Shown here: positions 1 through 64,000 of the stretch, in pieces
Numbering within the stretch: position 1 is the first letter of the stretch
How the letters are laid out: every line of letters starts with the position of its first letter
Source of the DNA: an uncultured Marinobacter sp.
GTDB lineage: Bacteria; Pseudomonadota; Gammaproteobacteria; Pseudomonadales; Oleiphilaceae
Direction of reading: 5' to 3'
Assembly (NCBI RefSeq): GCF_913055835.1
Contig: NZ_CAJXKQ010000017.1
Location: forward strand, 1-64,000
DNA length: 64,000 nt
The notes under the pieces: model-generated
The model's database searches: none
Told to the model about the DNA's origin: nothing
Seen by the model: only the letters and a program-made list of their open reading frames with translations
Program-made: the position numbers and the translations under genes

Positions 1-1
1 C

Positions 2-943
2 ATTGGGGCGATCATTGCGGGTCTGATTCTGCTGGTGTGGAGTGCGGACAAATTTGTGGAAGGCTCGGCTACCACAGCCAGCCACTTTGGGATGCCACCT
101 CTGCTGATCGGTATGGTGGTGGTGGGCTTTGGCACATCTGCGCCGGAGATGGCCGTTTCTGCGCTGGCCGCTTCCCAGGGCAATCCTGGGCTGGCGCTGG
201 GCAACGCTTATGGCTCAAACATCACCAACATAGCCCTGATTCTTGGTATTACCGCACTGCTGGCTCCCATAGCCGTGCATTCGCAGGTCATGCGCAAAGA
301 ACTCCCCATCCTGATACTGGTCACCGCCTTCGCTGGCTGGCTGCTTTGGGACGGTAACCTTACCCGGATAGACGCCGTTGGTCTGATGCTGGTTTTCGTG
401 GTGCTGATCGGCTGGAGCATCTATCAGGGCCTTCGGCAACCCGACGATGCTCTGGCAAAAGAGATGAGCGAAGAAGTGCCTGCCATGCCGTTGCGCAAAG
501 CGCTTTTATGGCTCGTGGTCGGTCTACTGTTGCTGATTGTCAGTTCCCGCATTCTGGTGTGGGGGGCCGTTGATCTGGCCACCATGTTCGGCATCAGTGA
601 TCTGGTTATCGGCCTCACCATTGTGGCCATTGGCACCTCACTCCCGGAGCTGGCCTCGTCCATCATCGCCGCCCGCAAAGGGGAGCACGATCTGGCCCTG
701 GGCAATATACTGGGCTCCAACCTGTTCAATACTCTGGCTGTTGTGGGCATTGCGGGGATGATTGCGCCCATGTCGGTGGCACCAGAGGTGCTTACCCGGG
801 ACTTCCCGGTTATGGCGGCTCTCACCCTGGTTCTGTTTGCTATGTGCTATGGTTTCCGTGGCCCCGGGCGCATTAACCGGCTTGAGGGCTGCGGCCTGCT
901 GCTTGCCTTCGTGGCTTATACGGTGTATCTCTTGGCCTTTTGA
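2..943 (+). CDS. CaCA-family Na+/Ca2+ exchanger (YrbG-like), 5' end missing
   Basis: Inner-membrane cation/Ca2+ antiporter of the CaCA family. The reading frame is open from base 2, so the start lies left of the window; the GTG at 35 is internal, because the codons before it already read IGAIIAGLILLVWSADKF, the usual first helix. Both alpha-repeats are visible: GFGTSAPEM followed by GNAYGSN in the first half, and AIGTSLPEL followed by GNILGSN in the second. These carry the conserved acidic and Asn ion-binding residues. The 313 visible codons are close to the usual full length of about 320. The stop is 12 bases before the next gene, so the two may be co-transcribed. Family call is firm; ion specificity is inferred. 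Confidence 0.9.
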   Translation: MGAIIAGLILLVWSADKFVEGSATTASHFGMPPLLIGMVVVGFGTSAPEMAVSALAASQGNPGLALGNAYGSNITNIALILGITALLAPIAVHSQVMRKELPILILVTAFAGWLLWDGNLTRIDAVGLMLVFVVLIGWSIYQGLRQPDDALAKEMSEEVPAMPLRKALLWLVVGLLLLIVSSRILVWGAVDLATMFGISDLVIGLTIVAIGTSLPELASSIIAARKGEHDLALGNILGSNLFNTLAVVGIAGMIAPMSVAPEVLTRDFPVMAALTLVLFAMCYGFRGPGRINRLEGCGLLLAFVAYTVYLLAF

Positions 944-955
944 GGAGCGAAAATT

Positions 956-1576
956 ATGTCACTGGCAGCCTGGCTGACCTTCCTTGTTGCGGCCGTACTG
1001 ATCAGCGTTTCCCCCGGCGCCGGGGCGATCAATACCATGAGCAATGGCATGCGTTACGGTGTTCGCCGTTCGCTGCCAGCCATCATGGGGCTGCAACTTG
1101 GTTTTGGCATCCAGATTCTGCTGGTGGGTGCCGGGCTGGGCGCCATCATTGCCTCCTCGAACATTGCTTTGTCGGTCATCAAGTGGCTGGGCGTTGCCTA
1201 CCTGATCTGGCTTGGCATTTCCAAATGGCGCGAGCCGGTGATGGAGTCCATGGACGATGACCGTCAGCCCGTGAGCGGCCACAAAAGGTTCTGGAATGCG
1301 GTGTTCGTGAACCTGACCAACCCCAAGGCCACGGTCTTTCTCGTGGCCCTGTTCCCTCAGTTCCTCGTGGCCGGAGCACCCCATGGCCCGCAGCTGGTTA
1401 CCATGGGCGCTACCCTGATCCTGGTGGATTGCCTGGTGATGCTCGGCTATGCCCTGCTCGCCAGCCAACTGTTCCGGTTCATGACCACCGCCCGCCGCCA
1501 GCGCCAGATGAACCGGGTGTTTGGCGGGCTGTTCGTCACGGCGGCTGTGGCCCTGGCCAGCTTCAAACGCGCCTGA
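956..1576 (+). CDS. LysE/RhtB-family amino-acid exporter
   Basis: A 206-residue inner-membrane protein of the LysE/RhtB translocator family, which exports amino acids or related small molecules. The N-terminal helix with SPGAGAINTMSNGMRYG is the family signature region, followed by GLQLGFGIQILLVGAGLGA and a mid-protein VNLTNPKATVF segment, another family hallmark. About six hydrophobic helices fit the usual topology. A GAGG Shine-Dalgarno overlaps the stop region of the exchanger gene, giving a well-supported ATG and suggesting translational proximity. The substrate cannot be read from the sequence. Confidence 0.88.
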   Translation: MSLAAWLTFLVAAVLISVSPGAGAINTMSNGMRYGVRRSLPAIMGLQLGFGIQILLVGAGLGAIIASSNIALSVIKWLGVAYLIWLGISKWREPVMESMDDDRQPVSGHKRFWNAVFVNLTNPKATVFLVALFPQFLVAGAPHGPQLVTMGATLILVDCLVMLGYALLASQLFRFMTTARRQRQMNRVFGGLFVTAAVALASFKRA

Positions 1577-1588
1577 TGTCGAGCGGAA

Positions 1589-2029
1589 TCAGCGCAGGAT
1601 GCACTCGCGGCTCAGCTTCTGGCTGACCGTTCTGCGCTGCTGCCTGAGGCTATTTCCCCTGTCATTGCTATAGCCAGCCCGCAGCTTGGACTGGATCCGC
1701 TCCAGTTTGCTTCTGTAGGTTGCGCAGGTCTTCTCCAGCTCGGCATCGGCCTTTTCCTTTGCGCTTTTACCGGAGCCTCCCGGACGGCCCGAGGCAAGCA
1801 GGCCTTCAACGTCTTTACGGATCCCGGATACACGCTTCCCTTGCCTCAGGTTCTCCGACATCGGCACTGTGACAGGGGCCTGCACGTCGAGCTGCTTATG
1901 GGGGATTTCTCCCGGCGGGTAATCAGAGAAGTGTGCCACACCCCGGCTGTCTATCCAGGTATAGACCTCGGCGCTGGCGACTGAAGCGAGAAAAAAAGAC
2001 AAAACAAGACCTGCCATCATCCTTGGCAT
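1589..2029 (-). CDS. DUF4124 domain secreted protein
   Basis: A 146-residue protein with a cleavable-looking signal peptide (about residues 1-20, ending ASVASA) followed directly by EVYTWIDSRGVAHFSDYPP, the characteristic DUF4124 beta segment (W-D-x-x-G-x-x-H-F-S-D). The C-terminal half is charged and probably helical (KSAKEKADAELEKTC). The function of DUF4124 proteins is unknown; they are usually small periplasmic or envelope proteins. A GGGAG sequence sits at good distance before the ATG. The gene is convergent with the LysE gene, leaving only 12 bases between stops. Confidence 0.8.
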   Translation of the reverse strand: MPRMMAGLVLSFFLASVASAEVYTWIDSRGVAHFSDYPPGEIPHKQLDVQAPVTVPMSENLRQGKRVSGIRKDVEGLLASGRPGGSGKSAKEKADAELEKTCATYRSKLERIQSKLRAGYSNDRGNSLRQQRRTVSQKLSRECILR

Positions 2030-2093
2030 ACGGTTCCACTCCCTGTGGTTTGGTAATTTGGCGAGGCAGTATAACGAAAAAAGCAGTGGTCTT

Positions 2094-2138
2094 GGGGTCA
2101 GAAGAAGATGGGGTCAGAAGAACTTTTCTTCTGACCCC
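2094..2138. repeat. GGGGTCAGA palindromic element, with one extra direct copy
   Basis: GGGGTCAGAAGAA occurs at 2094-2106 and again at 2110-2122. The second copy forms a perfect 13-bp inverted repeat with 2126-2138 across a 3-base loop. A related perfect palindrome lies at 15344-15372. The GGGGTCAGA stem is typical of REP/MITE-like elements mobilised by REP-associated tyrosine transposases (family knowledge). It sits 11 bases past the stop of glcF and could also act as its transcript end. Confidence 0.75.
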
Positions 2139-2149
2139 GTTTTCAGCGG

Positions 2150-3358
2150 TTACTGGTCGAGAAGCTCAATCCAGTGCTGCACCGGCACCGGTGACTTGGT
2201 CTCCAGGTGCATCTGGCAACCGATGTTGGCGGTTACGATGCGGGCCGGATTATCGACGGTCAAAGCCTTCAGTTTGTTGCCCAGCAGTTTCTGGCTCATC
2301 TCCGGCTGAGTCACCGAATAGGTGCCGGCAGAGCCGCAGCAAAGATGCTTGTCCTTGGTGGCAGCCAGATTGACACCGGCACGGGACAGCACCTGTTCCA
2401 CCACACCGTTCTGCTTCATGGCGTGCTGCAATGTGCAGGGGCAATGGAACGCTACCTTGCCCGGGTCCTGGCGCACCTTGAGTGTCTCCAGGTCCTGTTT
2501 CAGCAGGAACGCACCAAGGTCGGTGCACAGCTCGCTCACCTTCTGCGCCTTGGCGGCGTAGACCGGGTCGTCTTTCAGAAGATGACCGTAATCCTGCACC
2601 ATGGCGCCACAGCCGGAAGCCGTCATCACAATCGCTTCCGCACCCGCTTCGATGGCAGGCCACCAGGCATCAATGTTCTGGCGCATTCTTTCCAGGCCTT
2701 TCTCATGCTCGGAAAGGTGGTAATTCACGGCGCCACAACAGCCGGCCTCCGGTGCTTCCACCATGGTGATGCCGAGCCGGTCCAGAACCCGGGCTGCAGC
2801 AGCGTTGGTGTTCGGAGTGGCCGAAGGCTGCACGCAACCTGCCAGCGCCAGCACAATGCGGCTGTGGCTGGCTGCGGGCCATGGGCTGGCCTGTTTTCTG
2901 GGCGGCACCTTGGTGCGCAGTTTTTCCGGCAATACCGGGCGGAATACCTGTCCCAGGCGAAGCAAAACACCAAACAACTGGCGGTTCGGAATCACCCGGG
3001 CCAGGGACCAGCGCAGCCACTTGTCTTTTGGTTTCCGGGGCAGCTCCTTTTCCATCAGGCCACGGCTGATATCCACCAGGCGGCCATACTGGACACCCGA
3101 GGGACAGGTCGTCTCACAGCTGCGACAGGTCAGGCACCGATCCAGGTGTTCCTGGGTTTTCTCGGTGACTTCCGCCCCTTCCAGGAACATTTTCATCAGG
3201 TAGATCCGGCCCCTTGGGCCGTCCCGCTCATCGTTCAGTTCCTGGTAGGTCGGGCAAGTAGCGGTGCAGAAGCCACAATGCACACAGGCCCGCAGGATGG
3301 ACTCGGCTTCCTGGCCTTCCTTGGTGTTGGCAAATTGTTGAACCAGATTCGTCTGCAT
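2150..3358 (-). CDS. glcF: glycolate oxidase iron-sulfur subunit GlcF
   Basis: A 402-residue electron-transfer subunit of the membrane-associated glycolate oxidase (glycolate to glyoxylate, electrons to quinone). Two ferredoxin-type clusters are visible in the N-terminal third: CVHCGFCTATCP and CLTCRSCETTCP. The C-terminal half has two cysteine-rich CCG motifs (CCGAVNYHL and CCGSAGTYS), as expected for the GlcF/LutA/HdrB fold. Length matches E. coli GlcF. It is the last gene of the dctP-Q-M-glcG-D-E-F series, two bases after the stop of glcE, so coupled translation is likely. Confidence 0.95.
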   Translation of the reverse strand: MQTNLVQQFANTKEGQEAESILRACVHCGFCTATCPTYQELNDERDGPRGRIYLMKMFLEGAEVTEKTQEHLDRCLTCRSCETTCPSGVQYGRLVDISRGLMEKELPRKPKDKWLRWSLARVIPNRQLFGVLLRLGQVFRPVLPEKLRTKVPPRKQASPWPAASHSRIVLALAGCVQPSATPNTNAAAARVLDRLGITMVEAPEAGCCGAVNYHLSEHEKGLERMRQNIDAWWPAIEAGAEAIVMTASGCGAMVQDYGHLLKDDPVYAAKAQKVSELCTDLGAFLLKQDLETLKVRQDPGKVAFHCPCTLQHAMKQNGVVEQVLSRAGVNLAATKDKHLCCGSAGTYSVTQPEMSQKLLGNKLKALTVDNPARIVTANIGCQMHLETKSPVPVQHWIELLDQ

Positions 3359-3360
3359 AA

Positions 3361-4428
3361 TTACAACCAGCTGTATAAACGTCCGGGATTGAAGATGTTG
3401 TCCGGATCAAAAGCATTCTTGATTCGGCGCTGGATACCCTTCAGCGCCTCCGGTTGATGGTGCATCACCTCACCGGCACGGTCGCCACCACGGAAGAGGC
3501 TGACCTGGCCACCGGCAGTACGGGCGGCGGGTTCGAGATCCTTGAGCTCACCGGCACCCCGGAACCAGCGCTGGGAACCGGCCCAGTCTATGAACCAGTT
3601 GCCTTCCAGTTTTGGCATCGCAGCAGTTGAGCCCACAGAAAAGCGCCACAGGGGCACATCGTTACCGGCAAAAAACTCGTGGTGGAAATCCTGCACTTCC
3701 TGCCAGAACTTATCGCCCTGCTCCATCACTTCACCAGACCACTTTTCAGCCGTGGCTTCCACACCGGATTTCGCACCGGCCAGGCGCAGATAAACCTTGC
3801 CGTCGACCCAGCAGGCGGCGGTGATCGGCTTGGGCTCGGCGGCGCGGCTGTTCATGTAGTGAATCACCTCGTCCATGCCCATTTCCTGGACCAGGGTCAG
3901 GGAGGCCGCCGGTTTCGGCATCACTTTCATGCTGATTTCGGTGATCACGCCCAGTGTTCCGAGCGCACCCGCCTGAAGCCGGGATACGTCGTAGCCGGCC
4001 ACGTTTTTCATCACCTGGCCGCCAAAGCGAAGGTGTTCTGCCTTGCCGTTCAGCAGCCGGATACCAAGCACCTGGTCCCGCACCGATCCGGCCCAGGGTC
4101 GCCCCGGGCCAGAGAGGTTGCAGGCCAGGGTGCCGCCGATGGTGGAGGCCCCGCCAAAATGCGGTGGTTCGAAGTGCAGACACTGCCCCTCTTCGGCCAA
4201 CGTCGCTTCGATCTCGCTCAGCGGCGTGCCGGCACGGACGGTCAGCACCAGCTCTACCGGGTGGTAATCCACGATGCCAGTGTGCTCGCCCACGTTGAGG
4301 GTTCCGGCATCGGTGTCGGCTTCCCGGCCCATGAAGGCCTTGGTGCCACCGCCGACAATATTCAGTTTGTGCCCGCTGTCCCGGGCCTGGAGCACCTGCT
4401 CCTTCAGTTGTTGGGAAATATCAGCCAT
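3361..4428 (-). CDS. glcE: glycolate oxidase FAD-binding subunit GlcE
   Basis: The second flavin-type subunit of glycolate oxidase, 355 residues from the chosen start. An FAD-binding PCMH fold is shown by PPHFGGASTIGGTLACNLSG and the GDxxLG-like stretch FGGQVMKNVAGYDVSRLQAG. A longer open frame runs to 4470, but the ATG at 4428 (MADISQQLKEQ) is preferred. It overlaps the stop of glcD by eight bases (ATGGCTGA), as is usual in glc operons, and the extra 14 residues look like antisense-frame noise. It works with GlcD and GlcF as a three-subunit enzyme at the cytoplasmic membrane. Confidence 0.93.
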   Translation of the reverse strand: MADISQQLKEQVLQARDSGHKLNIVGGGTKAFMGREADTDAGTLNVGEHTGIVDYHPVELVLTVRAGTPLSEIEATLAEEGQCLHFEPPHFGGASTIGGTLACNLSGPGRPWAGSVRDQVLGIRLLNGKAEHLRFGGQVMKNVAGYDVSRLQAGALGTLGVITEISMKVMPKPAASLTLVQEMGMDEVIHYMNSRAAEPKPITAACWVDGKVYLRLAGAKSGVEATAEKWSGEVMEQGDKFWQEVQDFHHEFFAGNDVPLWRFSVGSTAAMPKLEGNWFIDWAGSQRWFRGAGELKDLEPAARTAGGQVSLFRGGDRAGEVMHHQPEALKGIQRRIKNAFDPDNIFNPGRLYSWL

Positions 4429-5893
4429 GGGCGGCTTCCGTATGCTCGTGCGTGTGTTGTTTGTGCTCAAGGGAGCGATATTCCTGGCAGAACCGCAGGG
4501 CCGGTACGCCCTTGCCCGGGTTCAGGATACCGGCGGGATCAAACGCGGCCTTCACGTCGTGGAACTGCTGCAATTCCTCGTCATTGAACTGCACTGCCAT
4601 CTGGCGGATTTTTTCAACGCCTACACCGTGCTCGCCGGTAATACAGCCGCCCACTTCCACGCACATTTCCAGAATGCGTGAACCGAAGGCCTCCGTGCGC
4701 TCGAACTCGCCGGGCACATTCGCATCAAACAGGATCAGCGGGTGCAGGTTGCCGTCACCGGCATGGAACACGTTGGCGACACGCAAACCAAACTCTTCGG
4801 ACATCTTCTCCATTTCCGTGAGAACGTAGGCGATCTCGCGGCGGGGAATGGTGCCATCCATGCAGTAATAGTCCGGGGAGATCCGGCCCACGGCCGGGAA
4901 CGCCGACTTGCGGCCTTTCCACAACAGGGCGCGCTCTTCCTCACTCTGGGAGGTTCGTACCGACGTGGCACCGAGTTTTCGGAACACTTCCTCGGCTTCG
5001 GCAATGTGCTCGTGGACTTCCTCCTCGGTACCGTCCACTTCACACAGCAGCAGGGCCTTGGCATCCCGAGGATAGCCAGCCTGGGCAAAGTCATCTGCCG
5101 CGATAATGGCGTGGCCGTCCATCATTTCCAGGCCACCGGGGATGATGCCGTGGGAGATAATCCCGCCCACGGCGTCACCGCCTTTCTGCACGTCATCAAA
5201 CCCGGCCATGACAACCTGAGCCACTTCCGGCTTCGGCAGCAGCTTCACCTTCACTTCGGTAACCACACCCAGCAGACCTTCCGAGCCAGTCATCAAAGCC
5301 AGCAGGTCCATACCGCAGCTGTCCAGACCATCACTGCCCACGGTCACCACGTCACCCTCGGCGGTGACCATTTCCACGCTCAGGATGTTGTGAACGGTCA
5401 GACCGTATTTGAGGCAATGCACGCCGCCGGAGTTCTCCGCCACATTACCGCCGATGGTGCAGGCGATCTGGGACGAGGGATCCGGGCCGTAGTACAAACC
5501 ATACTGGGCCGCTTCTTCGCTGATGGCGAGGTTGCGCACCCCCGGCTGCAGCCTTGCCGTTCGGGCCAGCGGGTCAATCTCCACGATACGGTTGAACTTG
5601 GCCAGCGACAGCACCACACCCTCCTTGTTGGGCATGGCACCGGCACTGAGTCCGGTTCCGGCACCACGGGCCACCACGGGCACTGCGTTCTCGTTGCAGA
5701 TGCGCATCACCCGCTGCACCTGCTCAACGGTTTCCGGCAGCACCACCAGCAGCGGCATTTCGCAATACATCGACATGCCGTCGCATTCGTAGGGCTTCAT
5801 GGTCTCGTCATCGGTGATGACATAGTTCGGGTCGATAAACGCCCGGAACTGCTCCGCCAGCTCGGCTTTGCTGACTTTCGGCTTGGTAGTCAT
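4421..5893 (-). CDS. glcD: glycolate oxidase catalytic subunit GlcD
   Basis: A 490-residue FAD-dependent catalytic subunit that oxidises glycolate, and often D-lactate, to the 2-oxo acid. The N-terminal PCMH domain shows VVARGAGTGLSAGAMP and GGNVAENSGGVHCLKYG. The C-terminal FAD-oxidase domain shows NVFHAGDGNLHPLI and the near-terminal GCITGEHGVGVEKIR, both conserved in the GlcD/D-LDH family. Length is near that of E. coli GlcD (499). The end carries a His-rich tail (HTHEHTEAAHG), an uncommon but harmless extension. It lies 39 bases after glcG and overlaps glcE. Confidence 0.95.
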   Translation of the reverse strand: MTTKPKVSKAELAEQFRAFIDPNYVITDDETMKPYECDGMSMYCEMPLLVVLPETVEQVQRVMRICNENAVPVVARGAGTGLSAGAMPNKEGVVLSLAKFNRIVEIDPLARTARLQPGVRNLAISEEAAQYGLYYGPDPSSQIACTIGGNVAENSGGVHCLKYGLTVHNILSVEMVTAEGDVVTVGSDGLDSCGMDLLALMTGSEGLLGVVTEVKVKLLPKPEVAQVVMAGFDDVQKGGDAVGGIISHGIIPGGLEMMDGHAIIAADDFAQAGYPRDAKALLLCEVDGTEEEVHEHIAEAEEVFRKLGATSVRTSQSEEERALLWKGRKSAFPAVGRISPDYYCMDGTIPRREIAYVLTEMEKMSEEFGLRVANVFHAGDGNLHPLILFDANVPGEFERTEAFGSRILEMCVEVGGCITGEHGVGVEKIRQMAVQFNDEELQQFHDVKAAFDPAGILNPGKGVPALRFCQEYRSLEHKQHTHEHTEAAHG

Positions 5894-5932
5894 AGCACTC
5901 TCTGGGTGTGAATTACGTCAGTCTGACAGTCA

Positions 5933-6358
5933 TCAACCGCGTTTTGTTTCAAAGTGGTCAAGACCGGCCTGGGCGCAGTCCATATCCTGCTGGGGGGTGC
6001 CGGAACTGATTCCGATACCGCCCACCACTTCACCGTCGACAATTACCGGCAGGCCACCGCCAACCGAGCTGATGCGCCCGCCGACCTCGGTATGGATACC
6101 GAAGGCCAGGCTGCCGGGCACGTTCACCTTGTTATAGTCGTGGGTGGCCTTCTTCGCGGCCGCCGCCGTGAACGCCTTGTCCTGGGCAATGGTCACGCTG
6201 GTGATCTTGCCCCCGTCCATGCGCTCAAAGGCGATCAGGTTGCCGGACTCATCGACAATGGCGATGCACATGGGCACGCCGATTTCACGGGCCTTCTCTG
6301 CAGCGCCTTCAATCAGGATCCGCGCGTCGGCAAGGTCCAGTCGTTTGATCGTCAACAT
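5933..6358 (-). CDS. glcG: GlcG/HbpS-like protein
   Basis: A 141-residue protein of the GlcG/HbpS (DUF336) family. The conserved pieces are IAIVDESGNLIAFERMDG, the KAFTAAAAKKAT helix and the C-terminal GGLPVIVDGEVVGGIGISSGTP. Members bind haem or small ligands and are regularly encoded beside glycolate oxidase genes; the exact role of GlcG is not established. No signal peptide is seen, so the protein should be cytoplasmic. It sits between the TRAP permease gene (22 bases upstream) and glcD, which supports a role in glycolate use. Confidence 0.88.
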   Translation of the reverse strand: MLTIKRLDLADARILIEGAAEKAREIGVPMCIAIVDESGNLIAFERMDGGKITSVTIAQDKAFTAAAAKKATHDYNKVNVPGSLAFGIHTEVGGRISSVGGGLPVIVDGEVVGGIGISSGTPQQDMDCAQAGLDHFETKRG

Positions 6359-6380
6359 AAAGCATTACTCCTTGATTTGA

Positions 6381-7913
6381 TTAGCCGTAAACCAGCCCTG
6401 GCAGCCAGGTCACGATGCCGGGGATCAGGATGCACATGAACAGCCCGAACGCCTGAATCGCCAGGAACACCAGGGATGACTTGAAGATGGTACCCATGGA
6501 GATTTCCGGCGGGCAAACGCCGCGGATGTAGAACAGCGCGTACCCAAACGGCGGGCTGAGGAACGACATCTGCATGTTCACCAGGTACAACACCCCGAAC
6601 CAGAGCACTACGTCATCACCGGCAACCGGCGGGAAACCGAACAGGCCGGGGAATTCCAGCGCTTTTACAATCGGAATAAAGATGGGTACCGCGAGCAGCA
6701 GGATACCAACCCAGTCAAGGAACATGCCCAGGACCACCAGCAGCACCATCAGCAGGAACAGAATCCCGTAGGCTGACATGCCGGTGCCCAGAATGGCGTC
6801 GGTTACGAACTGCTGACCGCCCTGAAGGATGTAGAAGCCCACGAACACCGAGGCACCGAACATGATCCAGAGAACCATGGCAGACGCTTTTGCGGTGGTC
6901 ACGGAGGCTTCACGCAGACCGGCAATCGAGAACTTCTTGTGCATCATCGCAACAATGATGGCACCGAAAGAACCGATACCCGCGGCTTCAACCGGCGTGG
7001 CAATACCACCGAACAGCAGACCCAGAACCAGACCAACCAGTGCAAGAGGCGCAATCAGGTTGCCGAGAAGCTTGATTTTCTCCTTGAGACTGATCCGGTC
7101 TTCCACCGGAATCGGCGGGCCAAGCTTCGGGTTCAGCCAGCTGCGAACCAGCACGTAGGTCAGATACAGGCCGGAGAGCAGCAAGCCCGGCAGCAGCGAG
7201 CCCAGATAAAGCTCGCCCACCGACTGCTGCGCCACAACCGCGTACAGGATGGCCAGAATGGAAGGCGGGATGAGGATACCGAGGGTACCACCAGCCATGA
7301 TGGAGCCGATCGCAATCTTGTGATCGTAATGCCGCTTGAGCATTGCAGGCAGTGCGATGATGCCCATGGTGACAACAGCAGCGCCGATAACACCGACCAT
7401 CGCGGCCAGAATCGTAGAGGCAACAATCGTTGCAGCGGCAAGACCGCCACTGATGCCACCCATCCACTTGTACACCACGCTGAACATCTCTTCGATCAGG
7501 CCCGCACGCTCAAGCATGGATGCCATGAAGATGAACAGGGGAATCGCCGCGATGTCCGGGTTCGCCATCAGCGGGAAGATACGCCCGGGGACGATGTTCA
7601 GCATCATGGCATCGCCCACCAGATAGATGAACAGGACCCCGAGACCACCGGTCACGAAAGCCAGGGGCAGCCCCATCATCAGAGCGACGGCCAGAGAACC
7701 GAACATCAGGTAGGTCAGCGGCCCGATTTCGACACCGGAAAGGCTACCCGACAGCCTGAAGAGGAATTTCTCGTCACTCCACGGGTCGTAAAACAGAATG
7801 TTGATCAACTCAACACAGATCATAAATGCCAGCGCCACAGTGGCGATGACCATTAACCATGTACCCAGTTTCCCGGCCATGCCGTTGCTGGGCGCTGCAG
7901 TGGTAGAACTCAT
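6381..7913 (-). CDS. dctM: TRAP transporter large permease (DctM)
   Basis: The 510-residue large membrane subunit of a TRAP transporter, which drives Na+-coupled uptake of a carboxylate delivered by the periplasmic binding protein. It is strongly hydrophobic, with family motifs such as SIMAGGTLGILIPPS and GGIATPVEAAGIG. At 510 residues it is longer than the usual 425-430, because about 70 residues with an extra helix precede the core. This is seen in a subgroup of TRAP systems for larger or keto acids. The start overlaps the dctQ stop by four bases (ATGA). Linkage to glcDEFG suggests a glycolate, lactate or related 2-hydroxy acid substrate (inference). Confidence 0.9.
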   Translation of the reverse strand: MSSTTAAPSNGMAGKLGTWLMVIATVALAFMICVELINILFYDPWSDEKFLFRLSGSLSGVEIGPLTYLMFGSLAVALMMGLPLAFVTGGLGVLFIYLVGDAMMLNIVPGRIFPLMANPDIAAIPLFIFMASMLERAGLIEEMFSVVYKWMGGISGGLAAATIVASTILAAMVGVIGAAVVTMGIIALPAMLKRHYDHKIAIGSIMAGGTLGILIPPSILAILYAVVAQQSVGELYLGSLLPGLLLSGLYLTYVLVRSWLNPKLGPPIPVEDRISLKEKIKLLGNLIAPLALVGLVLGLLFGGIATPVEAAGIGSFGAIIVAMMHKKFSIAGLREASVTTAKASAMVLWIMFGASVFVGFYILQGGQQFVTDAILGTGMSAYGILFLLMVLLVVLGMFLDWVGILLLAVPIFIPIVKALEFPGLFGFPPVAGDDVVLWFGVLYLVNMQMSFLSPPFGYALFYIRGVCPPEISMGTIFKSSLVFLAIQAFGLFMCILIPGIVTWLPGLVYG

Positions 7914-8614
7914 GATGTGCGCTCCTGACCGAGACGAATGAACAGAACGATGTCTTTAAGCAGTTTTGAAAAACCGGCGAGCAACAACAGGATTGCGCCC
8001 ACAAACATCACACCTTTCACGGGGTAGTACTGAATGCCCCAGGTCTCGACAGTTGTCTCCTGCATCATCAGTGAGTCCTGGAAGAAGGTCCAGGAGGTGA
8101 TCGCAAGAACAGCCGCGAAGAGAAAGAAGAACATGGAGGTAAAGATATCCATGCCCACACGCCCGCGAACCGGCAGGAAGTTGTACACAACATCCACCCG
8201 AACGTGAGCTCCGTGCAGCAGCGCGAAGGCGCCGGCAAGAATGTATTGCATACCGAAAATCAGGAAGCTGGCTTCGTGCACCCAGATCGTCGGCATGTTG
8301 AAGAGGTAACGCATTACCACTTCGAAGAAATAGAACAGCACTGCGTTGATGGTCCAGAACGCAACGAAAAGGCCTGACTTCTCGCACATCCAGTCAACGA
8401 TTTTCGTAAACCAGTTACCCTCATATTCAAACTGGGCAAGCGGATCATCTTCTTCAGACTGTAACTCGGAAACCGTTTTCTCGGGCTCGGCTTCATCCCC
8501 GCCATGCTTACTGCTCCACTTGTCCCAAGCCATCATGAGCAGTGGCATTACGGCAAGCCATCCCCAGTAGAACCAGTGCGGCATGACAAAGCCAAATGCA
8601 CTCAGATCAGACAT
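7910..8614 (-). CDS. dctQ: TRAP transporter small permease (DctQ)
   Basis: The 234-residue small membrane subunit of the TRAP transporter. An additional N-terminal helix (HWFYWGWLAVMPLLMMAWD) and a charged cytoplasmic stretch precede the usual four-helix DctQ core, which starts near residue 80. Core features include VMRYLFNMPTIWVHEASFLIFGMQY and a loop GAHVRVDVVYNFLP, both typical of DctQ. The protein is longer than the ordinary 160-180 residues, matching the enlarged DctM partner. It lies downstream of dctP after a hairpin-containing gap and overlaps dctM by four bases. Confidence 0.88.
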   Translation of the reverse strand: MSDLSAFGFVMPHWFYWGWLAVMPLLMMAWDKWSSKHGGDEAEPEKTVSELQSEEDDPLAQFEYEGNWFTKIVDWMCEKSGLFVAFWTINAVLFYFFEVVMRYLFNMPTIWVHEASFLIFGMQYILAGAFALLHGAHVRVDVVYNFLPVRGRVGMDIFTSMFFFLFAAVLAITSWTFFQDSLMMQETTVETWGIQYYPVKGVMFVGAILLLLAGFSKLLKDIVLFIRLGQERTS

Positions 8615-8638
8615 GTTGTTACCACCTAGATCAAAGAG

Positions 8639-8685
8639 CGGGGAAGGAAGAGTTAATCCAGAATCGGCTAACCCTGCCTTCCCCG
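8639..8685 (-). promoter_or_regulatory. stem-loop between dctP and dctQ
   Basis: CGGGGAAGG at 8639-8647 pairs perfectly with CCTTCCCCG at 8677-8685, giving a 9-bp stem with a 29-base loop in the transcript. No U-run follows on the minus strand. It is therefore more likely an mRNA-stabilising or partial-processing hairpin than a terminator. That would leave more dctP than dctQM message, as expected for a binding protein. Confidence 0.55.
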
Positions 8686-8713
8686 TTTATCGTTATTGTT
8701 TAATGGTCAGACT

Positions 8714-9844
8714 TTACTGATAGTCCGCGATGTCTTCTTCCGTGATGTAACCAACCGTCTCGTTCATCATGTATTTGAGCTGGATATCGAGGATGGCACG
8801 TGCGTCCTCGTTCTTGTTGGCCCAATTAAACCAGATGGGAATCGCGGCCTTTCGCCAGGTTTCCAGATCTTCCTGGCTCAGACGGGTAACCGTGTCACCC
8901 TCTTCCTTGAACTTCTCCATGGCCGCAATGTTGCGTTCCTGGATGGCCAGATAATGCTTCTGGGAATAAATCCGCACTTCGTCCTCAACCAGCTGCTGAA
9001 GCTCGGGCGAGATGGAGTTCCAAGCACGCATGCTAACGGTCAGGTCCATCAGATCTACCGGCTGGTAGATGGACATGACCCCGGGAGGTCCAAAAATGAT
9101 GTAATCAGTCACCTGGGAGAAGCCCAGCTCGTAGTTCACCGCAGGGCCCACGTAATCGGCTGCATCGATGGTGCCTTTCTCGAGAGCCGGGAAGATATCC
9201 GAGCCCGGAAGGCTCACAGTAGATACGCCAAACTGCTGGAATACCTCGGCCACCATGCCACCCGGGACACGAATCTTCATGCCCTTGAGGTCTTCAAGGC
9301 TGTTAACCGGCTGCTTGGAGTGGATGATGTTGGCATCGTGCTGGATGGGGCCAACGTAGAACAGACCGAACTTTTTGTAGATTTCCCGGGTCTTTTCCAG
9401 CATGCCCATGGAGTAGAACATGGTGTCCCACTGGTGGGGCTGGTCCGGACCTGCAGGATAGGAAGACAGGAACACGGAAGCAGGAATCTTTCCTGACCAG
9501 TAGAGGGTGAACGGGTTCATGCCCTGTAGAACACCGTTACGAACGGCATCAAAGAGTGCGTTGTTATCGGCGGCGACAGCCTTGGCCGGGAAGCACTGGA
9601 ACTTCAGCTCTCCGCCCGATTTTTTCTCAATACTCTTACACCATTCCTCGAACAACGTGTAACCCACGGTGCCCGCATCCCAGGTTGACTGGATCTTCCA
9701 GGTAGTCGCAGCCTGGGCCTGCCCTGCCCCCATCAGCATCGCACCGGCAAGCGCGGCGCCCATGGCAGCGGTTTTGAGGAAACTTCTGCGAGGTGGAGTC
9801 TCGCCAGTGTCACAGCTATTTCGGATGTTATTCTTCGAATTCAT
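8714..9844 (-). CDS. dctP: TRAP transporter periplasmic binding protein (DctP), Tat-exported
   Basis: A 376-residue periplasmic solute-binding protein of the DctP family that captures the substrate for DctQM. The N-terminus has a twin-arginine motif (PPRRSFLKTAA) followed by a hydrophobic stretch ending AQA, so export is predicted through Tat rather than Sec. Family features include YVGPAVNYELGF, the MKIRVPGGMVAEVFQQFG segment and the late aromatic WFNWANKN. The open frame extends to 9907, but the ATG at 9844 (MNSKNN) has a GGAG ribosome-binding site nine bases upstream and gives a normal Tat leader. It is the first gene of the operon, opposite the GntR regulator. Confidence 0.9.
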   Translation of the reverse strand: MNSKNNIRNSCDTGETPPRRSFLKTAAMGAALAGAMLMGAGQAQAATTWKIQSTWDAGTVGYTLFEEWCKSIEKKSGGELKFQCFPAKAVAADNNALFDAVRNGVLQGMNPFTLYWSGKIPASVFLSSYPAGPDQPHQWDTMFYSMGMLEKTREIYKKFGLFYVGPIQHDANIIHSKQPVNSLEDLKGMKIRVPGGMVAEVFQQFGVSTVSLPGSDIFPALEKGTIDAADYVGPAVNYELGFSQVTDYIIFGPPGVMSIYQPVDLMDLTVSMRAWNSISPELQQLVEDEVRIYSQKHYLAIQERNIAAMEKFKEEGDTVTRLSQEDLETWRKAAIPIWFNWANKNEDARAILDIQLKYMMNETVGYITEEDIADYQ

Positions 9845-9954
9845 CGAAACGTCTCCGTTGGCTTTGTTGTTATCAGCGTCTATGGCAACGCCGGCACAGG
9901 CCGACATTAGAGTGATATTCGTAGCCGAGCCGGATTTAGTCCAGTTCAGAGACC

Positions 9955-9969
9955 ACTGGTCTGACCAGT
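9955..9969. promoter_or_regulatory. GlcC/PdhR-type operator 1
   Basis: A perfect 15-base palindrome, ACTGGT-CTG-ACCAGT, lies 111 bases before the dctP start, in the divergent region with the GntR gene. It matches the TGGTnnnACCA core of FadR-family (GlcC, PdhR, LldR) operators. It is probably the regulator's site on the transport and oxidase operon. Confidence 0.75.
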
Positions 9970-10072
9970 TTTTGCAGTATTAGAAATGGACGAAATACTC
10001 TCAATCGGCCATATTTAACGGGCTCGAACACACATCCTCTGACAACGGAAATACCCACAATCAGAACCAGGC

Positions 10073-10087
10073 ACTGGTCAGACCAGA
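10073..10087. promoter_or_regulatory. GlcC/PdhR-type operator 2
   Basis: ACTGGT-CAG-ACCAGA repeats the TGGTCnGACCA core of operator 1, with one mismatch at the outermost position. It ends 20 bases before the regulator's ATG, a position suited to autoregulation. The two sites are 118 bases apart centre to centre, so looping or cooperative binding is possible. Confidence 0.75.
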
Positions 10088-10107
10088 GACCGTAAGCAGG
10101 TACTCAC

Positions 10108-10866
10108 ATGGCAATCTCCCAGGAAATCTCTTATCGGCTGGAACGCCTCATCCTCGACGGCGGACTGGCTCCGGAGCAAAAAATACCGTCGGAACGTCAG
10201 TTGGCAACGCGGCTGGGGGTGTCCCGTGCGGTCATCCGGGAAGCCCTGCATGAGCTTCAGGGCCGCGGCGTGATTGAAACCCGCCACGGCAAGGGATCGT
10301 TCGTGGCGAGCATGGTTCCGGGAGCAGACGACCTGGGGGAACACAGTCCGCTGATGCACCTTTTCGAGGGGCACCCGCGAACACTGTTTGATCTTCTGGA
10401 AGTGCGGGAGCAACTGGAAGGCCAGGCTGCCTACCTGGCTGCGCAGCGGGCGACCCGGCTGGACAGGCATCGCATTACCAAGGCTTTCCGCGCCCTCGAA
10501 GATACCGACCCGCTCAGCAATGCCCGGCTCGACCACGGTTTTCACCTGGCGATTGTGGAAGCTTCTCACAATCCGGTGCTGGTGCATGTCCTCAACAGCT
10601 TGAAAAACATGATGCTGTTGACCGTTCAGGCCTCGGTTGCCAACCTGAACCCGAGGGAAGAAATGCGCAAGAAAATCGTCCGCCAGCATCGGCAACTTTA
10701 TGAAGCCGTGATTGCCGGTAAGCCTGTCATCGCTCAGAAGGCAGCGACGGCGCACGTGCGCTTTGTCAGCGAAGCCATGCGGGACATGGAAAAAGACGGC
10801 GGCAAACTGATCAGGCTACCAGTCAACCAGGAAGCAGGCGCCGAATATTCCCGGGCCACGCCTTGA
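10108..10866 (+). CDS. glcC: GntR/FCD-family regulator, GlcC-like
   Basis: A 252-residue transcription factor of the FadR subfamily of GntR proteins. Residues about 1-70 form the winged helix-turn-helix (KIPSERQLATRLGVSRAVIREALHELQGRGVIETRHGKGSFV). Residues about 90-230 form the helical FCD effector domain, with the metal-binding acidic/His set in ARLDHGFHLAIVEASHN, HRQLYEAVIAG and AHVRF. Related proteins (GlcC, LldR, PdhR) bind small 2-hydroxy or 2-oxo acids. It diverges from the glycolate operon and is flanked by two matching palindromes, so glycolate-responsive control is likely. LldR or a PdhR paralogue cannot be excluded. Confidence 0.85.
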   Translation: MAISQEISYRLERLILDGGLAPEQKIPSERQLATRLGVSRAVIREALHELQGRGVIETRHGKGSFVASMVPGADDLGEHSPLMHLFEGHPRTLFDLLEVREQLEGQAAYLAAQRATRLDRHRITKAFRALEDTDPLSNARLDHGFHLAIVEASHNPVLVHVLNSLKNMMLLTVQASVANLNPREEMRKKIVRQHRQLYEAVIAGKPVIAQKAATAHVRFVSEAMRDMEKDGGKLIRLPVNQEAGAEYSRATP

Positions 10867-11021
10867 GCATGGCAAAAAGCTTGCATTGAACAATCATTCG
10901 ACCACAATGTCAGGCAGCGAACGGCGGTGAAATCCGGTAAAAGGCTCCCTTAAAGGGATTGATTTCCGCATCCACAGTCCGTAAAACATGCGCCTTTGAA
11001 TTACAGCCCCAGGAGTCACCC

Positions 11022-11792
11022 ATGGCGGACCAAGCGCCTTTGATCTGCAGGGACATTCACAAGACCTTTGATCAGCTTGAAGTGCTCAAAGGTATTTCAC
11101 TGGAGACCCGCAAAGGCGACGTGGTTTCCCTGATCGGCAGCTCCGGCTCCGGCAAGAGCACCTTCCTGCGTTGCATCAACCTGCTGGAAACACCCACTTC
11201 CGGCGACATTATCGTGCACGGCGACCCAATAAGGTTCACAACCAACCGCAAGGGCGAACGCATCCCGGCCGACAACAAGCAGGTTGAACGGATTCGCGCC
11301 AAACTGTCCATGGTGTTCCAGAGCTTCAATCTCTGGTCCCACATGACTGTGCTGGAAAACATCATTGAAGCCCCGACCCACGTGCTCAAGGTCCCCAAGA
11401 AAGAGGCCATCGAGCGCGCCGAAGCCTATCTGAACAAGGTCGGCATCTACGAGCGCAAGGATTACTACCCCGCCCAGATGTCCGGCGGGCAACAGCAGCG
11501 AGCGGCTATTGCCCGTGCCCTGGCCATGGAGCCGGAGGTCATGCTGTTTGACGAACCCACCTCAGCTCTGGATCCTGAGTTGGTGGGTGAAGTGCTGAAG
11601 GTAATGCAAAGCCTGGCCGAGGAAGGCCGAACCATGATCGTGGTCACCCACGAGATGGCATTCGCAAGGGATGTGTCGAGTCAGGTCCTGTTTTTGCATC
11701 AGGGCGTGATCGAGGAACAGGGTACCCCCGAAAAAGTGTTTGATCACCCGGATTCGGAACGCATGAAGCAGTTCCTGACTCCCAACTTCTGA
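11022..11792 (+). CDS. aotP: arginine/ornithine ABC transporter ATP-binding protein
   Basis: A 256-residue ATPase of the HisP/ArtP/AotP family that energises basic amino-acid import. All motifs are intact: Walker [11 protein letters not shown]-loop VFQSFNLW, signature [15 protein letters not shown], Walker [14 protein letters not shown] and switch His in VVTHEM. The open frame begins at 10959, but the ATG at 11022 has an AGGAG seven bases upstream and gives the usual N-terminus. It heads a plus-strand group with the binding protein, two permeases and astE. The gene order P-J-Q-M differs from the Pseudomonas J-Q-M-O-P arrangement. Confidence 0.92.
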
Positions 11793-11892
11793 CACTCGGT
11801 GCTATCTTGAACCGGTGAAGAAATAAAATGTTGGAACCAAAAACTTCCATCAAAAATAAAGCCCACAAGGCAAACCACTGGAGAAGTGACAC

Positions 11893-12645
11893 ATGAAAAA
11901 AATGATTTTTGCAGCAAGCTGCGCCCTCGCTCTGATTGCTGGTGGTGCACAGGCCCAGGACCGGGATCTGCGCATCGCATTCGACGTGCCCTACGAGCCG
12001 TTCGAGTACAAGGATGAAAATGGCGAACTGACCGGTTTCGAAGTGGAACTGGCCGAAGCGATGTGTGAAGAAATGAACGCCAACTGCGAATTCGTGATCC
12101 AGGCATGGGACGGCATGATTCCGGGCCTGCTGGCACGCAAATTCGATCTGATCATGTCCTCCATGTCCATCACGCCGGAGCGTGCCGAGCGGGTTCTGTT
12201 CTCCGAGCCGTACTACAACACCCCGGGTGGCTGGTTCGCCCGCGAGGGTTTCAGCACTGACGTCACCGACATGTCGGCAATGGAAGGCATGACCGTGGGC
12301 GTTCAGCGTGGCACAACCATGGATACCTATGTCACCGAGAACATGGGCGGCATTGTTACCATCAAGCGTTACACCACCGCCGATGACATGGTCCTGGACC
12401 TGGAAGGCCAGCGTCTGGACGTTGTGTTCGTTGACTATCCCGTTGGCGAGCAGACCATCCTGACCAAAGAAGGCTTCAAGGAAGTCGGTGAGCCGGTCAA
12501 GCTGGGCGAAGGTGTAGGCGTGGCCATGCGACAGCGTGATACCGACCTGGCCGATGAGGTTAACGCGGCCCTGGCGACGCTGAAGGAAGATGGCACCTAC
12601 GACACCATCATGAAAAAGTACTTCAACTACGATATCAAGATGTAA
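11893..12645 (+). CDS. aotJ: arginine/ornithine-binding periplasmic protein
   Basis: A 250-residue periplasmic binding protein (SBP_bac_3 family) for basic amino acids. A Sec signal peptide covers about residues 1-22 (KKMIFAASCALALIAGGAQAQ). The mature protein starts RDLRIAFDVPYEPFEYKDENG and contains FEVELAEAMCEEMN and the IMSSMSITPERAERVLFSEPYY stretch that lines the ligand site in this family. The ligand is inferred as arginine/ornithine from linkage to the arginine-degradation gene astE. A hairpin directly follows the stop codon. Confidence 0.9.
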   Translation: MKKMIFAASCALALIAGGAQAQDRDLRIAFDVPYEPFEYKDENGELTGFEVELAEAMCEEMNANCEFVIQAWDGMIPGLLARKFDLIMSSMSITPERAERVLFSEPYYNTPGGWFAREGFSTDVTDMSAMEGMTVGVQRGTTMDTYVTENMGGIVTIKRYTTADDMVLDLEGQRLDVVFVDYPVGEQTILTKEGFKEVGEPVKLGEGVGVAMRQRDTDLADEVNAALATLKEDGTYDTIMKKYFNYDIKM

Positions 12646-12654
12646 ATCTGCCGA

Positions 12655-12678
12655 GGGGTGGCCCGTTTGGGTCACCCC
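12655..12678 (+). promoter_or_regulatory. stem-loop after the binding-protein gene
   Basis: GGGGTGGCCC pairs with GGGTCACCCC across a GTTT loop, with one G-U wobble in RNA. It begins 9 bases after the aotJ stop and has no U-run. It probably protects the upstream message from 3' decay, raising binding-protein levels over the permeases. Confidence 0.6.
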
Positions 12679-12696
12679 TGTTTACCGGACACTCCC

Positions 12697-13401
12697 ATGC
12701 TTGATCTGAAAGGCTATGGCCCGGCCCTGATGGAAGGGGCAATAGTCACCATTGAACTGGCCTTCCTGTCTCTAGCTCTCTCGGTTGCCCTGGGACTGAT
12801 TGGTGCGTCTGCCAAACTGTCGCAAAGCCGGGTTGCCAAAGGTATCGCGACCACCTACACCACCCTGATTCGTGGCGTGCCCGATCTGGTCATGATGCTG
12901 CTGTTCTACTATGGCGGCCAGGTGGCAGTGAATATGCTCTCGGATTACATCTGGGAAGCTTACGAAATCGACTTTTTCTTTCAGTTCGACCCGTTCATCT
13001 CCGGCGTGGTGACGATCGGGCTGATCTTCGGCGCCTACATGACCGAAACATTCCGCGGCGCCTTCCTGGCCGTTGAAAAGGGCCAGATTGAGGCTGCCCG
13101 GGCCTACGGATTTACCCGTCTTCACACCTTTCGCAGAATCATGCTGCCGCAGATGTTGCGTCATGCCCTGCCCGGCCTCGGCAACAACTGGCAGGTTCTG
13201 CTGAAGACCACCGCCCTGGTTTCTATCATCGGGCTTACAGACATGGTTCGTGTGGCCGAGGAAGCGGCCAAGGCGGAGCGCATGCCGTTCCACTTCTTTA
13301 TTCCGGTAGCGGCCGTGTATCTGGCCCTGACGGCGGGCTCCGAGTTGTTTATCAAGTGGCTCGATAAACGGGCCAATGTCGGCGTGGTTCAGGGGAGTTA
13401 A
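12697..13401 (+). CDS. aotQ: arginine/ornithine ABC transporter permease
   Basis: A 234-residue inner-membrane permease of the HisQ/ArtQ/AotQ type. The EAA loop that contacts the ATPase is clear (KGQIEAARAYGFTRLHTFRRIMLPQMLRHALPGLGNNW; shown here only as the family landmark around residues 130-165 in pieces: IEAARAYGF, ALPGLGNNW). A GTG at 12658 would extend the frame, but that lies within the preceding hairpin, so the ATG at 12697 (MLDLKGYGP) is chosen. Its ribosome-binding site is weak. The stop is four bases before the next permease. Confidence 0.88.
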   Translation: MLDLKGYGPALMEGAIVTIELAFLSLALSVALGLIGASAKLSQSRVAKGIATTYTTLIRGVPDLVMMLLFYYGGQVAVNMLSDYIWEAYEIDFFFQFDPFISGVVTIGLIFGAYMTETFRGAFLAVEKGQIEAARAYGFTRLHTFRRIMLPQMLRHALPGLGNNWQVLLKTTALVSIIGLTDMVRVAEEAAKAERMPFHFFIPVAAVYLALTAGSELFIKWLDKRANVGVVQGS

Positions 13402-13404
13402 CGG

Positions 13405-14127
13405 ATGCCTGATTTCATTGCCGAGTGGTTAAACCAGAACGAAATCTTTACCGCCATGACCATCATGGAATACTGGGATGGCATGGTCACTACCGTGCAC
13501 CTGGTGTTCCTGTCACTGGTCATCGGTTTGTTGGTGGCGGTTTTACTGGCCATCCTGCGGACGGTTCGCAATCCGTTCGTGTCCGGCCCGGTGTGGCTTT
13601 ACACCTACCTGTTCCGCGGCACTCCGTTGCTGATTCAGCTTTACATCATTTATTACGGTATTGCGCAGATTCCCGGCATCCAGGAGACCTTCTGGTGGGA
13701 GATTTTCCGGGAGCCTTTCTACCCGGCCCTGCTGGCGTTCACGCTGAACACGGCGGCCTATACCACGGAGATTATCCGGGGGGCGATTGTGTCGACGCCC
13801 AATGGTGAGATTGAGGCGGCCAAGGCCTATGGCATGAACTGGTTTATGCGGATGCGGCGGATTGTGTTGCCGAGTGCAGCACGGCGGGCGGTGCAGGCCT
13901 ATTCCAACGAGGTGATTTTCATGCTGCATGCCAGTGCCATTGCCAGTGTGGTGACCATCGTGGATCTGACCGGGGCGGCGCGGAACATTTACTCGCGGTT
14001 CTATGCGCCGTTTGATGCGTTTATCTTTGTGGCGCTTTGCTATATGGCGCTTACCTTTATCCTGGTGTTCGCTTTCCGCAAACTCGAAAATCACCTGCTG
14101 AAGCATCAGCGGCCGGTTAGCGGCTGA
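13405..14127 (+). CDS. aotM: arginine/ornithine ABC transporter permease
   Basis: A 240-residue partner permease of the HisM/ArtM/AotM type. It shows the early YLFRGTPLLIQLYIIYYG segment typical of M-type subunits and the EAA loop IEAAKAYGMNWFMRMRRIVL. Helices are evenly spread and no signal peptide is needed. It is packed three bases after aotQ. The codons near the 3' end are still typical of the region. A hairpin repeat element occupies the gap to astE, so read-through of astE from this operon would have to cross it. Confidence 0.9.
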   Translation: MPDFIAEWLNQNEIFTAMTIMEYWDGMVTTVHLVFLSLVIGLLVAVLLAILRTVRNPFVSGPVWLYTYLFRGTPLLIQLYIIYYGIAQIPGIQETFWWEIFREPFYPALLAFTLNTAAYTTEIIRGAIVSTPNGEIEAAKAYGMNWFMRMRRIVLPSAARRAVQAYSNEVIFMLHASAIASVVTIVDLTGAARNIYSRFYAPFDAFIFVALCYMALTFILVFAFRKLENHLLKHQRPVSG

Positions 14128-14182
14128 TTCCGATTATAGTGCCCGGGCAGGCAGGGTATTGCCTCCCAGTTTGGTGCCGGGT

Positions 14183-14286
14183 CGGTTGGCGGGCGTCTTC
14201 CCGGGAGACGCTACGAGCACATCCATGTGCGCTTGACTGAGGCCATCCATGGCCTCAGACACTCCCGGGAAGACGCCCGCCAACCG
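14183..14286 (-). repeat. GGA-hairpin repeat element, copy A
   Basis: Perfect 25-bp inverted arms (14183-14207 and 14262-14286) enclose a 54-base core. Read on the minus strand, the core folds into CTGAGGCCA-TGGA-TGGCCTCAG and GCACA-TGGA-TGTGC, so GGA is presented in two loops. The core matches copies B (29570-29675) and C (60428-60617), but the arms do not. It lies between aotM and astE. Confidence 0.85.
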
Positions 14287-14312
14287 CCCTCAGACTTTTC
14301 CGTGGAGTCCCC

Positions 14313-15368
14313 ATGACCGCTAGCTCAGATCTATTTGGCAGTTCACCTGATTGGCTCTCCCATACCCTCGACAACGCCAACGCCTCACTCCCGGAAACCA
14401 AAACCTTCCTCCCCGATGGCACCCGTATCAGCCGCAAGGCCGTTGGCGTTCTGGACATTGCACCTCCCGCTGACCGCAACAACCCGAATGCCGAAGCCAT
14501 GATTGTTTCAGCCGGAGTCCATGGCAACGAGACAGCGCCGATTGAGGTTCTGAACGGGCTGGTCTCCGAGCTGATCGAGGGTAAATGGGAGCTTGCCTGT
14601 CCGGTATTGCTGATCCTCGGGAATCCGCCGGCAATGGTGGCCGGGAAGCGGTTTATGGAGGTGAACCTGAACCGGCTGTTCGATGGTGCCCACGGGCGCA
14701 GCGAATATCAGGGGCTGGCCGAGGCTGCTCGGGCTCAGGAGCTTGAGGAGGCCTGCCGGCAGTTTGCCATGGCGAATCCACAGGCGCTTTATCACTATGA
14801 TCTGCACACGGCGATTCGACCTTCTCACCGTGAGCGGTTTGCGTTGTATCCGTATGTTGAGGGACGGACCGTTCCGTCAGAGCAGTGCGAATTTCTGCTG
14901 GAGGCGGAGGTAGAGACGCTTTTGCTGCAGCATAAAGCGGGCACGACGTTTTCGTCGTTTTCTTCGTCGCTGCTGAAGGCCGAGAGTTTTACCGTGGAGC
15001 TGGGTAAGGTTCGGTCGTTCGGGCAGAATGATCTGGGGCGTTTCTCGGGCATACGGAATGCCTTGCGGCGGCGGTTCCGGGGGCAACCCTCACCTGCCCC
15101 ACAGCCGCCGTTTGATCACCTGACGGTGTTCGAGGTGGTGCATGAGATCCTGAACACTGGCAAGAACTTCCGGTTTCATATTCCGGACGATGTGGCCAAT
15201 TTTACCGAGTACCAGCCCGGCACAGTCATCTGGGAGGATGATGAAACCAGCTACCGGGTGGGGCATTCACCGGAGGCGATTGTGTTTCCGAATCCGGAGG
15301 TGCCCGTCGGTCACAGGGTCGGGCTGATGATTCGCCCGAAAACGGGGTCAGATGAAAATTTCATCTGA
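14313..15368 (+). CDS. astE: succinylglutamate desuccinylase AstE
   Basis: The last enzyme of the arginine succinyltransferase pathway, a Zn hydrolase that splits N-succinylglutamate into succinate and glutamate. Zinc ligands are visible at His70 and Glu73 (VHGNETAP) and His165 (HYDLHTAIR); the catalytic Glu lies in FTVELGKV near residue 229. The 351 residues are slightly longer than E. coli AstE (322). The last nine residues (GSDENFI and neighbours) and the stop come from a GGGGTCAGA palindrome, so the original C-terminus was probably replaced. It is separated from its pathway partners by the RND/TetR genes. Confidence 0.93.
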   Translation: MTASSDLFGSSPDWLSHTLDNANASLPETKTFLPDGTRISRKAVGVLDIAPPADRNNPNAEAMIVSAGVHGNETAPIEVLNGLVSELIEGKWELACPVLLILGNPPAMVAGKRFMEVNLNRLFDGAHGRSEYQGLAEAARAQELEEACRQFAMANPQALYHYDLHTAIRPSHRERFALYPYVEGRTVPSEQCEFLLEAEVETLLLQHKAGTTFSSFSSSLLKAESFTVELGKVRSFGQNDLGRFSGIRNALRRRFRGQPSPAPQPPFDHLTVFEVVHEILNTGKNFRFHIPDDVANFTEYQPGTVIWEDDETSYRVGHSPEAIVFPNPEVPVGHRVGLMIRPKTGSDENFI

Positions 15369-15372
15369 CCCC
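15344..15372. repeat. GGGGTCAGATGAAA palindrome overlapping the astE stop
   Basis: A perfect inverted repeat with 14-base arms around a single central A. The left arm lies in the last astE codons and the right arm supplies the TGA at 15366-15368. It shares the GGGGTCAGA stem with 2094-2138. It lies between convergent astE and the RND gene, where it may also end transcripts. Confidence 0.85.
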
Positions 15373-15384
15373 AAATTCAGGTAC

Positions 15385-18300
15385 TCAGGCTGGCGCATTT
15401 TCAGGTTCCGGCACGCTGACTTTGATCAACTGTGTGCAGACAGCCGGGATAACCAGCAACGTGAGCACCGTTGAGGCCAGCAGGCCGGAAATGATGGCCC
15501 AGGCCATGGGTGGCCAGAGTGTGGAGCTTGAGAACGCCAATGGCAGCAGGCCTGCCACGGTGGTTGCGGTGGTCAGCAGGATCGGGCGGGTGCGCTGCTC
15601 TACCGCGTTGCGCATGGCATCGCGGATGTCTTTTCCTTTCTCCAGTTCCCGATCCATCACATCCAGCAGAACGATGGCGTTGTTCACCACGATACCTACC
15701 AATGCAATCACGCCCAGCAATGACTGGAAACCGAAGGGTGAGCCAGACAGAACAAGACCCGGGAAGATGCCCACGGTAGCCAGCGGCACTGTCAGCAGGA
15801 TAATGCCGACCCTGCGGAAGGAGTTGAATTGCAGCAGCAGGAAGAACAGCAGCAGCAACATGCCGATGGGGGCTGCGGTGAGCAGAGCTGTGTTGGCTTC
15901 ACCGGAGCCTTCGGCATCACCGCCCATGGCCATGCGGGTGCCTGCTGGCAACGGGTTTTCCTCAAGGCCCGCGTAGAGGCCATCCAGGGCCTGGCTGAAG
16001 CTATAGCCGTTTTCCAGGTTCGCCGTTACGGTGTTCATCCGCACTCCGTCCCGCAGGTATCGGGCTGCCGGTTCCCAGGTGGTGTCCACGGTAGCCACCG
16101 CTGACAGAGGCACAGCGTCACCGCGGTCGTTGTAGATGTTGACGGACAGCAACCGTGACAGTGACAGAGCCGTGCCCTCGCGGGAACGGAGCACTAGGGG
16201 AATGGGGTCCTCTTCCTGGCGATAGCGCTCGGCCACCACACCAAAGCTCTGGCCGTACAGGCTCTGGGCCACATCGGCGCGGGTCAGGCCGTATCGGGCC
16301 GCCGTCGCATCGTCGACGTTGATAGCAATACTGGGTACGCCAATATCCAGGTCGTGGCGGACGTCGACCGTACCCTCAACCCCTCGCAGGATGCTGAAGA
16401 TCTGTTCCACCGCTTCTATCCGGGCGCCGTCGTCGGCGTGGTAAACCCGGACTTCTACCGGTGCAGCCCTTGGTGGCCCCTGCCCGAGAATGCCCACGGT
16501 GACATCCAGTTCCGGCATCTGCTCTTTCACATGGGCGCGAATCCAGCGGATCATGCCGGTGGTGTCTTCCAGCGTGGGTGTGGTGATGACCAGCCTGGCC
16601 CGGTTCGGCGCCTGAGGAGCGCGCTGCAAGTTGTAGTAAAATGAAGGTCCGGTGAAGCCTACGAACCGATGAACCTCCAGGGCATCCGGCTGAGAACGGA
16701 TAATCCGTTCCAGACTTTCCGTGGCCTCTGCCGTGCGGGCCTGGTCGGTGCCCTCGGGCATGTAGACTTCGACAATCACCCTCGGACGGTCGGCATTGGG
16801 GAAGAACTGCTGGGCCATAAAGGGAGTCATAGCCAGGCTGATGCCCACCAGAATGACGCCGGCGGTAATCAATCGTCCGGGATAACGGGACACCAGGCTT
16901 CCGAGGAAGCGCGCCACTCCGATCAATCGGTCCTGGCCGGCTTTGCGCCGGGGTTTCAGGAACCGGGCCGCCAGAAGGGGAACGGCTGAGATGGCAAGCA
17001 GATAACTGACCGAAAGAGTCAGCATAATCATCACCGGCACACCACGGGTGAAATCAGCCGCACCGCCCTTGGCCAGAAGCAGCGGAGCGAAGGCCGCCAG
17101 TGTGGTTCCTGTTGAGGCGCCCAGCGGGCCGGCCAGTTCACTGACGGCCTTGCGCAGGGCATCCAGTCGGCGCATGCCTTCATCCAGGTGTCCCTGGATG
17201 TTTTCTACAATTACGATGGCATTGTCGATCAGGATGCCCAATGAAATGACCATGCCGATGACGGCAATCTGGTGCAGCACACCCCCTCCCAGGTCGTAGA
17301 GACCGACACTGATCAGGGCCACCATAGGCAGAATCGAGGCCACCAGCAGGCCCATGCGGATGCCCATGCCGGTAAAGACCACCGCCACGATGATCAGCAC
17401 TGACAGCACCAGACTCCAGGCCAGGTTATCGAGACGTTCCTCAACCTTGTCTGGCTGGAAGAACATCTCGCGGATCTCGTAGGGTTCGAAATCACCCCGA
17501 ATCTGGTCCATGCGTTCACGCACCCGCTCACCAAAACGGATGGCGTCGGTGGTGCCCTCTTCCATAATGATGGAGACCAGCACCACCCGCTCGCCGTCGT
17601 ACCAGGTTTCCGGCTGCCTTGGTTCCACAGGCCCGCGCCAGACATCTGCCGCCGCGGCCAACGGCACCTGGGAGCCATCCGGAAGCTCAATGGGTGTGGC
17701 GCGAATGGCATCGATATCGGCAAACTCGCTGTTGGGAAGCACCGACAGGCGGCGACCGTTGACGACCACAAAGCCACCGGGAATGGTTTGGTTGCGCCGC
17801 GCCAACGTGTCCAGAACCCTTGCAGGAGATATGCCCAGGCGGAAAAGCGCAGCATCGTCCAGGGCCAGGGTAATCTGCTCGTCGGCATCGCCTTCCAGCT
17901 CAATCCTGGAAACACCCGGCAAATCCGAGAGGTTCTGCTTCAGCCGTTCGGCGACATCGGACAATTCCGTGACCGAGGGCGAGCCACCTACTGCCATGAC
18001 AATGGCAGGAATATCGATCAGGCGATCGTCGAGCACCATCCGGCCCACGTCATCCGGGAAGTCCTGCTTAGCCCGCTCCATGGCCTGGCGTACCCGGTCC
18101 CAGGCGGGGTCGGTGTCGTAGATGTCGTCGTTCAGGCGCAGACGGACCAGGGCCACTCCGGTACGGGCCGTTGACTGGGTAAAATCCACTTCCTCCACCT
18201 GGCGTAGTTCGTCCACCAGGGGCCGAAGCACCAGCCGTTCGACGGCCTCGGCGCTGGCGCCCGGATAGTTGATGCTGATCAGACCGGCCCGGTAGGGAAA

Positions 18301-18411
18301 CGACGGATCTTCCTGGCGCGGCATGGTGCTGTAGGCGGCAATGCCAAGCAGGCAGAGCATGGTGACCACCATGCCCAGCAGGCGCTGGCAGTTCAGAAGC
18401 CGGCGGGTCAT
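15385..18411 (-). CDS. RND-family efflux transporter
   Basis: A 1008-residue inner-membrane proton-driven exporter of the AcrB/HAE superfamily. It has the duplicated RND layout: helix 1, a large periplasmic porter loop, helices 2-6, then the same again. Helix 4 carries GILIDNAIVIVENIQ, with a single Asp where AcrB has the Asp-Asp pair. Helix 10 carries GIVVNNAIVLLDVMDRE. The N-terminus FPYRAGLISINYPGASAEAVERLV is typical of the pump-core opening. The start ATG overlaps the stop of the adaptor gene (TGATG). Substrate is unknown; no outer-membrane channel gene is nearby, so a TolC-like partner must be encoded elsewhere. Confidence 0.92.
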   Translation of the reverse strand: MTRRLLNCQRLLGMVVTMLCLLGIAAYSTMPRQEDPSFPYRAGLISINYPGASAEAVERLVLRPLVDELRQVEEVDFTQSTARTGVALVRLRLNDDIYDTDPAWDRVRQAMERAKQDFPDDVGRMVLDDRLIDIPAIVMAVGGSPSVTELSDVAERLKQNLSDLPGVSRIELEGDADEQITLALDDAALFRLGISPARVLDTLARRNQTIPGGFVVVNGRRLSVLPNSEFADIDAIRATPIELPDGSQVPLAAAADVWRGPVEPRQPETWYDGERVVLVSIIMEEGTTDAIRFGERVRERMDQIRGDFEPYEIREMFFQPDKVEERLDNLAWSLVLSVLIIVAVVFTGMGIRMGLLVASILPMVALISVGLYDLGGGVLHQIAVIGMVISLGILIDNAIVIVENIQGHLDEGMRRLDALRKAVSELAGPLGASTGTTLAAFAPLLLAKGGAADFTRGVPVMIMLTLSVSYLLAISAVPLLAARFLKPRRKAGQDRLIGVARFLGSLVSRYPGRLITAGVILVGISLAMTPFMAQQFFPNADRPRVIVEVYMPEGTDQARTAEATESLERIIRSQPDALEVHRFVGFTGPSFYYNLQRAPQAPNRARLVITTPTLEDTTGMIRWIRAHVKEQMPELDVTVGILGQGPPRAAPVEVRVYHADDGARIEAVEQIFSILRGVEGTVDVRHDLDIGVPSIAINVDDATAARYGLTRADVAQSLYGQSFGVVAERYRQEEDPIPLVLRSREGTALSLSRLLSVNIYNDRGDAVPLSAVATVDTTWEPAARYLRDGVRMNTVTANLENGYSFSQALDGLYAGLEENPLPAGTRMAMGGDAEGSGEANTALLTAAPIGMLLLLFFLLLQFNSFRRVGIILLTVPLATVGIFPGLVLSGSPFGFQSLLGVIALVGIVVNNAIVLLDVMDRELEKGKDIRDAMRNAVEQRTRPILLTTATTVAGLLPLAFSSSTLWPPMAWAIISGLLASTVLTLLVIPAVCTQLIKVSVPEPENAPA

Positions 18412-19490
18412 CAGCGCACCTCCACGGCATCACCGTCCGCCAGCCGAGTCATACCGGCATACACCACCTGATCACCCGGAGACAGATCACCGGAGGTAAC
18501 CACGACCCGCTCGCCAACCACCCGGTCGACTTCCACCGAAACCCTGTTGGCCACACTATCCCGTACCCGGAACACGCTGACACCTTCGGCATTGCGGATC
18601 ACCGAAAGCAGCGGAACCGTGAGAGCCGACTTCCGAATCGGGGTGATACCAACCTCGACTGGCTCGCCGGGTTCCAGCGTATCTACAGGCAGACTCACCA
18701 GCACCGGATGCAGCTCACCGCGAATAGCGCTGGCCTGGGCAATCTCGACTACCGAGCCTGATTGTGGCGGGCGACTGCGATCCTGCACCGACCAGACCGG
18801 CAACGTCTGTTCCAGCTTCAAATGATCCAGCAGATACGCGGGCACCCGCACTTCCACCTCGCGCCCTTCTGGAGAGGACAACCGCATCACCGGCTGACCG
18901 GCGGCAACAAATTCATCCCGCTCAACCAGCAGGGCCTCGACCCGCCCGGAAAAGGGTGCCCGCAGTGTACTCTCTTCAAGCAGCTGGGTTGCCTCAGCCA
19001 GGGACGCCCTTGCTGTAGCCACACTCGCCTCCAGGGAGTCCCGCCGTGCAGCCAGTTGTTCCAGGGTCTGCTCGGAGACAACACCGCGCTCATGCAACCG
19101 GCTGGAACGCTCCCACTCCCTCTGTGCCTGCTGATACTGGGTTCTCAACTCTTCCAGCCGGGCCCGGGCAGAATCCCGGGCCGGCTCCAGACCGGGGTTG
19201 TAGACCCAGGCAAGCAGATCACCCGCCTGCACTTTCTGGCCCAGCTCCACCGCACGCTCCCTGAGGGTGCCGCTGACCTGGAACGTGAGTGTCGCGCGCT
19301 GGGTGGCGCGAACAATTCCGGAAAACCTCAGCGGCATATCCTGGCTTTCACCGCCGGTAACCTCTGACACACGCACTGAAACCTTCTGCTCCCCGGATTC
19401 CGGGGTTACGTCACTGGCTTTGCAGCCCGACAGAAACAGTGAGAAAACCGCAAGCGAAACGATGGCGACGGGGATTCGAAGTGGTGTCAT
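18411..19490 (-). CDS. RND periplasmic adaptor (membrane fusion protein), lipoprotein
   Basis: A 359-residue HlyD/AcrA-type adaptor linking the RND pump to an outer-membrane channel. A lipoprotein signal is present (VFSLFLSGC, lipobox Cys near residue 25). The barrel-sandwich halves flank a helical hairpin: FQVSGTLRERAVELGQKVQAGDLL, then a coiled-coil stretch, then ESTLRAPFSGRVEALLVERDEFVAAGQPV. An ATG at 19505 is in frame, but the ATG at 19490 has AGGAAG about eight bases upstream and is preferred. Overlapping stop and start with the pump gene indicate one transcript. Confidence 0.9.
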   Translation of the reverse strand: MTPLRIPVAIVSLAVFSLFLSGCKASDVTPESGEQKVSVRVSEVTGGESQDMPLRFSGIVRATQRATLTFQVSGTLRERAVELGQKVQAGDLLAWVYNPGLEPARDSARARLEELRTQYQQAQREWERSSRLHERGVVSEQTLEQLAARRDSLEASVATARASLAEATQLLEESTLRAPFSGRVEALLVERDEFVAAGQPVMRLSSPEGREVEVRVPAYLLDHLKLEQTLPVWSVQDRSRPPQSGSVVEIAQASAIRGELHPVLVSLPVDTLEPGEPVEVGITPIRKSALTVPLLSVIRNAEGVSVFRVRDSVANRVSVEVDRVVGERVVVTSGDLSPGDQVVYAGMTRLADGDAVEVR

Positions 19491-19561
19491 GACTCTTCCT
19501 TTCATCCATGCTCGTGTAGTTGGCGGGGTCCAGTCCCTGGAGAAACCCGATGGCTGACTTA

Positions 19562-19592
19562 GACATCATGTCATTCTTTGACATTTTGTCAA
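19562..19592. promoter_or_regulatory. candidate TetR operator, two palindromes
   Basis: Between the adaptor gene and tetR lie GACAT-C-ATGTC (19562-19572) and TTGACA-TTT-TGTCAA (19578-19592), both perfect. They share the GACA/TGTC half-site. Their place in the divergent promoter region fits binding by the adjacent TetR protein. Confidence 0.6.
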
Positions 19593-19606
19593 TAATCGGG
19601 TTTGAT
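19578..19606 (+). promoter_or_regulatory. candidate sigma-70 promoter of the tetR gene
   Basis: A perfect -35 TTGACA (19578-19583) is followed after 17 bases by TTTGAT (19601-19606) as a -10, about 50 bases before the ATG. The -35 lies inside the palindrome, so repressor binding would block it. Confidence 0.5.
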
Positions 19607-19656
19607 TCCATTTCAGGTATGCTATGCGTGCAGTTGCCAACTAACCGGATGATTGA

Positions 19657-20292
19657 ATGAGCGAACCGCTGAAAACCCGCCGCGAGCGAGAGAAACAGGC
19701 CCGTTACGACACCATCCTGGACGCCGCCGAACTGGTGTTCTCGGAAAAGGGCTATGAGCGCACGTCCATGGACGACATTGCCCGCACCGCCAGTCTCAGC
19801 CGGGCCTTGTTGTACGTATACTTCAAGGACAAGGCGGCGATACAGCGGGGCATCATGCTCAGGGCGGGACACAGCCTGTTCCGGCGCTTCGAAGAGGCAA
19901 GACAGACCGCCGACAATGGCCTGGCCCAGATACGGGCAATGGGGGAATCCTACTATCGCTTCTATCTGGAGGAACCGGATTATTTCTCGGCGCTGACCAA
20001 GGCATCCACCGCCATGGCCGAGGCCGACGAAAGCCAGGCCGAGGAAATGCTGTGCTCCAAATCAGATCTGATGGAACTGATGGTGGGGGCTATTGAACTG
20101 GGGCTTCAGGACGGCACCATGAACCGGGACCGGATTACCGACCCCGTTCAAACCGCTTTGTATCTGCGCGGTGCCCTGCACGGGGTAATATTGCTCTGTC
20201 AGTCGGAAATGGGCGAAGGCAACCCGGACTTCCCGGCCGAACAGTTGATCCGACACACCATGGATATGCTGACGTCCTCGATTTCAGCCTGA
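19657..20292 (+). CDS. TetR-family regulator of the RND operon
   Basis: A 211-residue repressor-type protein. The N-terminal helix-turn-helix is clear (ILDAAELVFSEKGYERTSMDDIARTASLSRALLYVYFKDKAAI region, residues about 20-62). The helical C-terminal ligand domain has no close signature that I recognise. It is divergent from the adaptor/pump pair with two palindromes between them, the standard arrangement for a local repressor that senses pump substrates. The start ATG is well placed and no earlier in-frame start looks better. Confidence 0.85.
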   Translation: MSEPLKTRREREKQARYDTILDAAELVFSEKGYERTSMDDIARTASLSRALLYVYFKDKAAIQRGIMLRAGHSLFRRFEEARQTADNGLAQIRAMGESYYRFYLEEPDYFSALTKASTAMAEADESQAEEMLCSKSDLMELMVGAIELGLQDGTMNRDRITDPVQTALYLRGALHGVILLCQSEMGEGNPDFPAEQLIRHTMDMLTSSISA

Positions 20293-20313
20293 CAGCCTCA
20301 GGCTCAACAGCTG

Positions 20314-21654
20314 CTAGAGCTGGAAATCGTAGATGGAACCCAAGCCCATTATCCCGGTTAACTCATCCAGGGCTTTGCGGACCTCTTCCAGCAACATCGG
20401 GTCGCCCAGCTCATCCTGGCTGAGTTCATCCCGATAATGGGCTTCCACCCAGGTTGTCAGGCGCTCGTAGAGTTCGTCGGTGAGCAGCACGCCGCGGTTG
20501 ATGGCCCTGAGTTCATCGTCATTCAATACCACTCGCAAACGCAGACAGGCGGGGCCACCCCCATTGCGCATGGACTGTTTGACGTCAAACACCTCCACCG
20601 AGGTAATCGGCCCGCCCGACTTCACCAGGTTGTCCAGATAACGGCTAACCGAAGCCACTTCTCGACACTCGCCGGGCACCGCCAGCAACATGCCATCCGG
20701 CGTGTTCAGTAATTGGCTGTTGAAGAGGTAGGACGCCACCGCATCGTCGAGGGGCACATCGGCACTGCTGACCCGAACCGCTTCCAACTCGGCACCGGTC
20801 AGGCGCTCACGGATATCCGCCAGCACCTGTTCTTCGTTGAGGAATGCCATGTCGTGGTAGAACAGGGTATTGCCGTTGCCAACGGCAATCACATCGTTGT
20901 GAAAAACGCCGCCATCGATGGCCTCCGGGTTCTGTTGTGCAAAGACCACATTCCGATCTTTCAGACCATGCAGTCGCGCCACCGACTGGGAGGCTTCAAG
21001 GGTCTGTCTTGCCGGGTATTTCCTGGGTGCCGGCGCCTGCTCGTTGAATGCAATCTGGCCGTACACAAAGAGTTCCACACCGGGCTCGCCGTATCCGGCG
21101 CACAACCGGGTATGGTTGGCGGCACCTTCGTCGCCGAAGTGGCTTACCGATGGCAGTGCCGGGTGGTGGGCAAAGTAGCTCTCGTCAGCAAAGATGGCCT
21201 TCAGGGAACGCCCGGTCACCGTATGTTCGATGGACCTGTGAAACTTGGCGCTCAGGTTGGCCGGGGTGAAATGCACGCGATGGTCCGACGTGTCGGCACT
21301 CGGTGATACCGTGGCGGCATTGGCCGTCCACATGGGCGACGCAGACGATACCGCCGCCAGTATAGACGGGCTGGATTTGGCCGCCTGTTCCAGTACGCGG
21401 GCATCCGTCCCTTCAAATCCGAGGGCCCGGAGTGTCGGAATATGCGGGCGCTCGTGGGGCGGCAGAATGCCCTGCACATAGCCCCGGTCCGCCAGACGCT
21501 TCATCTTGGCCAGGCCCTGCAATGCCGCCTCCTTCGGATTGGAAACGGAGCTGACATTGGACTTCGAAGCCACATTACCCCAAGACAGCCCCGCGTAATT
21601 GTGGGTGGGGCCAACCAGGCCATCGAAGTTTGCTTCTACCGCGTGTTTCACCAT
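20314..21654 (-). CDS. astB: N-succinylarginine dihydrolase AstB
   Basis: Second enzyme of the arginine succinyltransferase pathway; it converts N2-succinylarginine to succinylornithine, CO2 and two NH3. From the chosen ATG it has 446 residues, against 447 in E. coli. The amidinotransferase-fold triad is in place: Glu177 ([11 protein letters not shown]), His252 ([11 protein letters not shown]) and Cys370 ([10 protein letters not shown]), each a few residues from E. coli 174/248/365. The open frame runs on to 21750, but [20 protein letters not shown] is the known N-terminus. It is the last gene of its operon, 14 bases after astD. Confidence 0.95.
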
Positions 21655-21668
21655 GGCACTGGGTCCCG

Positions 21669-24232
<2,564 letters not shown>

Positions 24233-24284
24233 GTTATCGCCTCCCTGAAGCCTGCGGTTGTGGGCTTTCCGATTCCGACGCCTG

Positions 24285-25304
24285 TCATAGCGGCGCGATC
24301 CTTACCCGGTCGCCCGCGGTCCTGTTCAGAGCCTTCCAGGTGGCCACCGGAACCTTGAGTTTATCGTCCAGTGTCTCGGCTACCGGTGTCAGGGTGCAGC
24401 GGAACTGTTCCCGCTCGCCGGCGGCAATCAGGCAGGTTTCGCCCACGTCCTCATTGGTGCCATGCAGTTCCTTGGGGTGGCTGGTTACCAGGGTTTTCAG
24501 GCTGTCGGTGCGCGCTTCAAGAACCGGACCGGCATCAAAAATGTCCAGGTAACTGCCTGGCTGGAACCCTTCCCGCTGAAGCAGCTCGAAGTTGGGCACG
24601 GTTATCTGGTGCGGCTGCCCCATGGCGCTCTGGGCCGCCTCGCTCAGCAGCGTGACGTAAATCGGATTGGGCGGCATGAGCTCGGCAATAAAGGTCTTGC
24701 TCAGCTGGCCGGAGTACTGGTCCGCGGTCTCGAAATCCATATTGAAGAAGTGCCGGCCAAGGCTGTCCCAGAATGGCACACTGCCGTCTTCCAGCTGGAC
24801 GCCCTGGATTTCCACCGCCATACGCTGGGTAAACCATTCCCGGTGATCGGCAATAAACAGAAGCCGGGCCCGGGACAGCAATTCAAACGCTTCGGTATCC
24901 TGGAGTTCAGGTCGGATCGAGAATGAGCACAGCAGGGAGATATCGGTCAGGGAATGGGAGGGATACAACACCTCCACCCGACGCGACACACCCAGCTCAT
25001 GGGAGGCATGGATCAGGGCATCCCGCCGGTAACTGTAGAAGGGCTGGCCATTGCCAGCGCGGGCATCAATACCAGCGGTGCCTGCGATGTCTCCGGTCTC
25101 GGTGCTCTCCAGCACAAACAGGAACCTGGGCGGATCGTCCTCGGGGCTGATCCGCCCAGCAAAAGATGCCAGAGATTGCTCGATCTTATACGCCAGGGCA
25201 TCGCCCTGTTTGGGCAGAGTGGAGGAAAGACGGGCACACTGGGTGCCCGCAATGGCGAGAATCTGGTCCAGATCATCCGGCTGAGCCGGACGTACCAGCC
25301 ACAT
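24285..25304 (-). CDS. aruF: arginine N-succinyltransferase subunit (AruF-like)
   Basis: The 339-residue partner of AruG; the two share the same fold (acyl-CoA N-acyltransferase, AstA family). Shared landmarks are MWLVRPAQPDDLDQI at the start, RHFFNMDFETADQYSG in the middle and FIAELMPPNPIYVTLL later on. It follows the aminotransferase gene by nine bases, with AAGGAG before the ATG. The F/G assignment rests on gene order (C-F-G-D-B) and length. Sequence divergence from both Pseudomonas subunits is visible, so the letters could be arguable while the enzyme is not. Confidence 0.9.
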   Translation of the reverse strand: MWLVRPAQPDDLDQILAIAGTQCARLSSTLPKQGDALAYKIEQSLASFAGRISPEDDPPRFLFVLESTETGDIAGTAGIDARAGNGQPFYSYRRDALIHASHELGVSRRVEVLYPSHSLTDISLLCSFSIRPELQDTEAFELLSRARLLFIADHREWFTQRMAVEIQGVQLEDGSVPFWDSLGRHFFNMDFETADQYSGQLSKTFIAELMPPNPIYVTLLSEAAQSAMGQPHQITVPNFELLQREGFQPGSYLDIFDAGPVLEARTDSLKTLVTSHPKELHGTNEDVGETCLIAAGEREQFRCTLTPVAETLDDKLKVPVATWKALNRTAGDRVRIAPL

Positions 25305-25313
25305 AAAGTCTCC

Positions 25314-26528
25314 TTAGGCCGTCAGTTTTTTTACCGCCGCCTCGAAACGCTCGAGGGCTTCATCGATGTCCGATTCCGGGATAATCAGGGACGGCGCCAG
25401 ACGAATCACATTCGCACCGGCCACCAGAACCATCACGCCCTCTTCCAGGCCCGCGTTCAGGAAATCCTTGGCCTTGCCCTGCCATTTCTCGGTCAGCACA
25501 CAACCGAGCAGCAGACCGGCACCGCGAACCTCACTGAACACACCATAGCGTTCACCAATATCCATCATGCCCTTGCGGAGCTTGTCTGAGCGGGCCTTCA
25601 CACCCTTCAGAATCTCCGGCTGGCTAACGGTATCCACCACTTTCTGGGCCACAGCACAGGCCAGCGCGTTACCGCCGTAAGTGCTGCCGTGGGTACCCAC
25701 ACCCAGACTGGCGGCAACCTTGGCCGTGGTCAGCATGGCCGCCACCGGGAAGCCGCCACCAAGCCCCTTGGCGCTGGACAGAATGTCCGGCACCACGCCG
25801 TACATCTGATAAGCGTATAAATGGCCGCTTCGACCAACGCCGGACTGAACCTCATCGAACACCAGCAAGGCGTCATTCTCGTCGCACAGCTCACGCAGCC
25901 CCTGCAGGAACGCCTGGTCGCCGGGCATAACACCGCCCTCGCCCTGAATGGGCTCCACCACCACGGCGCAGGTTTTATCTTTGGAGATCAGATTCTTCAC
26001 CGACTCCAGGTCATTGAACTCAGCGTGATGAATGCCACCCGGTGCCGGCTCGAAACCTTCCAGGTATTTCGGCTGGCCACCCACGCTCACGGTGAACAGG
26101 GTACGGCCGTGGAAGGAGTTCTTGAACGAGATGATCTCGTTCTTCTCTTTACCAAAGTGCTCCCAGGCATACCGACGGGCCAGCTTGAACGCCGCCTCAT
26201 TGGCCTCGGCACCGGAATTGGCGAAGAACACGCGCTCGGCGAAGGTGAGGTCACACAGGGTTTTTGCCAGACGCAGGGCCGGCTCATTGGTCATCACGTT
26301 GGACAGGTGCCAGATTTTCTCGGCCTGATCGTGCAACGCACCAACCAGCCCCGGGTGGGAATGGCCGAGGCAGGTCACGGCGATGCCGCCCTGGAGATCA
26401 ATAAACTCGCGGCCTTCCTGATCCCAGATCCGGGAGCCTTCTCCTCGCACCGGAATAATGGAACCGGGAGCGTAGTTGGGCACCATGACTTCATCGAACA
26501 GTTCGCGGCTGACGGGTTCTTTATTCAT
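25314..26528 (-). CDS. astC: succinylornithine/acetylornithine aminotransferase
   Basis: A 404-residue PLP-dependent class-III aminotransferase (AstC/AruC/ArgD family), third step of the pathway: succinylornithine plus 2-oxoglutarate to succinylglutamate semialdehyde plus glutamate. The PLP lysine is Lys254 ([11 protein letters not shown]), Asp225 (LVFDEVQSG) contacts the pyridine nitrogen, and [18 protein letters not shown] binds the phosphate. These enzymes often also serve arginine biosynthesis as ArgD; both uses are plausible. It is the first gene of the ast operon, so its upstream region (26529-26627) should hold the promoter; I cannot point to a clear ArgR site there. Confidence 0.93.
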
Positions 26529-26627
26529 AGATCTCTCTCGGGAAAGCGGCTAGGCAAATAAAAATAGTAGAGTGACCGCGCCAGACAAGTAAGTAGGTGT
26601 GCGGACTCTTGCACCATAATACGCCAC

Positions 26628-28088
26628 TCACGGCATAAGAACATCCGGTTCCCCGATGGCCGGCAATTCAATCACCCTGTGCGGAATGCTCCCGCCCTTA
26701 TTCCTATCCATCAGTGCGCCGATCAAAAGCTTGTAGGAGTCCAGATCAAAGGTGACCGCCTGGCCACGGAGGGAGAAATCCTGCAGTTCGTCCTCCTCAT
26801 GCAGGGTGGCCACATGCATCCAGTTATAAACCACCAGGATGTCCGTGCGGCCAGACCGGGCATCCTGCTCAACAATGCCCACCGGCCCTTTCCAGGGCCA
26901 GGTCTTAAGACGCAGACTGTGAAACGCAATCTGCACCCTGAGGTTGTAACGCTCGACATCCTCAAGCTCTTCGCAGGCACCTTTGCAGCGCCCGAGAGTG
27001 CGCTGGAAACAGGGCCCATCATGTTCTGGCTCCAGACCCAGCAACCGGTTGCATAATTCATTTTTCGAAGCAATGCCGCTTAATGCCCGCTCGGCATCCC
27101 GCTTGCTGCGGAACAACCCGAAATAATCCCCGAGGCGATGAGGCTCGATCTCGCGAACCAGCCGCGCCTGCAGATACCCCGCCTCGTTTTTTGCCAGCTC
27201 GATGCTTACCAGATTCTTGGCAGCCCTTGAACGGCGATTGAACAGGGGTTTGAGGGTTTTGATCTGCTTGAGCTCCAGCAGCAGTGCTCCAAGCTCACCG
27301 GCTGTTTCCGTCCATTCAACACGACGCAGACTCTCGGACATGCGCACGCCCCTGGCCGAGTTGTGATCACCGGAAAAGTGCGAAGCCACCCGCTGGGCCA
27401 TGTTGGTGCTCTTGCCCACATATAAAAGCACATCGTTCTCGCCGTAAAAGCGATACACCCCCGGCCCCCGAGGCAGATCCTGGAGGATATCCGTCGGCAG
27501 ATGAGAGGGAATACTCGGGCGCTGCAACAGCTCCCGCAGGGCGCCCTCGAATTGCCTGTCTCCTTTATCTGCTCGGGCATGCTCAAAGAAGGACAGCATG
27601 GCGGACACATCCCCCATGGCCCGATGCCGCTGAACCTGAGCAAGGCCATGGCGGGCAATCAGCGCATCCATATTGTGCCGCCGGAACTCCGGGTACAGAC
27701 GCCTGGAAAGCTTTACCGTGCATAGCACCTTCGCCGAGAACAATCGCCCCAGCCTGCGAAACTCGGCTTTGATAAAGCCGTAGTCAAAACGGGCATTGTG
27801 AGCGACAAACACCTTGCCCTTCAGCTGCGCCTCCAGCTCGTCCGCCACCTCTTCAAACAACGGCGCATCCGCCACCATCTCGTTGGAGATGCCGGTAAAG
27901 TTCTCGATAAACGGGGATATCCGCGTTTCCGGATTCAGCAGCGTCTGCCACTCGCCCACCAGCTCGCCGGCCCGCCAGAACCGAATACCAATCTCGGTAA
28001 TCCGGTCACGGGCTGAATTGCCGCCGGTGGTTTCAATATCAAGAAACGCGAACGTAGCTGACTCAAGAACTGTACTTTCGGATGTCAT
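26628..28088 (-). CDS. DEDDh exonuclease fused to GIY-YIG nuclease domain
   Basis: A 486-residue two-nuclease protein. The N-terminal part (about 12-172) is a DnaQ-type 3'-5' exonuclease with all five acidic/His residues: Asp17 and Glu19 (FLDIETTGG), Asp103 (RFDYGFI), His156 and Asp161 (HRAMGD). The middle part (about 205-290) is a UvrC/Cho-type GIY-YIG nuclease: GPGVYRFYGEND, LLYVGKSTNMAQRV. The C-terminal ~190 residues have a Cys-containing segment (PCFQRTLGRCKGAC) like that of UvrC/Cho-related proteins. A role in DNA repair is likely. It stands alone between the ast operon and the porin gene. Confidence 0.88.
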   Translation of the reverse strand: MTSESTVLESATFAFLDIETTGGNSARDRITEIGIRFWRAGELVGEWQTLLNPETRISPFIENFTGISNEMVADAPLFEEVADELEAQLKGKVFVAHNARFDYGFIKAEFRRLGRLFSAKVLCTVKLSRRLYPEFRRHNMDALIARHGLAQVQRHRAMGDVSAMLSFFEHARADKGDRQFEGALRELLQRPSIPSHLPTDILQDLPRGPGVYRFYGENDVLLYVGKSTNMAQRVASHFSGDHNSARGVRMSESLRRVEWTETAGELGALLLELKQIKTLKPLFNRRSRAAKNLVSIELAKNEAGYLQARLVREIEPHRLGDYFGLFRSKRDAERALSGIASKNELCNRLLGLEPEHDGPCFQRTLGRCKGACEELEDVERYNLRVQIAFHSLRLKTWPWKGPVGIVEQDARSGRTDILVVYNWMHVATLHEEDELQDFSLRGQAVTFDLDSYKLLIGALMDRNKGGSIPHRVIELPAIGEPDVLMP

Positions 28089-28250
28089 GGAACAACATTA
28101 CGCCTCGCTGGCAACTGCAGATGTCTGTATATGAACGAAAAGCAGTTATAGACATTCGTCTAATTTCTGCATGAATTTATTTGAATTGTCACGAATTCGT
28201 AACTACCTTGTTTTTGGGTCCAACAACAAAAATGTGTGGAGACAACAACG

Positions 28251-29387
28251 ATGCAAAGCAACAAACTGAGATTGGCAATTCGTGCGACGGCAGCAACAGT
28301 AGTAATGGGGGTTGCCTCTCAAGCGAGCGCACTTACGCTGAACGTAGGTGACGATACCGAAGCGAGCCTGTATGGCTACGCTCGTCTGAACATGAGCTAC
28401 GACCTGGACGGCAACCGTGCCGTTTCTACCCGTGCAGGTTCTTTCACTCCTACCGCAAACGAAGACGTTGAAGGCCATTTCGGCGCCGACGTTCAGCAGA
28501 GCCGTCTGGGCGTCAAAGTCAAGCACGCTTCTGGCGTAGCAATTACCGTGGAAGGTGACTTCCGTGGTTCAGGCAACGGCGCAGGCAGTCTGCGTATGCG
28601 TCACGCCTATGGCGAATACAACGGATTGATGGCCGGCCGCAACTGGTCCAACTACACCAGCTTCGTGGGTAACACCCCGACTCTGGACTTCGACAGCCTG
28701 GCAGGCACCGCTGGCAGCCAGGATCGCGCCGAGCAGATCCGTTATACCACTGGCGCTCTTTCCTTCTCCCTCGAAGATCCGAGCTCACAAGGTGTTCTGG
28801 GTGCAGGCGGCAACACCCGCACTTCTGCACCAGCCCTGACCGCTCGCGTCCAAGACTCGGCTGGCGGTTTGTCCTACTCAGCTGCAGCTTTGGTCAGCCA
28901 GGTTACCGCTGACGACGGGACCAACGACGACAGCGCAATGGGTTTTGCGGTATTTGGCGCGGCCAAATTTGCCCTGAGCGACATGATCTCAATTCAGGGT
29001 GCTGCGAACTTCACTGACGGCGCTAACGGCTATCTGTGGCGCTCTGGCAGCAACTACTATGGCCCAAGTGCCTATGTCGACGGCAATAGCCTTGAGACCA
29101 TTGAGGGTTACGGTTTCTCAATCGGTACAAGTGTAGCGCTCGGCGGTGGTCGTAGCATCAACCTGGGCTACGGCACCACTATGCTGGACCTGGACGACGC
29201 GATTGCAGCCGGTGCTACCACCAATGCTGACCCGGAATCCAACCAGAACGCGTTCCTGAACTACATGTGGTCGCCAGTATCCAACGTCATGTTCGGCGTT
29301 GAGTACGGCTACTTCGATCAGGAAACTGTTGCCGGTGATTCTAGCGACGCAAACCGTGTTCTGTTCGCAGCGCAGTACAGCTTCTAA
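28251..29387 (+). CDS. outer-membrane porin (DcaP-like)
   Basis: A 378-residue outer-membrane beta-barrel. The signal peptide covers about residues 1-27 (RATAATVVMGVASQASA), and the mature part begins LTLNVGDDTEASLYGYARLNM, reminiscent of DcaP-family porins of marine gammaproteobacteria. Alternating hydrophobic strands run to a C-terminal aromatic FAAQYSF, the usual assembly signal. A GTG at 28236 is in frame, but GGAG at 28238-28241 points to the ATG at 28251. A strong terminator follows. Codon use is highly biased, as for an abundant protein. The substrate is unknown. Confidence 0.85.
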   Translation: MQSNKLRLAIRATAATVVMGVASQASALTLNVGDDTEASLYGYARLNMSYDLDGNRAVSTRAGSFTPTANEDVEGHFGADVQQSRLGVKVKHASGVAITVEGDFRGSGNGAGSLRMRHAYGEYNGLMAGRNWSNYTSFVGNTPTLDFDSLAGTAGSQDRAEQIRYTTGALSFSLEDPSSQGVLGAGGNTRTSAPALTARVQDSAGGLSYSAAALVSQVTADDGTNDDSAMGFAVFGAAKFALSDMISIQGAANFTDGANGYLWRSGSNYYGPSAYVDGNSLETIEGYGFSIGTSVALGGGRSINLGYGTTMLDLDDAIAAGATTNADPESNQNAFLNYMWSPVSNVMFGVEYGYFDQETVAGDSSDANRVLFAAQYSF

Positions 29388-29419
29388 TCCTTCCGTTAGA
29401 AGTTAGTTAACTCAGCAGA

Positions 29420-29446
29420 AACCCCGGCTCCGGCCGGGGTTTTTGT
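29420..29446 (+). terminator. intrinsic terminator of the porin gene
   Basis: CCCCGGC pairs with GCCGGGG over a short loop and is followed by TTTTTGTTT, 35-60 bases past the porin stop. It is a textbook rho-independent terminator on the plus strand. Confidence 0.9.
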
Positions 29447-29569
29447 TTGTTCGGATTTTATAGCGGACCTCTCTGAACATTGTTGGCCCAGAGGACTAGT
29501 GAATGGCAATCACAGGAAGACCATTGTCCTCACTGAAGGGAAAAGAAGAATGGGAAGGAGATGAAACGA

Positions 29570-29675
29570 GAGAGGCGGGCACTACGATTCAGGACTGTAG
29601 AGGGCCAGGGATGGCCCGAAACAAGCGCACAGGGATGTGCTTGTAGCGTGTCCTGAATCGTAGTGCCCGCCTCTC
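29570..29675 (+). repeat. GGA-hairpin repeat element, copy B
   Basis: Perfect 26-bp inverted arms (29570-29595, 29650-29675) enclose a 54-base core with hairpins GGGCCA-GGGA-TGGCCC (29602-29617) and GCACA-GGGA-TGTGC (29627-29640). The second contains ACAGGGATGT, the ten-base core of the CsrA consensus. It fills the gap between the convergent porin and aceF genes; nothing else of note is seen in 29447-29717. Confidence 0.87.
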
Positions 29676-29717
29676 GCCGCCCCCAACCTCAAAGGCTGGG
29701 GACGAACCTACCGGCTA

Positions 29718-31397
29718 TCACAGAAGAAGGGTGCGAATGTCCCCAAGAAGCTGACTAAGCACCGTGGTAAACCGGGCCGCATCAGCCCCATTCACCGCGC
29801 GGTGATCGTAAGACAGCGACAACGGCAGCATCAGGCGGGGCTGGAACTCCTTGCCATCCCAAACCGGCTTCATCGCCGCCTTGGACACCCCAAGAATCGC
29901 CACCTCCGGCGTATTCACAATCGGCGTAAATGCCGTGCCGCCAATACCACCAAGACTCGTGATGGTAAAACAGGCACCCTGCATTTCTGCCGGCTTCAGC
30001 TGCTTGTCCCGGGCCTTCTGGGCGAGCTCGGCGCTTTCCGCCGCCAGCTCCCACAAACCCTTCTTGTCCACATCCTTGATCACCGGCACCATCAGCCCGT
30101 GAGGCGTATCCACCGCAATCCCGATGTGGATGTACTTCTTGCGAACCACCTCCTTGCGCTCCATGTCCAGGGACACGTTGAACTGGGGCAGTTCCGCCAG
30201 CGCGGTGGCACAGGCCTTGAGCAGGAACGGCAGCGGCGTCATCTTCACGCCCTTCTTCTCGCCGGCCGCCTTCTGGGCCTTGCGGAAATCCTCCATATCG
30301 GTGATATCCGCATCCTCGAACTGGGTTACGTGGGGCACGTTCAGCCAGCTGCGCTGCATGTTGTTCGCCGTGGCGAACATCATCCGCGACATGGCCTCAC
30401 GCTTCACTTCACCAAACTGGCTGAAGTCCGGCAGCTTGACGCCGGGGATACCGGAACCGGTAGCAACGCCACCGCCCTGCTGAGCCTGCTTGAGCTGGCT
30501 CTTCACGTAGGCCTGGACGTCGTCTTTCAGAATCCGGCTCTTGGGCCCGGAGCCCTTGATGCGGGCCAGATCGGCACCCAGCTCGCGGGCCAGCTTGCGC
30601 ACGGCCGGGCCGGCGTGAACCTTGGCACCTGGCGTGGGCGGCTCATAGGTTGCACCCTGGGGCTCAGGGGCTGACTCTGCTTCCTGTTTCGGCTTCTCTT
30701 CAGACTTCGGCTCAGGCTTCTCTTCTTTCGCCGGTTCCTCAGACGCAGACTCCGAGGCTTCTTCCTCTTCGCCACCGTCTTCCTGAACGGTCATCTCAAG
30801 CAGTTCATCGCCCTCGGAGAGCTTGTCGCCCTCGGAGACCAGAATCTTGCCCACCTTGCCCGCGTAGGGGGAAGGAATCTCCATCGTGGCCTTGTCGGAT
30901 TCCACCGTTACCAGCGGATCATCAGCCTCGATGGTATCGCCTTCCGAGACGTTGATCTCGATAACCGGAACATTGTCGAAGCCATCCAGCGCGGGAACCT
31001 TCACGGTTTCCTTGCGGGAGCCACCGGAAGCCTTCTTCGGCGCCGGCTTGCTCTCTCCGGACTTCTCTTCGGACTTCTCTTCCGGTTTCGCTTCTTCCTT
31101 CTCCTCGGTCTTTTCTTCCGGCCCGTCGTCACCACCGTCGTCAGAGCCACCGCCATCGGCGCTGGCTTCCATCATCCCGACGACGTCGCCTTCCTTCACC
31201 TTATCACCCACCTTGACGGTGATCTTGGTGATCTTGCCGGCACCGGGCGACGGCAGTTCAACCGAGGCTTTGTCTGACTCAACCGTCAGAATCGGATCTT
31301 CTGCCTCAACCGAATCCCCTGCACTGACGGTGATTTCGATGACCTCGACCTCATCCGCACCGCCGAGATCCGGAACCTTGATTTCCTGTTCACTCAT
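29718..31397 (-). CDS. aceF: pyruvate dehydrogenase E2, dihydrolipoamide acetyltransferase
   Basis: The 559-residue core of the pyruvate dehydrogenase complex, which passes the acetyl group to CoA. There are two N-terminal lipoyl domains with lipoyl-lysines at Lys43 (ESDKASVEL) and Lys169 (ESDKATMEI). They are joined by flexible linkers unusually rich in Glu/Lys/Asp rather than Ala/Pro. A peripheral-subunit-binding domain follows (AGPAVRKLARELG), then the acetyltransferase domain ending with the catalytic YDHRAVNGADAARF motif. It follows aceE by ten bases. No lpd (E3) gene is adjacent. Confidence 0.96.
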   Translation of the reverse strand: MSEQEIKVPDLGGADEVEVIEITVSAGDSVEAEDPILTVESDKASVELPSPGAGKITKITVKVGDKVKEGDVVGMMEASADGGGSDDGGDDGPEEKTEEKEEAKPEEKSEEKSGESKPAPKKASGGSRKETVKVPALDGFDNVPVIEINVSEGDTIEADDPLVTVESDKATMEIPSPYAGKVGKILVSEGDKLSEGDELLEMTVQEDGGEEEEASESASEEPAKEEKPEPKSEEKPKQEAESAPEPQGATYEPPTPGAKVHAGPAVRKLARELGADLARIKGSGPKSRILKDDVQAYVKSQLKQAQQGGGVATGSGIPGVKLPDFSQFGEVKREAMSRMMFATANNMQRSWLNVPHVTQFEDADITDMEDFRKAQKAAGEKKGVKMTPLPFLLKACATALAELPQFNVSLDMERKEVVRKKYIHIGIAVDTPHGLMVPVIKDVDKKGLWELAAESAELAQKARDKQLKPAEMQGACFTITSLGGIGGTAFTPIVNTPEVAILGVSKAAMKPVWDGKEFQPRLMLPLSLSYDHRAVNGADAARFTTVLSQLLGDIRTLLL

Positions 31398-31407
31398 GGC
31401 GGTCTCC

Positions 31408-34074
31408 TTAGCTCAGCACCGGGTTCGTTTTGTTGCGATCGATTCCGTACTTGCGCATGGCTTCGAGAACCACATCGTTCTTCACCTCACCGTCCTTGGC
31501 CAACGCTGACAGCGCCGTGACTGTTACGTAGTAACGGTCCACTTCGAAGAAGCTGCGCAGCTTCTCCCGGGTGTCGCTGCGGCCGAAACCGTCGGTACCC
31601 AGGGTCAGGTAGGTTTTCGGGATGAACGCCCGGAGCTGCTCGGAGTGCAGCTTGATGTAATCAGTGGAAGACACCACCGGCCCGCTCTGCTTTTCCAGAC
31701 ACTGGGTAACGTAGGCCTTCTTGGGCTTATCATCCGGGTGCAGGCGGTTCCAGCGATCAATGTGCTGGCCTTCACGGGCAAGCTCGTTGAAGCTGGTAAC
31801 ACTCCACACATCGGAGGCAACACCCCAGTCATCCTTCAGCATCTGGGCCGCCGCTCGAACCTCGTTAAGGATCGCGCCAGCACCAAGCAGCTGAACCCGC
31901 GGGGTTTTCTTGCGCCCCTTGGTTTCCACCGACTCGAACAGGTACATGCCCTTGATGATGCCGTCTTCGCAATCCTTGGGCATGGCCGGCTGTTCGTAGT
32001 TTTCGTTTTCGATGGTCAGGTAGTAGAAGACGTTCTGGTTGTCCTCGAACATCTCTTTCATACCCTTGCGCAGCACCACGGCCATTTCGTATCCGTAGGC
32101 CGGGTCGTAGGCCTTACAGTTCGGAATGGTGTTGGCCAACACATGGCTGTGACCATCCTGGTGCTGCAGGCCTTCGCCGTTCAGAGTGGTTCGACCGGCG
32201 GTACCGCCGATCAGGAAGCCTCGCGCCTGGATGTCACCGGATGCCCACGCCAGATCGCCAACCCGCTGGAAGCCGAACATGGAGTAGAAGATGTAGAACG
32301 GGATCAACGGGAAGTTGTTGGTGCTGTAGGAGGTTGCCGCTGCCATCCAGGCGGCCATGGAACCATCCTCGTTGATGCCTTCCTCAAGGATCTGGCCTTT
32401 CTTGTCTTCCCGGTAGTACATGATCTGGTCACGGTCTTCCGGCACGTACTTCTGGCCCTCGGCCGTGTAGATACCGAGCTGACGGAACATGCCTTCCATA
32501 CCGAAGGTACGAGCTTCATCAGGCACGATCGGCACCACGCGCTTGCCAATGCGCTTGTCCTTGGTCAGGGCTGTGAGGATACGGACGAACGCCATGGTGG
32601 TAGAAATCTTCCGGTCGCCGGAACCGTCCAGGACCGCCTTGAAGATGTCCAGATCGGGAATCTGCAGTGGCTGGCAATCCTTCCGACGTTTGGGATAGAA
32701 ACCGCCCAGCTCCTGCCGGCGCTTCTTCATGTAGACAATTTCCGGGCTGTCCGGTGCCGGCCGGTAATAAGGAACGTCCTTCAGCTCGTCATCCTTCAGC
32801 GGCACGGCAAAGCGGTCGCGGAACGACTTCAGCTGCTCGATATCCAGCTTCTTCAGGGAGTGAGCGGTATTCTGCGCCTCGCCGGCTTCGCCGAAGCCGT
32901 AGCCCTTGATGGTGTGAGCCAGGATAACGGTCGGCCGACCACCGTTCTTGTGAACGGCGTGATGATAGGCCGCATAGATCTTGTAGGGATCGTGGCCGCC
33001 GCGGTTGAGCTTGTTGATTTCCTCGTCGGAGAGGCCCTCAACCAGTTTGGCGGTTTCCGGATACCTGCCGAAGAAGTGCTTGCGGGTGTACGCCGGGCCG
33101 TTGCTCTTGAAGTTCTGCAACTCACCGTCGCAGACCTCATCCATGGCCCGCTGCATTTTGCCGTCCTTGTCCTTCTCGAACAGGGGATCCCAGTGGCGGC
33201 CCCAGACGACTTTCAGCACGTTCCAGCCGGCACCCCGGAAGACACCCTCAAGCTCCTGCATGATCTTGCCATTACCACGGACAGGACCGTCCAGGCGCTG
33301 GAGGTTGCAGTTAACAACGAAGATCAGGTTGCTGAGGTTTTCCCGGCCGGCCATGGAGATGGAACCCAGGGTTTCCGGCTCGTCGCACTCGCCGTCACCA
33401 ACAAAGCACCACACCTTGCGATCGCCCATCTCGATGAGTTCACGGCTATCCAGGTACTTCATTACGTGTGCCTGGTAAATCGCCTGAATCGGGCCCAGGC
33501 CCATGGAAACCGTGGGGAACTGCCAGTAATCCGGCATCAGCCAGGGGTGGGGATAGGAAGAAAGACCAGTGCCATCGACTTCTTCGCGGTATTTGTCGAG
33601 GTCTTTCTCGTCGAAACGCCCTTCAAGGAAGGAGCGCGCGTAAATGCCCGGTGAAGAGTGACCCTGGAAGTAAACCAGATCGGACTCGCGCTTCTCGTCG
33701 CCGCCGTGGAAGAAATAGTTGAACCCGACATCGTAGAGCGTCGCTGCCGACGAGAACGATGAAACATGCCCGCCGAGATCACCGGGACGCTGGTTGGCAC
33801 GCATAACCATGGCCATGGCGTTCCAGCGGATCAGGGAGCGGATTCGGCGCTCCATAAAGAGATCACCAGGCATCGGCGCCTGCTGGGAAACCGGAATGCT
33901 GTTCCGGAATGGCGTGGTAATGGAATACGGTAGCTCGGTTCCATCGCGGCTCGCTCGTTCGGAGAGCCTCTCAAGAATGTATTTGGCCCGGTCTACGCCC
34001 TCGTTCTCGATCAGAGATTCCAGCGCGTCCAGCCATTCACTGGTTTCAATGGGATCATCGTCCTGGTACATCAA
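31408..34074 (-). CDS. aceE: pyruvate dehydrogenase E1, homodimeric type
   Basis: The 888-residue thiamine-diphosphate enzyme that decarboxylates pyruvate and acetylates the E2 lipoyl group. It is the homodimeric AceE type. The ThDP motif is GDGECDEPETLGSISMAGRENL with the downstream NCN (VNCNLQRLDGPVRGN), and GHSSPGIYARSFLEGR and LIGGTAGRTTLNGEGLQHQDGHS are further hallmarks in the E1 chain. Length equals E. coli AceE (887). Its leader, 34075-34735, is shared with the divergent KamA-like gene and contains two palindromes. Confidence 0.97.
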   Translation of the reverse strand: MMYQDDDPIETSEWLDALESLIENEGVDRAKYILERLSERASRDGTELPYSITTPFRNSIPVSQQAPMPGDLFMERRIRSLIRWNAMAMVMRANQRPGDLGGHVSSFSSAATLYDVGFNYFFHGGDEKRESDLVYFQGHSSPGIYARSFLEGRFDEKDLDKYREEVDGTGLSSYPHPWLMPDYWQFPTVSMGLGPIQAIYQAHVMKYLDSRELIEMGDRKVWCFVGDGECDEPETLGSISMAGRENLSNLIFVVNCNLQRLDGPVRGNGKIMQELEGVFRGAGWNVLKVVWGRHWDPLFEKDKDGKMQRAMDEVCDGELQNFKSNGPAYTRKHFFGRYPETAKLVEGLSDEEINKLNRGGHDPYKIYAAYHHAVHKNGGRPTVILAHTIKGYGFGEAGEAQNTAHSLKKLDIEQLKSFRDRFAVPLKDDELKDVPYYRPAPDSPEIVYMKKRRQELGGFYPKRRKDCQPLQIPDLDIFKAVLDGSGDRKISTTMAFVRILTALTKDKRIGKRVVPIVPDEARTFGMEGMFRQLGIYTAEGQKYVPEDRDQIMYYREDKKGQILEEGINEDGSMAAWMAAATSYSTNNFPLIPFYIFYSMFGFQRVGDLAWASGDIQARGFLIGGTAGRTTLNGEGLQHQDGHSHVLANTIPNCKAYDPAYGYEMAVVLRKGMKEMFEDNQNVFYYLTIENENYEQPAMPKDCEDGIIKGMYLFESVETKGRKKTPRVQLLGAGAILNEVRAAAQMLKDDWGVASDVWSVTSFNELAREGQHIDRWNRLHPDDKPKKAYVTQCLEKQSGPVVSSTDYIKLHSEQLRAFIPKTYLTLGTDGFGRSDTREKLRSFFEVDRYYVTVTALSALAKDGEVKNDVVLEAMRKYGIDRNKTNPVLS

Positions 34075-34339
34075 ACCCTCCCCTTGGCATCAAAAAGTGC
34101 AGCGCCGCCACGATCAGCAGCCTGGCGCGTTGCGGTGTCGATAAGCTGCGATGGAATGCAGTGTTTTGTTGTGGGTATTTTCAGCCTGACAGGTGTACCG
34201 GCTCCCAGTACACAGAACCTGTACAAAGCATAGAACAGCTTTCACACTTTTCCTGCCTGATCGCCCTCGATTCACGGGCTTTTGGCCCAAAGGTCGAGCG
34301 GCTCGCCGGCGAAGTGCGCGGATTAGCCCACCTGATCTC

Positions 34340-34355
34340 GTAGTATTTTTACTAC
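34340..34355. promoter_or_regulatory. GTAGTA-TTTT-TACTAC palindrome
   Basis: A perfect 6-bp inverted repeat with a 4-base spacer in an AT-rich stretch upstream of aceE. It resembles an operator in shape, but I do not recognise the protein that would bind it. Confidence 0.45.
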
Positions 34356-34683
34356 ATTTTGGCTGTCAAGTTCAATTAGAGCCCTACGAACATCCTTTCC
34401 GAGCGGACTTCTTTCGGTTACTTACGGAAGAATGACCGTTTTTGGACCAACAGACAACCAGGCTGCGACCAATGTCGTAGCATTCTTATCAACCGGAAAA
34501 TTAATTACCGCGCTAAACGATCCACTTGCTGTCATTCGCCGCTTATTCGACGCAGTTGGCGATTTTTACTGAATTTTCCATCTCGAGCCCCTCCACACTC
34601 TCCTGATTTACCGAGACTTTTTAATTAGACCTGAAAATAAATTCCGATTTATGTATACTCGCCTGCCTGATTTTTAACCACCG

Positions 34684-34706
34684 AAAAAGTGGTCGGACCA
34701 CTTTTT
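34684..34706. promoter_or_regulatory. FadR/PdhR-type palindrome before the KamA-like gene
   Basis: Perfect 11-base arms (AAAAAGTGGTC and GACCACTTTTT) flank a single G. The core TGGTCGGACCA equals the TGGTCnGACCA core of the two glcC-region operators. It starts 25 bases after a TATACT box and ends 29 bases before the ATG. Because the right arm ends in TTTTT it could also act as a weak attenuator. Confidence 0.65.
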
Positions 34707-34735
34707 CTGTCATTGGCACCAACAGAGGGCGATCT

Positions 34736-36100
34736 ATGAACTCCATCGTCACCTTTCCAAACCGGATTCCGACTACGGAGTTCGAGGAACGGCGTTTCAA
34801 GGTCTACACAGACCGCCAGCTCGACAAGATTGAAGTCATTCAGAACCTCCCTGAGGAGACCCTGTTTGAGATGAAGGTGGTAGCCAGTGTGCTGCCGTTC
34901 CGGGTCAACGAGTATGTGATCAATGAACTGATCAACTGGGACAAGGTACCCAACGATCCGATCTATCAACTTGTCTTCCCCCAGAAAGGCATGTTGAAAG
35001 ACGAGCATTACGAGCGCATGGCAAAAATGCACCGGGAAGGTGCCGACAAAAAAGAGATCCAGGCAGTTGCCAAGGAAATCCGGGACGAACTGAACCCGCA
35101 CCCGGCCGGCCAGATGGAAATGAACATGCCGGAGCTCGACGGTGAAGTTCTGGACGGCGTTCAGCACAAGTACCGCGAGACGGTGCTGTTCTTCCCGGCC
35201 CAGGGTCAGACCTGCCACTCCTACTGCACCTTCTGTTTCCGCTGGGCGCAGTTTGTCGGTGACAAGGACCTGAAGATGGCCAGCACCGAAGCAGAGAAGC
35301 TTCATGGCTATCTGCAGGAACACACGGAGGTGACAGACCTGCTGGTTACCGGTGGTGATCCGATGGTCATGAAGACCAAAAACCTGGTCCAGTACCTGGA
35401 GCCGCTACTCCAGCCGGAGTTCGACCACATCCAGACCATCCGCATCGGCACCAAGGCCCTCACTTTCTGGCCCTACCGCTTTGTGACTGACAAGGATGCC
35501 GATGAGCTGATCGACCTGTTCGCGAAACTGGTCGACGCCGGGAAGCACGTGGCCATCATGGCCCACTACAACCACTGGCAGGAAATCACCACCGAGATTG
35601 CCGAAGAGGCCATCCGCCGCATTCGCGCCACCGGTGCCGAAATCCGCGCCCAGGGCCCGCTGATCAAACACGTCAACGACGATGCCGAGGCCTGGGCCAA
35701 GCTGTGGAAGAAAGAAGTGCAGCTGGGCATCATCCCCTACTACATGTTCGTGGAGCGGGATACCGGCGCCAAGAACTACTTCGAAGTACCTCTTGTCGAG
35801 GCTTTCCACATCTATCGGGAAGCAATGAAAAAAGTCAGTGGCCTGGCCCGCACCGCCCGTGGCCCCTCCATGAGCGCCGGACCCGGCAAGGTGGAGATTC
35901 AGGGGATCACAGAAATCAACGGCGAGAAGGTGTTCGTTCTGCGCTTCCTCCAGGGCCGCAACCCGGACTGGGTACAGCGCCCGTTCTTTGCCAAATACAG
36001 CGAGACGGCTACCTGGCTGCACGAGCTGGAACCGGCCTTCGGAGAGGAGAAATTCTTCTTTGAGGATGAGTATGAAGAAATGAAGAAAGGTAACGGCTAA
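34736..36100 (+). CDS. KamA-family radical SAM protein (aminomutase-like)
   Basis: A 454-residue radical SAM enzyme related to lysine 2,3-aminomutase. The [4Fe-4S]/SAM motif is Cys160-x3-Cys164-x2-Cys167 (TCHSYCTFCFRW); the SAM-binding GGDP follows at about 206-209. A GPGK near Lys385 may correspond to the PLP-lysine motif PGGGGK of true aminomutases. The aspartate that precedes that motif in lysine 2,3-aminomutase (DAPGGGGK) is absent, so lysine may not be the substrate. The N-terminal ~140 residues are unlike the canonical enzyme. A GAGGG site precedes the ATG by six bases. It is a single gene, divergent from aceE. Confidence 0.75.
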   Translation: MNSIVTFPNRIPTTEFEERRFKVYTDRQLDKIEVIQNLPEETLFEMKVVASVLPFRVNEYVINELINWDKVPNDPIYQLVFPQKGMLKDEHYERMAKMHREGADKKEIQAVAKEIRDELNPHPAGQMEMNMPELDGEVLDGVQHKYRETVLFFPAQGQTCHSYCTFCFRWAQFVGDKDLKMASTEAEKLHGYLQEHTEVTDLLVTGGDPMVMKTKNLVQYLEPLLQPEFDHIQTIRIGTKALTFWPYRFVTDKDADELIDLFAKLVDAGKHVAIMAHYNHWQEITTEIAEEAIRRIRATGAEIRAQGPLIKHVNDDAEAWAKLWKKEVQLGIIPYYMFVERDTGAKNYFEVPLVEAFHIYREAMKKVSGLARTARGPSMSAGPGKVEIQGITEINGEKVFVLRFLQGRNPDWVQRPFFAKYSETATWLHELEPAFGEEKFFFEDEYEEMKKGNG

Positions 36101-36196
36101 AGGCTCATACACCATATGGGTGATGCCTGGCTTTTGTGGCTCTTCTAGCTTTGGTTTGTCGGAAACCGATAAAAACCAAGAATGAGGAATCACCAA

Positions 36197-39100
36197 ATGA
36201 TCAGGCAACACTCCCTTCGTTTATGGTTGTTGCTGTGCACCATGGCAGCAGCACTCATTATCAGTGGATGCGGAGGCGGCAGCAGCTCCGGCTCCGCAAC
36301 CACACCTCCCACCGATGATTCTGCAACCATCTCCGGCACCGCAGCGGCCGGGGCACCTGTATCGGGTGTTGTGGGCGCCCGGGACGCCGCAGACAATACG
36401 GCAACAGCAGCCATCAATGCCGATGGCAGCTTCGAGCTGGACCTCTCCGAACTGACGACACCAGTTCTGCTCTACGCCAGCGGTATTGCCGGCGGTAATG
36501 CCTACCAGATGCTTTCCGTGGCGTTTGCCGATGATTTGAATGGCACGGCAAACATCACACCACTAACAGACCTGATTGTTGGTAACGCTGTGGGCCGAAG
36601 CCCCCAGGGGTTTTTCAACAACCCGGATTTCGACCTGATCCAACAGGCAGCTATCGAGACTCAGGAAGAGGCGCTGAAGACGCGTTTAAAGCCCTTGCTT
36701 GATGCCCTGGGCGTTGAAGACGATTTCGATCTTCGCAACTCACCCTTTACTGCTAACCGCTCAGGGTTCGACGCCGCTCTGGATGTAATCGAGGTACAGA
36801 TCGATCCGGGCACGAATACGGCGACCATTACCAACCGGGTAAATCCGACCCAGACCATAACCAACAGTTTTGTTCAGCCGGAAAGCGAGGAAACCACGCT
36901 GGAGGTGAACGAGACCGAAATCAGCGATGGTGTTACCACATTGCAGGCGCTGAACGCCCTGGCAACTTCCTTTGCCAACGCGCTAGAAAGCCAGGATGAA
37001 ACTGCTCTGCAGAACCTGGTCACCAACGACTTCCTGAACAACGGCGAGACACTTAGCGGGTTTGCAACGCGGTTGGCCGGCTCTCCGGAAGGTATTGAAG
37101 ATGCAGGGGAACTGGCGGCAGACATTCGCAACTGGTCCCTGGCAGAGCTTGGCGAAGGTACCGCGAAGCTGAACGTTGGCCAGGCCCAGGGACCATGGCA
37201 GGCTATCAATGATAACGGCGATTGGAAACTCCAGGGCAACCAGCTGGAATTTTTCGTCTTTGTTGAGCCTACCCACCGATACGAGAATGGCGCTGACAGC
37301 CTGGTGATTGAAGAAATCGCAACGCTGATTTATGCCGGCTTCCCCTCAGCAAGCCTGGGCTCAGTGGCCGATTCCAGCGTTACCGTTTCCGGTGACCTGG
37401 AGAGCTTTAACGGCGGGCTGCCCATCGACTCCGAAAACAACCGTTTTGCCGACTTCCAGGGTCTGCCGGCTGGCTCCATCAGCTCCGGCGATCAGGTCAC
37501 GTTTGCCTGGAATAACCCGGTCGAAGGGGTTGTCGATTCCACAGCGACCTTTACCATTCGCCGTGGCAGCCCCGACTTCAGCAATGGCGCGCCGGAAATC
37601 ACTACGGCTTCAGCTGATCTGGCGGCCGATGAGTACAGCTTCCAGTGGACTCTGCCTCCGGGCTACGACGCCGTATCCGTGCGCAACAACTTTACCGGCC
37701 AGACCTCAGGCGGCCAGGGCGGCGGCTTTACTGGCAATCCGCTGGCAAACGATGCCACCAGCTTTACCGGCACTTTGCCTGAAAGCTATGTACCCGCCGA
37801 AACAGATCAACTCCGGTTAATTGCCCGGGATCCATTCGGTGTCTTCGTCTCCGCAAGGCTGGCAAATCCATTCCCGGACCAGGTGCCAGCGCCAATGGCA
37901 GAAAACGCTCTGATCGGCAGCTGGATCGCACGCAATGGCGATCGGGCGGATAACGCCCCATGGGTCCAGATTACCTTCCTGGAAAGCGGTTATTACATGC
38001 ATCAGGAGCTGGATCTGCCTTACCGCCCCGCGGAGGATACTTCTGGCGAGCAGGGCCTGGAGCTGGGTCAGTACCAATGGGATAACCAGACCGGCGAGAT
38101 TACGGTTTCTCAAATCGTACGGGACGACAACGGCGCATGGGGACTGACCGACGTCGAGAACGGTAGTGAGCGGCTCGCCCTGCGAATCGACGGTGACACT
38201 CTTACCGCTTATGATCCGGATGTTGGCCTGACAGAAACAACGGAGTTTACCCGGGTCCCGCTGAATCAGTCGGGCATCACCGGAACTTGGCTCGTGCAGG
38301 ATTCTGCGGACCCCACCAACGTCTCTGTATTGACGGTTCTGGCGGATGATTTCTACTTGCTGGGCACGACCCAGCCAGCCGATCAAACGGGTTCCCCCGG
38401 TCTCGAATTTGGCACCTTCACCTACAACAGTGAAACGCTAGTGCTAAATCCCAGCCCGCTCCTCGACCAGAACGGCGAATATGGTCTGTCAGATCCGATG
38501 CAGGGTTTTGACTATGTCACCGTGATTGAAGGCGCCCTGATCATTGATGATGGAGAAGTCTTCCAACTGAGTGAGATCGCCCCGGGCGTAGCGCCCAGTG
38601 ACGGCACACTCACGGTCAACTATGTGAGCCCGGATGATGAAATCACTGCGGGCCCTGCCGTCACCGGAGACTTCCATTACCTTCGGGCAGCCGCTGGGCT
38701 TGAAAGTTCAAGGGTGAACAATCCACCAACGGTGTTTCAGGCACACTATGCGCATCTGGGCGCCAGCATCGCGGACAATTCCGATGGAACCGGGACACTC
38801 AGCTGGTCGAACTTTTGTGTAGGCGACCTGCTGATCGATTCAGGTGCTAGCGAGGACGGACGGGATGCTGTGTTCGATTCCATCAGTGAATGCTTCGGCT
38901 TAAGCAGCAGTTTCGACCTAACCTTCACCGAAACCGGGCTTTTCGCAGCTGTTCCGGAAAGCACCATGATTGACCCCGAGGACGGCTCCCAGATTGTCAC
39001 CGGCGCGACAGAGATTGACTTCCGGGCGCTTGATGCTGGTCGCAGCCTCTTTATTGCCACTGAGGCGAATACCTTCCAGTTCGAGGAGAGTGACGGAAGT

Positions 39101-40039
39101 TTCACCGAAGGTCGTGACATGAATACCCATGTACTGAGCAAGACAGATCCGTCGCTGACCGTCGATTCGCTCGCCGGGGACTGGGGCTTCGCCACCTTGC
39201 GCATCTCCAACATCGTTGATGATTTCGACGCAGTCGTACCGAACGAGATGGAGTACGGAGCAGGGGCCCTTAACATCAGCGTTGATGCCGCTGGCAACGC
39301 CACTCTGACCGACGAAGTACAGCTGAATGTCGGCCAGGGCCTGAAACCCCTGGTGAATAGCGATATCTTCATTGATACAAGGAACGAAGAAACCGCACTC
39401 AACGTTGATCTTGGCGCTTTCGGGCTCACAACTGATGGCACGCTGGACCTGCTGAATGGCGAGCTCGGCGGATTTGTGTCGCAGGGCAGCGACGTAATGA
39501 CACTGGGGCTTCCCAATCCATTCACGCCCTATACCGTGCAGACCGAAGAATCGTCGTTCCTCATCGGTGTAAAACTGGACCCGAACTTCCAGGCCACCGA
39601 CCTCGCCGGAAAGTCCTACGACATAATGTTGAAAGGCTATTTCGCCGGACAGAATTATTTTGAAACGGACATCTTCCTGCCAGGTGCAACACTGGAATTC
39701 GACGCCAGTGGCACAGCAATCTCACAAAGGGGCCTTACCTTTGCCTATTCCAATTTCGGTCTGAACACCGACGTTGTGGATGTAACCCGGCAATCTGCAG
39801 GCCTCCCTGCCAACACCTGGACTTATCAGGTCGACGGCCCGACTGGGCTGATCAGAATGGAATCCCCTCAATACACGTATTCTGGCGGGGACGTTGGCTA
39901 TGGTGAACAGTTCGGTTATTCCTCTGCAGACAACCGGTTGCTGGTACTGGTCTCGCGCTTCTACGACAACTCTGGAGGTGTACCAATGGGACCCGCTGGC
40001 GTTTACATAGCCTACGCCATCTGCAACAACTGCAACTGA
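36197..40039 (+). CDS. giant surface lipoprotein with repeated W-modules
   Basis: A 1280-residue predicted lipoprotein; not assigned to a named family. The lipobox LIISGC is followed by GGGSSSGSATTPPTDD, a low-complexity tether. A carboxypeptidase-regulatory-like beta segment comes next (ATISGTAAAGAPVSGVV). A module opening G(S/T/D)W recurs near residues 572 (LIGSWIARNGD), 693 (ITGTWLVQDSAD) and 991 (LAGDWGFATLR), suggesting tandem lipocalin-like repeats. It is acidic throughout. The ATG at 36197 has GAGG at proper spacing; one at 36182 is also in frame. It ends at an intrinsic terminator. Probably exposed on the cell surface; function unknown. Confidence 0.75.
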   Translation: MIRQHSLRLWLLLCTMAAALIISGCGGGSSSGSATTPPTDDSATISGTAAAGAPVSGVVGARDAADNTATAAINADGSFELDLSELTTPVLLYASGIAGGNAYQMLSVAFADDLNGTANITPLTDLIVGNAVGRSPQGFFNNPDFDLIQQAAIETQEEALKTRLKPLLDALGVEDDFDLRNSPFTANRSGFDAALDVIEVQIDPGTNTATITNRVNPTQTITNSFVQPESEETTLEVNETEISDGVTTLQALNALATSFANALESQDETALQNLVTNDFLNNGETLSGFATRLAGSPEGIEDAGELAADIRNWSLAELGEGTAKLNVGQAQGPWQAINDNGDWKLQGNQLEFFVFVEPTHRYENGADSLVIEEIATLIYAGFPSASLGSVADSSVTVSGDLESFNGGLPIDSENNRFADFQGLPAGSISSGDQVTFAWNNPVEGVVDSTATFTIRRGSPDFSNGAPEITTASADLAADEYSFQWTLPPGYDAVSVRNNFTGQTSGGQGGGFTGNPLANDATSFTGTLPESYVPAETDQLRLIARDPFGVFVSARLANPFPDQVPAPMAENALIGSWIARNGDRADNAPWVQITFLESGYYMHQELDLPYRPAEDTSGEQGLELGQYQWDNQTGEITVSQIVRDDNGAWGLTDVENGSERLALRIDGDTLTAYDPDVGLTETTEFTRVPLNQSGITGTWLVQDSADPTNVSVLTVLADDFYLLGTTQPADQTGSPGLEFGTFTYNSETLVLNPSPLLDQNGEYGLSDPMQGFDYVTVIEGALIIDDGEVFQLSEIAPGVAPSDGTLTVNYVSPDDEITAGPAVTGDFHYLRAAAGLESSRVNNPPTVFQAHYAHLGASIADNSDGTGTLSWSNFCVGDLLIDSGASEDGRDAVFDSISECFGLSSSFDLTFTETGLFAAVPESTMIDPEDGSQIVTGATEIDFRALDAGRSLFIATEANTFQFEESDGSFTEGRDMNTHVLSKTDPSLTVDSLAGDWGFATLRISNIVDDFDAVVPNEMEYGAGALNISVDAAGNATLTDEVQLNVGQGLKPLVNSDIFIDTRNEETALNVDLGAFGLTTDGTLDLLNGELGGFVSQGSDVMTLGLPNPFTPYTVQTEESSFLIGVKLDPNFQATDLAGKSYDIMLKGYFAGQNYFETDIFLPGATLEFDASGTAISQRGLTFAYSNFGLNTDVVDVTRQSAGLPANTWTYQVDGPTGLIRMESPQYTYSGGDVGYGEQFGYSSADNRLLVLVSRFYDNSGGVPMGPAGVYIAYAICNNCN

Positions 40040-40062
40040 CTCCTCAACTGATTTTTCTCTTC

Positions 40063-40088
40063 AGCCCCGCCAAGTGCGGGGCTTTTTT
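40063..40088 (+). terminator. intrinsic terminator after the giant lipoprotein
   Basis: AGCCCCGC pairs with GCGGGGCT across CAAGT and runs into TTTTTT. It begins 24 bases after the stop codon and separates this gene from the LuxR gene. Confidence 0.92.
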
Positions 40089-40174
40089 ATGGATGTTTGG
40101 CACAGACTGCAAGCCTGTGCTTTACTTGCAGGACGCAACCAATATGTACAAAAAAGCAACAGGGAGCGATTGGT

Positions 40175-41305
40175 TTGAAGGATCCGGGGTCGGAAGTCCC
40201 TCACTTGCTGGATGATCTGTATGAGCGAGCGACCGCCCCGGACCAGTGGCCGGAGTTCCTTGCCAAGCTTATGGTTCTGTTCCGTGGAGAAACCGCCACC
40301 ATACGTCTGAGCGACCTGGACAATCCGGTAATTCACCAATCCTATACCACCGGCTTCCGACAGGAAATCAATCAAATATACGAAGCCGAGGGCGTTGAGC
40401 GTGATCCCTTCAGGGATGCATTGGCGGCGTTGCCGGTCGGCAAGGCGCTAGAGAGTACCGCGGTTATTGAAGACCGGGCGTTCGAAGGTTCCGTCCACTA
40501 CCAATCCGTGTTTCGGCCCAACGGCAACTTTTATGCGTTGGGCACCCAATTCGAGCGCCAGAACGGTCAGGCAATGCATGTGGGCATTCACCGACCGAAA
40601 CAAAAGGGCCCCTTCAGTAACGACGAACTCAAACTGCTGGAGCTCTTCAGCCCCCATCTTCGTCGAGTCGTGAAACTATCGCGCATGATGGCCGACCTGA
40701 ACGAAGCACTCTCTGTCGCCAGGCACGCCCTTGACAGATTACCGTTCGGAGTCTGGTACATGGACAGCGAATTACGGGTGCAATGGATGAACGCCAGCGC
40801 AGAAGAAGCCTTTGCCACCAACAGTTTTGGCCTGAAAGTCCAATACAATCGTCTTCGAATGCTGGCCGCAGGCGCATCCACAACCCTGCGAGCCATGGTA
40901 CGACGTCTGACTGAGCATCGCTCGCTCACGGAAACCGTAAAACTCGGGCAAACCGGTGCCTGCCTGCTCATGGTGCCAACCTGCACCTCCGGAACCAGTC
41001 TTCACATAATCCGCTCACCGGCACCCAAGATTCTCTGCTTTCTGCTGGACACCACCCGGCCAGCAGAACTGGACGAGAATCGGCTGACCACGATGTATCA
41101 CCTCACTCCTGCGGAGTACCGGCTTGCAAACCTTCTGGTAACCGGCCTCGATGTCAACGAGGCCAGCGCAGTGCTTGAGATTTCTCCTCACACCGGCAGG
41201 ACACAGCTCAAATCCATCATGCGCAAGACCGGCGTTCGCCGTCAGGCGAGCCTGCAGCGAATACTGCTCCTCTGCGCAGATACGCTAAGGGCTTCTGATG
41301 ACTGA
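40175..41305 (+). CDS. LuxR-type transcriptional regulator
   Basis: A 376-residue regulator. The C-terminal helix-turn-helix (about 312-370) reads YHLTPAEYRLANLLVTGLDVNEAS, then EISPHTGRTQLKSIMRKTGV, a LuxR/GerE-type domain. The N-terminal ~300 residues look like a sensory region (DDLYERATAPDQWPEFLAKL opening, later GVWYMDSELRVQWMNASAEEAF resembling PAS), as in a group of marine LuxR proteins. The frame opens at 40097, but that part overlaps the terminator zone. The TTG at 40175 has AGGGAG eight bases upstream and is preferred. It overlaps the hydrolase gene by eight bases, so the two form one operon. Confidence 0.78.
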   Translation: MKDPGSEVPHLLDDLYERATAPDQWPEFLAKLMVLFRGETATIRLSDLDNPVIHQSYTTGFRQEINQIYEAEGVERDPFRDALAALPVGKALESTAVIEDRAFEGSVHYQSVFRPNGNFYALGTQFERQNGQAMHVGIHRPKQKGPFSNDELKLLELFSPHLRRVVKLSRMMADLNEALSVARHALDRLPFGVWYMDSELRVQWMNASAEEAFATNSFGLKVQYNRLRMLAAGASTTLRAMVRRLTEHRSLTETVKLGQTGACLLMVPTCTSGTSLHIIRSPAPKILCFLLDTTRPAELDENRLTTMYHLTPAEYRLANLLVTGLDVNEASAVLEISPHTGRTQLKSIMRKTGVRRQASLQRILLLCADTLRASDD

Positions 41306-42146
41306 TGCCGCAAGAAACCAGAACCTGCAACTTTCAGACGGCCGAAGCCTGAGTTTTTCAGACACCGGCACCGGCGAAAATGGCACTTGGATCCACTGCC
41401 ATGGAATTCCGGGATCCCGTAACGAACTGCGTCACCTCGAGAGCGCTCTGTTCCATGCCGGGGTTCGAGTCATTGTTCCGGATCGCCCCGGCTATGGACA
41501 GTCCAGCCCCTGCCCCAGTTATGGATTTTCACACCATTCGGATGATCTGAGGCAACTGGCCGACTATCTGGAACTGGATGATTTCCTGCTATCCGGGTTC
41601 TCCGGGGGCGGCGTATTCGCCATGGCCGCCGCCCATGATCTGGGTAAACGAATCGAGCAACTGGTGATCGCAGCAACACCAGCGGTTCCTCTGATGGACA
41701 ACCCCTTCGATTATGCCTCAGAACTTACCGCCAGTACCTGGCGAGCAGCGCTGGACGATCGCGATGCGCTGGCAAAAGAATTGGAGCTCATTACTGGTTC
41801 TGTGGATGTGCTATTGGAAGCGCTCATAGGGGCCGCAGGCGATCAGGAGGAGCACTACCTGTCATCAAACTCTATTCGTCCGGGCTTTACGGAGAACCTT
41901 AGCGCCGCGCTGGAACAGGGATCCAAAACGGCAGCCGATGCGCTTGCCAGGGATTCGTTTCTGACAGCCCAATCATGGCCTTTTTCACCCCAGGACATAC
42001 ACCTTCCAGTGCGGGTGATTCATGGCTCGGGGGACAGGCTTGTGCACATAGAGCACCAGAGCACGTTGTCCAGCAACTTTCCGGACGGTTCCCCCGAGGT
42101 CATCAGCGGCGCTCACTACGGCGCTCTTTCGGCTATCTGGAACTGA
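41298..42146 (+). CDS. alpha/beta hydrolase
   Basis: A 282-residue cytoplasmic alpha/beta-fold hydrolase. The oxyanion motif is HGIPGS (35-40), the nucleophile Ser102 lies in SGFSGGG, and candidate acid and base are in HGSGDRLVHIEH and SGAHYGAL near the end. No signal peptide. Substrate unknown. The start overlaps the LuxR gene by eight bases. A regulator plus hydrolase pair suggests that the enzyme's substrate or product is what the regulator senses (inference). Confidence 0.83.
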   Translation: MTDAARNQNLQLSDGRSLSFSDTGTGENGTWIHCHGIPGSRNELRHLESALFHAGVRVIVPDRPGYGQSSPCPSYGFSHHSDDLRQLADYLELDDFLLSGFSGGGVFAMAAAHDLGKRIEQLVIAATPAVPLMDNPFDYASELTASTWRAALDDRDALAKELELITGSVDVLLEALIGAAGDQEEHYLSSNSIRPGFTENLSAALEQGSKTAADALARDSFLTAQSWPFSPQDIHLPVRVIHGSGDRLVHIEHQSTLSSNFPDGSPEVISGAHYGALSAIWN

Positions 42147-42179
42147 ATCTGCGGCTGTGCCCATCAGAAAAGCTGATGC

Positions 42180-43274
42180 TCAATAATTGTAAGAAAGCCC
42201 CAGACTGATGGCGCGAACGCTGGACCACGTTACCTCATCGGCAGATACCATTGCCTGCCATTTCCCTCTGGTCAGTTCCAACCGTATCGATTCCAACTCC
42301 GGCCAGTAGCTAGCCAGTATCCGTGCGCCACCTGCGAACGTTCGCCCGAAGCCGGCGCCATAGAGCCCATAACCGAATTGATAGTGGCCGTGCACGACTG
42401 CGAGCCAAGCGCCCTCTTGCCACTGGGCCGTACCATAAAACCTGGGATCCAGATCCTGATAAAAAGTGTCCCGATACCCTTCCGTGCCAGATATCGTTGG
42501 GGCAAATACAGCGTAGCCATCGTCATCGAAGGACTTATTGTCGGTGTTTGCCTGGGCTCGCGTGAAAGGCGCATCCTTCCATCGAATCCGTGAGAAAAGA
42601 TCCTCGGCCCGGAGGTTCAAATCGAGCTTTTCCATGGGTTGCCAGCTGGCGGCAATATCAAAAGCCCAACCGATGCCACTGGCTTTCTCTACATCCGGCC
42701 GATCAAAGATCACGTCCCGGTAGTAGAGATAGTCAACGTCTGCGCTGAAGTCGTAGTCATTCTCGGCGGCCGCTACAAACTCCCCATCAAGGGTGCCGCT
42801 CATCAAATGGCGGGTTTTGAAGACGGAAATGCCGCCGGAAATCGTCCAGGATTCGTCGCTATGTCGATAGCCAGACCGGATTCCGGACCCCGAAAAACCA
42901 TTAACGCGCAGAGCAACGGGAATCTGCTCGCCTTCGTTCAGCGGCTCCTTGCGGGCAATCCGTCCATAAAAGCTCACGGCCTGAGAATTCATCCTCAGAT
43001 CCGCCAGCGCACGGGTGAAAACCGAAACCTCGATTCCTTGCTCCCGAAAACCGGCCTCCGCATGGCTGATCGCCCATTGGCGGCTACCTGAATCGAATTC
43101 ACTGCCCCAATCGCTCAGTGTGGTTTTGATTGGCTCCGGCTCACTGACCAGTTGGGTCTCGAACCTGCCAAACATCTCCACGGCCAGCACTGTATTGGCA
43201 TTAACACTCGCTATAACGAAAAAAAAGGCGGGGCCGAAGCCCCACCTTTCTTTCCGGTTTCCCGGCACTTTCAT
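42180..43274 (-). CDS. predicted outer-membrane beta-barrel protein
   Basis: A 364-residue protein with a likely signal peptide (basic KVPGNRKER, hydrophobic WGFGPAFFFVIASV, cleavage near VNANTVLA) and then alternating amphipathic strands, many ending in Tyr or Trp (DYLYYRD, HGHYQFGYGLYGAGFG). It ends SLGLSYNY, an aromatic terminus as in outer-membrane barrels. The ATG overlaps the stop of the upstream lipoprotein gene by one base (TGATG). An intrinsic terminator lies inside codons about 10-19, so the start or expression is unusual. No named family recognised; partnership with the lipoprotein is inferred. Confidence 0.65.
   Translation of the reverse strand: MKVPGNRKERWGFGPAFFFVIASVNANTVLAVEMFGRFETQLVSEPEPIKTTLSDWGSEFDSGSRQWAISHAEAGFREQGIEVSVFTRALADLRMNSQAVSFYGRIARKEPLNEGEQIPVALRVNGFSGSGIRSGYRHSDESWTISGGISVFKTRHLMSGTLDGEFVAAAENDYDFSADVDYLYYRDVIFDRPDVEKASGIGWAFDIAASWQPMEKLDLNLRAEDLFSRIRWKDAPFTRAQANTDNKSFDDDGYAVFAPTISGTEGYRDTFYQDLDPRFYGTAQWQEGAWLAVVHGHYQFGYGLYGAGFGRTFAGGARILASYWPELESIRLELTRGKWQAMVSADEVTWSSVRAISLGLSYNY
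43219..43246 (-). terminator. intrinsic terminator inside the barrel gene's 5' codons
   Basis: In the minus-strand RNA GGUGGGGC pairs with GCCCCGCC over a UUCG tetraloop (one G-U pair) and is followed by eight U. It lies 28-55 bases beyond the lipoprotein stop, and also encodes WGFGPAFFF of the next protein. Confidence 0.88.
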
Positions 43275-45859
43275 CAGAACAATGTCTCGAACACGGTTTC
43301 TTCGCCGTTCGGATAGGTGATGACCGGAACGCCGTTTCGCAGTTCTACGTCACCGATGTCCTCACCGTTAACGAAGACATTACCTGTCAGACTCTGCTCT
43401 CCACTGGCCGCTTCCGAACCAACCGCTTCCAGTCGGAATCCTTGCGGGTTCCAGAATGCCAGGCTGATTTCCGGGTTTTCAGCGTTCAGCTCATCGGTGC
43501 TGACCTTGAGGCTGTAGCTGCCGCCATCCCAGCTGACGTTTGCGAGCACGCTGCCACCGTTCAGAGTTGAACGTGTCAGGGTAGCCACAGCTGTTGCTTT
43601 TGGCATATCAACCAGAGAAACGCCTGCCGCGATGTTGAATGACAGGTTGACGAAGTTGTCGGCGGTCTCAAGGTCGGGGAAAGCAATGTCAGCATACACC
43701 TCGGCGAAATCTGACGTGCTGTTACCGTATACAGAGACATATTCAACCTGGGACTGTCCGGCAACGGTGGCACCAACGGCGGTCTCGAGTTTGCCAAGGA
43801 TCAGTTGATCAAGTGCAGCTGTTTCAGCATCGTCGAGCACGTTGCAATTGAAATCGTCGTAACCAAGCTCACTGTCAAACCAACCGGAGAACGCAACCCT
43901 TTCGCCATACGTTTCCGTTCCGGTCTCATAATCGTAGCACGACCAGTCAGACACGATATCGAACCAGAAGTCCTGTGCAGTTTCGTCATACTCAACAAAC
44001 TGCGCCACCTCAGCACGATCCACTTCAAAATCAAACGAAGCGGTTGTGTTGTTGTAGTCTAGGTATGTGAACAGGTTAAAGCGCTGGGCGGTGCTGCTGT
44101 TCAGGGATGTCGAGAGATTGAAGGTGCGCCCGGAAGTCGCTGTAAAATCACCCGAGAGAGCAAAGGACTCCGGCGAGAACGGCTCATCCAGCTCGCCAAA
44201 ACTGGAGCCCGTCATGTTTACAGCCTTCACCGAGATTTCACCGTCGAAGCTGGCCGCCTCTGGGTTGGCAAGCGCAATGGAACCGTTCAGGGCAATGGCA
44301 CTGAATTTTTCCAGAACGGCATCGGCCGCCGTAACCTCCCCTACAATCTCTTCGGAAAGTTCAAGGGTGGCAACCAGATCCAGCACTGCTCGATTAAAGC
44401 CGGTGCCATCACCGATCGTGCCACTGACAGTGACATTGTTTTGTGTGAGCAATGACAGAACCTTCTCGGCATCGTAGGTGAGGTCCAGATCGTCCTGAGC
44501 AAGGCTGGTGCCGATGACCAGATCAAAATCTCGGGTCTCTCCACCGATCTGGGAAACACTGCCAGTGGCCGTAGCCTTGAGGCCGGATTCTGTATCCTCA
44601 AAAACGAGCGTGGCGTCCATGGTACCTGTGGCAGTTGGATCTTCTTCATCAGTCCAGCTCTGCTGAGCTGTGAACTGCGTGCCACTTTCCAGAGCTTCCA
44701 ACAGCGCTGCTCGTCCTTCGGTACCGGCCAACTGCTGGGAGAAAACATCCAGTACCTTACTCACCAGATCACCAGTTACGCCAGCCTGAGCGAATACGTC
44801 ACTGACGGTTTCTGCGTCCGCATCCAGCGCAACAGAAACGGCAGACGTTTCGTCCTGCAGAGCAGCAGCAGTTTCATCGATAGAGCCGGCCCAGCTGCGG
44901 AACTGGGAAACAAACGACTGGAAGGCCGCAATCTTGTCTGCTTGCGTGGCACCCTCATCAAGATCCAGGTCTTCGTCATAGCTGGGAGCAAGGTTATCCC
45001 CTGCAGCATCAAACTGCGCGGTCTGGTTGTTCAGGGACTCTTGAGTCTCGTCATTCAGGCCGTCCGTTGTCTCGACAACAGTTTTCACAGCTGAAGAAAG
45101 GCTTGTCGCTGTAAACGCATCTTCGCTATTAATCGCCCCGTCACTAAGGGCATCGGAGAAGCTGTCCAACGACGCGGCTGCGCCATCAGTTCCACCAGCA
45201 AAGACCAACTCGGCGACGGCCGCATTCATCACCGCTGCCTGAGCTTCAGCGGCACTGGCCCCAGACAGGTCGTTCACGTCTCGAGCTACGGTGTTTTCAA
45301 TATCGAAGCCCGCCACCTGGCTTACTTCTGCTTTTGCCTGTCTCGCCGCATCTGCAACACTTTTGCCGCCAGCAACGAGGGTCTTAGCACGCTTGGCGGC
45401 CATGGTTGACCAGGCGGTTACCGGGACGCTTACGGTGCTACCTGCCGAACTGGCTTTACCAATGGCATTCAACTTAAAGTCATTTGGTAGTTCGACATCC
45501 GCGCCTTTCGTGCCGCAGGCAGAAGCATCACAAACCATGCGGGTTTCAGAGCTGACGGTGATCTCGATCTCAACGAGCCCACCCTCGTAGTTGTCGTCAA
45601 GCTCAATACGGTATTGGCCTTTGCTGTCGGTTGTTGTCGAGCCAACCGGGGTTTCCAGGCGCTCACCTGAATCATCCAACTCGTAAGCAGTTACAACAGC
45701 GTTTTTCATAATACCTTTGACAGCGGAACCGGCTACCACAGAGGTATCACCAGCGGGGCCGCTAGTTGAGGGTGACGAAGAACCGCCTCCACCACAACCG
45801 GTTACAACCAGGCCTGAGGAAACTGCAACAGCAAGCGCTAACCTTTTGAACTTATCCAA
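43274..45859 (-). CDS. large GCGGGG surface lipoprotein
   Basis: An 861-residue predicted lipoprotein. The start is a TTG at 45859 with AAGGAG just upstream; the longer frame to 45922 adds a non-signal sequence. The signal LDKFKRLALAVAVSSGLVVTGC has its lipobox Cys near residue 22, then GGGGSSSPSTSGPAGD as tether. A carboxypeptidase-regulatory-like beta domain follows (VVAGSAVKGIMKNAVVTAYEL), then a helical, Ala-rich region (about 140-330) and an acidic beta-rich C-terminal half. Same architecture as the 1280-residue lipoprotein at 36197, but without obvious W-modules. Function unknown; co-transcribed with the barrel gene. Confidence 0.75.
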   Translation of the reverse strand: MDKFKRLALAVAVSSGLVVTGCGGGGSSSPSTSGPAGDTSVVAGSAVKGIMKNAVVTAYELDDSGERLETPVGSTTTDSKGQYRIELDDNYEGGLVEIEITVSSETRMVCDASACGTKGADVELPNDFKLNAIGKASSAGSTVSVPVTAWSTMAAKRAKTLVAGGKSVADAARQAKAEVSQVAGFDIENTVARDVNDLSGASAAEAQAAVMNAAVAELVFAGGTDGAAASLDSFSDALSDGAINSEDAFTATSLSSAVKTVVETTDGLNDETQESLNNQTAQFDAAGDNLAPSYDEDLDLDEGATQADKIAAFQSFVSQFRSWAGSIDETAAALQDETSAVSVALDADAETVSDVFAQAGVTGDLVSKVLDVFSQQLAGTEGRAALLEALESGTQFTAQQSWTDEEDPTATGTMDATLVFEDTESGLKATATGSVSQIGGETRDFDLVIGTSLAQDDLDLTYDAEKVLSLLTQNNVTVSGTIGDGTGFNRAVLDLVATLELSEEIVGEVTAADAVLEKFSAIALNGSIALANPEAASFDGEISVKAVNMTGSSFGELDEPFSPESFALSGDFTATSGRTFNLSTSLNSSTAQRFNLFTYLDYNNTTASFDFEVDRAEVAQFVEYDETAQDFWFDIVSDWSCYDYETGTETYGERVAFSGWFDSELGYDDFNCNVLDDAETAALDQLILGKLETAVGATVAGQSQVEYVSVYGNSTSDFAEVYADIAFPDLETADNFVNLSFNIAAGVSLVDMPKATAVATLTRSTLNGGSVLANVSWDGGSYSLKVSTDELNAENPEISLAFWNPQGFRLEAVGSEAASGEQSLTGNVFVNGEDIGDVELRNGVPVITYPNGEETVFETLF

Positions 45860-46127
45860 AGTGTCTCTCCTTGAGATCCTTATTTTATGACGGTCGGCTA
45901 CGACAAAATTAAAATTCAGCAATGTCGCAAACCGTCAAAGAGGCTAATCCAAGGAAAGACCATGCGATAGGCAGGGTTTTGTTCACAAAACACTCAAAAC
46001 GAGAACAAATTCCACACTGCATTGTTTTTATTAAGTTTTTATACCGATCAACAAATGTGAAACATTATAAAAGATCATTCTATATGTGAGTTTATGAACT
46101 AAATAGAACAGAGCATCTCTAACCTGC

Positions 46128-46442
46128 TCATTTCTTAGGGACAAACCCCTCCGGCTTGTCCCTGAGCCACTCAACAAAAGTCCGCAACTCCTCCAACTCC
46201 AGCAACTTTTCCCGAGTATTGAAGTACAAACCCAGCTCATACTCGGAACGGGCCTTGTGGATAGCGTTATGGCATGGACGGCATACCCAGAGTGTTCGGG
46301 TGATCAGCTCCTCCTTGGTGAACAGTTTCTGAAAACGCTTTTTGCGGTGCAGATGCTTGGGGATCAGGTGGTGCCGGGTGAGCTTGGCCACCGGTCGTTC
46401 GCAGAGTTCGCAGTTGTCAGGTTGGGGTGGGAGTTTGAGCAT
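46128..46442 (-). CDS. HNH endonuclease-family protein
   Basis: A 104-residue protein with a compact HNH fold: CELCERP supplies one Cys pair, KLTRHHLIPKHLH the HH of the active site, and CRPCHNAIHKA the second Cys pair and the final His. Such small free-standing HNH proteins occur in many gammaproteobacteria; their targets are mostly unknown. No phage or restriction genes are adjacent, so it seems a solitary housekeeping-type member. Confidence 0.8.
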   Translation of the reverse strand: MLKLPPQPDNCELCERPVAKLTRHHLIPKHLHRKKRFQKLFTKEELITRTLWVCRPCHNAIHKARSEYELGLYFNTREKLLELEELRTFVEWLRDKPEGFVPKK

Positions 46443-46455
46443 TGCGGAAGTACCA

Positions 46456-46488
46456 GTCGGGTTTCGCCTTTGGCTCCACCCGACCTAC
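46456..46488. repeat. GTCGGGTTTCGCC...ACCCGACCTAC repeat (variant)
   Basis: A divergent copy of the GTCGGATTACG palindrome family: GTCGGGT pairs with ACCCGAC around TTCGCCTTTGGCTCC, and the unit ends in the family-typical CCTAC. It lies between the HNH and cnoX genes. Confidence 0.65.
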
Positions 46489-46513
46489 ATTGTGTTTGAC
46501 CGCCGCCAAACGG

Positions 46514-47377
46514 TCAGTGCATCAGGGTATAGAGCTTCCGGCGATAGGTCCGTACATCCGGGTTGTTATTACCCAGCTTGTCGAACAGCTCGATCAGCGT
46601 GGTCTTGGCCACTTCGTCCTTGTATTTGCTGTCTACCTGCATCAGGCGGATCAGAAGATCCATGGCCTCGGCGTTGTTTTCCTGTAATACGTGGTGAAGC
46701 GCCAACTGGTGCAATGCGTTCGGGTCTTTCGGATCCTGCTCCAGAGCCATTTCAAGATCCTTGACCGGTGGCAGCTCGGCAGACTGCTTGAGAAACTTCA
46801 GCCGGGCAGCCAGCTGCTTCGCCTGGTGCTGCATTTTCTCTTCCGGCGGCAGGCTTTCCAGCACCTGCTCAGCAGTCTCGATATCACCCATTTCCGCCTT
46901 CAGCTGGGCGAGATCGATCAGGACCTTCAGGTTTTCCGGATCCTCCTGGTTCATCTGGGAAAGAATGGCCAGCGCTCCTTCAACATCGCCCTCTTCCCAG
47001 ATTCGATGGGCCTTATCGTAGGGATCTTCCTTGGGCGCCTCTACATGCTTGTCCAGAATCTTGCGGATTTCGCTCTCTGGCAGGGCGCCGTTGAAGCCAT
47101 CCACGGCCTGACCGTTCTTGACCAGGATAACGGTGGGCAGGCTGCGCACGCCAAGGCTTGAGGTAAGCTGTTCCTGCTCGTCAGCGTTCACCTTGGCCAG
47201 CATGAACGCACCCTGGTAATCCTCCGCCAGTTTATCCAGCAGGGGCATCAACTGCTTGCAGGGGGCACACCACTCGGCCCAGACATCCACCAGGATGGGC
47301 GTGCTGGCAGAGGCTTCCATCACCTTCTGCTGAAAGTTTTCCATGGTGGCGTCGAAAATATACGGAGAGTTGCTCAT
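46514..47377 (-). CDS. cnoX: thioredoxin-TPR co-chaperone (CnoX/YbbN)
   Basis: A 287-residue protein with an N-terminal thioredoxin domain and C-terminal TPR repeats, like E. coli CnoX/YbbN, which holds chlorine-damaged proteins for GroEL and DnaK. The active site is WCAPC (Cys37/Cys40), a redox-type motif, unlike the SQHC of E. coli. The thioredoxin domain continues to SLGVRSLPTVILVKNG; helical pairs follow from about residue 115. The GTG at 47386 is in frame, but the ATG at 47377 (MSNSPYIFDA) fits the family. Confidence 0.9.
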   Translation of the reverse strand: MSNSPYIFDATMENFQQKVMEASASTPILVDVWAEWCAPCKQLMPLLDKLAEDYQGAFMLAKVNADEQEQLTSSLGVRSLPTVILVKNGQAVDGFNGALPESEIRKILDKHVEAPKEDPYDKAHRIWEEGDVEGALAILSQMNQEDPENLKVLIDLAQLKAEMGDIETAEQVLESLPPEEKMQHQAKQLAARLKFLKQSAELPPVKDLEMALEQDPKDPNALHQLALHHVLQENNAEAMDLLIRLMQVDSKYKDEVAKTTLIELFDKLGNNNPDVRTYRRKLYTLMH

Positions 47378-47473
47378 GCAAGGCACCTGAAAAGTCGTAG
47401 GAATCGTCGGAAACTGCCAGAGACATGGGGCCTACTCCCGGAAATTCAAGCACCAGCGGTGTTAACCCAAGTC

Positions 47474-47501
47474 CTTGAAATCACCGTATCTGCCGTTACA
47501 T
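47474..47501 (+). promoter_or_regulatory. possible heat-shock (sigma-32) promoter of lon
   Basis: An exact CTTGAAA -35 box lies 12 bases before CCGTTACAT, which is a poor match to the sigma-32 -10 consensus CCCCATnT. It lies about 70-100 bases before the protease gene, as expected for a Lon promoter. Confidence 0.3.
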
Positions 47502-47569
47502 AGCTACTAAGCAATGCTTCGGGACAACCACTCAGCAGCCTGTCCCGGGCAGACTCACAACCTTTCCGG

Positions 47570-50035
47570 ATGGATACTCGCGGCATGAATGACGAGACGC
47601 AAAACGATTCACTTGAGGAATTCGAAGAGGACGTGACCGAATACATCGGCAAGGACGAGCACAGCAAAAGTCTTGCTCTGCCCCAACAGATGATGCCCCG
47701 GCGCATGTATGTACTGCCGGTTTCCAACCGGCCTTTCTTCCCGGCGCAAGTTCAGCCGGTAGTCGTGAACCAGAACCCGTGGCAGGAAACCCTGAAACGG
47801 GTCGGTGAAACCGACCACAAGGTGATGGGGATCTGCTTTGTGGAAGAACCGGAGGCAGAAGACGGCACACCCGCCAGCGAACAACTGGAAACGGTGGGCT
47901 GCGCCGTACGCGTGCACCATGCCCAGAATGACAGTGGCAAGGTCCAGTTTATTGCCCAGGGCCTCCAGCGCTTCCGGATTGTCCAGTGGCTGCGCCGCAA
48001 GCCGCCCTATCTGGTGGAAGTGGAATACCCGGCAGAACCGGAAGAAGACGCAGACGAGCTGAAGGCCTACACCCTGGCCATCATCAGCGCGATCAAGGAG
48101 CTGCTGCGCACCAATCCGCTCTATGGCGAAGAGGTGAAGCAATACCTGTCCCGATTCGGGCCGGACGACAGCTCACCGCTGGCCGATTTCGGCGCCTCGA
48201 TGACCAGTGCGCCTGGCAACGAGCTTCAGGATGTGCTGGACACGGTTCCCCTGCTCCGCCGCATGGAAAAGGTCCTGCTGTTGATGCGCAAGGAACAGGA
48301 AGTCGCGCGGCTACAGTCGGAAATCAGTGAAGAGGTGAACGCCAAGGTTCAGAAGCATCAGCGCGAGTTCTTCCTGAAGGAACAGCTGAAGGTGATCCAG
48401 CGTGAGCTGGGGATGGCCAAGGACGACAAGACCGCCGACGTGGAACGCTTCGAGCAGCGCATGGCGGAACTCAATCCGCCCGAGGCCGTCCAGGAGCGTT
48501 TCAACGATGAGGTTGAAAAACTGCAGGTATTGGAACAGGGCTCGCCGGAATACGGCGTCACCCGCAATTACCTGGACTGGCTGACCCAGGTTCCCTGGGG
48601 CGTTCATTCGGAGGACCACTTCGATCTGGCGGAAGCCCGCCGGATACTGGACCGTGATCACGATGGTCTGGACGATGTAAAAGACCGCATCGTCGAGTTC
48701 CTGGCCGAAGGTACCTTCAAGGGCGAGGTCAGCGGCTCAATCCTGCTGCTGGTAGGCCCGCCTGGCGTGGGCAAGACATCCATCGGCCATTCGGTGGCGG
48801 ATGCCCTGGGGCGGAAATTCTATCGGTTCAGCGTTGGCGGCATGCGGGATGAAGCTGAAATCAAAGGCCACCGCCGCACCTACATTGGCGCCATGCCCGG
48901 CAAGTTTGTCCAGGCGTTGAAAGACACAAAGGTGGCGAACCCGGTCATCATGCTGGATGAGATCGACAAGATCGGTGCGTCCTTCCAGGGCGATCCCGCC
49001 TCCGCCCTGCTGGAGACCCTGGATCCGGAGCAGAACCGCGAGTTCCTGGACCACTATCTCGATGTGCGCATGGACCTGTCCAAAGTTCTGTTCATCTGCA
49101 CGGCCAACCAGCTCGATACGATTCCGCGGCCTCTGCTCGACCGGATGGACGTAATTCGCCTTTCCGGTTACATCGCGGAAGAAAAGCTGGCGATCGCCAA
49201 ACATTACCTGCTCCCCCGGCTGCTGAAGCGGGCCGGGCTGCTGAAAAAGCAGTTCAATATCACCGACGCAGCCATCAAACAGGTGATTGAGGGCTACGCC
49301 CGCGAGGCTGGCGTGCGGAGCCTGGAAAAGCTGCTGCACAAGATTCTGCGCAAGGGCATCGTGAAGTTGCTGGAAAAGCCGGACGAACCTGTGAAGGTAG
49401 GCGTCTCTGATCTGCAGAGCTACCTCGGGCAGCCTTCGTTCAAGAAAGAGAAATCACTCAAAGGCACCGGTGTCGTGACCGGTTTGGCCTGGACCGCAAT
49501 GGGCGGGGCTACCCTGAGCATCGAGGCCTCCAGGATTCACAGCGCCCAGCGCGGCTTCAAACTGACCGGCCAATTGGGGGATGTGATGAAGGAGTCCGCC
49601 GAAATCGCCTACAGCTATGTGTCCTCGAACCTCAAGCGCTATAAAGGGGACCCGGCCTTCTTCGACAAATCTTTCGTGCACCTGCACGTACCCGAGGGCG
49701 CTACGCCCAAGGACGGCCCCAGTGCCGGCGTCACAATGGCTACGGCGCTACTGTCCATCGCACGCAGGGAAGCGCCGCAACAGAACATTGCCATGACCGG
49801 TGAACTCACCCTTACCGGGCAGGTTCTACCGGTGGGCGGTATTCGCGAGAAGGTGATTGCGGCGCGGCGGCAGAAAATCACCAACCTGATCCTGCCGGAA
49901 GCGAACCGGGGCGATTACGAGGAACTGCCGGGGTACCTGAAGGAAGGCTTGGTGGTGAACTTTGCCAAGCACTACAACGATGTGTTTCAGGTGTGTTTTG
50001 GCAATAAGCCCAGGAGCGGGTCTTCGGTGCATTAA
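47570..50035 (+). CDS. lon: ATP-dependent protease La, second-type Lon (AsrA-like)
   Basis: An 821-residue LonA protease that degrades misfolded and regulatory proteins in the cytoplasm. The N-terminal substrate domain starts about residue 45 (MYVLPVSNRPFFPAQ). The AAA+ motor has Walker A GPPGVGKT near 395-402 and Walker B VIMLDEIDKIG. The protease dyad is Ser718 (DGPSAGV) and Lys761 (GGIREKV), 43 residues apart as in E. coli. The acidic N-terminal extension and the GGTGVVTGLAW-less middle make it closer to the second Lon of Pseudomonas (AsrA) than to clpX-linked Lon. An alternative ATG lies at 47585; neither has a strong ribosome-binding site. Confidence 0.92.
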   Translation: MDTRGMNDETQNDSLEEFEEDVTEYIGKDEHSKSLALPQQMMPRRMYVLPVSNRPFFPAQVQPVVVNQNPWQETLKRVGETDHKVMGICFVEEPEAEDGTPASEQLETVGCAVRVHHAQNDSGKVQFIAQGLQRFRIVQWLRRKPPYLVEVEYPAEPEEDADELKAYTLAIISAIKELLRTNPLYGEEVKQYLSRFGPDDSSPLADFGASMTSAPGNELQDVLDTVPLLRRMEKVLLLMRKEQEVARLQSEISEEVNAKVQKHQREFFLKEQLKVIQRELGMAKDDKTADVERFEQRMAELNPPEAVQERFNDEVEKLQVLEQGSPEYGVTRNYLDWLTQVPWGVHSEDHFDLAEARRILDRDHDGLDDVKDRIVEFLAEGTFKGEVSGSILLLVGPPGVGKTSIGHSVADALGRKFYRFSVGGMRDEAEIKGHRRTYIGAMPGKFVQALKDTKVANPVIMLDEIDKIGASFQGDPASALLETLDPEQNREFLDHYLDVRMDLSKVLFICTANQLDTIPRPLLDRMDVIRLSGYIAEEKLAIAKHYLLPRLLKRAGLLKKQFNITDAAIKQVIEGYAREAGVRSLEKLLHKILRKGIVKLLEKPDEPVKVGVSDLQSYLGQPSFKKEKSLKGTGVVTGLAWTAMGGATLSIEASRIHSAQRGFKLTGQLGDVMKESAEIAYSYVSSNLKRYKGDPAFFDKSFVHLHVPEGATPKDGPSAGVTMATALLSIARREAPQQNIAMTGELTLTGQVLPVGGIREKVIAARRQKITNLILPEANRGDYEELPGYLKEGLVVNFAKHYNDVFQVCFGNKPRSGSSVH

Positions 50036-50050
50036 TCGTGGGGGGGGGTT

Positions 50051-50178
50051 GTCGGATTACGCTTTGCTAATCCGACCTACGGGTTGAGGGTTTGTCGGAT
50101 TACGCTTCGCTAATCCGACCTACGAGTTTGGAAAGCTGCTTTGTAGGTCGGATTAGACCCAATGGGTCGTAATCCGAC
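50051..50178. repeat. triple cluster of GTCGGATTACG palindromes
   Basis: Two direct copies (50051-50080, 50094-50123) and one inverted copy (50143-50178). Each pairs GTCGGATTA with TAATCCGAC and adds CCTAC at one end. In the third, the loop is ACCCAATGGGT, itself palindromic. They fill the gap between lon and the convergent marR gene. Related copies: 46456, 60374, 60676. Confidence 0.85.
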
Positions 50179-50186
50179 ACCCCTGT

Positions 50187-50681
50187 TCAGGCTTTCTCCT
50201 TCCAGCCGTCGTCCTTCAGAACCGACCCCACGGTCAGCACCGGTGACGCATCAATATCATCGGCATCCATCATGTTGGCCACGCGCTGAAGCGAGGCCAG
50301 GATCATGGTCTGCTCCCATTCCGCCAGGTTCTGGAATTTCTGGATGAAATCCTCCTGTAGCGGGTTTGGTGCGCGGGCCAGCAGATCTGCCCCCTCATCG
50401 GTCAGGTGCGCGTGTACCTTGCGCTTGTCCCGGGTGCTGCGAACCCGGTATACCAGGTTCCGGTGTTCCAGCCGGTCGAGAATCGTGGTTACCGTGGCCT
50501 GGCTGAGACTGACCTTTTCCGCAATGGTGCCGATGGTCACTTCTCCAAGATCCCGAATCGTTCTCATGATCAGCAGCTGTGGCCCGGTAAGTCCGGCATG
50601 CTTGCTCAGGCGCTTTGAGTGAAGGTCTGTTGCCCGGATTACCCGCCTGAGAGCCACCAGTACATCTTCATAACTGTTCAC
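50187..50681 (-). CDS. MarR-family transcriptional regulator
   Basis: A 164-residue winged-helix regulator. The DNA-binding part is SKHAGLTGPQLLIMRTIRDLG, then IAEKVSLSQATVTTILDRLEHRNLVYRVRSTRDKRKVHAHLTDEG, the MarR pattern with its basic wing. The frame runs to 50792, but the GTG at 50681 (VNSYEDVLVALRR) has GGAG seven bases upstream and removes a non-homologous leader. The upstream region holds an imperfect palindrome that may be its operator. Ligand and targets unknown; the divergent TPR gene is a possible target. Confidence 0.85.
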   Translation of the reverse strand: MNSYEDVLVALRRVIRATDLHSKRLSKHAGLTGPQLLIMRTIRDLGEVTIGTIAEKVSLSQATVTTILDRLEHRNLVYRVRSTRDKRKVHAHLTDEGADLLARAPNPLQEDFIQKFQNLAEWEQTMILASLQRVANMMDADDIDASPVLTVGSVLKDDGWKEKA

Positions 50682-50718
50682 AGCAATACTCCGATTCGGT
50701 ATTGGTAATTTATTTATA

Positions 50719-50735
50719 CCCCTAACTATTAGAGG
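50719..50735. promoter_or_regulatory. candidate MarR operator
   Basis: CCCCTAA-CTA-TTAGAGG is an inverted repeat with one mismatched pair, upstream of the MarR gene and 110 bases before the divergent TPR gene. Size and symmetry fit a MarR dimer. Confidence 0.4.
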
Positions 50736-50845
50736 TCTTTGCACCATGGATTGCAAGTCAGGGAGATTCCCTGCATTTTTTCGGCCAGCCACTATGCTAA
50801 GGTCACGACTTTATTTCTTTTCGACAGACGGACGGACTGCGCCCG

Positions 50846-51754
50846 ATGACCAAGTTTTTTCTGCCTTTTCTTTTCATGATGACATTCGCCGGCACCCTTT
50901 ACGCTCAGGACCAACTGGGGCCAGAGAAAGAGCTCACCGCGGAGGATCTGGAAGAAAGTATCAAGACGCTGGAAGAACCCATGTACACACCCTTCGTCGA
51001 GCTTTATCTGCTGGAGGAGAGTAAGGCGCTCCGCAAAGAGATGCAGAACACCCGGGCAGAGCTGATCGAAAAGGTGGTGGACAAAGAACTGTCCGTTGCC
51101 GACAAAACCATGTCCTACGCCACCGACACGGTTACCTACTTCTTCTACCTGATTGCCGGCGCCACATCCATTCTCGTGGTTATCGGCTGGAACTCCATCC
51201 GGGATATGCGGAACCAGCTCACCAGCCTGGCGGAAAAGCGGGTTAACGAGCTTGTGGTCGAGTACGAGAAGCGTCTCGAATCCATCGAAGAGCAGCTCAA
51301 GCAGAAATCCGACATCATCCACCAGAACCAGGCCGAGATTGAACGCACCAACGAAGTGCACTCACTCTGGCTCAAGGCCAGCCAGGAAACCTCTCAGCAG
51401 AACAAGATTGCTGCCTACGACCAGATCCTCGACCTTCGCCCGGATGATGTGGAGGCTCTGAGTTACAAAGCGGACGCTGTCCTGGAAATGCAGGAACCAC
51501 TCTGGGCCATCAGTCTATGCCAGCGGGCGCTGAAGCTTGCACCGGACAATGGCCACGCGCACTATCAGTTGGCATGTGCCTATGCGGAAATCGGCCGCTG
51601 GGAAGACGCAGTCAGTACCTTGAAGAAAGCTATTGAAATTTCGGAAGCATACCGCGACGATGCGTCTGTAGACGTGAGTTTTGACCAGCTCCGCGAACAT
51701 GAGAGCTTCCGGGCACTGGTCTCAGAGGATGAAGAAGACGGCAGGGATGCGTGA
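50846..51754 (+). CDS. membrane-anchored TPR protein
   Basis: A 302-residue envelope protein. Residues 1-20 look like a signal peptide or first helix (FFLPFLFMMTFAGTLYA). A second helix follows at about 97-114 (VTYFFYLIAGATSILVVIGW), then a coiled coil (about 117-170), then TPR-type helical pairs (about 185-270), including AISLCQRALKLAPDNGHAHYQLACAYAEIG. The tail is acidic. TPRs probably recruit partner proteins on the cytoplasmic side. No named family recognised. It is followed by a hairpin and then livK. Confidence 0.7.
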   Translation: MTKFFLPFLFMMTFAGTLYAQDQLGPEKELTAEDLEESIKTLEEPMYTPFVELYLLEESKALRKEMQNTRAELIEKVVDKELSVADKTMSYATDTVTYFFYLIAGATSILVVIGWNSIRDMRNQLTSLAEKRVNELVVEYEKRLESIEEQLKQKSDIIHQNQAEIERTNEVHSLWLKASQETSQQNKIAAYDQILDLRPDDVEALSYKADAVLEMQEPLWAISLCQRALKLAPDNGHAHYQLACAYAEIGRWEDAVSTLKKAIEISEAYRDDASVDVSFDQLREHESFRALVSEDEEDGRDA

Positions 51755-51769
51755 CACCGCTCAGAGCGG

Positions 51770-51800
51770 CACGGGATTTGCCTCTGCAGGCAAGCCCGTG
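51770..51800. promoter_or_regulatory. stem-loop between the TPR gene and livK
   Basis: CACGGG and TTGCCT pair with AGGCAA and CCCGTG around a CTGC loop, with small internal bulges. No U-run follows on either strand. It may protect the TPR transcript end. Confidence 0.5.
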
Positions 51801-51908
51801 TTCCGGAGCAAACTCCAGAGCCATCCGCTTGACAAGCAGAGAGGTGTGGTGTTTGTTTAACTCTCTGAGAACACAAGAATAACCCTGAAATAAAACAGGA
51901 CAGACTCA

Positions 51909-53021
51909 ATGAGAACTTCAGTAAAAAAACTCGTAACCGCTGTAAGTACCTCCGTAGCCCTGATGGGCGCCGGCCACGCCGCCGCAGAAATCCAGATCGG
52001 TATTGCCGGCCCCATGACAGGCCCCGTTGCCCAGTATGGTGACATGCAATTCTCCGGTGCCCGCATGGCGATCGAGCAGATCAACGCCAACGGCGGTGTG
52101 ATGGGTGAAGAGCTGGTTGCCGTTGAATACGACGACGTGTGTGACCCCAAGCAGGCCGTAACCGTTGCCAACAGCCTGGTTAACGACGGCGTACGCTTCG
52201 TTATTGGCCACCTGTGCTCCAGCTCTACCCAGCCCGCATCTGACATCTACGAAGATGAAGGCATCCTGATGGTTACCCCGGCTTCTACCAGCCCGGAAAT
52301 CACCGAGCGTGGCTATGAGCTGGTGTTCCGTACCATCGGCCTGGACAGCATGCAGGGTCCGGTCGCAGCTCGCTACATTGCCTCCCAGAGCCCGGAGCGC
52401 GTCGCCATTGTTCACGACAAGCAGCAGTACGGTGAAGGTATTGCCACCGCTGTTCGTGACACCTTGAAGGACGCTGGCGTTGAAATCGCCATGTTTGAGG
52501 GTATCACTGCCGGTGACAAGGATTTCTCTTCGCTGGTCACCAAACTCAAGCAGGCCGATGTGGATTACGTCTACTACGGCGGTTACCACCCGGAACTGGG
52601 TCTGATTCTGCGCCAGGCTGACTCCGCTGGCCTGGATGCCCGTTTCATGGGCCCCGAGGGCGTGGGTAACAAGGACATCAACACCATCGCCGGCGAAGCC
52701 GCCGAAGGCCTGCTGGTAACCCTGCCACCTGCATTCGACCAGAAAGCTGAAAACCAGGCGCTGGTGAAGGCATTTGAAGACAAGGGCGAGGATCCTTCCG
52801 GTCCGTTCGTTCTGACCTCCTACACCGCCGTGCAACTGGTTGCCGAAGGCATTGAAGCGGCCGGCTCCACCGATCCGTTTGACGTTGCTGCCGCCCTGCG
52901 CGAAGGCACCTTCCAGACTCCGATCGGCACCGTTGAGTACGACCAGGCCGGCGACATGAAGTCGTTCGAGTTTGTTGTGTACGAATGGCATTCAGATGGA
53001 AGCAAAACTCCGGTAAACTGA
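51909..53021 (+). CDS. livK: branched-chain amino-acid-binding protein
   Basis: A 370-residue periplasmic binding protein of the LivJ/LivK/BraC family. A signal peptide covers about residues 1-26 (VALMGAGHAAA). The mature start is EIQIGIAGPMTGPVAQYGDMQ; then come GHLCSSSTQPASDIYEDEGILMVTPASTSPEIT and VYYGGYHPELGLILRQA, the regions lining the ligand cleft. A terminator follows, so the gene is partly separated from livHMGF. Leu/Ile/Val is the probable ligand by family. Confidence 0.93.
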   Translation: MRTSVKKLVTAVSTSVALMGAGHAAAEIQIGIAGPMTGPVAQYGDMQFSGARMAIEQINANGGVMGEELVAVEYDDVCDPKQAVTVANSLVNDGVRFVIGHLCSSSTQPASDIYEDEGILMVTPASTSPEITERGYELVFRTIGLDSMQGPVAARYIASQSPERVAIVHDKQQYGEGIATAVRDTLKDAGVEIAMFEGITAGDKDFSSLVTKLKQADVDYVYYGGYHPELGLILRQADSAGLDARFMGPEGVGNKDINTIAGEAAEGLLVTLPPAFDQKAENQALVKAFEDKGEDPSGPFVLTSYTAVQLVAEGIEAAGSTDPFDVAAALREGTFQTPIGTVEYDQAGDMKSFEFVVYEWHSDGSKTPVN

Positions 53022-53054
53022 GCCGCAATCGTTAACAAACGGTAATCATGAGAG

Positions 53055-53089
53055 CACCTTCTCACCGCGATCCGGGAGAAGGTGTTTTT
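53055..53089 (+). terminator. intrinsic terminator between livK and livH
   Basis: CACCTTCTC pairs with GAGAAGGTG (9 bp) and runs into TTTTT, 34-68 bases past the livK stop. It should end most livK transcripts and let a fraction read into livH. Confidence 0.85.
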
Positions 53090-53184
53090 CTAGGCTCCTG
53101 TTGATCCTCCCCCACTTCCTGCCCGGATATCCCGGGCATGGGGGTGTGGTAGCGGAGGGAGCAGGCTTTCGGAGTCCCATAACA

Positions 53185-54108
53185 ATGCAAGACCTCCTGT
53201 ATTTCTTTCAACAGCTCATCAACGGGCTGACGATCGGGAGCACCTACGCCCTGATCGCCATCGGCTACACGATGGTTTACGGCATCATCGGCATGATCAA
53301 CTTTGCCCATGGTGAAATCTATATGATCGGTGCCTACACGGCGCTGATTGCCATTACCGGCCTCGCCGCTCTTGGTATTGCCTGGCTACCCCTGATACTA
53401 ATCGTCGCGCTGATCTGCGCCATGATCGTCTCCAGCTCCATGGGCTGGGCGGTGGAACGGGTGGCCTACCGGCCCGTGCGGGGGCGTCACCGCCTGATCC
53501 CGCTGATCTCCGCCATCGGTATGTCCATCTTCCTGCAGAACTATGTTCACCTGGCACAAGGCTCCCGGAATATCGGTTTCCCGGCGCTGATCGACGGCGG
53601 TTTCAACTTCGGTTCCGGCGACGGTTTCCAGATGTCCCTGTCCTATATGCAGATCACCATCTTCATCACCACATTGATCTGTATGACAGCCCTGTCCCTG
53701 TTCATATCCCGCTCCCGTACTGGCCGAGCCTGTCGTGCCGTATCCCAGGACCTGGGCATGGCCAACCTGTTGGGCATCGACACCAACCGGATCATTTCCG
53801 CAACCTTTGTAATTGGTGCGGCTCTGGCAGCGGTTGCCGGCCTGCTTCTGGGCATGTACTACGGTTCGGTTGACCCTCTGTTCGGCTTCATTGCCGGCTT
53901 GAAGGCCTTTACCGCGGCGGTACTTGGCGGCATTGGCAGCATTCCCGGCGCGATGCTGGGCGGATTGATACTGGGCGTGGCAGAGAGTATGACCTCCGGC
54001 TACCTCAGCGGTGAATACAAGGATGTGATCTCCTTCAGCCTGCTGATCCTGATTCTGCTGTTCAAACCCACCGGCCTGCTTGGCAAACCGGAGGTTGAGA
54101 AGATCTGA
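53185..54108 (+). CDS. livH: branched-chain amino-acid ABC permease LivH
   Basis: A 307-residue inner-membrane permease (LivH/BraD). From the ATG at 53185 it begins [34 protein letters not shown], here quoted only to residue 20 in effect: [19 protein letters not shown]. The motif [17 protein letters not shown] is the EAA-like contact loop, and [13 protein letters not shown] closes the family pattern. The frame begins at 53101, but GGAG upstream and homology favour 53185. Stop overlaps livM (TGATG). Confidence 0.92.
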
Positions 54109-55379
54109 TGGCTGCTAACAATTTCAGACACGCGCTTTTTTGCGCGATCATTACACTGATCATTTCCTACCCGATTATTGGCTTCAATCTTGAGGCCCAG
54201 GGCATTGACGTCACTCTGACCGGCGCCGATGCCAGCACCATTGTTATGGTGTTGCTCGCAGCGGTAATCGTATTCCTGTTCCAGATGTTCCGGGAACAAA
54301 TCATGGGGGGCCTGAAGAGTCTTCCGCATCCGCTGCCCCAGTCCAGCAAGGAGCCAATGGCGGAAAACCGCCGGGCAAAAATTGAGTCATGGGTGCTCAC
54401 AGGCATCGTGGTTCTTGCCCTTTTCTGGCCTTTCTTCGTGTCCCGTGGCGCGGTGGATCTGGCCACGCTCGTGCTGATCTATATCATGCTGGCCCTCGGC
54501 CTGAACGTGGTGGTTGGCTTGGCGGGGCTGCTGGATCTTGGCTATGTGGCGTTCTATGCTGTCGGTGCCTATACCTTTGCGCTCCTCTCCCAGTACGTCG
54601 GAATTTCATTCTGGCTGGCCCTGCCCATCGGTGCCCTGCTTGCCGCCCTGTTCGGTCTGGTGCTCGGCTTCCCGGTACTCAGGCTACGAGGCGATTATCT
54701 GGCGATCGTTACCCTCGGTTTCGGCGAGATTATCCGGATATTGCTGAATAACTGGACAACCCTGACGGGCGGCCCCAATGGCATTGGTGGCATTCCGGAT
54801 CCGACGCTGTTCGGTATGGAATTCGGTCGCAGGGTGAAAGAAGAGGGCAACACCTCGTTCCACGAAACCTTCGGTATCGCCTACAGCGGAGAACACAAGG
54901 TGATCTTCCTGTACCTGATTGCCCTGGTTCTCGCGGTGTTCACAGCCCTGGTCATCCGTCGCTTCATGCGGATGCCGGTAGGCCGTGCCTGGGAGGCCTT
55001 GCGGGAGGATGAGATCGCCGCCCGCTCCCTGGGCCTGAGCCGCACCGCAGTCAAGCTGTCCGCCTTTACCATCGGCGCCTTCTTTGCCGGTTTCGCGGGC
55101 ACGGTGTTTGCCTCCAAGCAGGGCTTTATCAGCCCGGAATCGTTTGTCTTCCTGGAATCCGCCATCATCCTGGCCATCGTGGTTCTCGGCGGCATGGGCT
55201 CTCAGATCGGTGTGGTACTGGCGGCAATCGCCGTCACCATTCTGCCGGAGCTTGCCCGTGAGTTCTCCGAGTACCGGATGCTGATTTTCGGCGCCGCCAT
55301 GGTGCTGATGATGGTCTGGCGTCCGCAGGGCCTGATGCCCATGCGCCGCATTCACATTGAACTGAAAAGGCAGGAGTGA
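54108..55379 (+). CDS. livM: branched-chain amino-acid ABC permease LivM
   Basis: A 423-residue permease (LivM/BraE). The first ~100 residues hold two helices and a charged stretch not found in short LivM proteins, as in Pseudomonas BraE. The core begins [52 protein letters not shown] and [16 protein letters not shown] are family marks, the latter near the ATPase-contact loop. One-base overlap with livH; the gap to livG is six bases. Confidence 0.93.
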
Positions 55380-55385
55380 CAGACG

Positions 55386-56141
55386 ATGCTTGAAGTACAG
55401 AATCTGTCCATGCGCTTTGGCGGCCTGCTGGCGGTAGACGAAGTGTCTCTGGACGTTCAGGAACACGAGATTGTATCCATCATCGGCCCCAACGGGGCCG
55501 GCAAAACCACCGTATTCAACTGCATGAGCGGTTTCTACAAGCCCACGGGCGGCAAGATCCTGTTCGAAGGGAAAGAGGTTCAGGGCAAACCTGACTACAA
55601 GATTTCCCGACTGGGAATGGTGCGCACCTTCCAGCACGTGCGCCTGTTCAGCCAGATGACAGTGGTGGAAAACCTGCTGGTTGCGCAGCACCGGCATCTG
55701 AACACCAACTTGATTTCCGGGCTTCTGAAAACCCCGAACTATCGGGAACGGGAACAGAAATCCCTGGATCGCGCCGCCTATTGGCTGGACCGGGTAGGCC
55801 TGTTGGATCTGGCCAACCGGGAGGCTGGCAATCTGGCCTATGGTCAGCAACGGCGTCTGGAGATCGCACGCTGCATGGTGACCGAGCCCAAGCTGTTGAT
55901 GCTCGACGAGCCCGCGGCTGGCCTCAACCCGGCGGAAACCAAGGAACTCAATCAGCTGATCGTGAGCCTGAAAGAGGACTACAACGTTTCCGTGGTGCTG
56001 ATTGAGCACGACATGAGCCTGGTAATGGATATTTCCGACCGCATCAACGTCATCAACCAGGGGCGCCCCCTGGCCAGTGGCACGCCGGAGGAAATCCGCC
56101 AGAACGACGACGTGATCAAAGCCTATCTGGGCGAGGCCTGA
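55386..56141 (+). CDS. livG: branched-chain amino-acid ABC ATPase LivG
   Basis: A 251-residue ATPase. Walker A GPNGAGKTT, signature LAYGQQRRLEIARC, Walker B LLMLDEPAAGLNP and the switch His in IEHDM are all intact. The C-terminal VINQGRPLASGTPEEIRQN and the tail VIKAYLGE are typical of LivG. It works as a heterodimer with LivF on the LivHM core. Confidence 0.94.
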   Translation: MLEVQNLSMRFGGLLAVDEVSLDVQEHEIVSIIGPNGAGKTTVFNCMSGFYKPTGGKILFEGKEVQGKPDYKISRLGMVRTFQHVRLFSQMTVVENLLVAQHRHLNTNLISGLLKTPNYREREQKSLDRAAYWLDRVGLLDLANREAGNLAYGQQRRLEIARCMVTEPKLLMLDEPAAGLNPAETKELNQLIVSLKEDYNVSVVLIEHDMSLVMDISDRINVINQGRPLASGTPEEIRQNDDVIKAYLGEA

Positions 56142-56150
56142 GGTAAACAC

Positions 56151-56852
56151 ATGCTAGTACTAGAAGATGTCCATACCCATTATGGCAAGATCGAGGCCTT
56201 GCACGGGGTGTCAGTTGAAGTCAAAAAGGGCGAGATCGTCTCCCTAATCGGCGCAAATGGCGCTGGCAAGACTACCCTGCTGATGACCGTTTGCGGTAAT
56301 CCCCAGGCCAGTTCAGGTCGAATTTTCCTGGAGGGCCGTGAGATTACCCGCGAGCCCACTGCCCAGATCATGCGCTCCGGCATTGCCATCGTTCCCGAGG
56401 GACGGCGGATATTCTCCGGCCTGACGGTGGAAGAAAACCTCCACATGGGTGGTTTTTTCAACACCAAGGCAGAAATCCGAAAAAGTATCGATCACGTCTA
56501 TGAACTCTTCCCGCGCCTTCAGGAACGGGAACATCAGCGTGCCGGTACCATGTCTGGCGGTGAACAGCAGATGCTCGCTATCGGGCGGGCACTGATGAGT
56601 AAGCCCCGCATGATCATCCTGGACGAGCCCTCACTGGGACTGGCGCCACTGGTGATCAAGCAGATTTTCGAGATTATCGGCCAGCTTCGCGAGGAAGGCA
56701 TCACCGTCTTCCTGGTGGAGCAGAACGCTCACCAGGCGCTGAATCTCGCCGACCGGGGCTACGTACTGGAAACCGGCAAGATTCGCCTGCACGACACGGG
56801 CAAGAATCTGCTGGAAAACCCGGATGTCCAGAACGCCTACCTGGGCGGTTGA
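56151..56852 (+). CDS. livF: branched-chain amino-acid ABC ATPase LivF
   Basis: A 233-residue ATPase. Walker A GANGAGKTT, the LivF-type IVPEGRRIFSGLTVEENL, signature MSGGEQQMLAIGRAL and Walker B MIILDEPSLGLAP are intact. The switch position reads LVEQNAHQAL: LivF proteins regularly have Gln-Asn where LivG has His-Asp, so this is normal. The last gene of the liv operon, 26 bases before a strong terminator. Confidence 0.94.
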   Translation: MLVLEDVHTHYGKIEALHGVSVEVKKGEIVSLIGANGAGKTTLLMTVCGNPQASSGRIFLEGREITREPTAQIMRSGIAIVPEGRRIFSGLTVEENLHMGGFFNTKAEIRKSIDHVYELFPRLQEREHQRAGTMSGGEQQMLAIGRALMSKPRMIILDEPSLGLAPLVIKQIFEIIGQLREEGITVFLVEQNAHQALNLADRGYVLETGKIRLHDTGKNLLENPDVQNAYLGG

Positions 56853-56878
56853 TCTTCGGCTATTGCCTGGAGAAAACG

Positions 56879-56915
56879 AAAGTCGGGGCATGCCAGCGTG
56901 CCCCGACTTTTTTTT
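56879..56915 (+). terminator. intrinsic terminator of the liv operon
   Basis: A perfect 12-bp stem (AAAGTCGGGGCA with TGCCCCGACTTT), 8-base loop, then a run of T to 56915. The A-run on the left also makes it functional on the minus strand. Confidence 0.93.
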
Positions 56916-57094
56916 GGCCAAATCAAATACTCACCAATCTTTAAACTTGCGTTGGCAGGATATCAACTATACTCAGACCAACGGTCAACCTGTCTCCACA
57001 AGACCAGTCAGGGCCGTTTTCGCAATGCTGCTCCACGTCAAGGGCAGCATTGTGTATTGCGACGACAGCTTTAAACCACAGAAAGGAGTGGATA

Positions 57095-57559
57095 ATGAAA
57101 AAACTGATCGCAGGTGCAATTCTTCTTGGTGCCTCTTCTATGGCCTTTGCCCAACCGGGCTGTGGCGTTGGTGCCATGATCTGGAAAGGACAATCCGGCA
57201 TTGCCCCCCACGTATTGGCTGCAACCACCAACGGGACCTTTGGTAACCAGACCTTCGGTATGACCACAGGCACTCTTGGTTGCCAGACCAACCAGTCTGT
57301 TCAGTCCATGGCCATGTACATGGACAGCAACATCGATAAGGTTGCCCGGGACATGTCCCGCGGTTCCGGCGAGAACCTGGACACGCTGGCAGTACTTTTG
57401 GGTGTGGACGAAGCGGATCGCGATGCCTTCCGCAAAGTCCTGCAGGACAACTTTGCCACCATTTTCCCGAGCTCTGACACCACCTCTGGCGAAGCGGTCG
57501 ATGCCATCGTCGCGCTGCTGGAGCAAAACGAGTCGCTCAGCAAATACGTAGCAGCCTGA
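57095..57559 (+). CDS. DUF3015 family secreted protein
   Basis: A 154-residue protein with a clear signal peptide (KKLIAGAILLGASSMAFA) and mature start QPGCGVGAMIWKGQSGIAPHVLAATTN. The GCGVGAMIW...TFGMTTGTLGC pattern with paired cysteines is that of DUF3015. Function of the family is unknown. The ATG at 57095 has AAGGAG upstream; the frame could start at 57050 but that adds a non-signal leader. It is followed by the DUF4105 gene, with which it is commonly linked in marine gammaproteobacteria. Confidence 0.85.
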   Translation: MKKLIAGAILLGASSMAFAQPGCGVGAMIWKGQSGIAPHVLAATTNGTFGNQTFGMTTGTLGCQTNQSVQSMAMYMDSNIDKVARDMSRGSGENLDTLAVLLGVDEADRDAFRKVLQDNFATIFPSSDTTSGEAVDAIVALLEQNESLSKYVAA

Positions 57560-57647
57560 TCAAGGCCCACTGAAGGGACGCGCTCTTGCGCCAGGGACGG
57601 CGCATCGCTCCACTCTATACCGTTCAACCCCGGATGCAGCACATTCC

Positions 57648-59513
57648 ATGGGCAACATGCTTCGCATTGGGCCAGTCCTGATCTGGCTCGCAGTCAGCCT
57701 GCCAACCCAGGCCGATACCTCTCCAGATACATCCGAGCTCCATCTCGATCCTGCCTGGCTCACACTGATCCATTACCAGCCCGACACCTTCGGCGATGGC
57801 TATACCAGCCAGGCCGATGATCCGGCGTTTTTCCTGAGCGAAAATGGCAAGCAATCACCAAAGGCAGAGTTGGAAGCTACCCTGACAGCCATCCGGAAAC
57901 CCGGTAAAGGCGATGACCACGCCCGCTGCCAGTTTCCGGCAAGAACCACCTGGCTGCAGCAAGAGCTGAATCTGTCGCTGCCCGAAATCAGCTGCCCCGG
58001 ATACCAGGAATGGTCCGAGACGCTCAACACCGAAACCGTGACCCTGGTGTTCGCCGCCTCCTACCTGAACAGTCCCTCATCCATGTTCGGCCATACATTC
58101 TTGCGCCTCGACCCACCCCAGGATGACAACGAAACCAATCTGCTGCTGGCCAACACGATTTCCTACGCAGCGGATGCTGCCGCCCACGACAGTGAACTGT
58201 TGTTTGCCTATAAGGGCATTTTTGGCGGCTATCCCGGTATCACCACTGTCCAGCCCTACTACGAAAAAATACGGCTGTACTCGGACATCGAGCATCGGGA
58301 CCTGTGGGAGTACAAACTGAACCTCACCCAGGAAGAAGTGGACCTGATGATCGCTCACGCCTGGGAAATAAGAGACCGGAATTTCGATTATTACTTTTTC
58401 GACGAGAACTGTGCCTACCGCCTGCTGGCACTGATAGACATCGCGCGCCCCGGCACCGACCTTCTGGGCGAAGTGAGCACTCACGCAATCCCGTCGGACA
58501 CGGTACGCTGGGTAGTAGACAAGAATCTGGTGAGCGAAGTCCATTACCGGCCTTCTGCTGCCACTTCCGTGGCCTACAGCCTCTCTACCCTGCCCGACGA
58601 ACAACAGACCCTCGCGGCGGCGATCGCCAATGGTTATGTGGACGCCGATGCCGATGAGGTGAGTACACTGTCTGCAAAGCAGCGGGCTCACGTGCTGGAC
58701 GCAACCTACGATTATGTTCGCTACAAGAGCGAAGCCGACGGCTGGCCCCGTGAAATCGCGGCCCCGCTCTCCCATGACCTGTTGAGAGAGCGCAGCCAGA
58801 TCAACAACGTCTCCCCGCCGGAAGGTCCGCCCGAGCCGGTTGTCAGAGACGACCAGGGACACGATACCTTCCGCCTGAGCCTGGGGGCCGGGCAGCAGGC
58901 ACATCGGGAGTTTACCCAATTGACCCTGCGACCGGCCTACCACGACGTCCTGGACCCGCCGGCCGGCTACCGCACCGGTGCACAGCTCCAGTTCCTCCGC
59001 CTCGACGCGCGCTTGTATACAGACAACAACGAGCTTCAACTGGAACAGCTCACCGGTGTGGAAATCCGCTCGTTAAGCCCGCGAAACGCCTTTTTCTCGC
59101 CACTGTCGTGGCAGGGGGGGGTCGGGGGCCGCCGCACTGATACCGGCAACGACCGGGTCCTCACGCCCTACCTCGAAGGCGGTGCCGGCGGCAGCTGGAG
59201 CCTTGGGCATCAAACCCAGGCTTTTGCGATCGCCACCGCCGACCTGGAAATCGATGACGACCTGCGCCGGGGCTACGACGCCGCACCAGGCGCCGACATC
59301 GGCCTGCTGCACCAGAACAACCGGTTCAGTTTGCTGGCCGGCGCCAAAACCAAAGCCTGGATCGTCAGCAGCCAGCACCGCCAGGACCAGCTGTATGCCA
59401 AAGCCAACTGGCACATCGGCCGGGAATTCAGCCTGTTTGCCGAATTCACCCGGGAAGACCACTACGACAGGTACCAGAGCCTATGGCAAGCGGGACTCCA
59501 CGCCTACTTCTGA
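57648..59513 (+). CDS. DUF4105 family protein
   Basis: A 621-residue envelope protein with an N-terminal signal peptide (about 1-22, VLIWLAVSLPTQA). The DUF4105 domain shows LVFAASYLNSPSSMFGHTFLRLD and FDYYFFDENCAYRLLALIDIARP; the Ser, His and Cys residues in these suggest a papain-like (NlpC/P60-type) fold, by family knowledge. The C-terminal ~200 residues look beta-rich, with alternating strands and a final WQAGLHAYF typical of an outer-membrane barrel. It overlaps the next gene by 31 bases. An alternative ATG is three codons in. Confidence 0.82.
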   Translation: MGNMLRIGPVLIWLAVSLPTQADTSPDTSELHLDPAWLTLIHYQPDTFGDGYTSQADDPAFFLSENGKQSPKAELEATLTAIRKPGKGDDHARCQFPARTTWLQQELNLSLPEISCPGYQEWSETLNTETVTLVFAASYLNSPSSMFGHTFLRLDPPQDDNETNLLLANTISYAADAAAHDSELLFAYKGIFGGYPGITTVQPYYEKIRLYSDIEHRDLWEYKLNLTQEEVDLMIAHAWEIRDRNFDYYFFDENCAYRLLALIDIARPGTDLLGEVSTHAIPSDTVRWVVDKNLVSEVHYRPSAATSVAYSLSTLPDEQQTLAAAIANGYVDADADEVSTLSAKQRAHVLDATYDYVRYKSEADGWPREIAAPLSHDLLRERSQINNVSPPEGPPEPVVRDDQGHDTFRLSLGAGQQAHREFTQLTLRPAYHDVLDPPAGYRTGAQLQFLRLDARLYTDNNELQLEQLTGVEIRSLSPRNAFFSPLSWQGGVGGRRTDTGNDRVLTPYLEGGAGGSWSLGHQTQAFAIATADLEIDDDLRRGYDAAPGADIGLLHQNNRFSLLAGAKTKAWIVSSQHRQDQLYAKANWHIGREFSLFAEFTREDHYDRYQSLWQAGLHAYF

Positions 59514-60361
59514 GCTCCGGCACGGCACGGCTGGCCCAGCTACTGGGCACCGCCCTGTTGCTTTCCGGCTGCAGCAGCGTCTTCCTCTACCCGGACCGGG
59601 TCACCTACATCACCCCGGACCGGTTAAACCTTGAGTACGAAGACATCTACCTGGACACCGCCGACGGCGAAACCCTCCACGGCTGGTGGCTGCCTGCAGA
59701 AACGCCTGAGAACAACGCCAGGGGCACGGTCTACTTCCTCCACGGCAATGCCCAGAACATCAGCAGCCACATCCTGAACGTGGCGTGGCTGCCCGAGAGA
59801 GGCTACAACGTCTTCACCATCGACTACCGGGGCTACGGCCAATCCACCGGCGACCCCGATATCGAAGGCGCCCTGCACGACGTGGAAACCGGCCTGCGCT
59901 GGCTGATTACAAAGCCAGCAGTAAGCGAACAACCTCTATACATACTGGGCCAAAGCCTCGGAGGTGGGCTGGGAATCGCGCTGGCCAGTGAATGGACTCA
60001 GAGGGAAGAACAGCCCCGACTGGATGGTGTCATCCTGGACGGCACATTCTCAGGTTTCCGCAGGATCGCCCGGGAGAAGCTGGGCGAATTCTGGCTTACC
60101 TGGCCACTCCAGATTCCTCTGAGCTGGACCATTCCTGACGACTATGAGGGGGTGGATCATATTCCCAGGATCAGTCCGGTTCCGGTTATGGTAATACACA
60201 GCGTGCGGGATGGGATTATTCCGTTTCATCATGGGGAGGCGCTTTTTGAGGCCGCCAAAGAGCCCAAAGAATTCTTGCAGACGGATACGCCTCATGGGGC
60301 GACGTTTGTTATTCCGGGGTATCGGAGGGAAGTGATTCGGTTTATGGAAGGTGGAGAATAG
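59483..60361 (+). CDS. lipoprotein alpha/beta hydrolase
   Basis: A 292-residue alpha/beta hydrolase with a lipoprotein signal (LLGTALLLSGC, Cys30). Catalytic Ser158 lies in LGQSLGGG, oxyanion segment FLHGNAQN at 86-93, acid in HSVRDGIIPF and base in DTPHGAT. It resembles the YfhR/BEM46 type. The membrane anchor places it in the envelope. The gene starts inside the end of the DUF4105 gene, so they are co-translated. Confidence 0.85.
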   Translation: MASGTPRLLLSSGTARLAQLLGTALLLSGCSSVFLYPDRVTYITPDRLNLEYEDIYLDTADGETLHGWWLPAETPENNARGTVYFLHGNAQNISSHILNVAWLPERGYNVFTIDYRGYGQSTGDPDIEGALHDVETGLRWLITKPAVSEQPLYILGQSLGGGLGIALASEWTQREEQPRLDGVILDGTFSGFRRIAREKLGEFWLTWPLQIPLSWTIPDDYEGVDHIPRISPVPVMVIHSVRDGIIPFHHGEALFEAAKEPKEFLQTDTPHGATFVIPGYRREVIRFMEGGE

Positions 60362-60373
60362 AATCCTGGCTTT

Positions 60374-60405
60374 GTCGGATTACGCCTTTGGCTAATCCGA
60401 CCTAC
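60374..60405. repeat. GTCGGATTACG palindrome, left of element C
   Basis: GTCGGATTA pairs with TAATCCGAC around CGCCTTTGGC, and is followed by CTAC. It is identical over the unit to 60676-60707 and in the same orientation. Confidence 0.85.
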
Positions 60406-60427
60406 GGCGGTTATCTGCGAGGCACGG

Positions 60428-60617
60428 GCGGCTGTTGGGAGAGGCTTTTCAAAACTGTAGAGGGCCATGGATGGCCCGAAACAAGCGCACATGGGTGAGA
60501 CAAGCGATTTAGAAGCAAAGCTTCGCGCGCAGGCGAACGACAGCAATCTGTGATTGCTGGCTGGACCCGCTTGCGGGTGCTTGTAGCGTGTTTTGAAAAG
60601 CCTGTCCCAACAGCCGC
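60428..60617 (+). repeat. GGA-hairpin repeat element, copy C (expanded)
   Basis: Inverted arms of 28 bases with one mismatch (60428-60455, 60590-60617) enclose a 134-base core. It begins with hairpin GGGCCA-TGGA-TGGCCC (60462-60477) and the conserved GAAACAAGCGCACATGG, but where copies A and B close the second hairpin it carries about 80 extra bases with hairpins CAGCAATC-TGT-GATTGCTG (60541-60559) and ACCCGC-TT-GCGGGT (60565-60578). It ends with the shared GCTTGTAGCGT. Confidence 0.83.
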
Positions 60618-60635
60618 TTCCACGCAAGCCAAAAC

Positions 60636-60671
60636 AAAAAACCCGCCAATCCAGAGGACAGGCGGGTTTTT
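60636..60671. terminator. bidirectional intrinsic terminator, hydrolase and pnp
   Basis: ACCCGCC (60641-60647) pairs with GGCGGGT (60661-60667), flanked by A-run on the left and T-run on the right. It can end transcripts from both the hydrolase gene and the convergent pnp gene. Confidence 0.85.
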
Positions 60672-60675
60672 CTTT

Positions 60676-60707
60676 GTCGGATTACGCCTTTGGCTAATCC
60701 GACCTAC
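60676..60707. repeat. GTCGGATTACG palindrome, right of element C
   Basis: Second identical copy, between the terminator and the pnp stop. With 60374-60405 it brackets element C as 32-base direct repeats 270 bases apart at the right ends. Confidence 0.85.
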
Positions 60708-60725
60708 CGTTCAGGGAAATCCCCC

Positions 60726-62846
60726 TCAGGCAGAGAAATCGGTCGGCTGGTCGCCTTCCTTGATTTCCTTCATGGACAGCTTCACGCGGCCACGGTTGTC
60801 CACATCCAGTACCTTCACCAGAACTTCCTGACCTTCGCTCAGCTCGTCAGTCACGTTCTCGATGCGGCGATCGGAGATCTGGGAGATGTGCACCAGACCA
60901 TCTTTGCCAGGCAGGATGTTTACAAAGGCACCGAAGTCCACAATGCGCTCAACGCGGCCCTTATAGATAGCACCTACTTCGATCTCGGCCGTGATCTCCT
61001 TGACCCGGTTCACTGCCGCCTGGGCAGCTTCCTGGTTGTCGGCGTAGATCTTCACGTTACCGTCGTCGTCCAGATCGATGGAAGCGCCGGTTTCGTCGCA
61101 GATCGCGCGGATGGTAGAACCGCCCTTACCGATAACGTCGCGGATCTTCTCCGGGTTGATCTTGATGGTAGTGATGCTCGGAGCACGGGCAGACAGCTCG
61201 GCACGTGGGGTAGCGATAACCTTGTTCATCTCGCCCAGGATATGCAGACGCGCAGCGTGAGCCTGCTCAAGCGCGATTTCCATGATCTCGTCGGTGATGC
61301 CGTTGATCTTGATGTCCATCTGCAGGGCGGTCACGCCCTCCTGGGTACCGGCAACCTTGAAGTCCATGTCGCCCAGGTGGTCTTCGTCACCCAGGATGTC
61401 GGTCAGAACCGCGAACTTGTCGCCTTCCTTGACCAGACCCATGGCAATACCGGCAACCGGGGCCTTGATGGGCACGCCCGCGTCCATCAGTGCCAGACTG
61501 GAACCGCAGACCGAAGCCATGGAGCTGGAACCGTTGGATTCAGTGATTTCGGAAACCGCACGGATGGCGTACGGGAACTCTTCCAGGGTCGGCATAACGG
61601 CCAGAACACCGCGCTTGGCCAGGCGACCGTGACCCACTTCGCGACGGCCCGGTGAACCAACACGACCCGCTTCACCTACGGAGTACGGAGGGAAGTTATA
61701 GTGGAACAGGAACGGATCTTTGCGCTCGCCTTCCAGGGCATCGATGATCTGCACATCACGGGACGTACCCAGCGTGGTGGTCACGATGGCCTGGGTCTCG
61801 CCACGGGTAAACAGGGCAGAGCCGTGAACGCTGGGCAGAACACCCACTTCGATCTCGATCGGACGGACAGTCTTGTTGTCACGACCGTCGATCCGCGGCT
61901 TGCCATCGATAACCTGCTGACGAACCACACTCTTCTCGATCTTGCCGAAGTACTTTTTGACTTCGTCTTCGGAGGGCTGGCCTTCCTCTTCGCCGGCCAG
62001 TTTTTCAACGGCCGCGGCTTTCACCTCGCCCAGGCGCTCGTAACGGGCCATCTTGTCACGGATGCCGTAGGCTTCCTCGATAGCACCGGCGAAGTCGGCC
62101 TTGATGGCATTGAGCAGCTCGGTGTTCTCGGGAGCGGGCTGCCAGTCCCAACGGGGCTTGCCGATTTCAGCGGCGAATTCCTTGATAGCGGCAACCGCTG
62201 TCTGCATTTCCTGGTGGCCGTAGAGAACACCACCCAGCATCTGGTCTTCGGTCAGACCCTTGGCTTCGGACTCAACCATCAGAACCGCGTCTTCCGTACC
62301 GGCTACAACCATGTCCAGCAGGGAGGTTTCCAGCTCTTCAAAGGTCGGGTTCAGGAAGTAACCACGCTCGTTGGTGTAACCCACACGGGACGCACCGATG
62401 GGGCCATCGAACGGAATACCAGAGATGGACAGGGCCGCAGAGGCAGCCAGCATCGCAGCGATGTCCGGATCCTGGTTCTTGCTGGAGGACATAACCGTGG
62501 TGATGACCTGCACTTCGTTCATGAAGCCGTTCGGGAACAGCGGACGAATCGGTCGGTCGATCAGGCGGGAAGTCAGGGTTTCCTTCTCGGAAGGACGACC
62601 TTCACGCTTGAAGAAGCCACCGGGGATTTTGCCCACGGCATAGGTCTTCTCGAAGTAGTTCACGGTCAGCGGGAAGAACGGCTGGCCAGGCTTGGCTTCC
62701 TTGGCGCCAACAACGGTACCGAGAACGGAAATGTCATCGACGGTTACCAGTACGGAACCGGTTGCCTGGCGGGCAATACGGCCGGTTTCCAGAGTGACGG
62801 TCTTGCCGCCAAGCTCGAATGATTTCTTGAAAGGTTTCAGATCCAC
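60726..62846 (-). CDS. pnp: polyribonucleotide nucleotidyltransferase (PNPase)
   Basis: A 706-residue phosphorolytic 3'-5' exoribonuclease of the degradosome. Two RNase PH-like cores are visible ([20 protein letters not shown] at the start; [16 protein letters not shown] in the second), then a KH domain ([20 protein letters not shown]) and an S1 domain ([30 protein letters not shown]). The frame extends to 62996, but the GTG at 62846 ([13 protein letters not shown]) has AGGAG six bases upstream and matches the family N-terminus. It follows rpsO after a structured leader, as in E. coli. Confidence 0.96.
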
Positions 62847-62960
62847 AAAAAACTCCTGGTCTATCTGTTCCAGATTGATTCGTCCCGAACGCCCCTGCGC
62901 ACGGAACCATAGTTCTGCAGATGATGCTGTGGTCTGAAGAGCAACCCGTCTGAAAGCTAA

Positions 62961-63035
62961 CAGGCTGTTGCAAAACCCCGGTCTGAAGGGCGGCAAATGC
63001 GGGAGGCCGCCGGGCCCGGGCTTTTCAACAACCTG
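62961..63035 (-). promoter_or_regulatory. long imperfect hairpin in the pnp leader
   Basis: Outer arms 62961-62981 and 63015-63035 pair with three or four mismatches; an inner stem pairs GGCGGC with GCCGCC. It is 115-190 bases before the pnp start. E. coli pnp has a comparable leader stem cut by RNase III, which then allows PNPase to repress itself. A similar role is likely here. Confidence 0.6.
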
Positions 63036-63104
63036 CTATCAATTTCGGCTTTCCATTACGACAGGGAATCCTTCGATAACACAGACAATCCAACTGCAGT
63101 GGGA

Positions 63105-63145
63105 GAAAAACACAACCAGCAGGCCCGGTGAAGGGCCTGCTGGTT
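63105..63145 (-). terminator. intrinsic terminator of rpsO
   Basis: A perfect 13-bp stem (63114-63126 with 63133-63145, AACCAGCAGGCCC/GGGCCTGCTGGTT) with 6-base loop. In the minus-strand RNA GUGUUUUU follows. It lies about 50 bases past the rpsO stop. Confidence 0.88.
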
Positions 63146-63196
63146 GACGGCTGCCACCGGAAAACCGGGGCAACCCTCAGGTCGTAAAGACCCGGA

Positions 63197-63466
63197 TCAG
63201 CGACGCAGACCCAGACGCTGGATGAGCTCCAGGTAACGGTCGGCGTTCTTGCGCTTGAGGTAGTCCAGCAGCTTACGACGCTGGTTAACCATCCGGATCA
63301 GGCCGCGGCGGGAATGGTGATCCTGCTTGTTGGCCTTGAAGTGATCCTGCAGCTTGTTGATGTTGGCGCTCAGCAGTGCCACCTGAACTTCAGGGGAACC
63401 GGTATCGCCATCACCTTGCTGAAAATCCTTAACGATCTGTGCTTTCTCGTTGGCAGAAAGTGCCAT
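63197..63466 (-). CDS. rpsO: 30S ribosomal protein S15
   Basis: An 89-residue primary rRNA-binding protein of the small subunit. The sequence reads typical S15: [35 protein letters not shown], then [20 protein letters not shown]. Full length matches E. coli S15. GAGGTGAG precedes the ATG. Order truB-rpsO-pnp is the conserved gammaproteobacterial arrangement. Confidence 0.98.
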
Positions 63467-63544
63467 AACTCACCTCATTGTTTGCGATGCTTTCGAATAC
63501 GGCCGAACCGCGCATCTCTACAGCCCGGCTAAACAGCGGCGCGC

Positions 63545-64000
63545 CTAGCGCTTTCCGCTGCTCTTCACCAGTCGGCGGGGGACCAGATTGGTCTGCTCGC
63601 CTTCCGGGAATGCTTCTGCGAGTCCCACAAAGCTTTCGTTAGCGCTCTCACTTGCATAGAGGCGCACGAAGCCTTCATAGGCTCGACCCGTTATTCTAAC
63701 CGGTTGTCCGTTCAAGATCGATACCAGCGCCTGCCCCGCCAGACGGTGCTCGGGGAACATCGACAGAGCGGCATCCGGTGCCACGAGGAGACCATCGAGG
63801 CTCTCACCCCGTTCGCGCATCGCCTCGAGATCACTTACTGCATGGGCATTGGCGAGGGTAAACCCTGACGCCATGGTGCGGCGCAATGCAGTCACATGGG
63901 CGCCGCAGCCCAGGGCTTCGCCAATATCCTCAACCAGTGAGCGAATGTACGTACCCTTGGTGCAGCTGACCGCAATATCCAGCTCATTCTCGCGGATGTC
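63545..64000 (-). CDS. truB: tRNA pseudouridine(55) synthase TruB, C-terminal part
   Basis: The last 151 codons of TruB, which makes pseudouridine at U55 in tRNA. The frame is open to the window edge: the leftmost visible codons translate as [21 protein letters not shown], of which [20 protein letters not shown] is a TruB hallmark. The GTG at 63895 is internal, so the true start lies beyond the window. The C-terminus has the small PUA-like domain ([19 protein letters not shown]). It is 78 bases before rpsO. Confidence 0.95.

Follow-up and report, generated by a model that had tools for sequence, protein, structure and literature searches.

Variable but internally paired arms in a dispersed two-hairpin element of Marinobacter with resemblance to TwoAYGGAY

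The window analysed in our study, a 64,000-nucleotide stretch of the contig NZ_CAJXKQ010000017.1 of an uncultured Marinobacter sp., contains a repeated element whose two arms differ from copy to copy yet pair with each other within a copy. The question raised by this locus is how such arms arise. An earlier note on the same DNA had offered three possible causes, namely insertion of a core into an existing hairpin, an insertion process making an inverted copy of the flanking DNA, and long compensatory evolution of a stem. We consider that the copy at 14180-14289 (copy A) is probably an old, high-copy, dispersed and structured element of the TwoAYGGAY type with drifting paired arms, whose GGA strand (the strand carrying the GGA loops) would serve as a CsrA-binding RNA.

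Three copies (A, B and C) were found in the window, with the following features:

14180-14289, minus strand: copy A, full element, with a 28-bp stem and a 54-base core containing two ANGGAN hairpins; model score 119.8 bits
14262-14289, minus strand: 5' arm of copy A, 28 bases, on the GGA strand
14208-14261, minus strand: core of copy A, 54 bases, with hexaloops ATGGAT and ATGGAT
14180-14207, minus strand: 3' arm of copy A, 28 bases, on the GGA strand, pairing with the 5' arm at 27 of 28 positions
14145-14167, plus strand: arm-allele fossil beside copy A, 23 bases equal to part of the arm of a relative (G058) at the same locus
29568-29677, plus strand: copy B, full element, with hexaloops AGGGAT and AGGGAT and convergent genes on either side
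60428-60617, plus strand: copy C with a long core (134 bases) and one mismatch, at base pair 15 counted from the inside

The element is about 110 bases long. On the GGA strand, a 28-base arm was followed by the core, in which a short tail comes after hairpins 1 and 2, and by the complementary 28-base arm. The predicted fold placed two hairpins atop the long stem and agreed with the three-way junction suggested earlier. The arms of copies A, B and C contained 27 Watson-Crick pairs out of 28 each and differed in sequence between copies, which confirmed the observation behind the question; the arm lengths of 25, 26 and 28 bases given with it were not upheld, the stem being 28 bp in all three copies. 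The 54-base core described as shared was present in copies A and B, whereas in copy C about 80 extra bases were inserted in hairpin 2 of the 54-base core as an extra domain, and ATGGGT was found where the second ANGGAN loop stood.

Copy A was located between an ABC-transporter permease gene (13405-14127, plus strand) and an astE-like gene (14313-15368, plus strand), both named from their reading frames, and its GGA strand is antisense to both. The region of copy A looks recombinant, given the arm-allele fossil at 14145-14167. The genes around copy C were convergent and hydrolase-like and pnp-like, respectively. The window also contained a short palindromic repeat, GTCGGATTACGC..GCTAATCCGACCTAC, at 50045-50128, 60370-60405 and 60672-60707, which adjoins several elements and of which two identical copies flank copy C at one place. 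A 41-base palindromic repeat around GGGGTCAGA..TCTGACCCC was present as an inverted pair (2104-2144 and 15338-15378) with 88% complementarity. A segment of about 10 kb, at about 36105-46133, was absent at the same place from all five close relatives compared; by eye, its long frames were lipoprotein-like or outer-membrane-like.

For the analysis of the stem, 30 copies were gathered with the core sequence as the only criterion; 28 came from this genome and 2 from M. santoriniensis, the single match of the near-complete core pattern among named genomes. Pairing was found in 25 to 30 of the 30 copies at each of base pairs 1-27, in 20 at base pair 28 and in 7 at base pair 29. The mean identity between the copies was 49% in the arms and 84% in the core. 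One copy (L017), whose arms are out of register, was excluded from the alignment and the mismatch count, and in the remaining 29 copies all 28 stem pairs showed changes on both sides. The covariation score of the whole structure in these copies was 0.699; shuffled alignments gave 0.169 (none of 500 as high) and slid controls at most 0.148. A scan of the window for at least 22 of 24 pairs across a 54-base gap found 2 sites, and five mononucleotide-shuffled windows contained none. The inner 11 base pairs had a common arm consensus between copies and the middle and outer positions used all pair types, so the arms can be regarded as homologous and as drifting fast outside the inner part. Near the base of hairpin 2, one base pair was not formed on the GGA strand in 19 of the 29 copies. 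The alignment shows a conserved folding potential of the GGA strand, as a 28-bp rod with two ANGGAN hairpins, in which length and loops are kept and the stem sequence is not. As in TwoAYGGAY, a long outer stem closes both hairpins, here of 28 bp and with covariation at all pairs.

A G·T pair on one strand is mirrored by A·C on the opposite strand, and an excess of one over the other therefore reveals the strand on which selection for folding acts. Base pairs 1-25, read on the GGA strand, gave a G·T to A·C ratio of 23:0 in the 29 copies that had been collected by their core sequence alone; the ratio was 37:6 at the astE locus described below and 13:0 in a second subfamily. The pooled ratio was 73:6, with a binomial p of about 1e-15 if the cases are taken as independent, the sequences being related. 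Over all 28 base pairs of the first set, the ratio was 28:5. Counter to the proposed reading stand the 6 A·C mismatches of the astE locus and 28 other mismatches across the three sets. The stem finder used at the astE locus scored G·T slightly positive and could slightly favour G·T there. By predicted fold energy, 26 of 30 copies were more stable on the GGA strand; copy A was one of the four exceptions, with -84.2 kcal/mol on the GGA strand and -84.7 kcal/mol on the other, a gap of 0.5. The asymmetry holds even at the astE locus, where both neighbouring genes are antisense to the GGA strand. It points to RNA made from the GGA strand or, less well, to single-stranded DNA. Upstream of copy A on the GGA strand, one promoter-like match was found at 14527-14499 (0.2 expected), as a match to the consensus only.

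The origin of the arms was studied at orthologous sites. Of the 124 genomes of the genus, 122 contained the astE-like gene, and 90 of the 122 upstream regions were fetched and read. The element occupied the same position, with unchanged orientation, in 68 of the 90 species. The other 22 were not counted: L140, L151 and L160 were degenerate, L143 (G073) was a hybrid, L174 was inverted and 17 had no stem in the stem search. A likely hybrid, G094, stays within the 68. These 68 stems comprised 55 distinct ones, nearly all well paired; base pairs 1-25 gave 1375 cells, with 1321 Watson-Crick pairs, 37 G·T, 6 A·C and 11 other combinations. In 75 close stem pairs, we found 128 double Watson-Crick changes, 39 one-sided changes to G·T and 8 to A·C, together with 4 one-sided and 19 two-sided changes of other kinds. 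Single base pairs made up 160 of the 177 runs of stem difference. As read from the sequences, the history of the astE-locus stems is compensatory drift at a fixed site. In L140 and L151 (genomes G115 and G056), arm-like inverted repeats persist around a core that is no longer recognisable.

An empty site was found in G085. Its flanks at the astE site are near-identical to those of G095, and a 122-bp block holding both arms is missing, with no half-stem left. The near relatives are occupied, and the empty site is therefore read as a deletion. The locus of copy C was empty in G080; in G070, terminator-like sequence was present on both sides of the element, and so G080 was likely emptied by a recombination deletion. 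Hybrid stems were also found at the astE locus. In G073, the 5' arm was that of G077 (28/28) and the 3' arm that of G053 (28/28), and only 17 of 28 positions paired with each other. The 5' arm of G094 was that of G117 (28/28) and its 3' arm was nearest to those of G090, G083 and G043 (26/28), with 21 of 28 positions paired, and G094 looks like a second hybrid. Since the arms of a hybrid come from two lineages, arms are inherited alleles which can be mixed by recombination through the common core.

Taken together, the drift at orthologous sites, the clean empty site and the two hybrids indicate that the arms are homologous strands of one conserved, compensating stem, and neither pre-existing hairpins nor fresh inverted copies. 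The orthologous loci thus support the third of the causes first offered, long compensatory evolution of a stem, mostly as base-pair-by-base-pair drift at the 68 occupied sites. The comparison of orthologous loci proposed in the earlier note has now been run; it bore out stem drift behind the arm differences and found no pre-existing arms at the empty site of G085. Insertion making an inverted copy of the flanking DNA, by which each copy would acquire arms of its own, accounts for arms that vary by site and pair within a site. We regard it as very improbable, since neither arm is present at the empty site, the arms drift in place at a fixed orthologous site and the inner 11 base pairs share a consensus. 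Equally remote is the insertion of the core into existing hairpins such as terminators. The arm-like sequence around the unrecognisable core in G115 and G056 speaks for it, although both are more simply seen as decayed copies; the element stands at a fixed site in 68 of 90 species, the stem measures about 28 bp at many unrelated sites, the empty site has no stem, and in 25 copies examined the 3' arm is never immediately followed by a run of T.

A further explanation is intrastrand template switching (quasi-palindrome correction), in which one arm is rewritten from the other and pairing results from the mechanics of mutation instead of selection. The mismatches are few, as it would predict. At copies B and C, two main arm alleles each were found among the relatives compared, and the stems switch block-wise between relatives on both sides at once, which also fits such rewriting. 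Template switching, however, predicts no asymmetry between G·T and A·C, against the 73:6 observed. Between close stems, most changes affect one base pair in isolation, with G·T pairs as intermediates, and the hybrid stems of G073 and G094 remain unrewritten. This explanation is therefore considered improbable, and the preferred reading remains a stem kept paired by selection on the folding strand.

At the locus of copy C, short and long cores were found among relatives; the outer 12 base pairs keep the local sequence, and the inner arms and the core differ. Ectopic conversion was suspected there, and a donor search in this genome identified no recent donor. This genome contained 12 long-core copies including copy C, of which the best other near-full match had 87% identity and a partial match situated at the end of a contig 90%. 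The long core was seen at L092, L099, L104 and copy C; long and short cores alternate at one locus among relatives whose arms are almost identical, for example in G075 and G001.

A covariance model was built from 29 copies and used for genome searches. Scoring 150 of 1807 candidates gave at least 113 matches at E<=1 in this genome, at least 107 of them at E<=0.01. In the genus, matches were found in 122 of 124 genomes under strict filters with at most 31 candidates scored per genome; the two congeners without any and the at least 113 matches here mark the range. In the order, under stricter filters with 13 candidates scored per genome, matches were present in at least 102 of 293 genomes and at least 49 of 118 genera, including Marinobacter. 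The second subfamily, of 108-114 bases, contained other hairpin stems with the same kind of loop and a similar stem length. The motif CAGGCTA downstream of some copies was considered as an end of the element and rejected, as it was absent by eye from most copies of the second subfamily. None of 54 elements was inside a called gene. The orientations of the two neighbouring genes relative to the GGA strand were +- in 17, -+ in 14, ++ in 11 and -- in 10 of these 54, with 2 undetermined. These counts are random and so indicate no preferred orientation to transcription, which makes a general role as an mRNA leader unlikely. Close neighbours stood head to head, with their 5' ends facing, in 15 of 16 cases in this genome (109 of the 113 matches used, four weak ones omitted) and in 10 of 10 in G108. 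In G108, 29 of 80 matches were located within 0.37-0.85 Mb.

High copy number, intergenic position, random orientation, head-to-head pairs (also 10 of 11 among the 150 RF01731 matches listed) and a number of matches that varies from none in two congeners to at least 113 speak for non-autonomous mobile DNA, in which the GGA strand would matter as single-stranded DNA and, as in REP/BIME, a transposase or recombinase would recognise its hairpins. We consider this reading unlikely, though it keeps more weight than the other alternatives. No Y1_Tnp was found at E<=1e-10 in this genome, which is about 94% complete, and 58 of the 124 genomes of the genus have one. No bias to replication direction was found in G108 (36 of 80, p = 0.43, the origin being placed, by assumption, opposite the dif site). 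Among the five close relatives, copies A and B were present in all and copy C in four, and the region of the window showed no sign of a recent gain. G·T pairs in DNA are poorer than G·U pairs in RNA, and the G·T excess thus suits single-stranded DNA less well.

The hairpin loops suggest how a folded RNA could act. The loop of hairpin 1 was ANGGAN in 112 of 114 elements, and that of hairpin 2 in register in 103 of 114, copy A being counted twice. Loop positions 2 and 6 varied, whereas the A and the GGA almost never did; at position 2 all four bases occurred, with A or G in many copies, compared with the Y in the name TwoAYGGAY. The SELEX consensus of CsrA is RUACARGGAUGU, mostly with six-base loops in which AC and GU are paired (PMC7652899). 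The element contains paired GGA hexaloops closed by C-G, the sequence expected of a CsrA-binding RNA, and csrA was found in all 19 genomes searched, this genome among them. From the match of ANGGAN to the CsrA/RsmA hexaloop and the presence of csrA, we infer that a CsrA dimer could clamp the two hairpins.

The sequence comparison shows arms that are inherited site by site; most of their changes are compensated within the base pair, by way of G·T pairs on the GGA strand. The proposed mechanism would be as follows. The GGA strand would be made as RNA, in which G·U pairs are tolerated, and a CsrA/RsmA dimer may hold its paired ANGGAN hairpins. The similarity of the core would be kept by the constraint of protein contact, and perhaps also by recombination between copies through the core. 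The rod, with its constant length, could shield the ends of the RNA or act as a spacer. The many copies might together form a dispersed CsrA-binding RNA, either as a sponge or for the protection of the host transcript. The furthest form of this proposal is a distributed CsrA sponge across many bacteria of the order, with up to a hundred or more folded-RNA copies per genome in both orientations and in head-to-head pairs, and with copy-by-copy selection on the folding of one strand even where it is antisense; we put it forward as doubtful. If true, CsrA titration would be a property of intergenic space and not of a few small-RNA genes.

TwoAYGGAY was listed in 2010 and is still a family of unknown function in the literature searched. 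The at least 113 matches, the locus occupied in 68 of 90 species and the strand asymmetry provide a natural mutational scan of an element of this type, which shows the folding strand, the fixed loop bases and the kept stem length. The element here is a dispersed repeat and not the leader of particular genes, and its orthologous sites clearly document how a stem evolves by compensatory change.

REP stems are shorter than the stem found here and keep their sequence. As in REP, BIME and REPIN, the element is of high copy number, intergenic and in alternating or inverted orientation (PMC2817692); unlike in REP/BIME, no REP-associated transposase was found in this genome. The R-families of Pseudomonas fluorescens are likewise intergenic inverted repeats around a core, the larger ones with hundreds of copies (PMC2718517). 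They are described as identical repeats around a core of variable size, whereas the present element has a conserved core and variable arms, and by that description they are set apart (PMC2718517). The sponge RNAs CsrB, CsrC, RsmY and RsmZ contain several GGA hairpins as CsrA sites (PMC7652899), as the element does; they are single regulated genes, whereas the element is repeated at dispersed places, each copy offering two sites. RsmZ (RF00166) was not found above the cut-off in the 19 genomes, nor at E<=0.01 in this genome. Its sub-threshold hits in 4 of the 19 (not this one) were rejected, since they occurred equally in 4 of 14 control genomes. In the literature searched, taken without supplements and most subscription papers, no Marinobacter or CsrA-linked repeat and no high-copy dispersed repeat of this type was seen. 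Against that literature, the copy number, the random orientation to genes, the head-to-head pairs, the constant stem length and the strand asymmetry are apparently new.

The closest known family is TwoAYGGAY. Previous studies listed it as probably RNA and probably not cis-regulatory (PMC2864571), and later proposed that it binds CsrA, describing its external stem as "not well conserved" (PMC4333381). In Rfam it is RF01731, placed in clan CL00106 with CsrC and typed as cis-regulatory, a typing to which the random orientation found here gives no support. The window had no Rfam match at the gathering threshold; microRNA-type matches were taken as chance hits to long stems. The gathering score of RF01731, 43 bits, was not reached in the window and nine loci, where one sub-threshold match of 34.1 bits was found, and among 9 of 209 candidates scored in this genome there was no match at E<=0.001. 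In the order, with nine candidates scored, RF01731 had matches in at least 44 of 293 genomes, at least 24 of them with matches above the cut-off, and up to at least 9 matches each. Four RF01731 copies of other genomes (L221-L224) showed further common sequence downstream by eye, and the repeat may belong to a longer one there. The element model (R1) recovered 8 of 10 RF01731 loci at E<=0.001 and L225 and L226 at E 0.4-0.7, and each of the two models detected matches of the other. The copies in our study differ from TwoAYGGAY in scoring below the RF01731 cut-off and in a loop position 2 that is unrestricted, ANGGAN in place of AYGGAY. They resemble it in the long, poorly conserved outer stem, the two hairpins and the head-to-head pairs. 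On these grounds, the element is called a variant of the TwoAYGGAY kind and not a formal member of the family.
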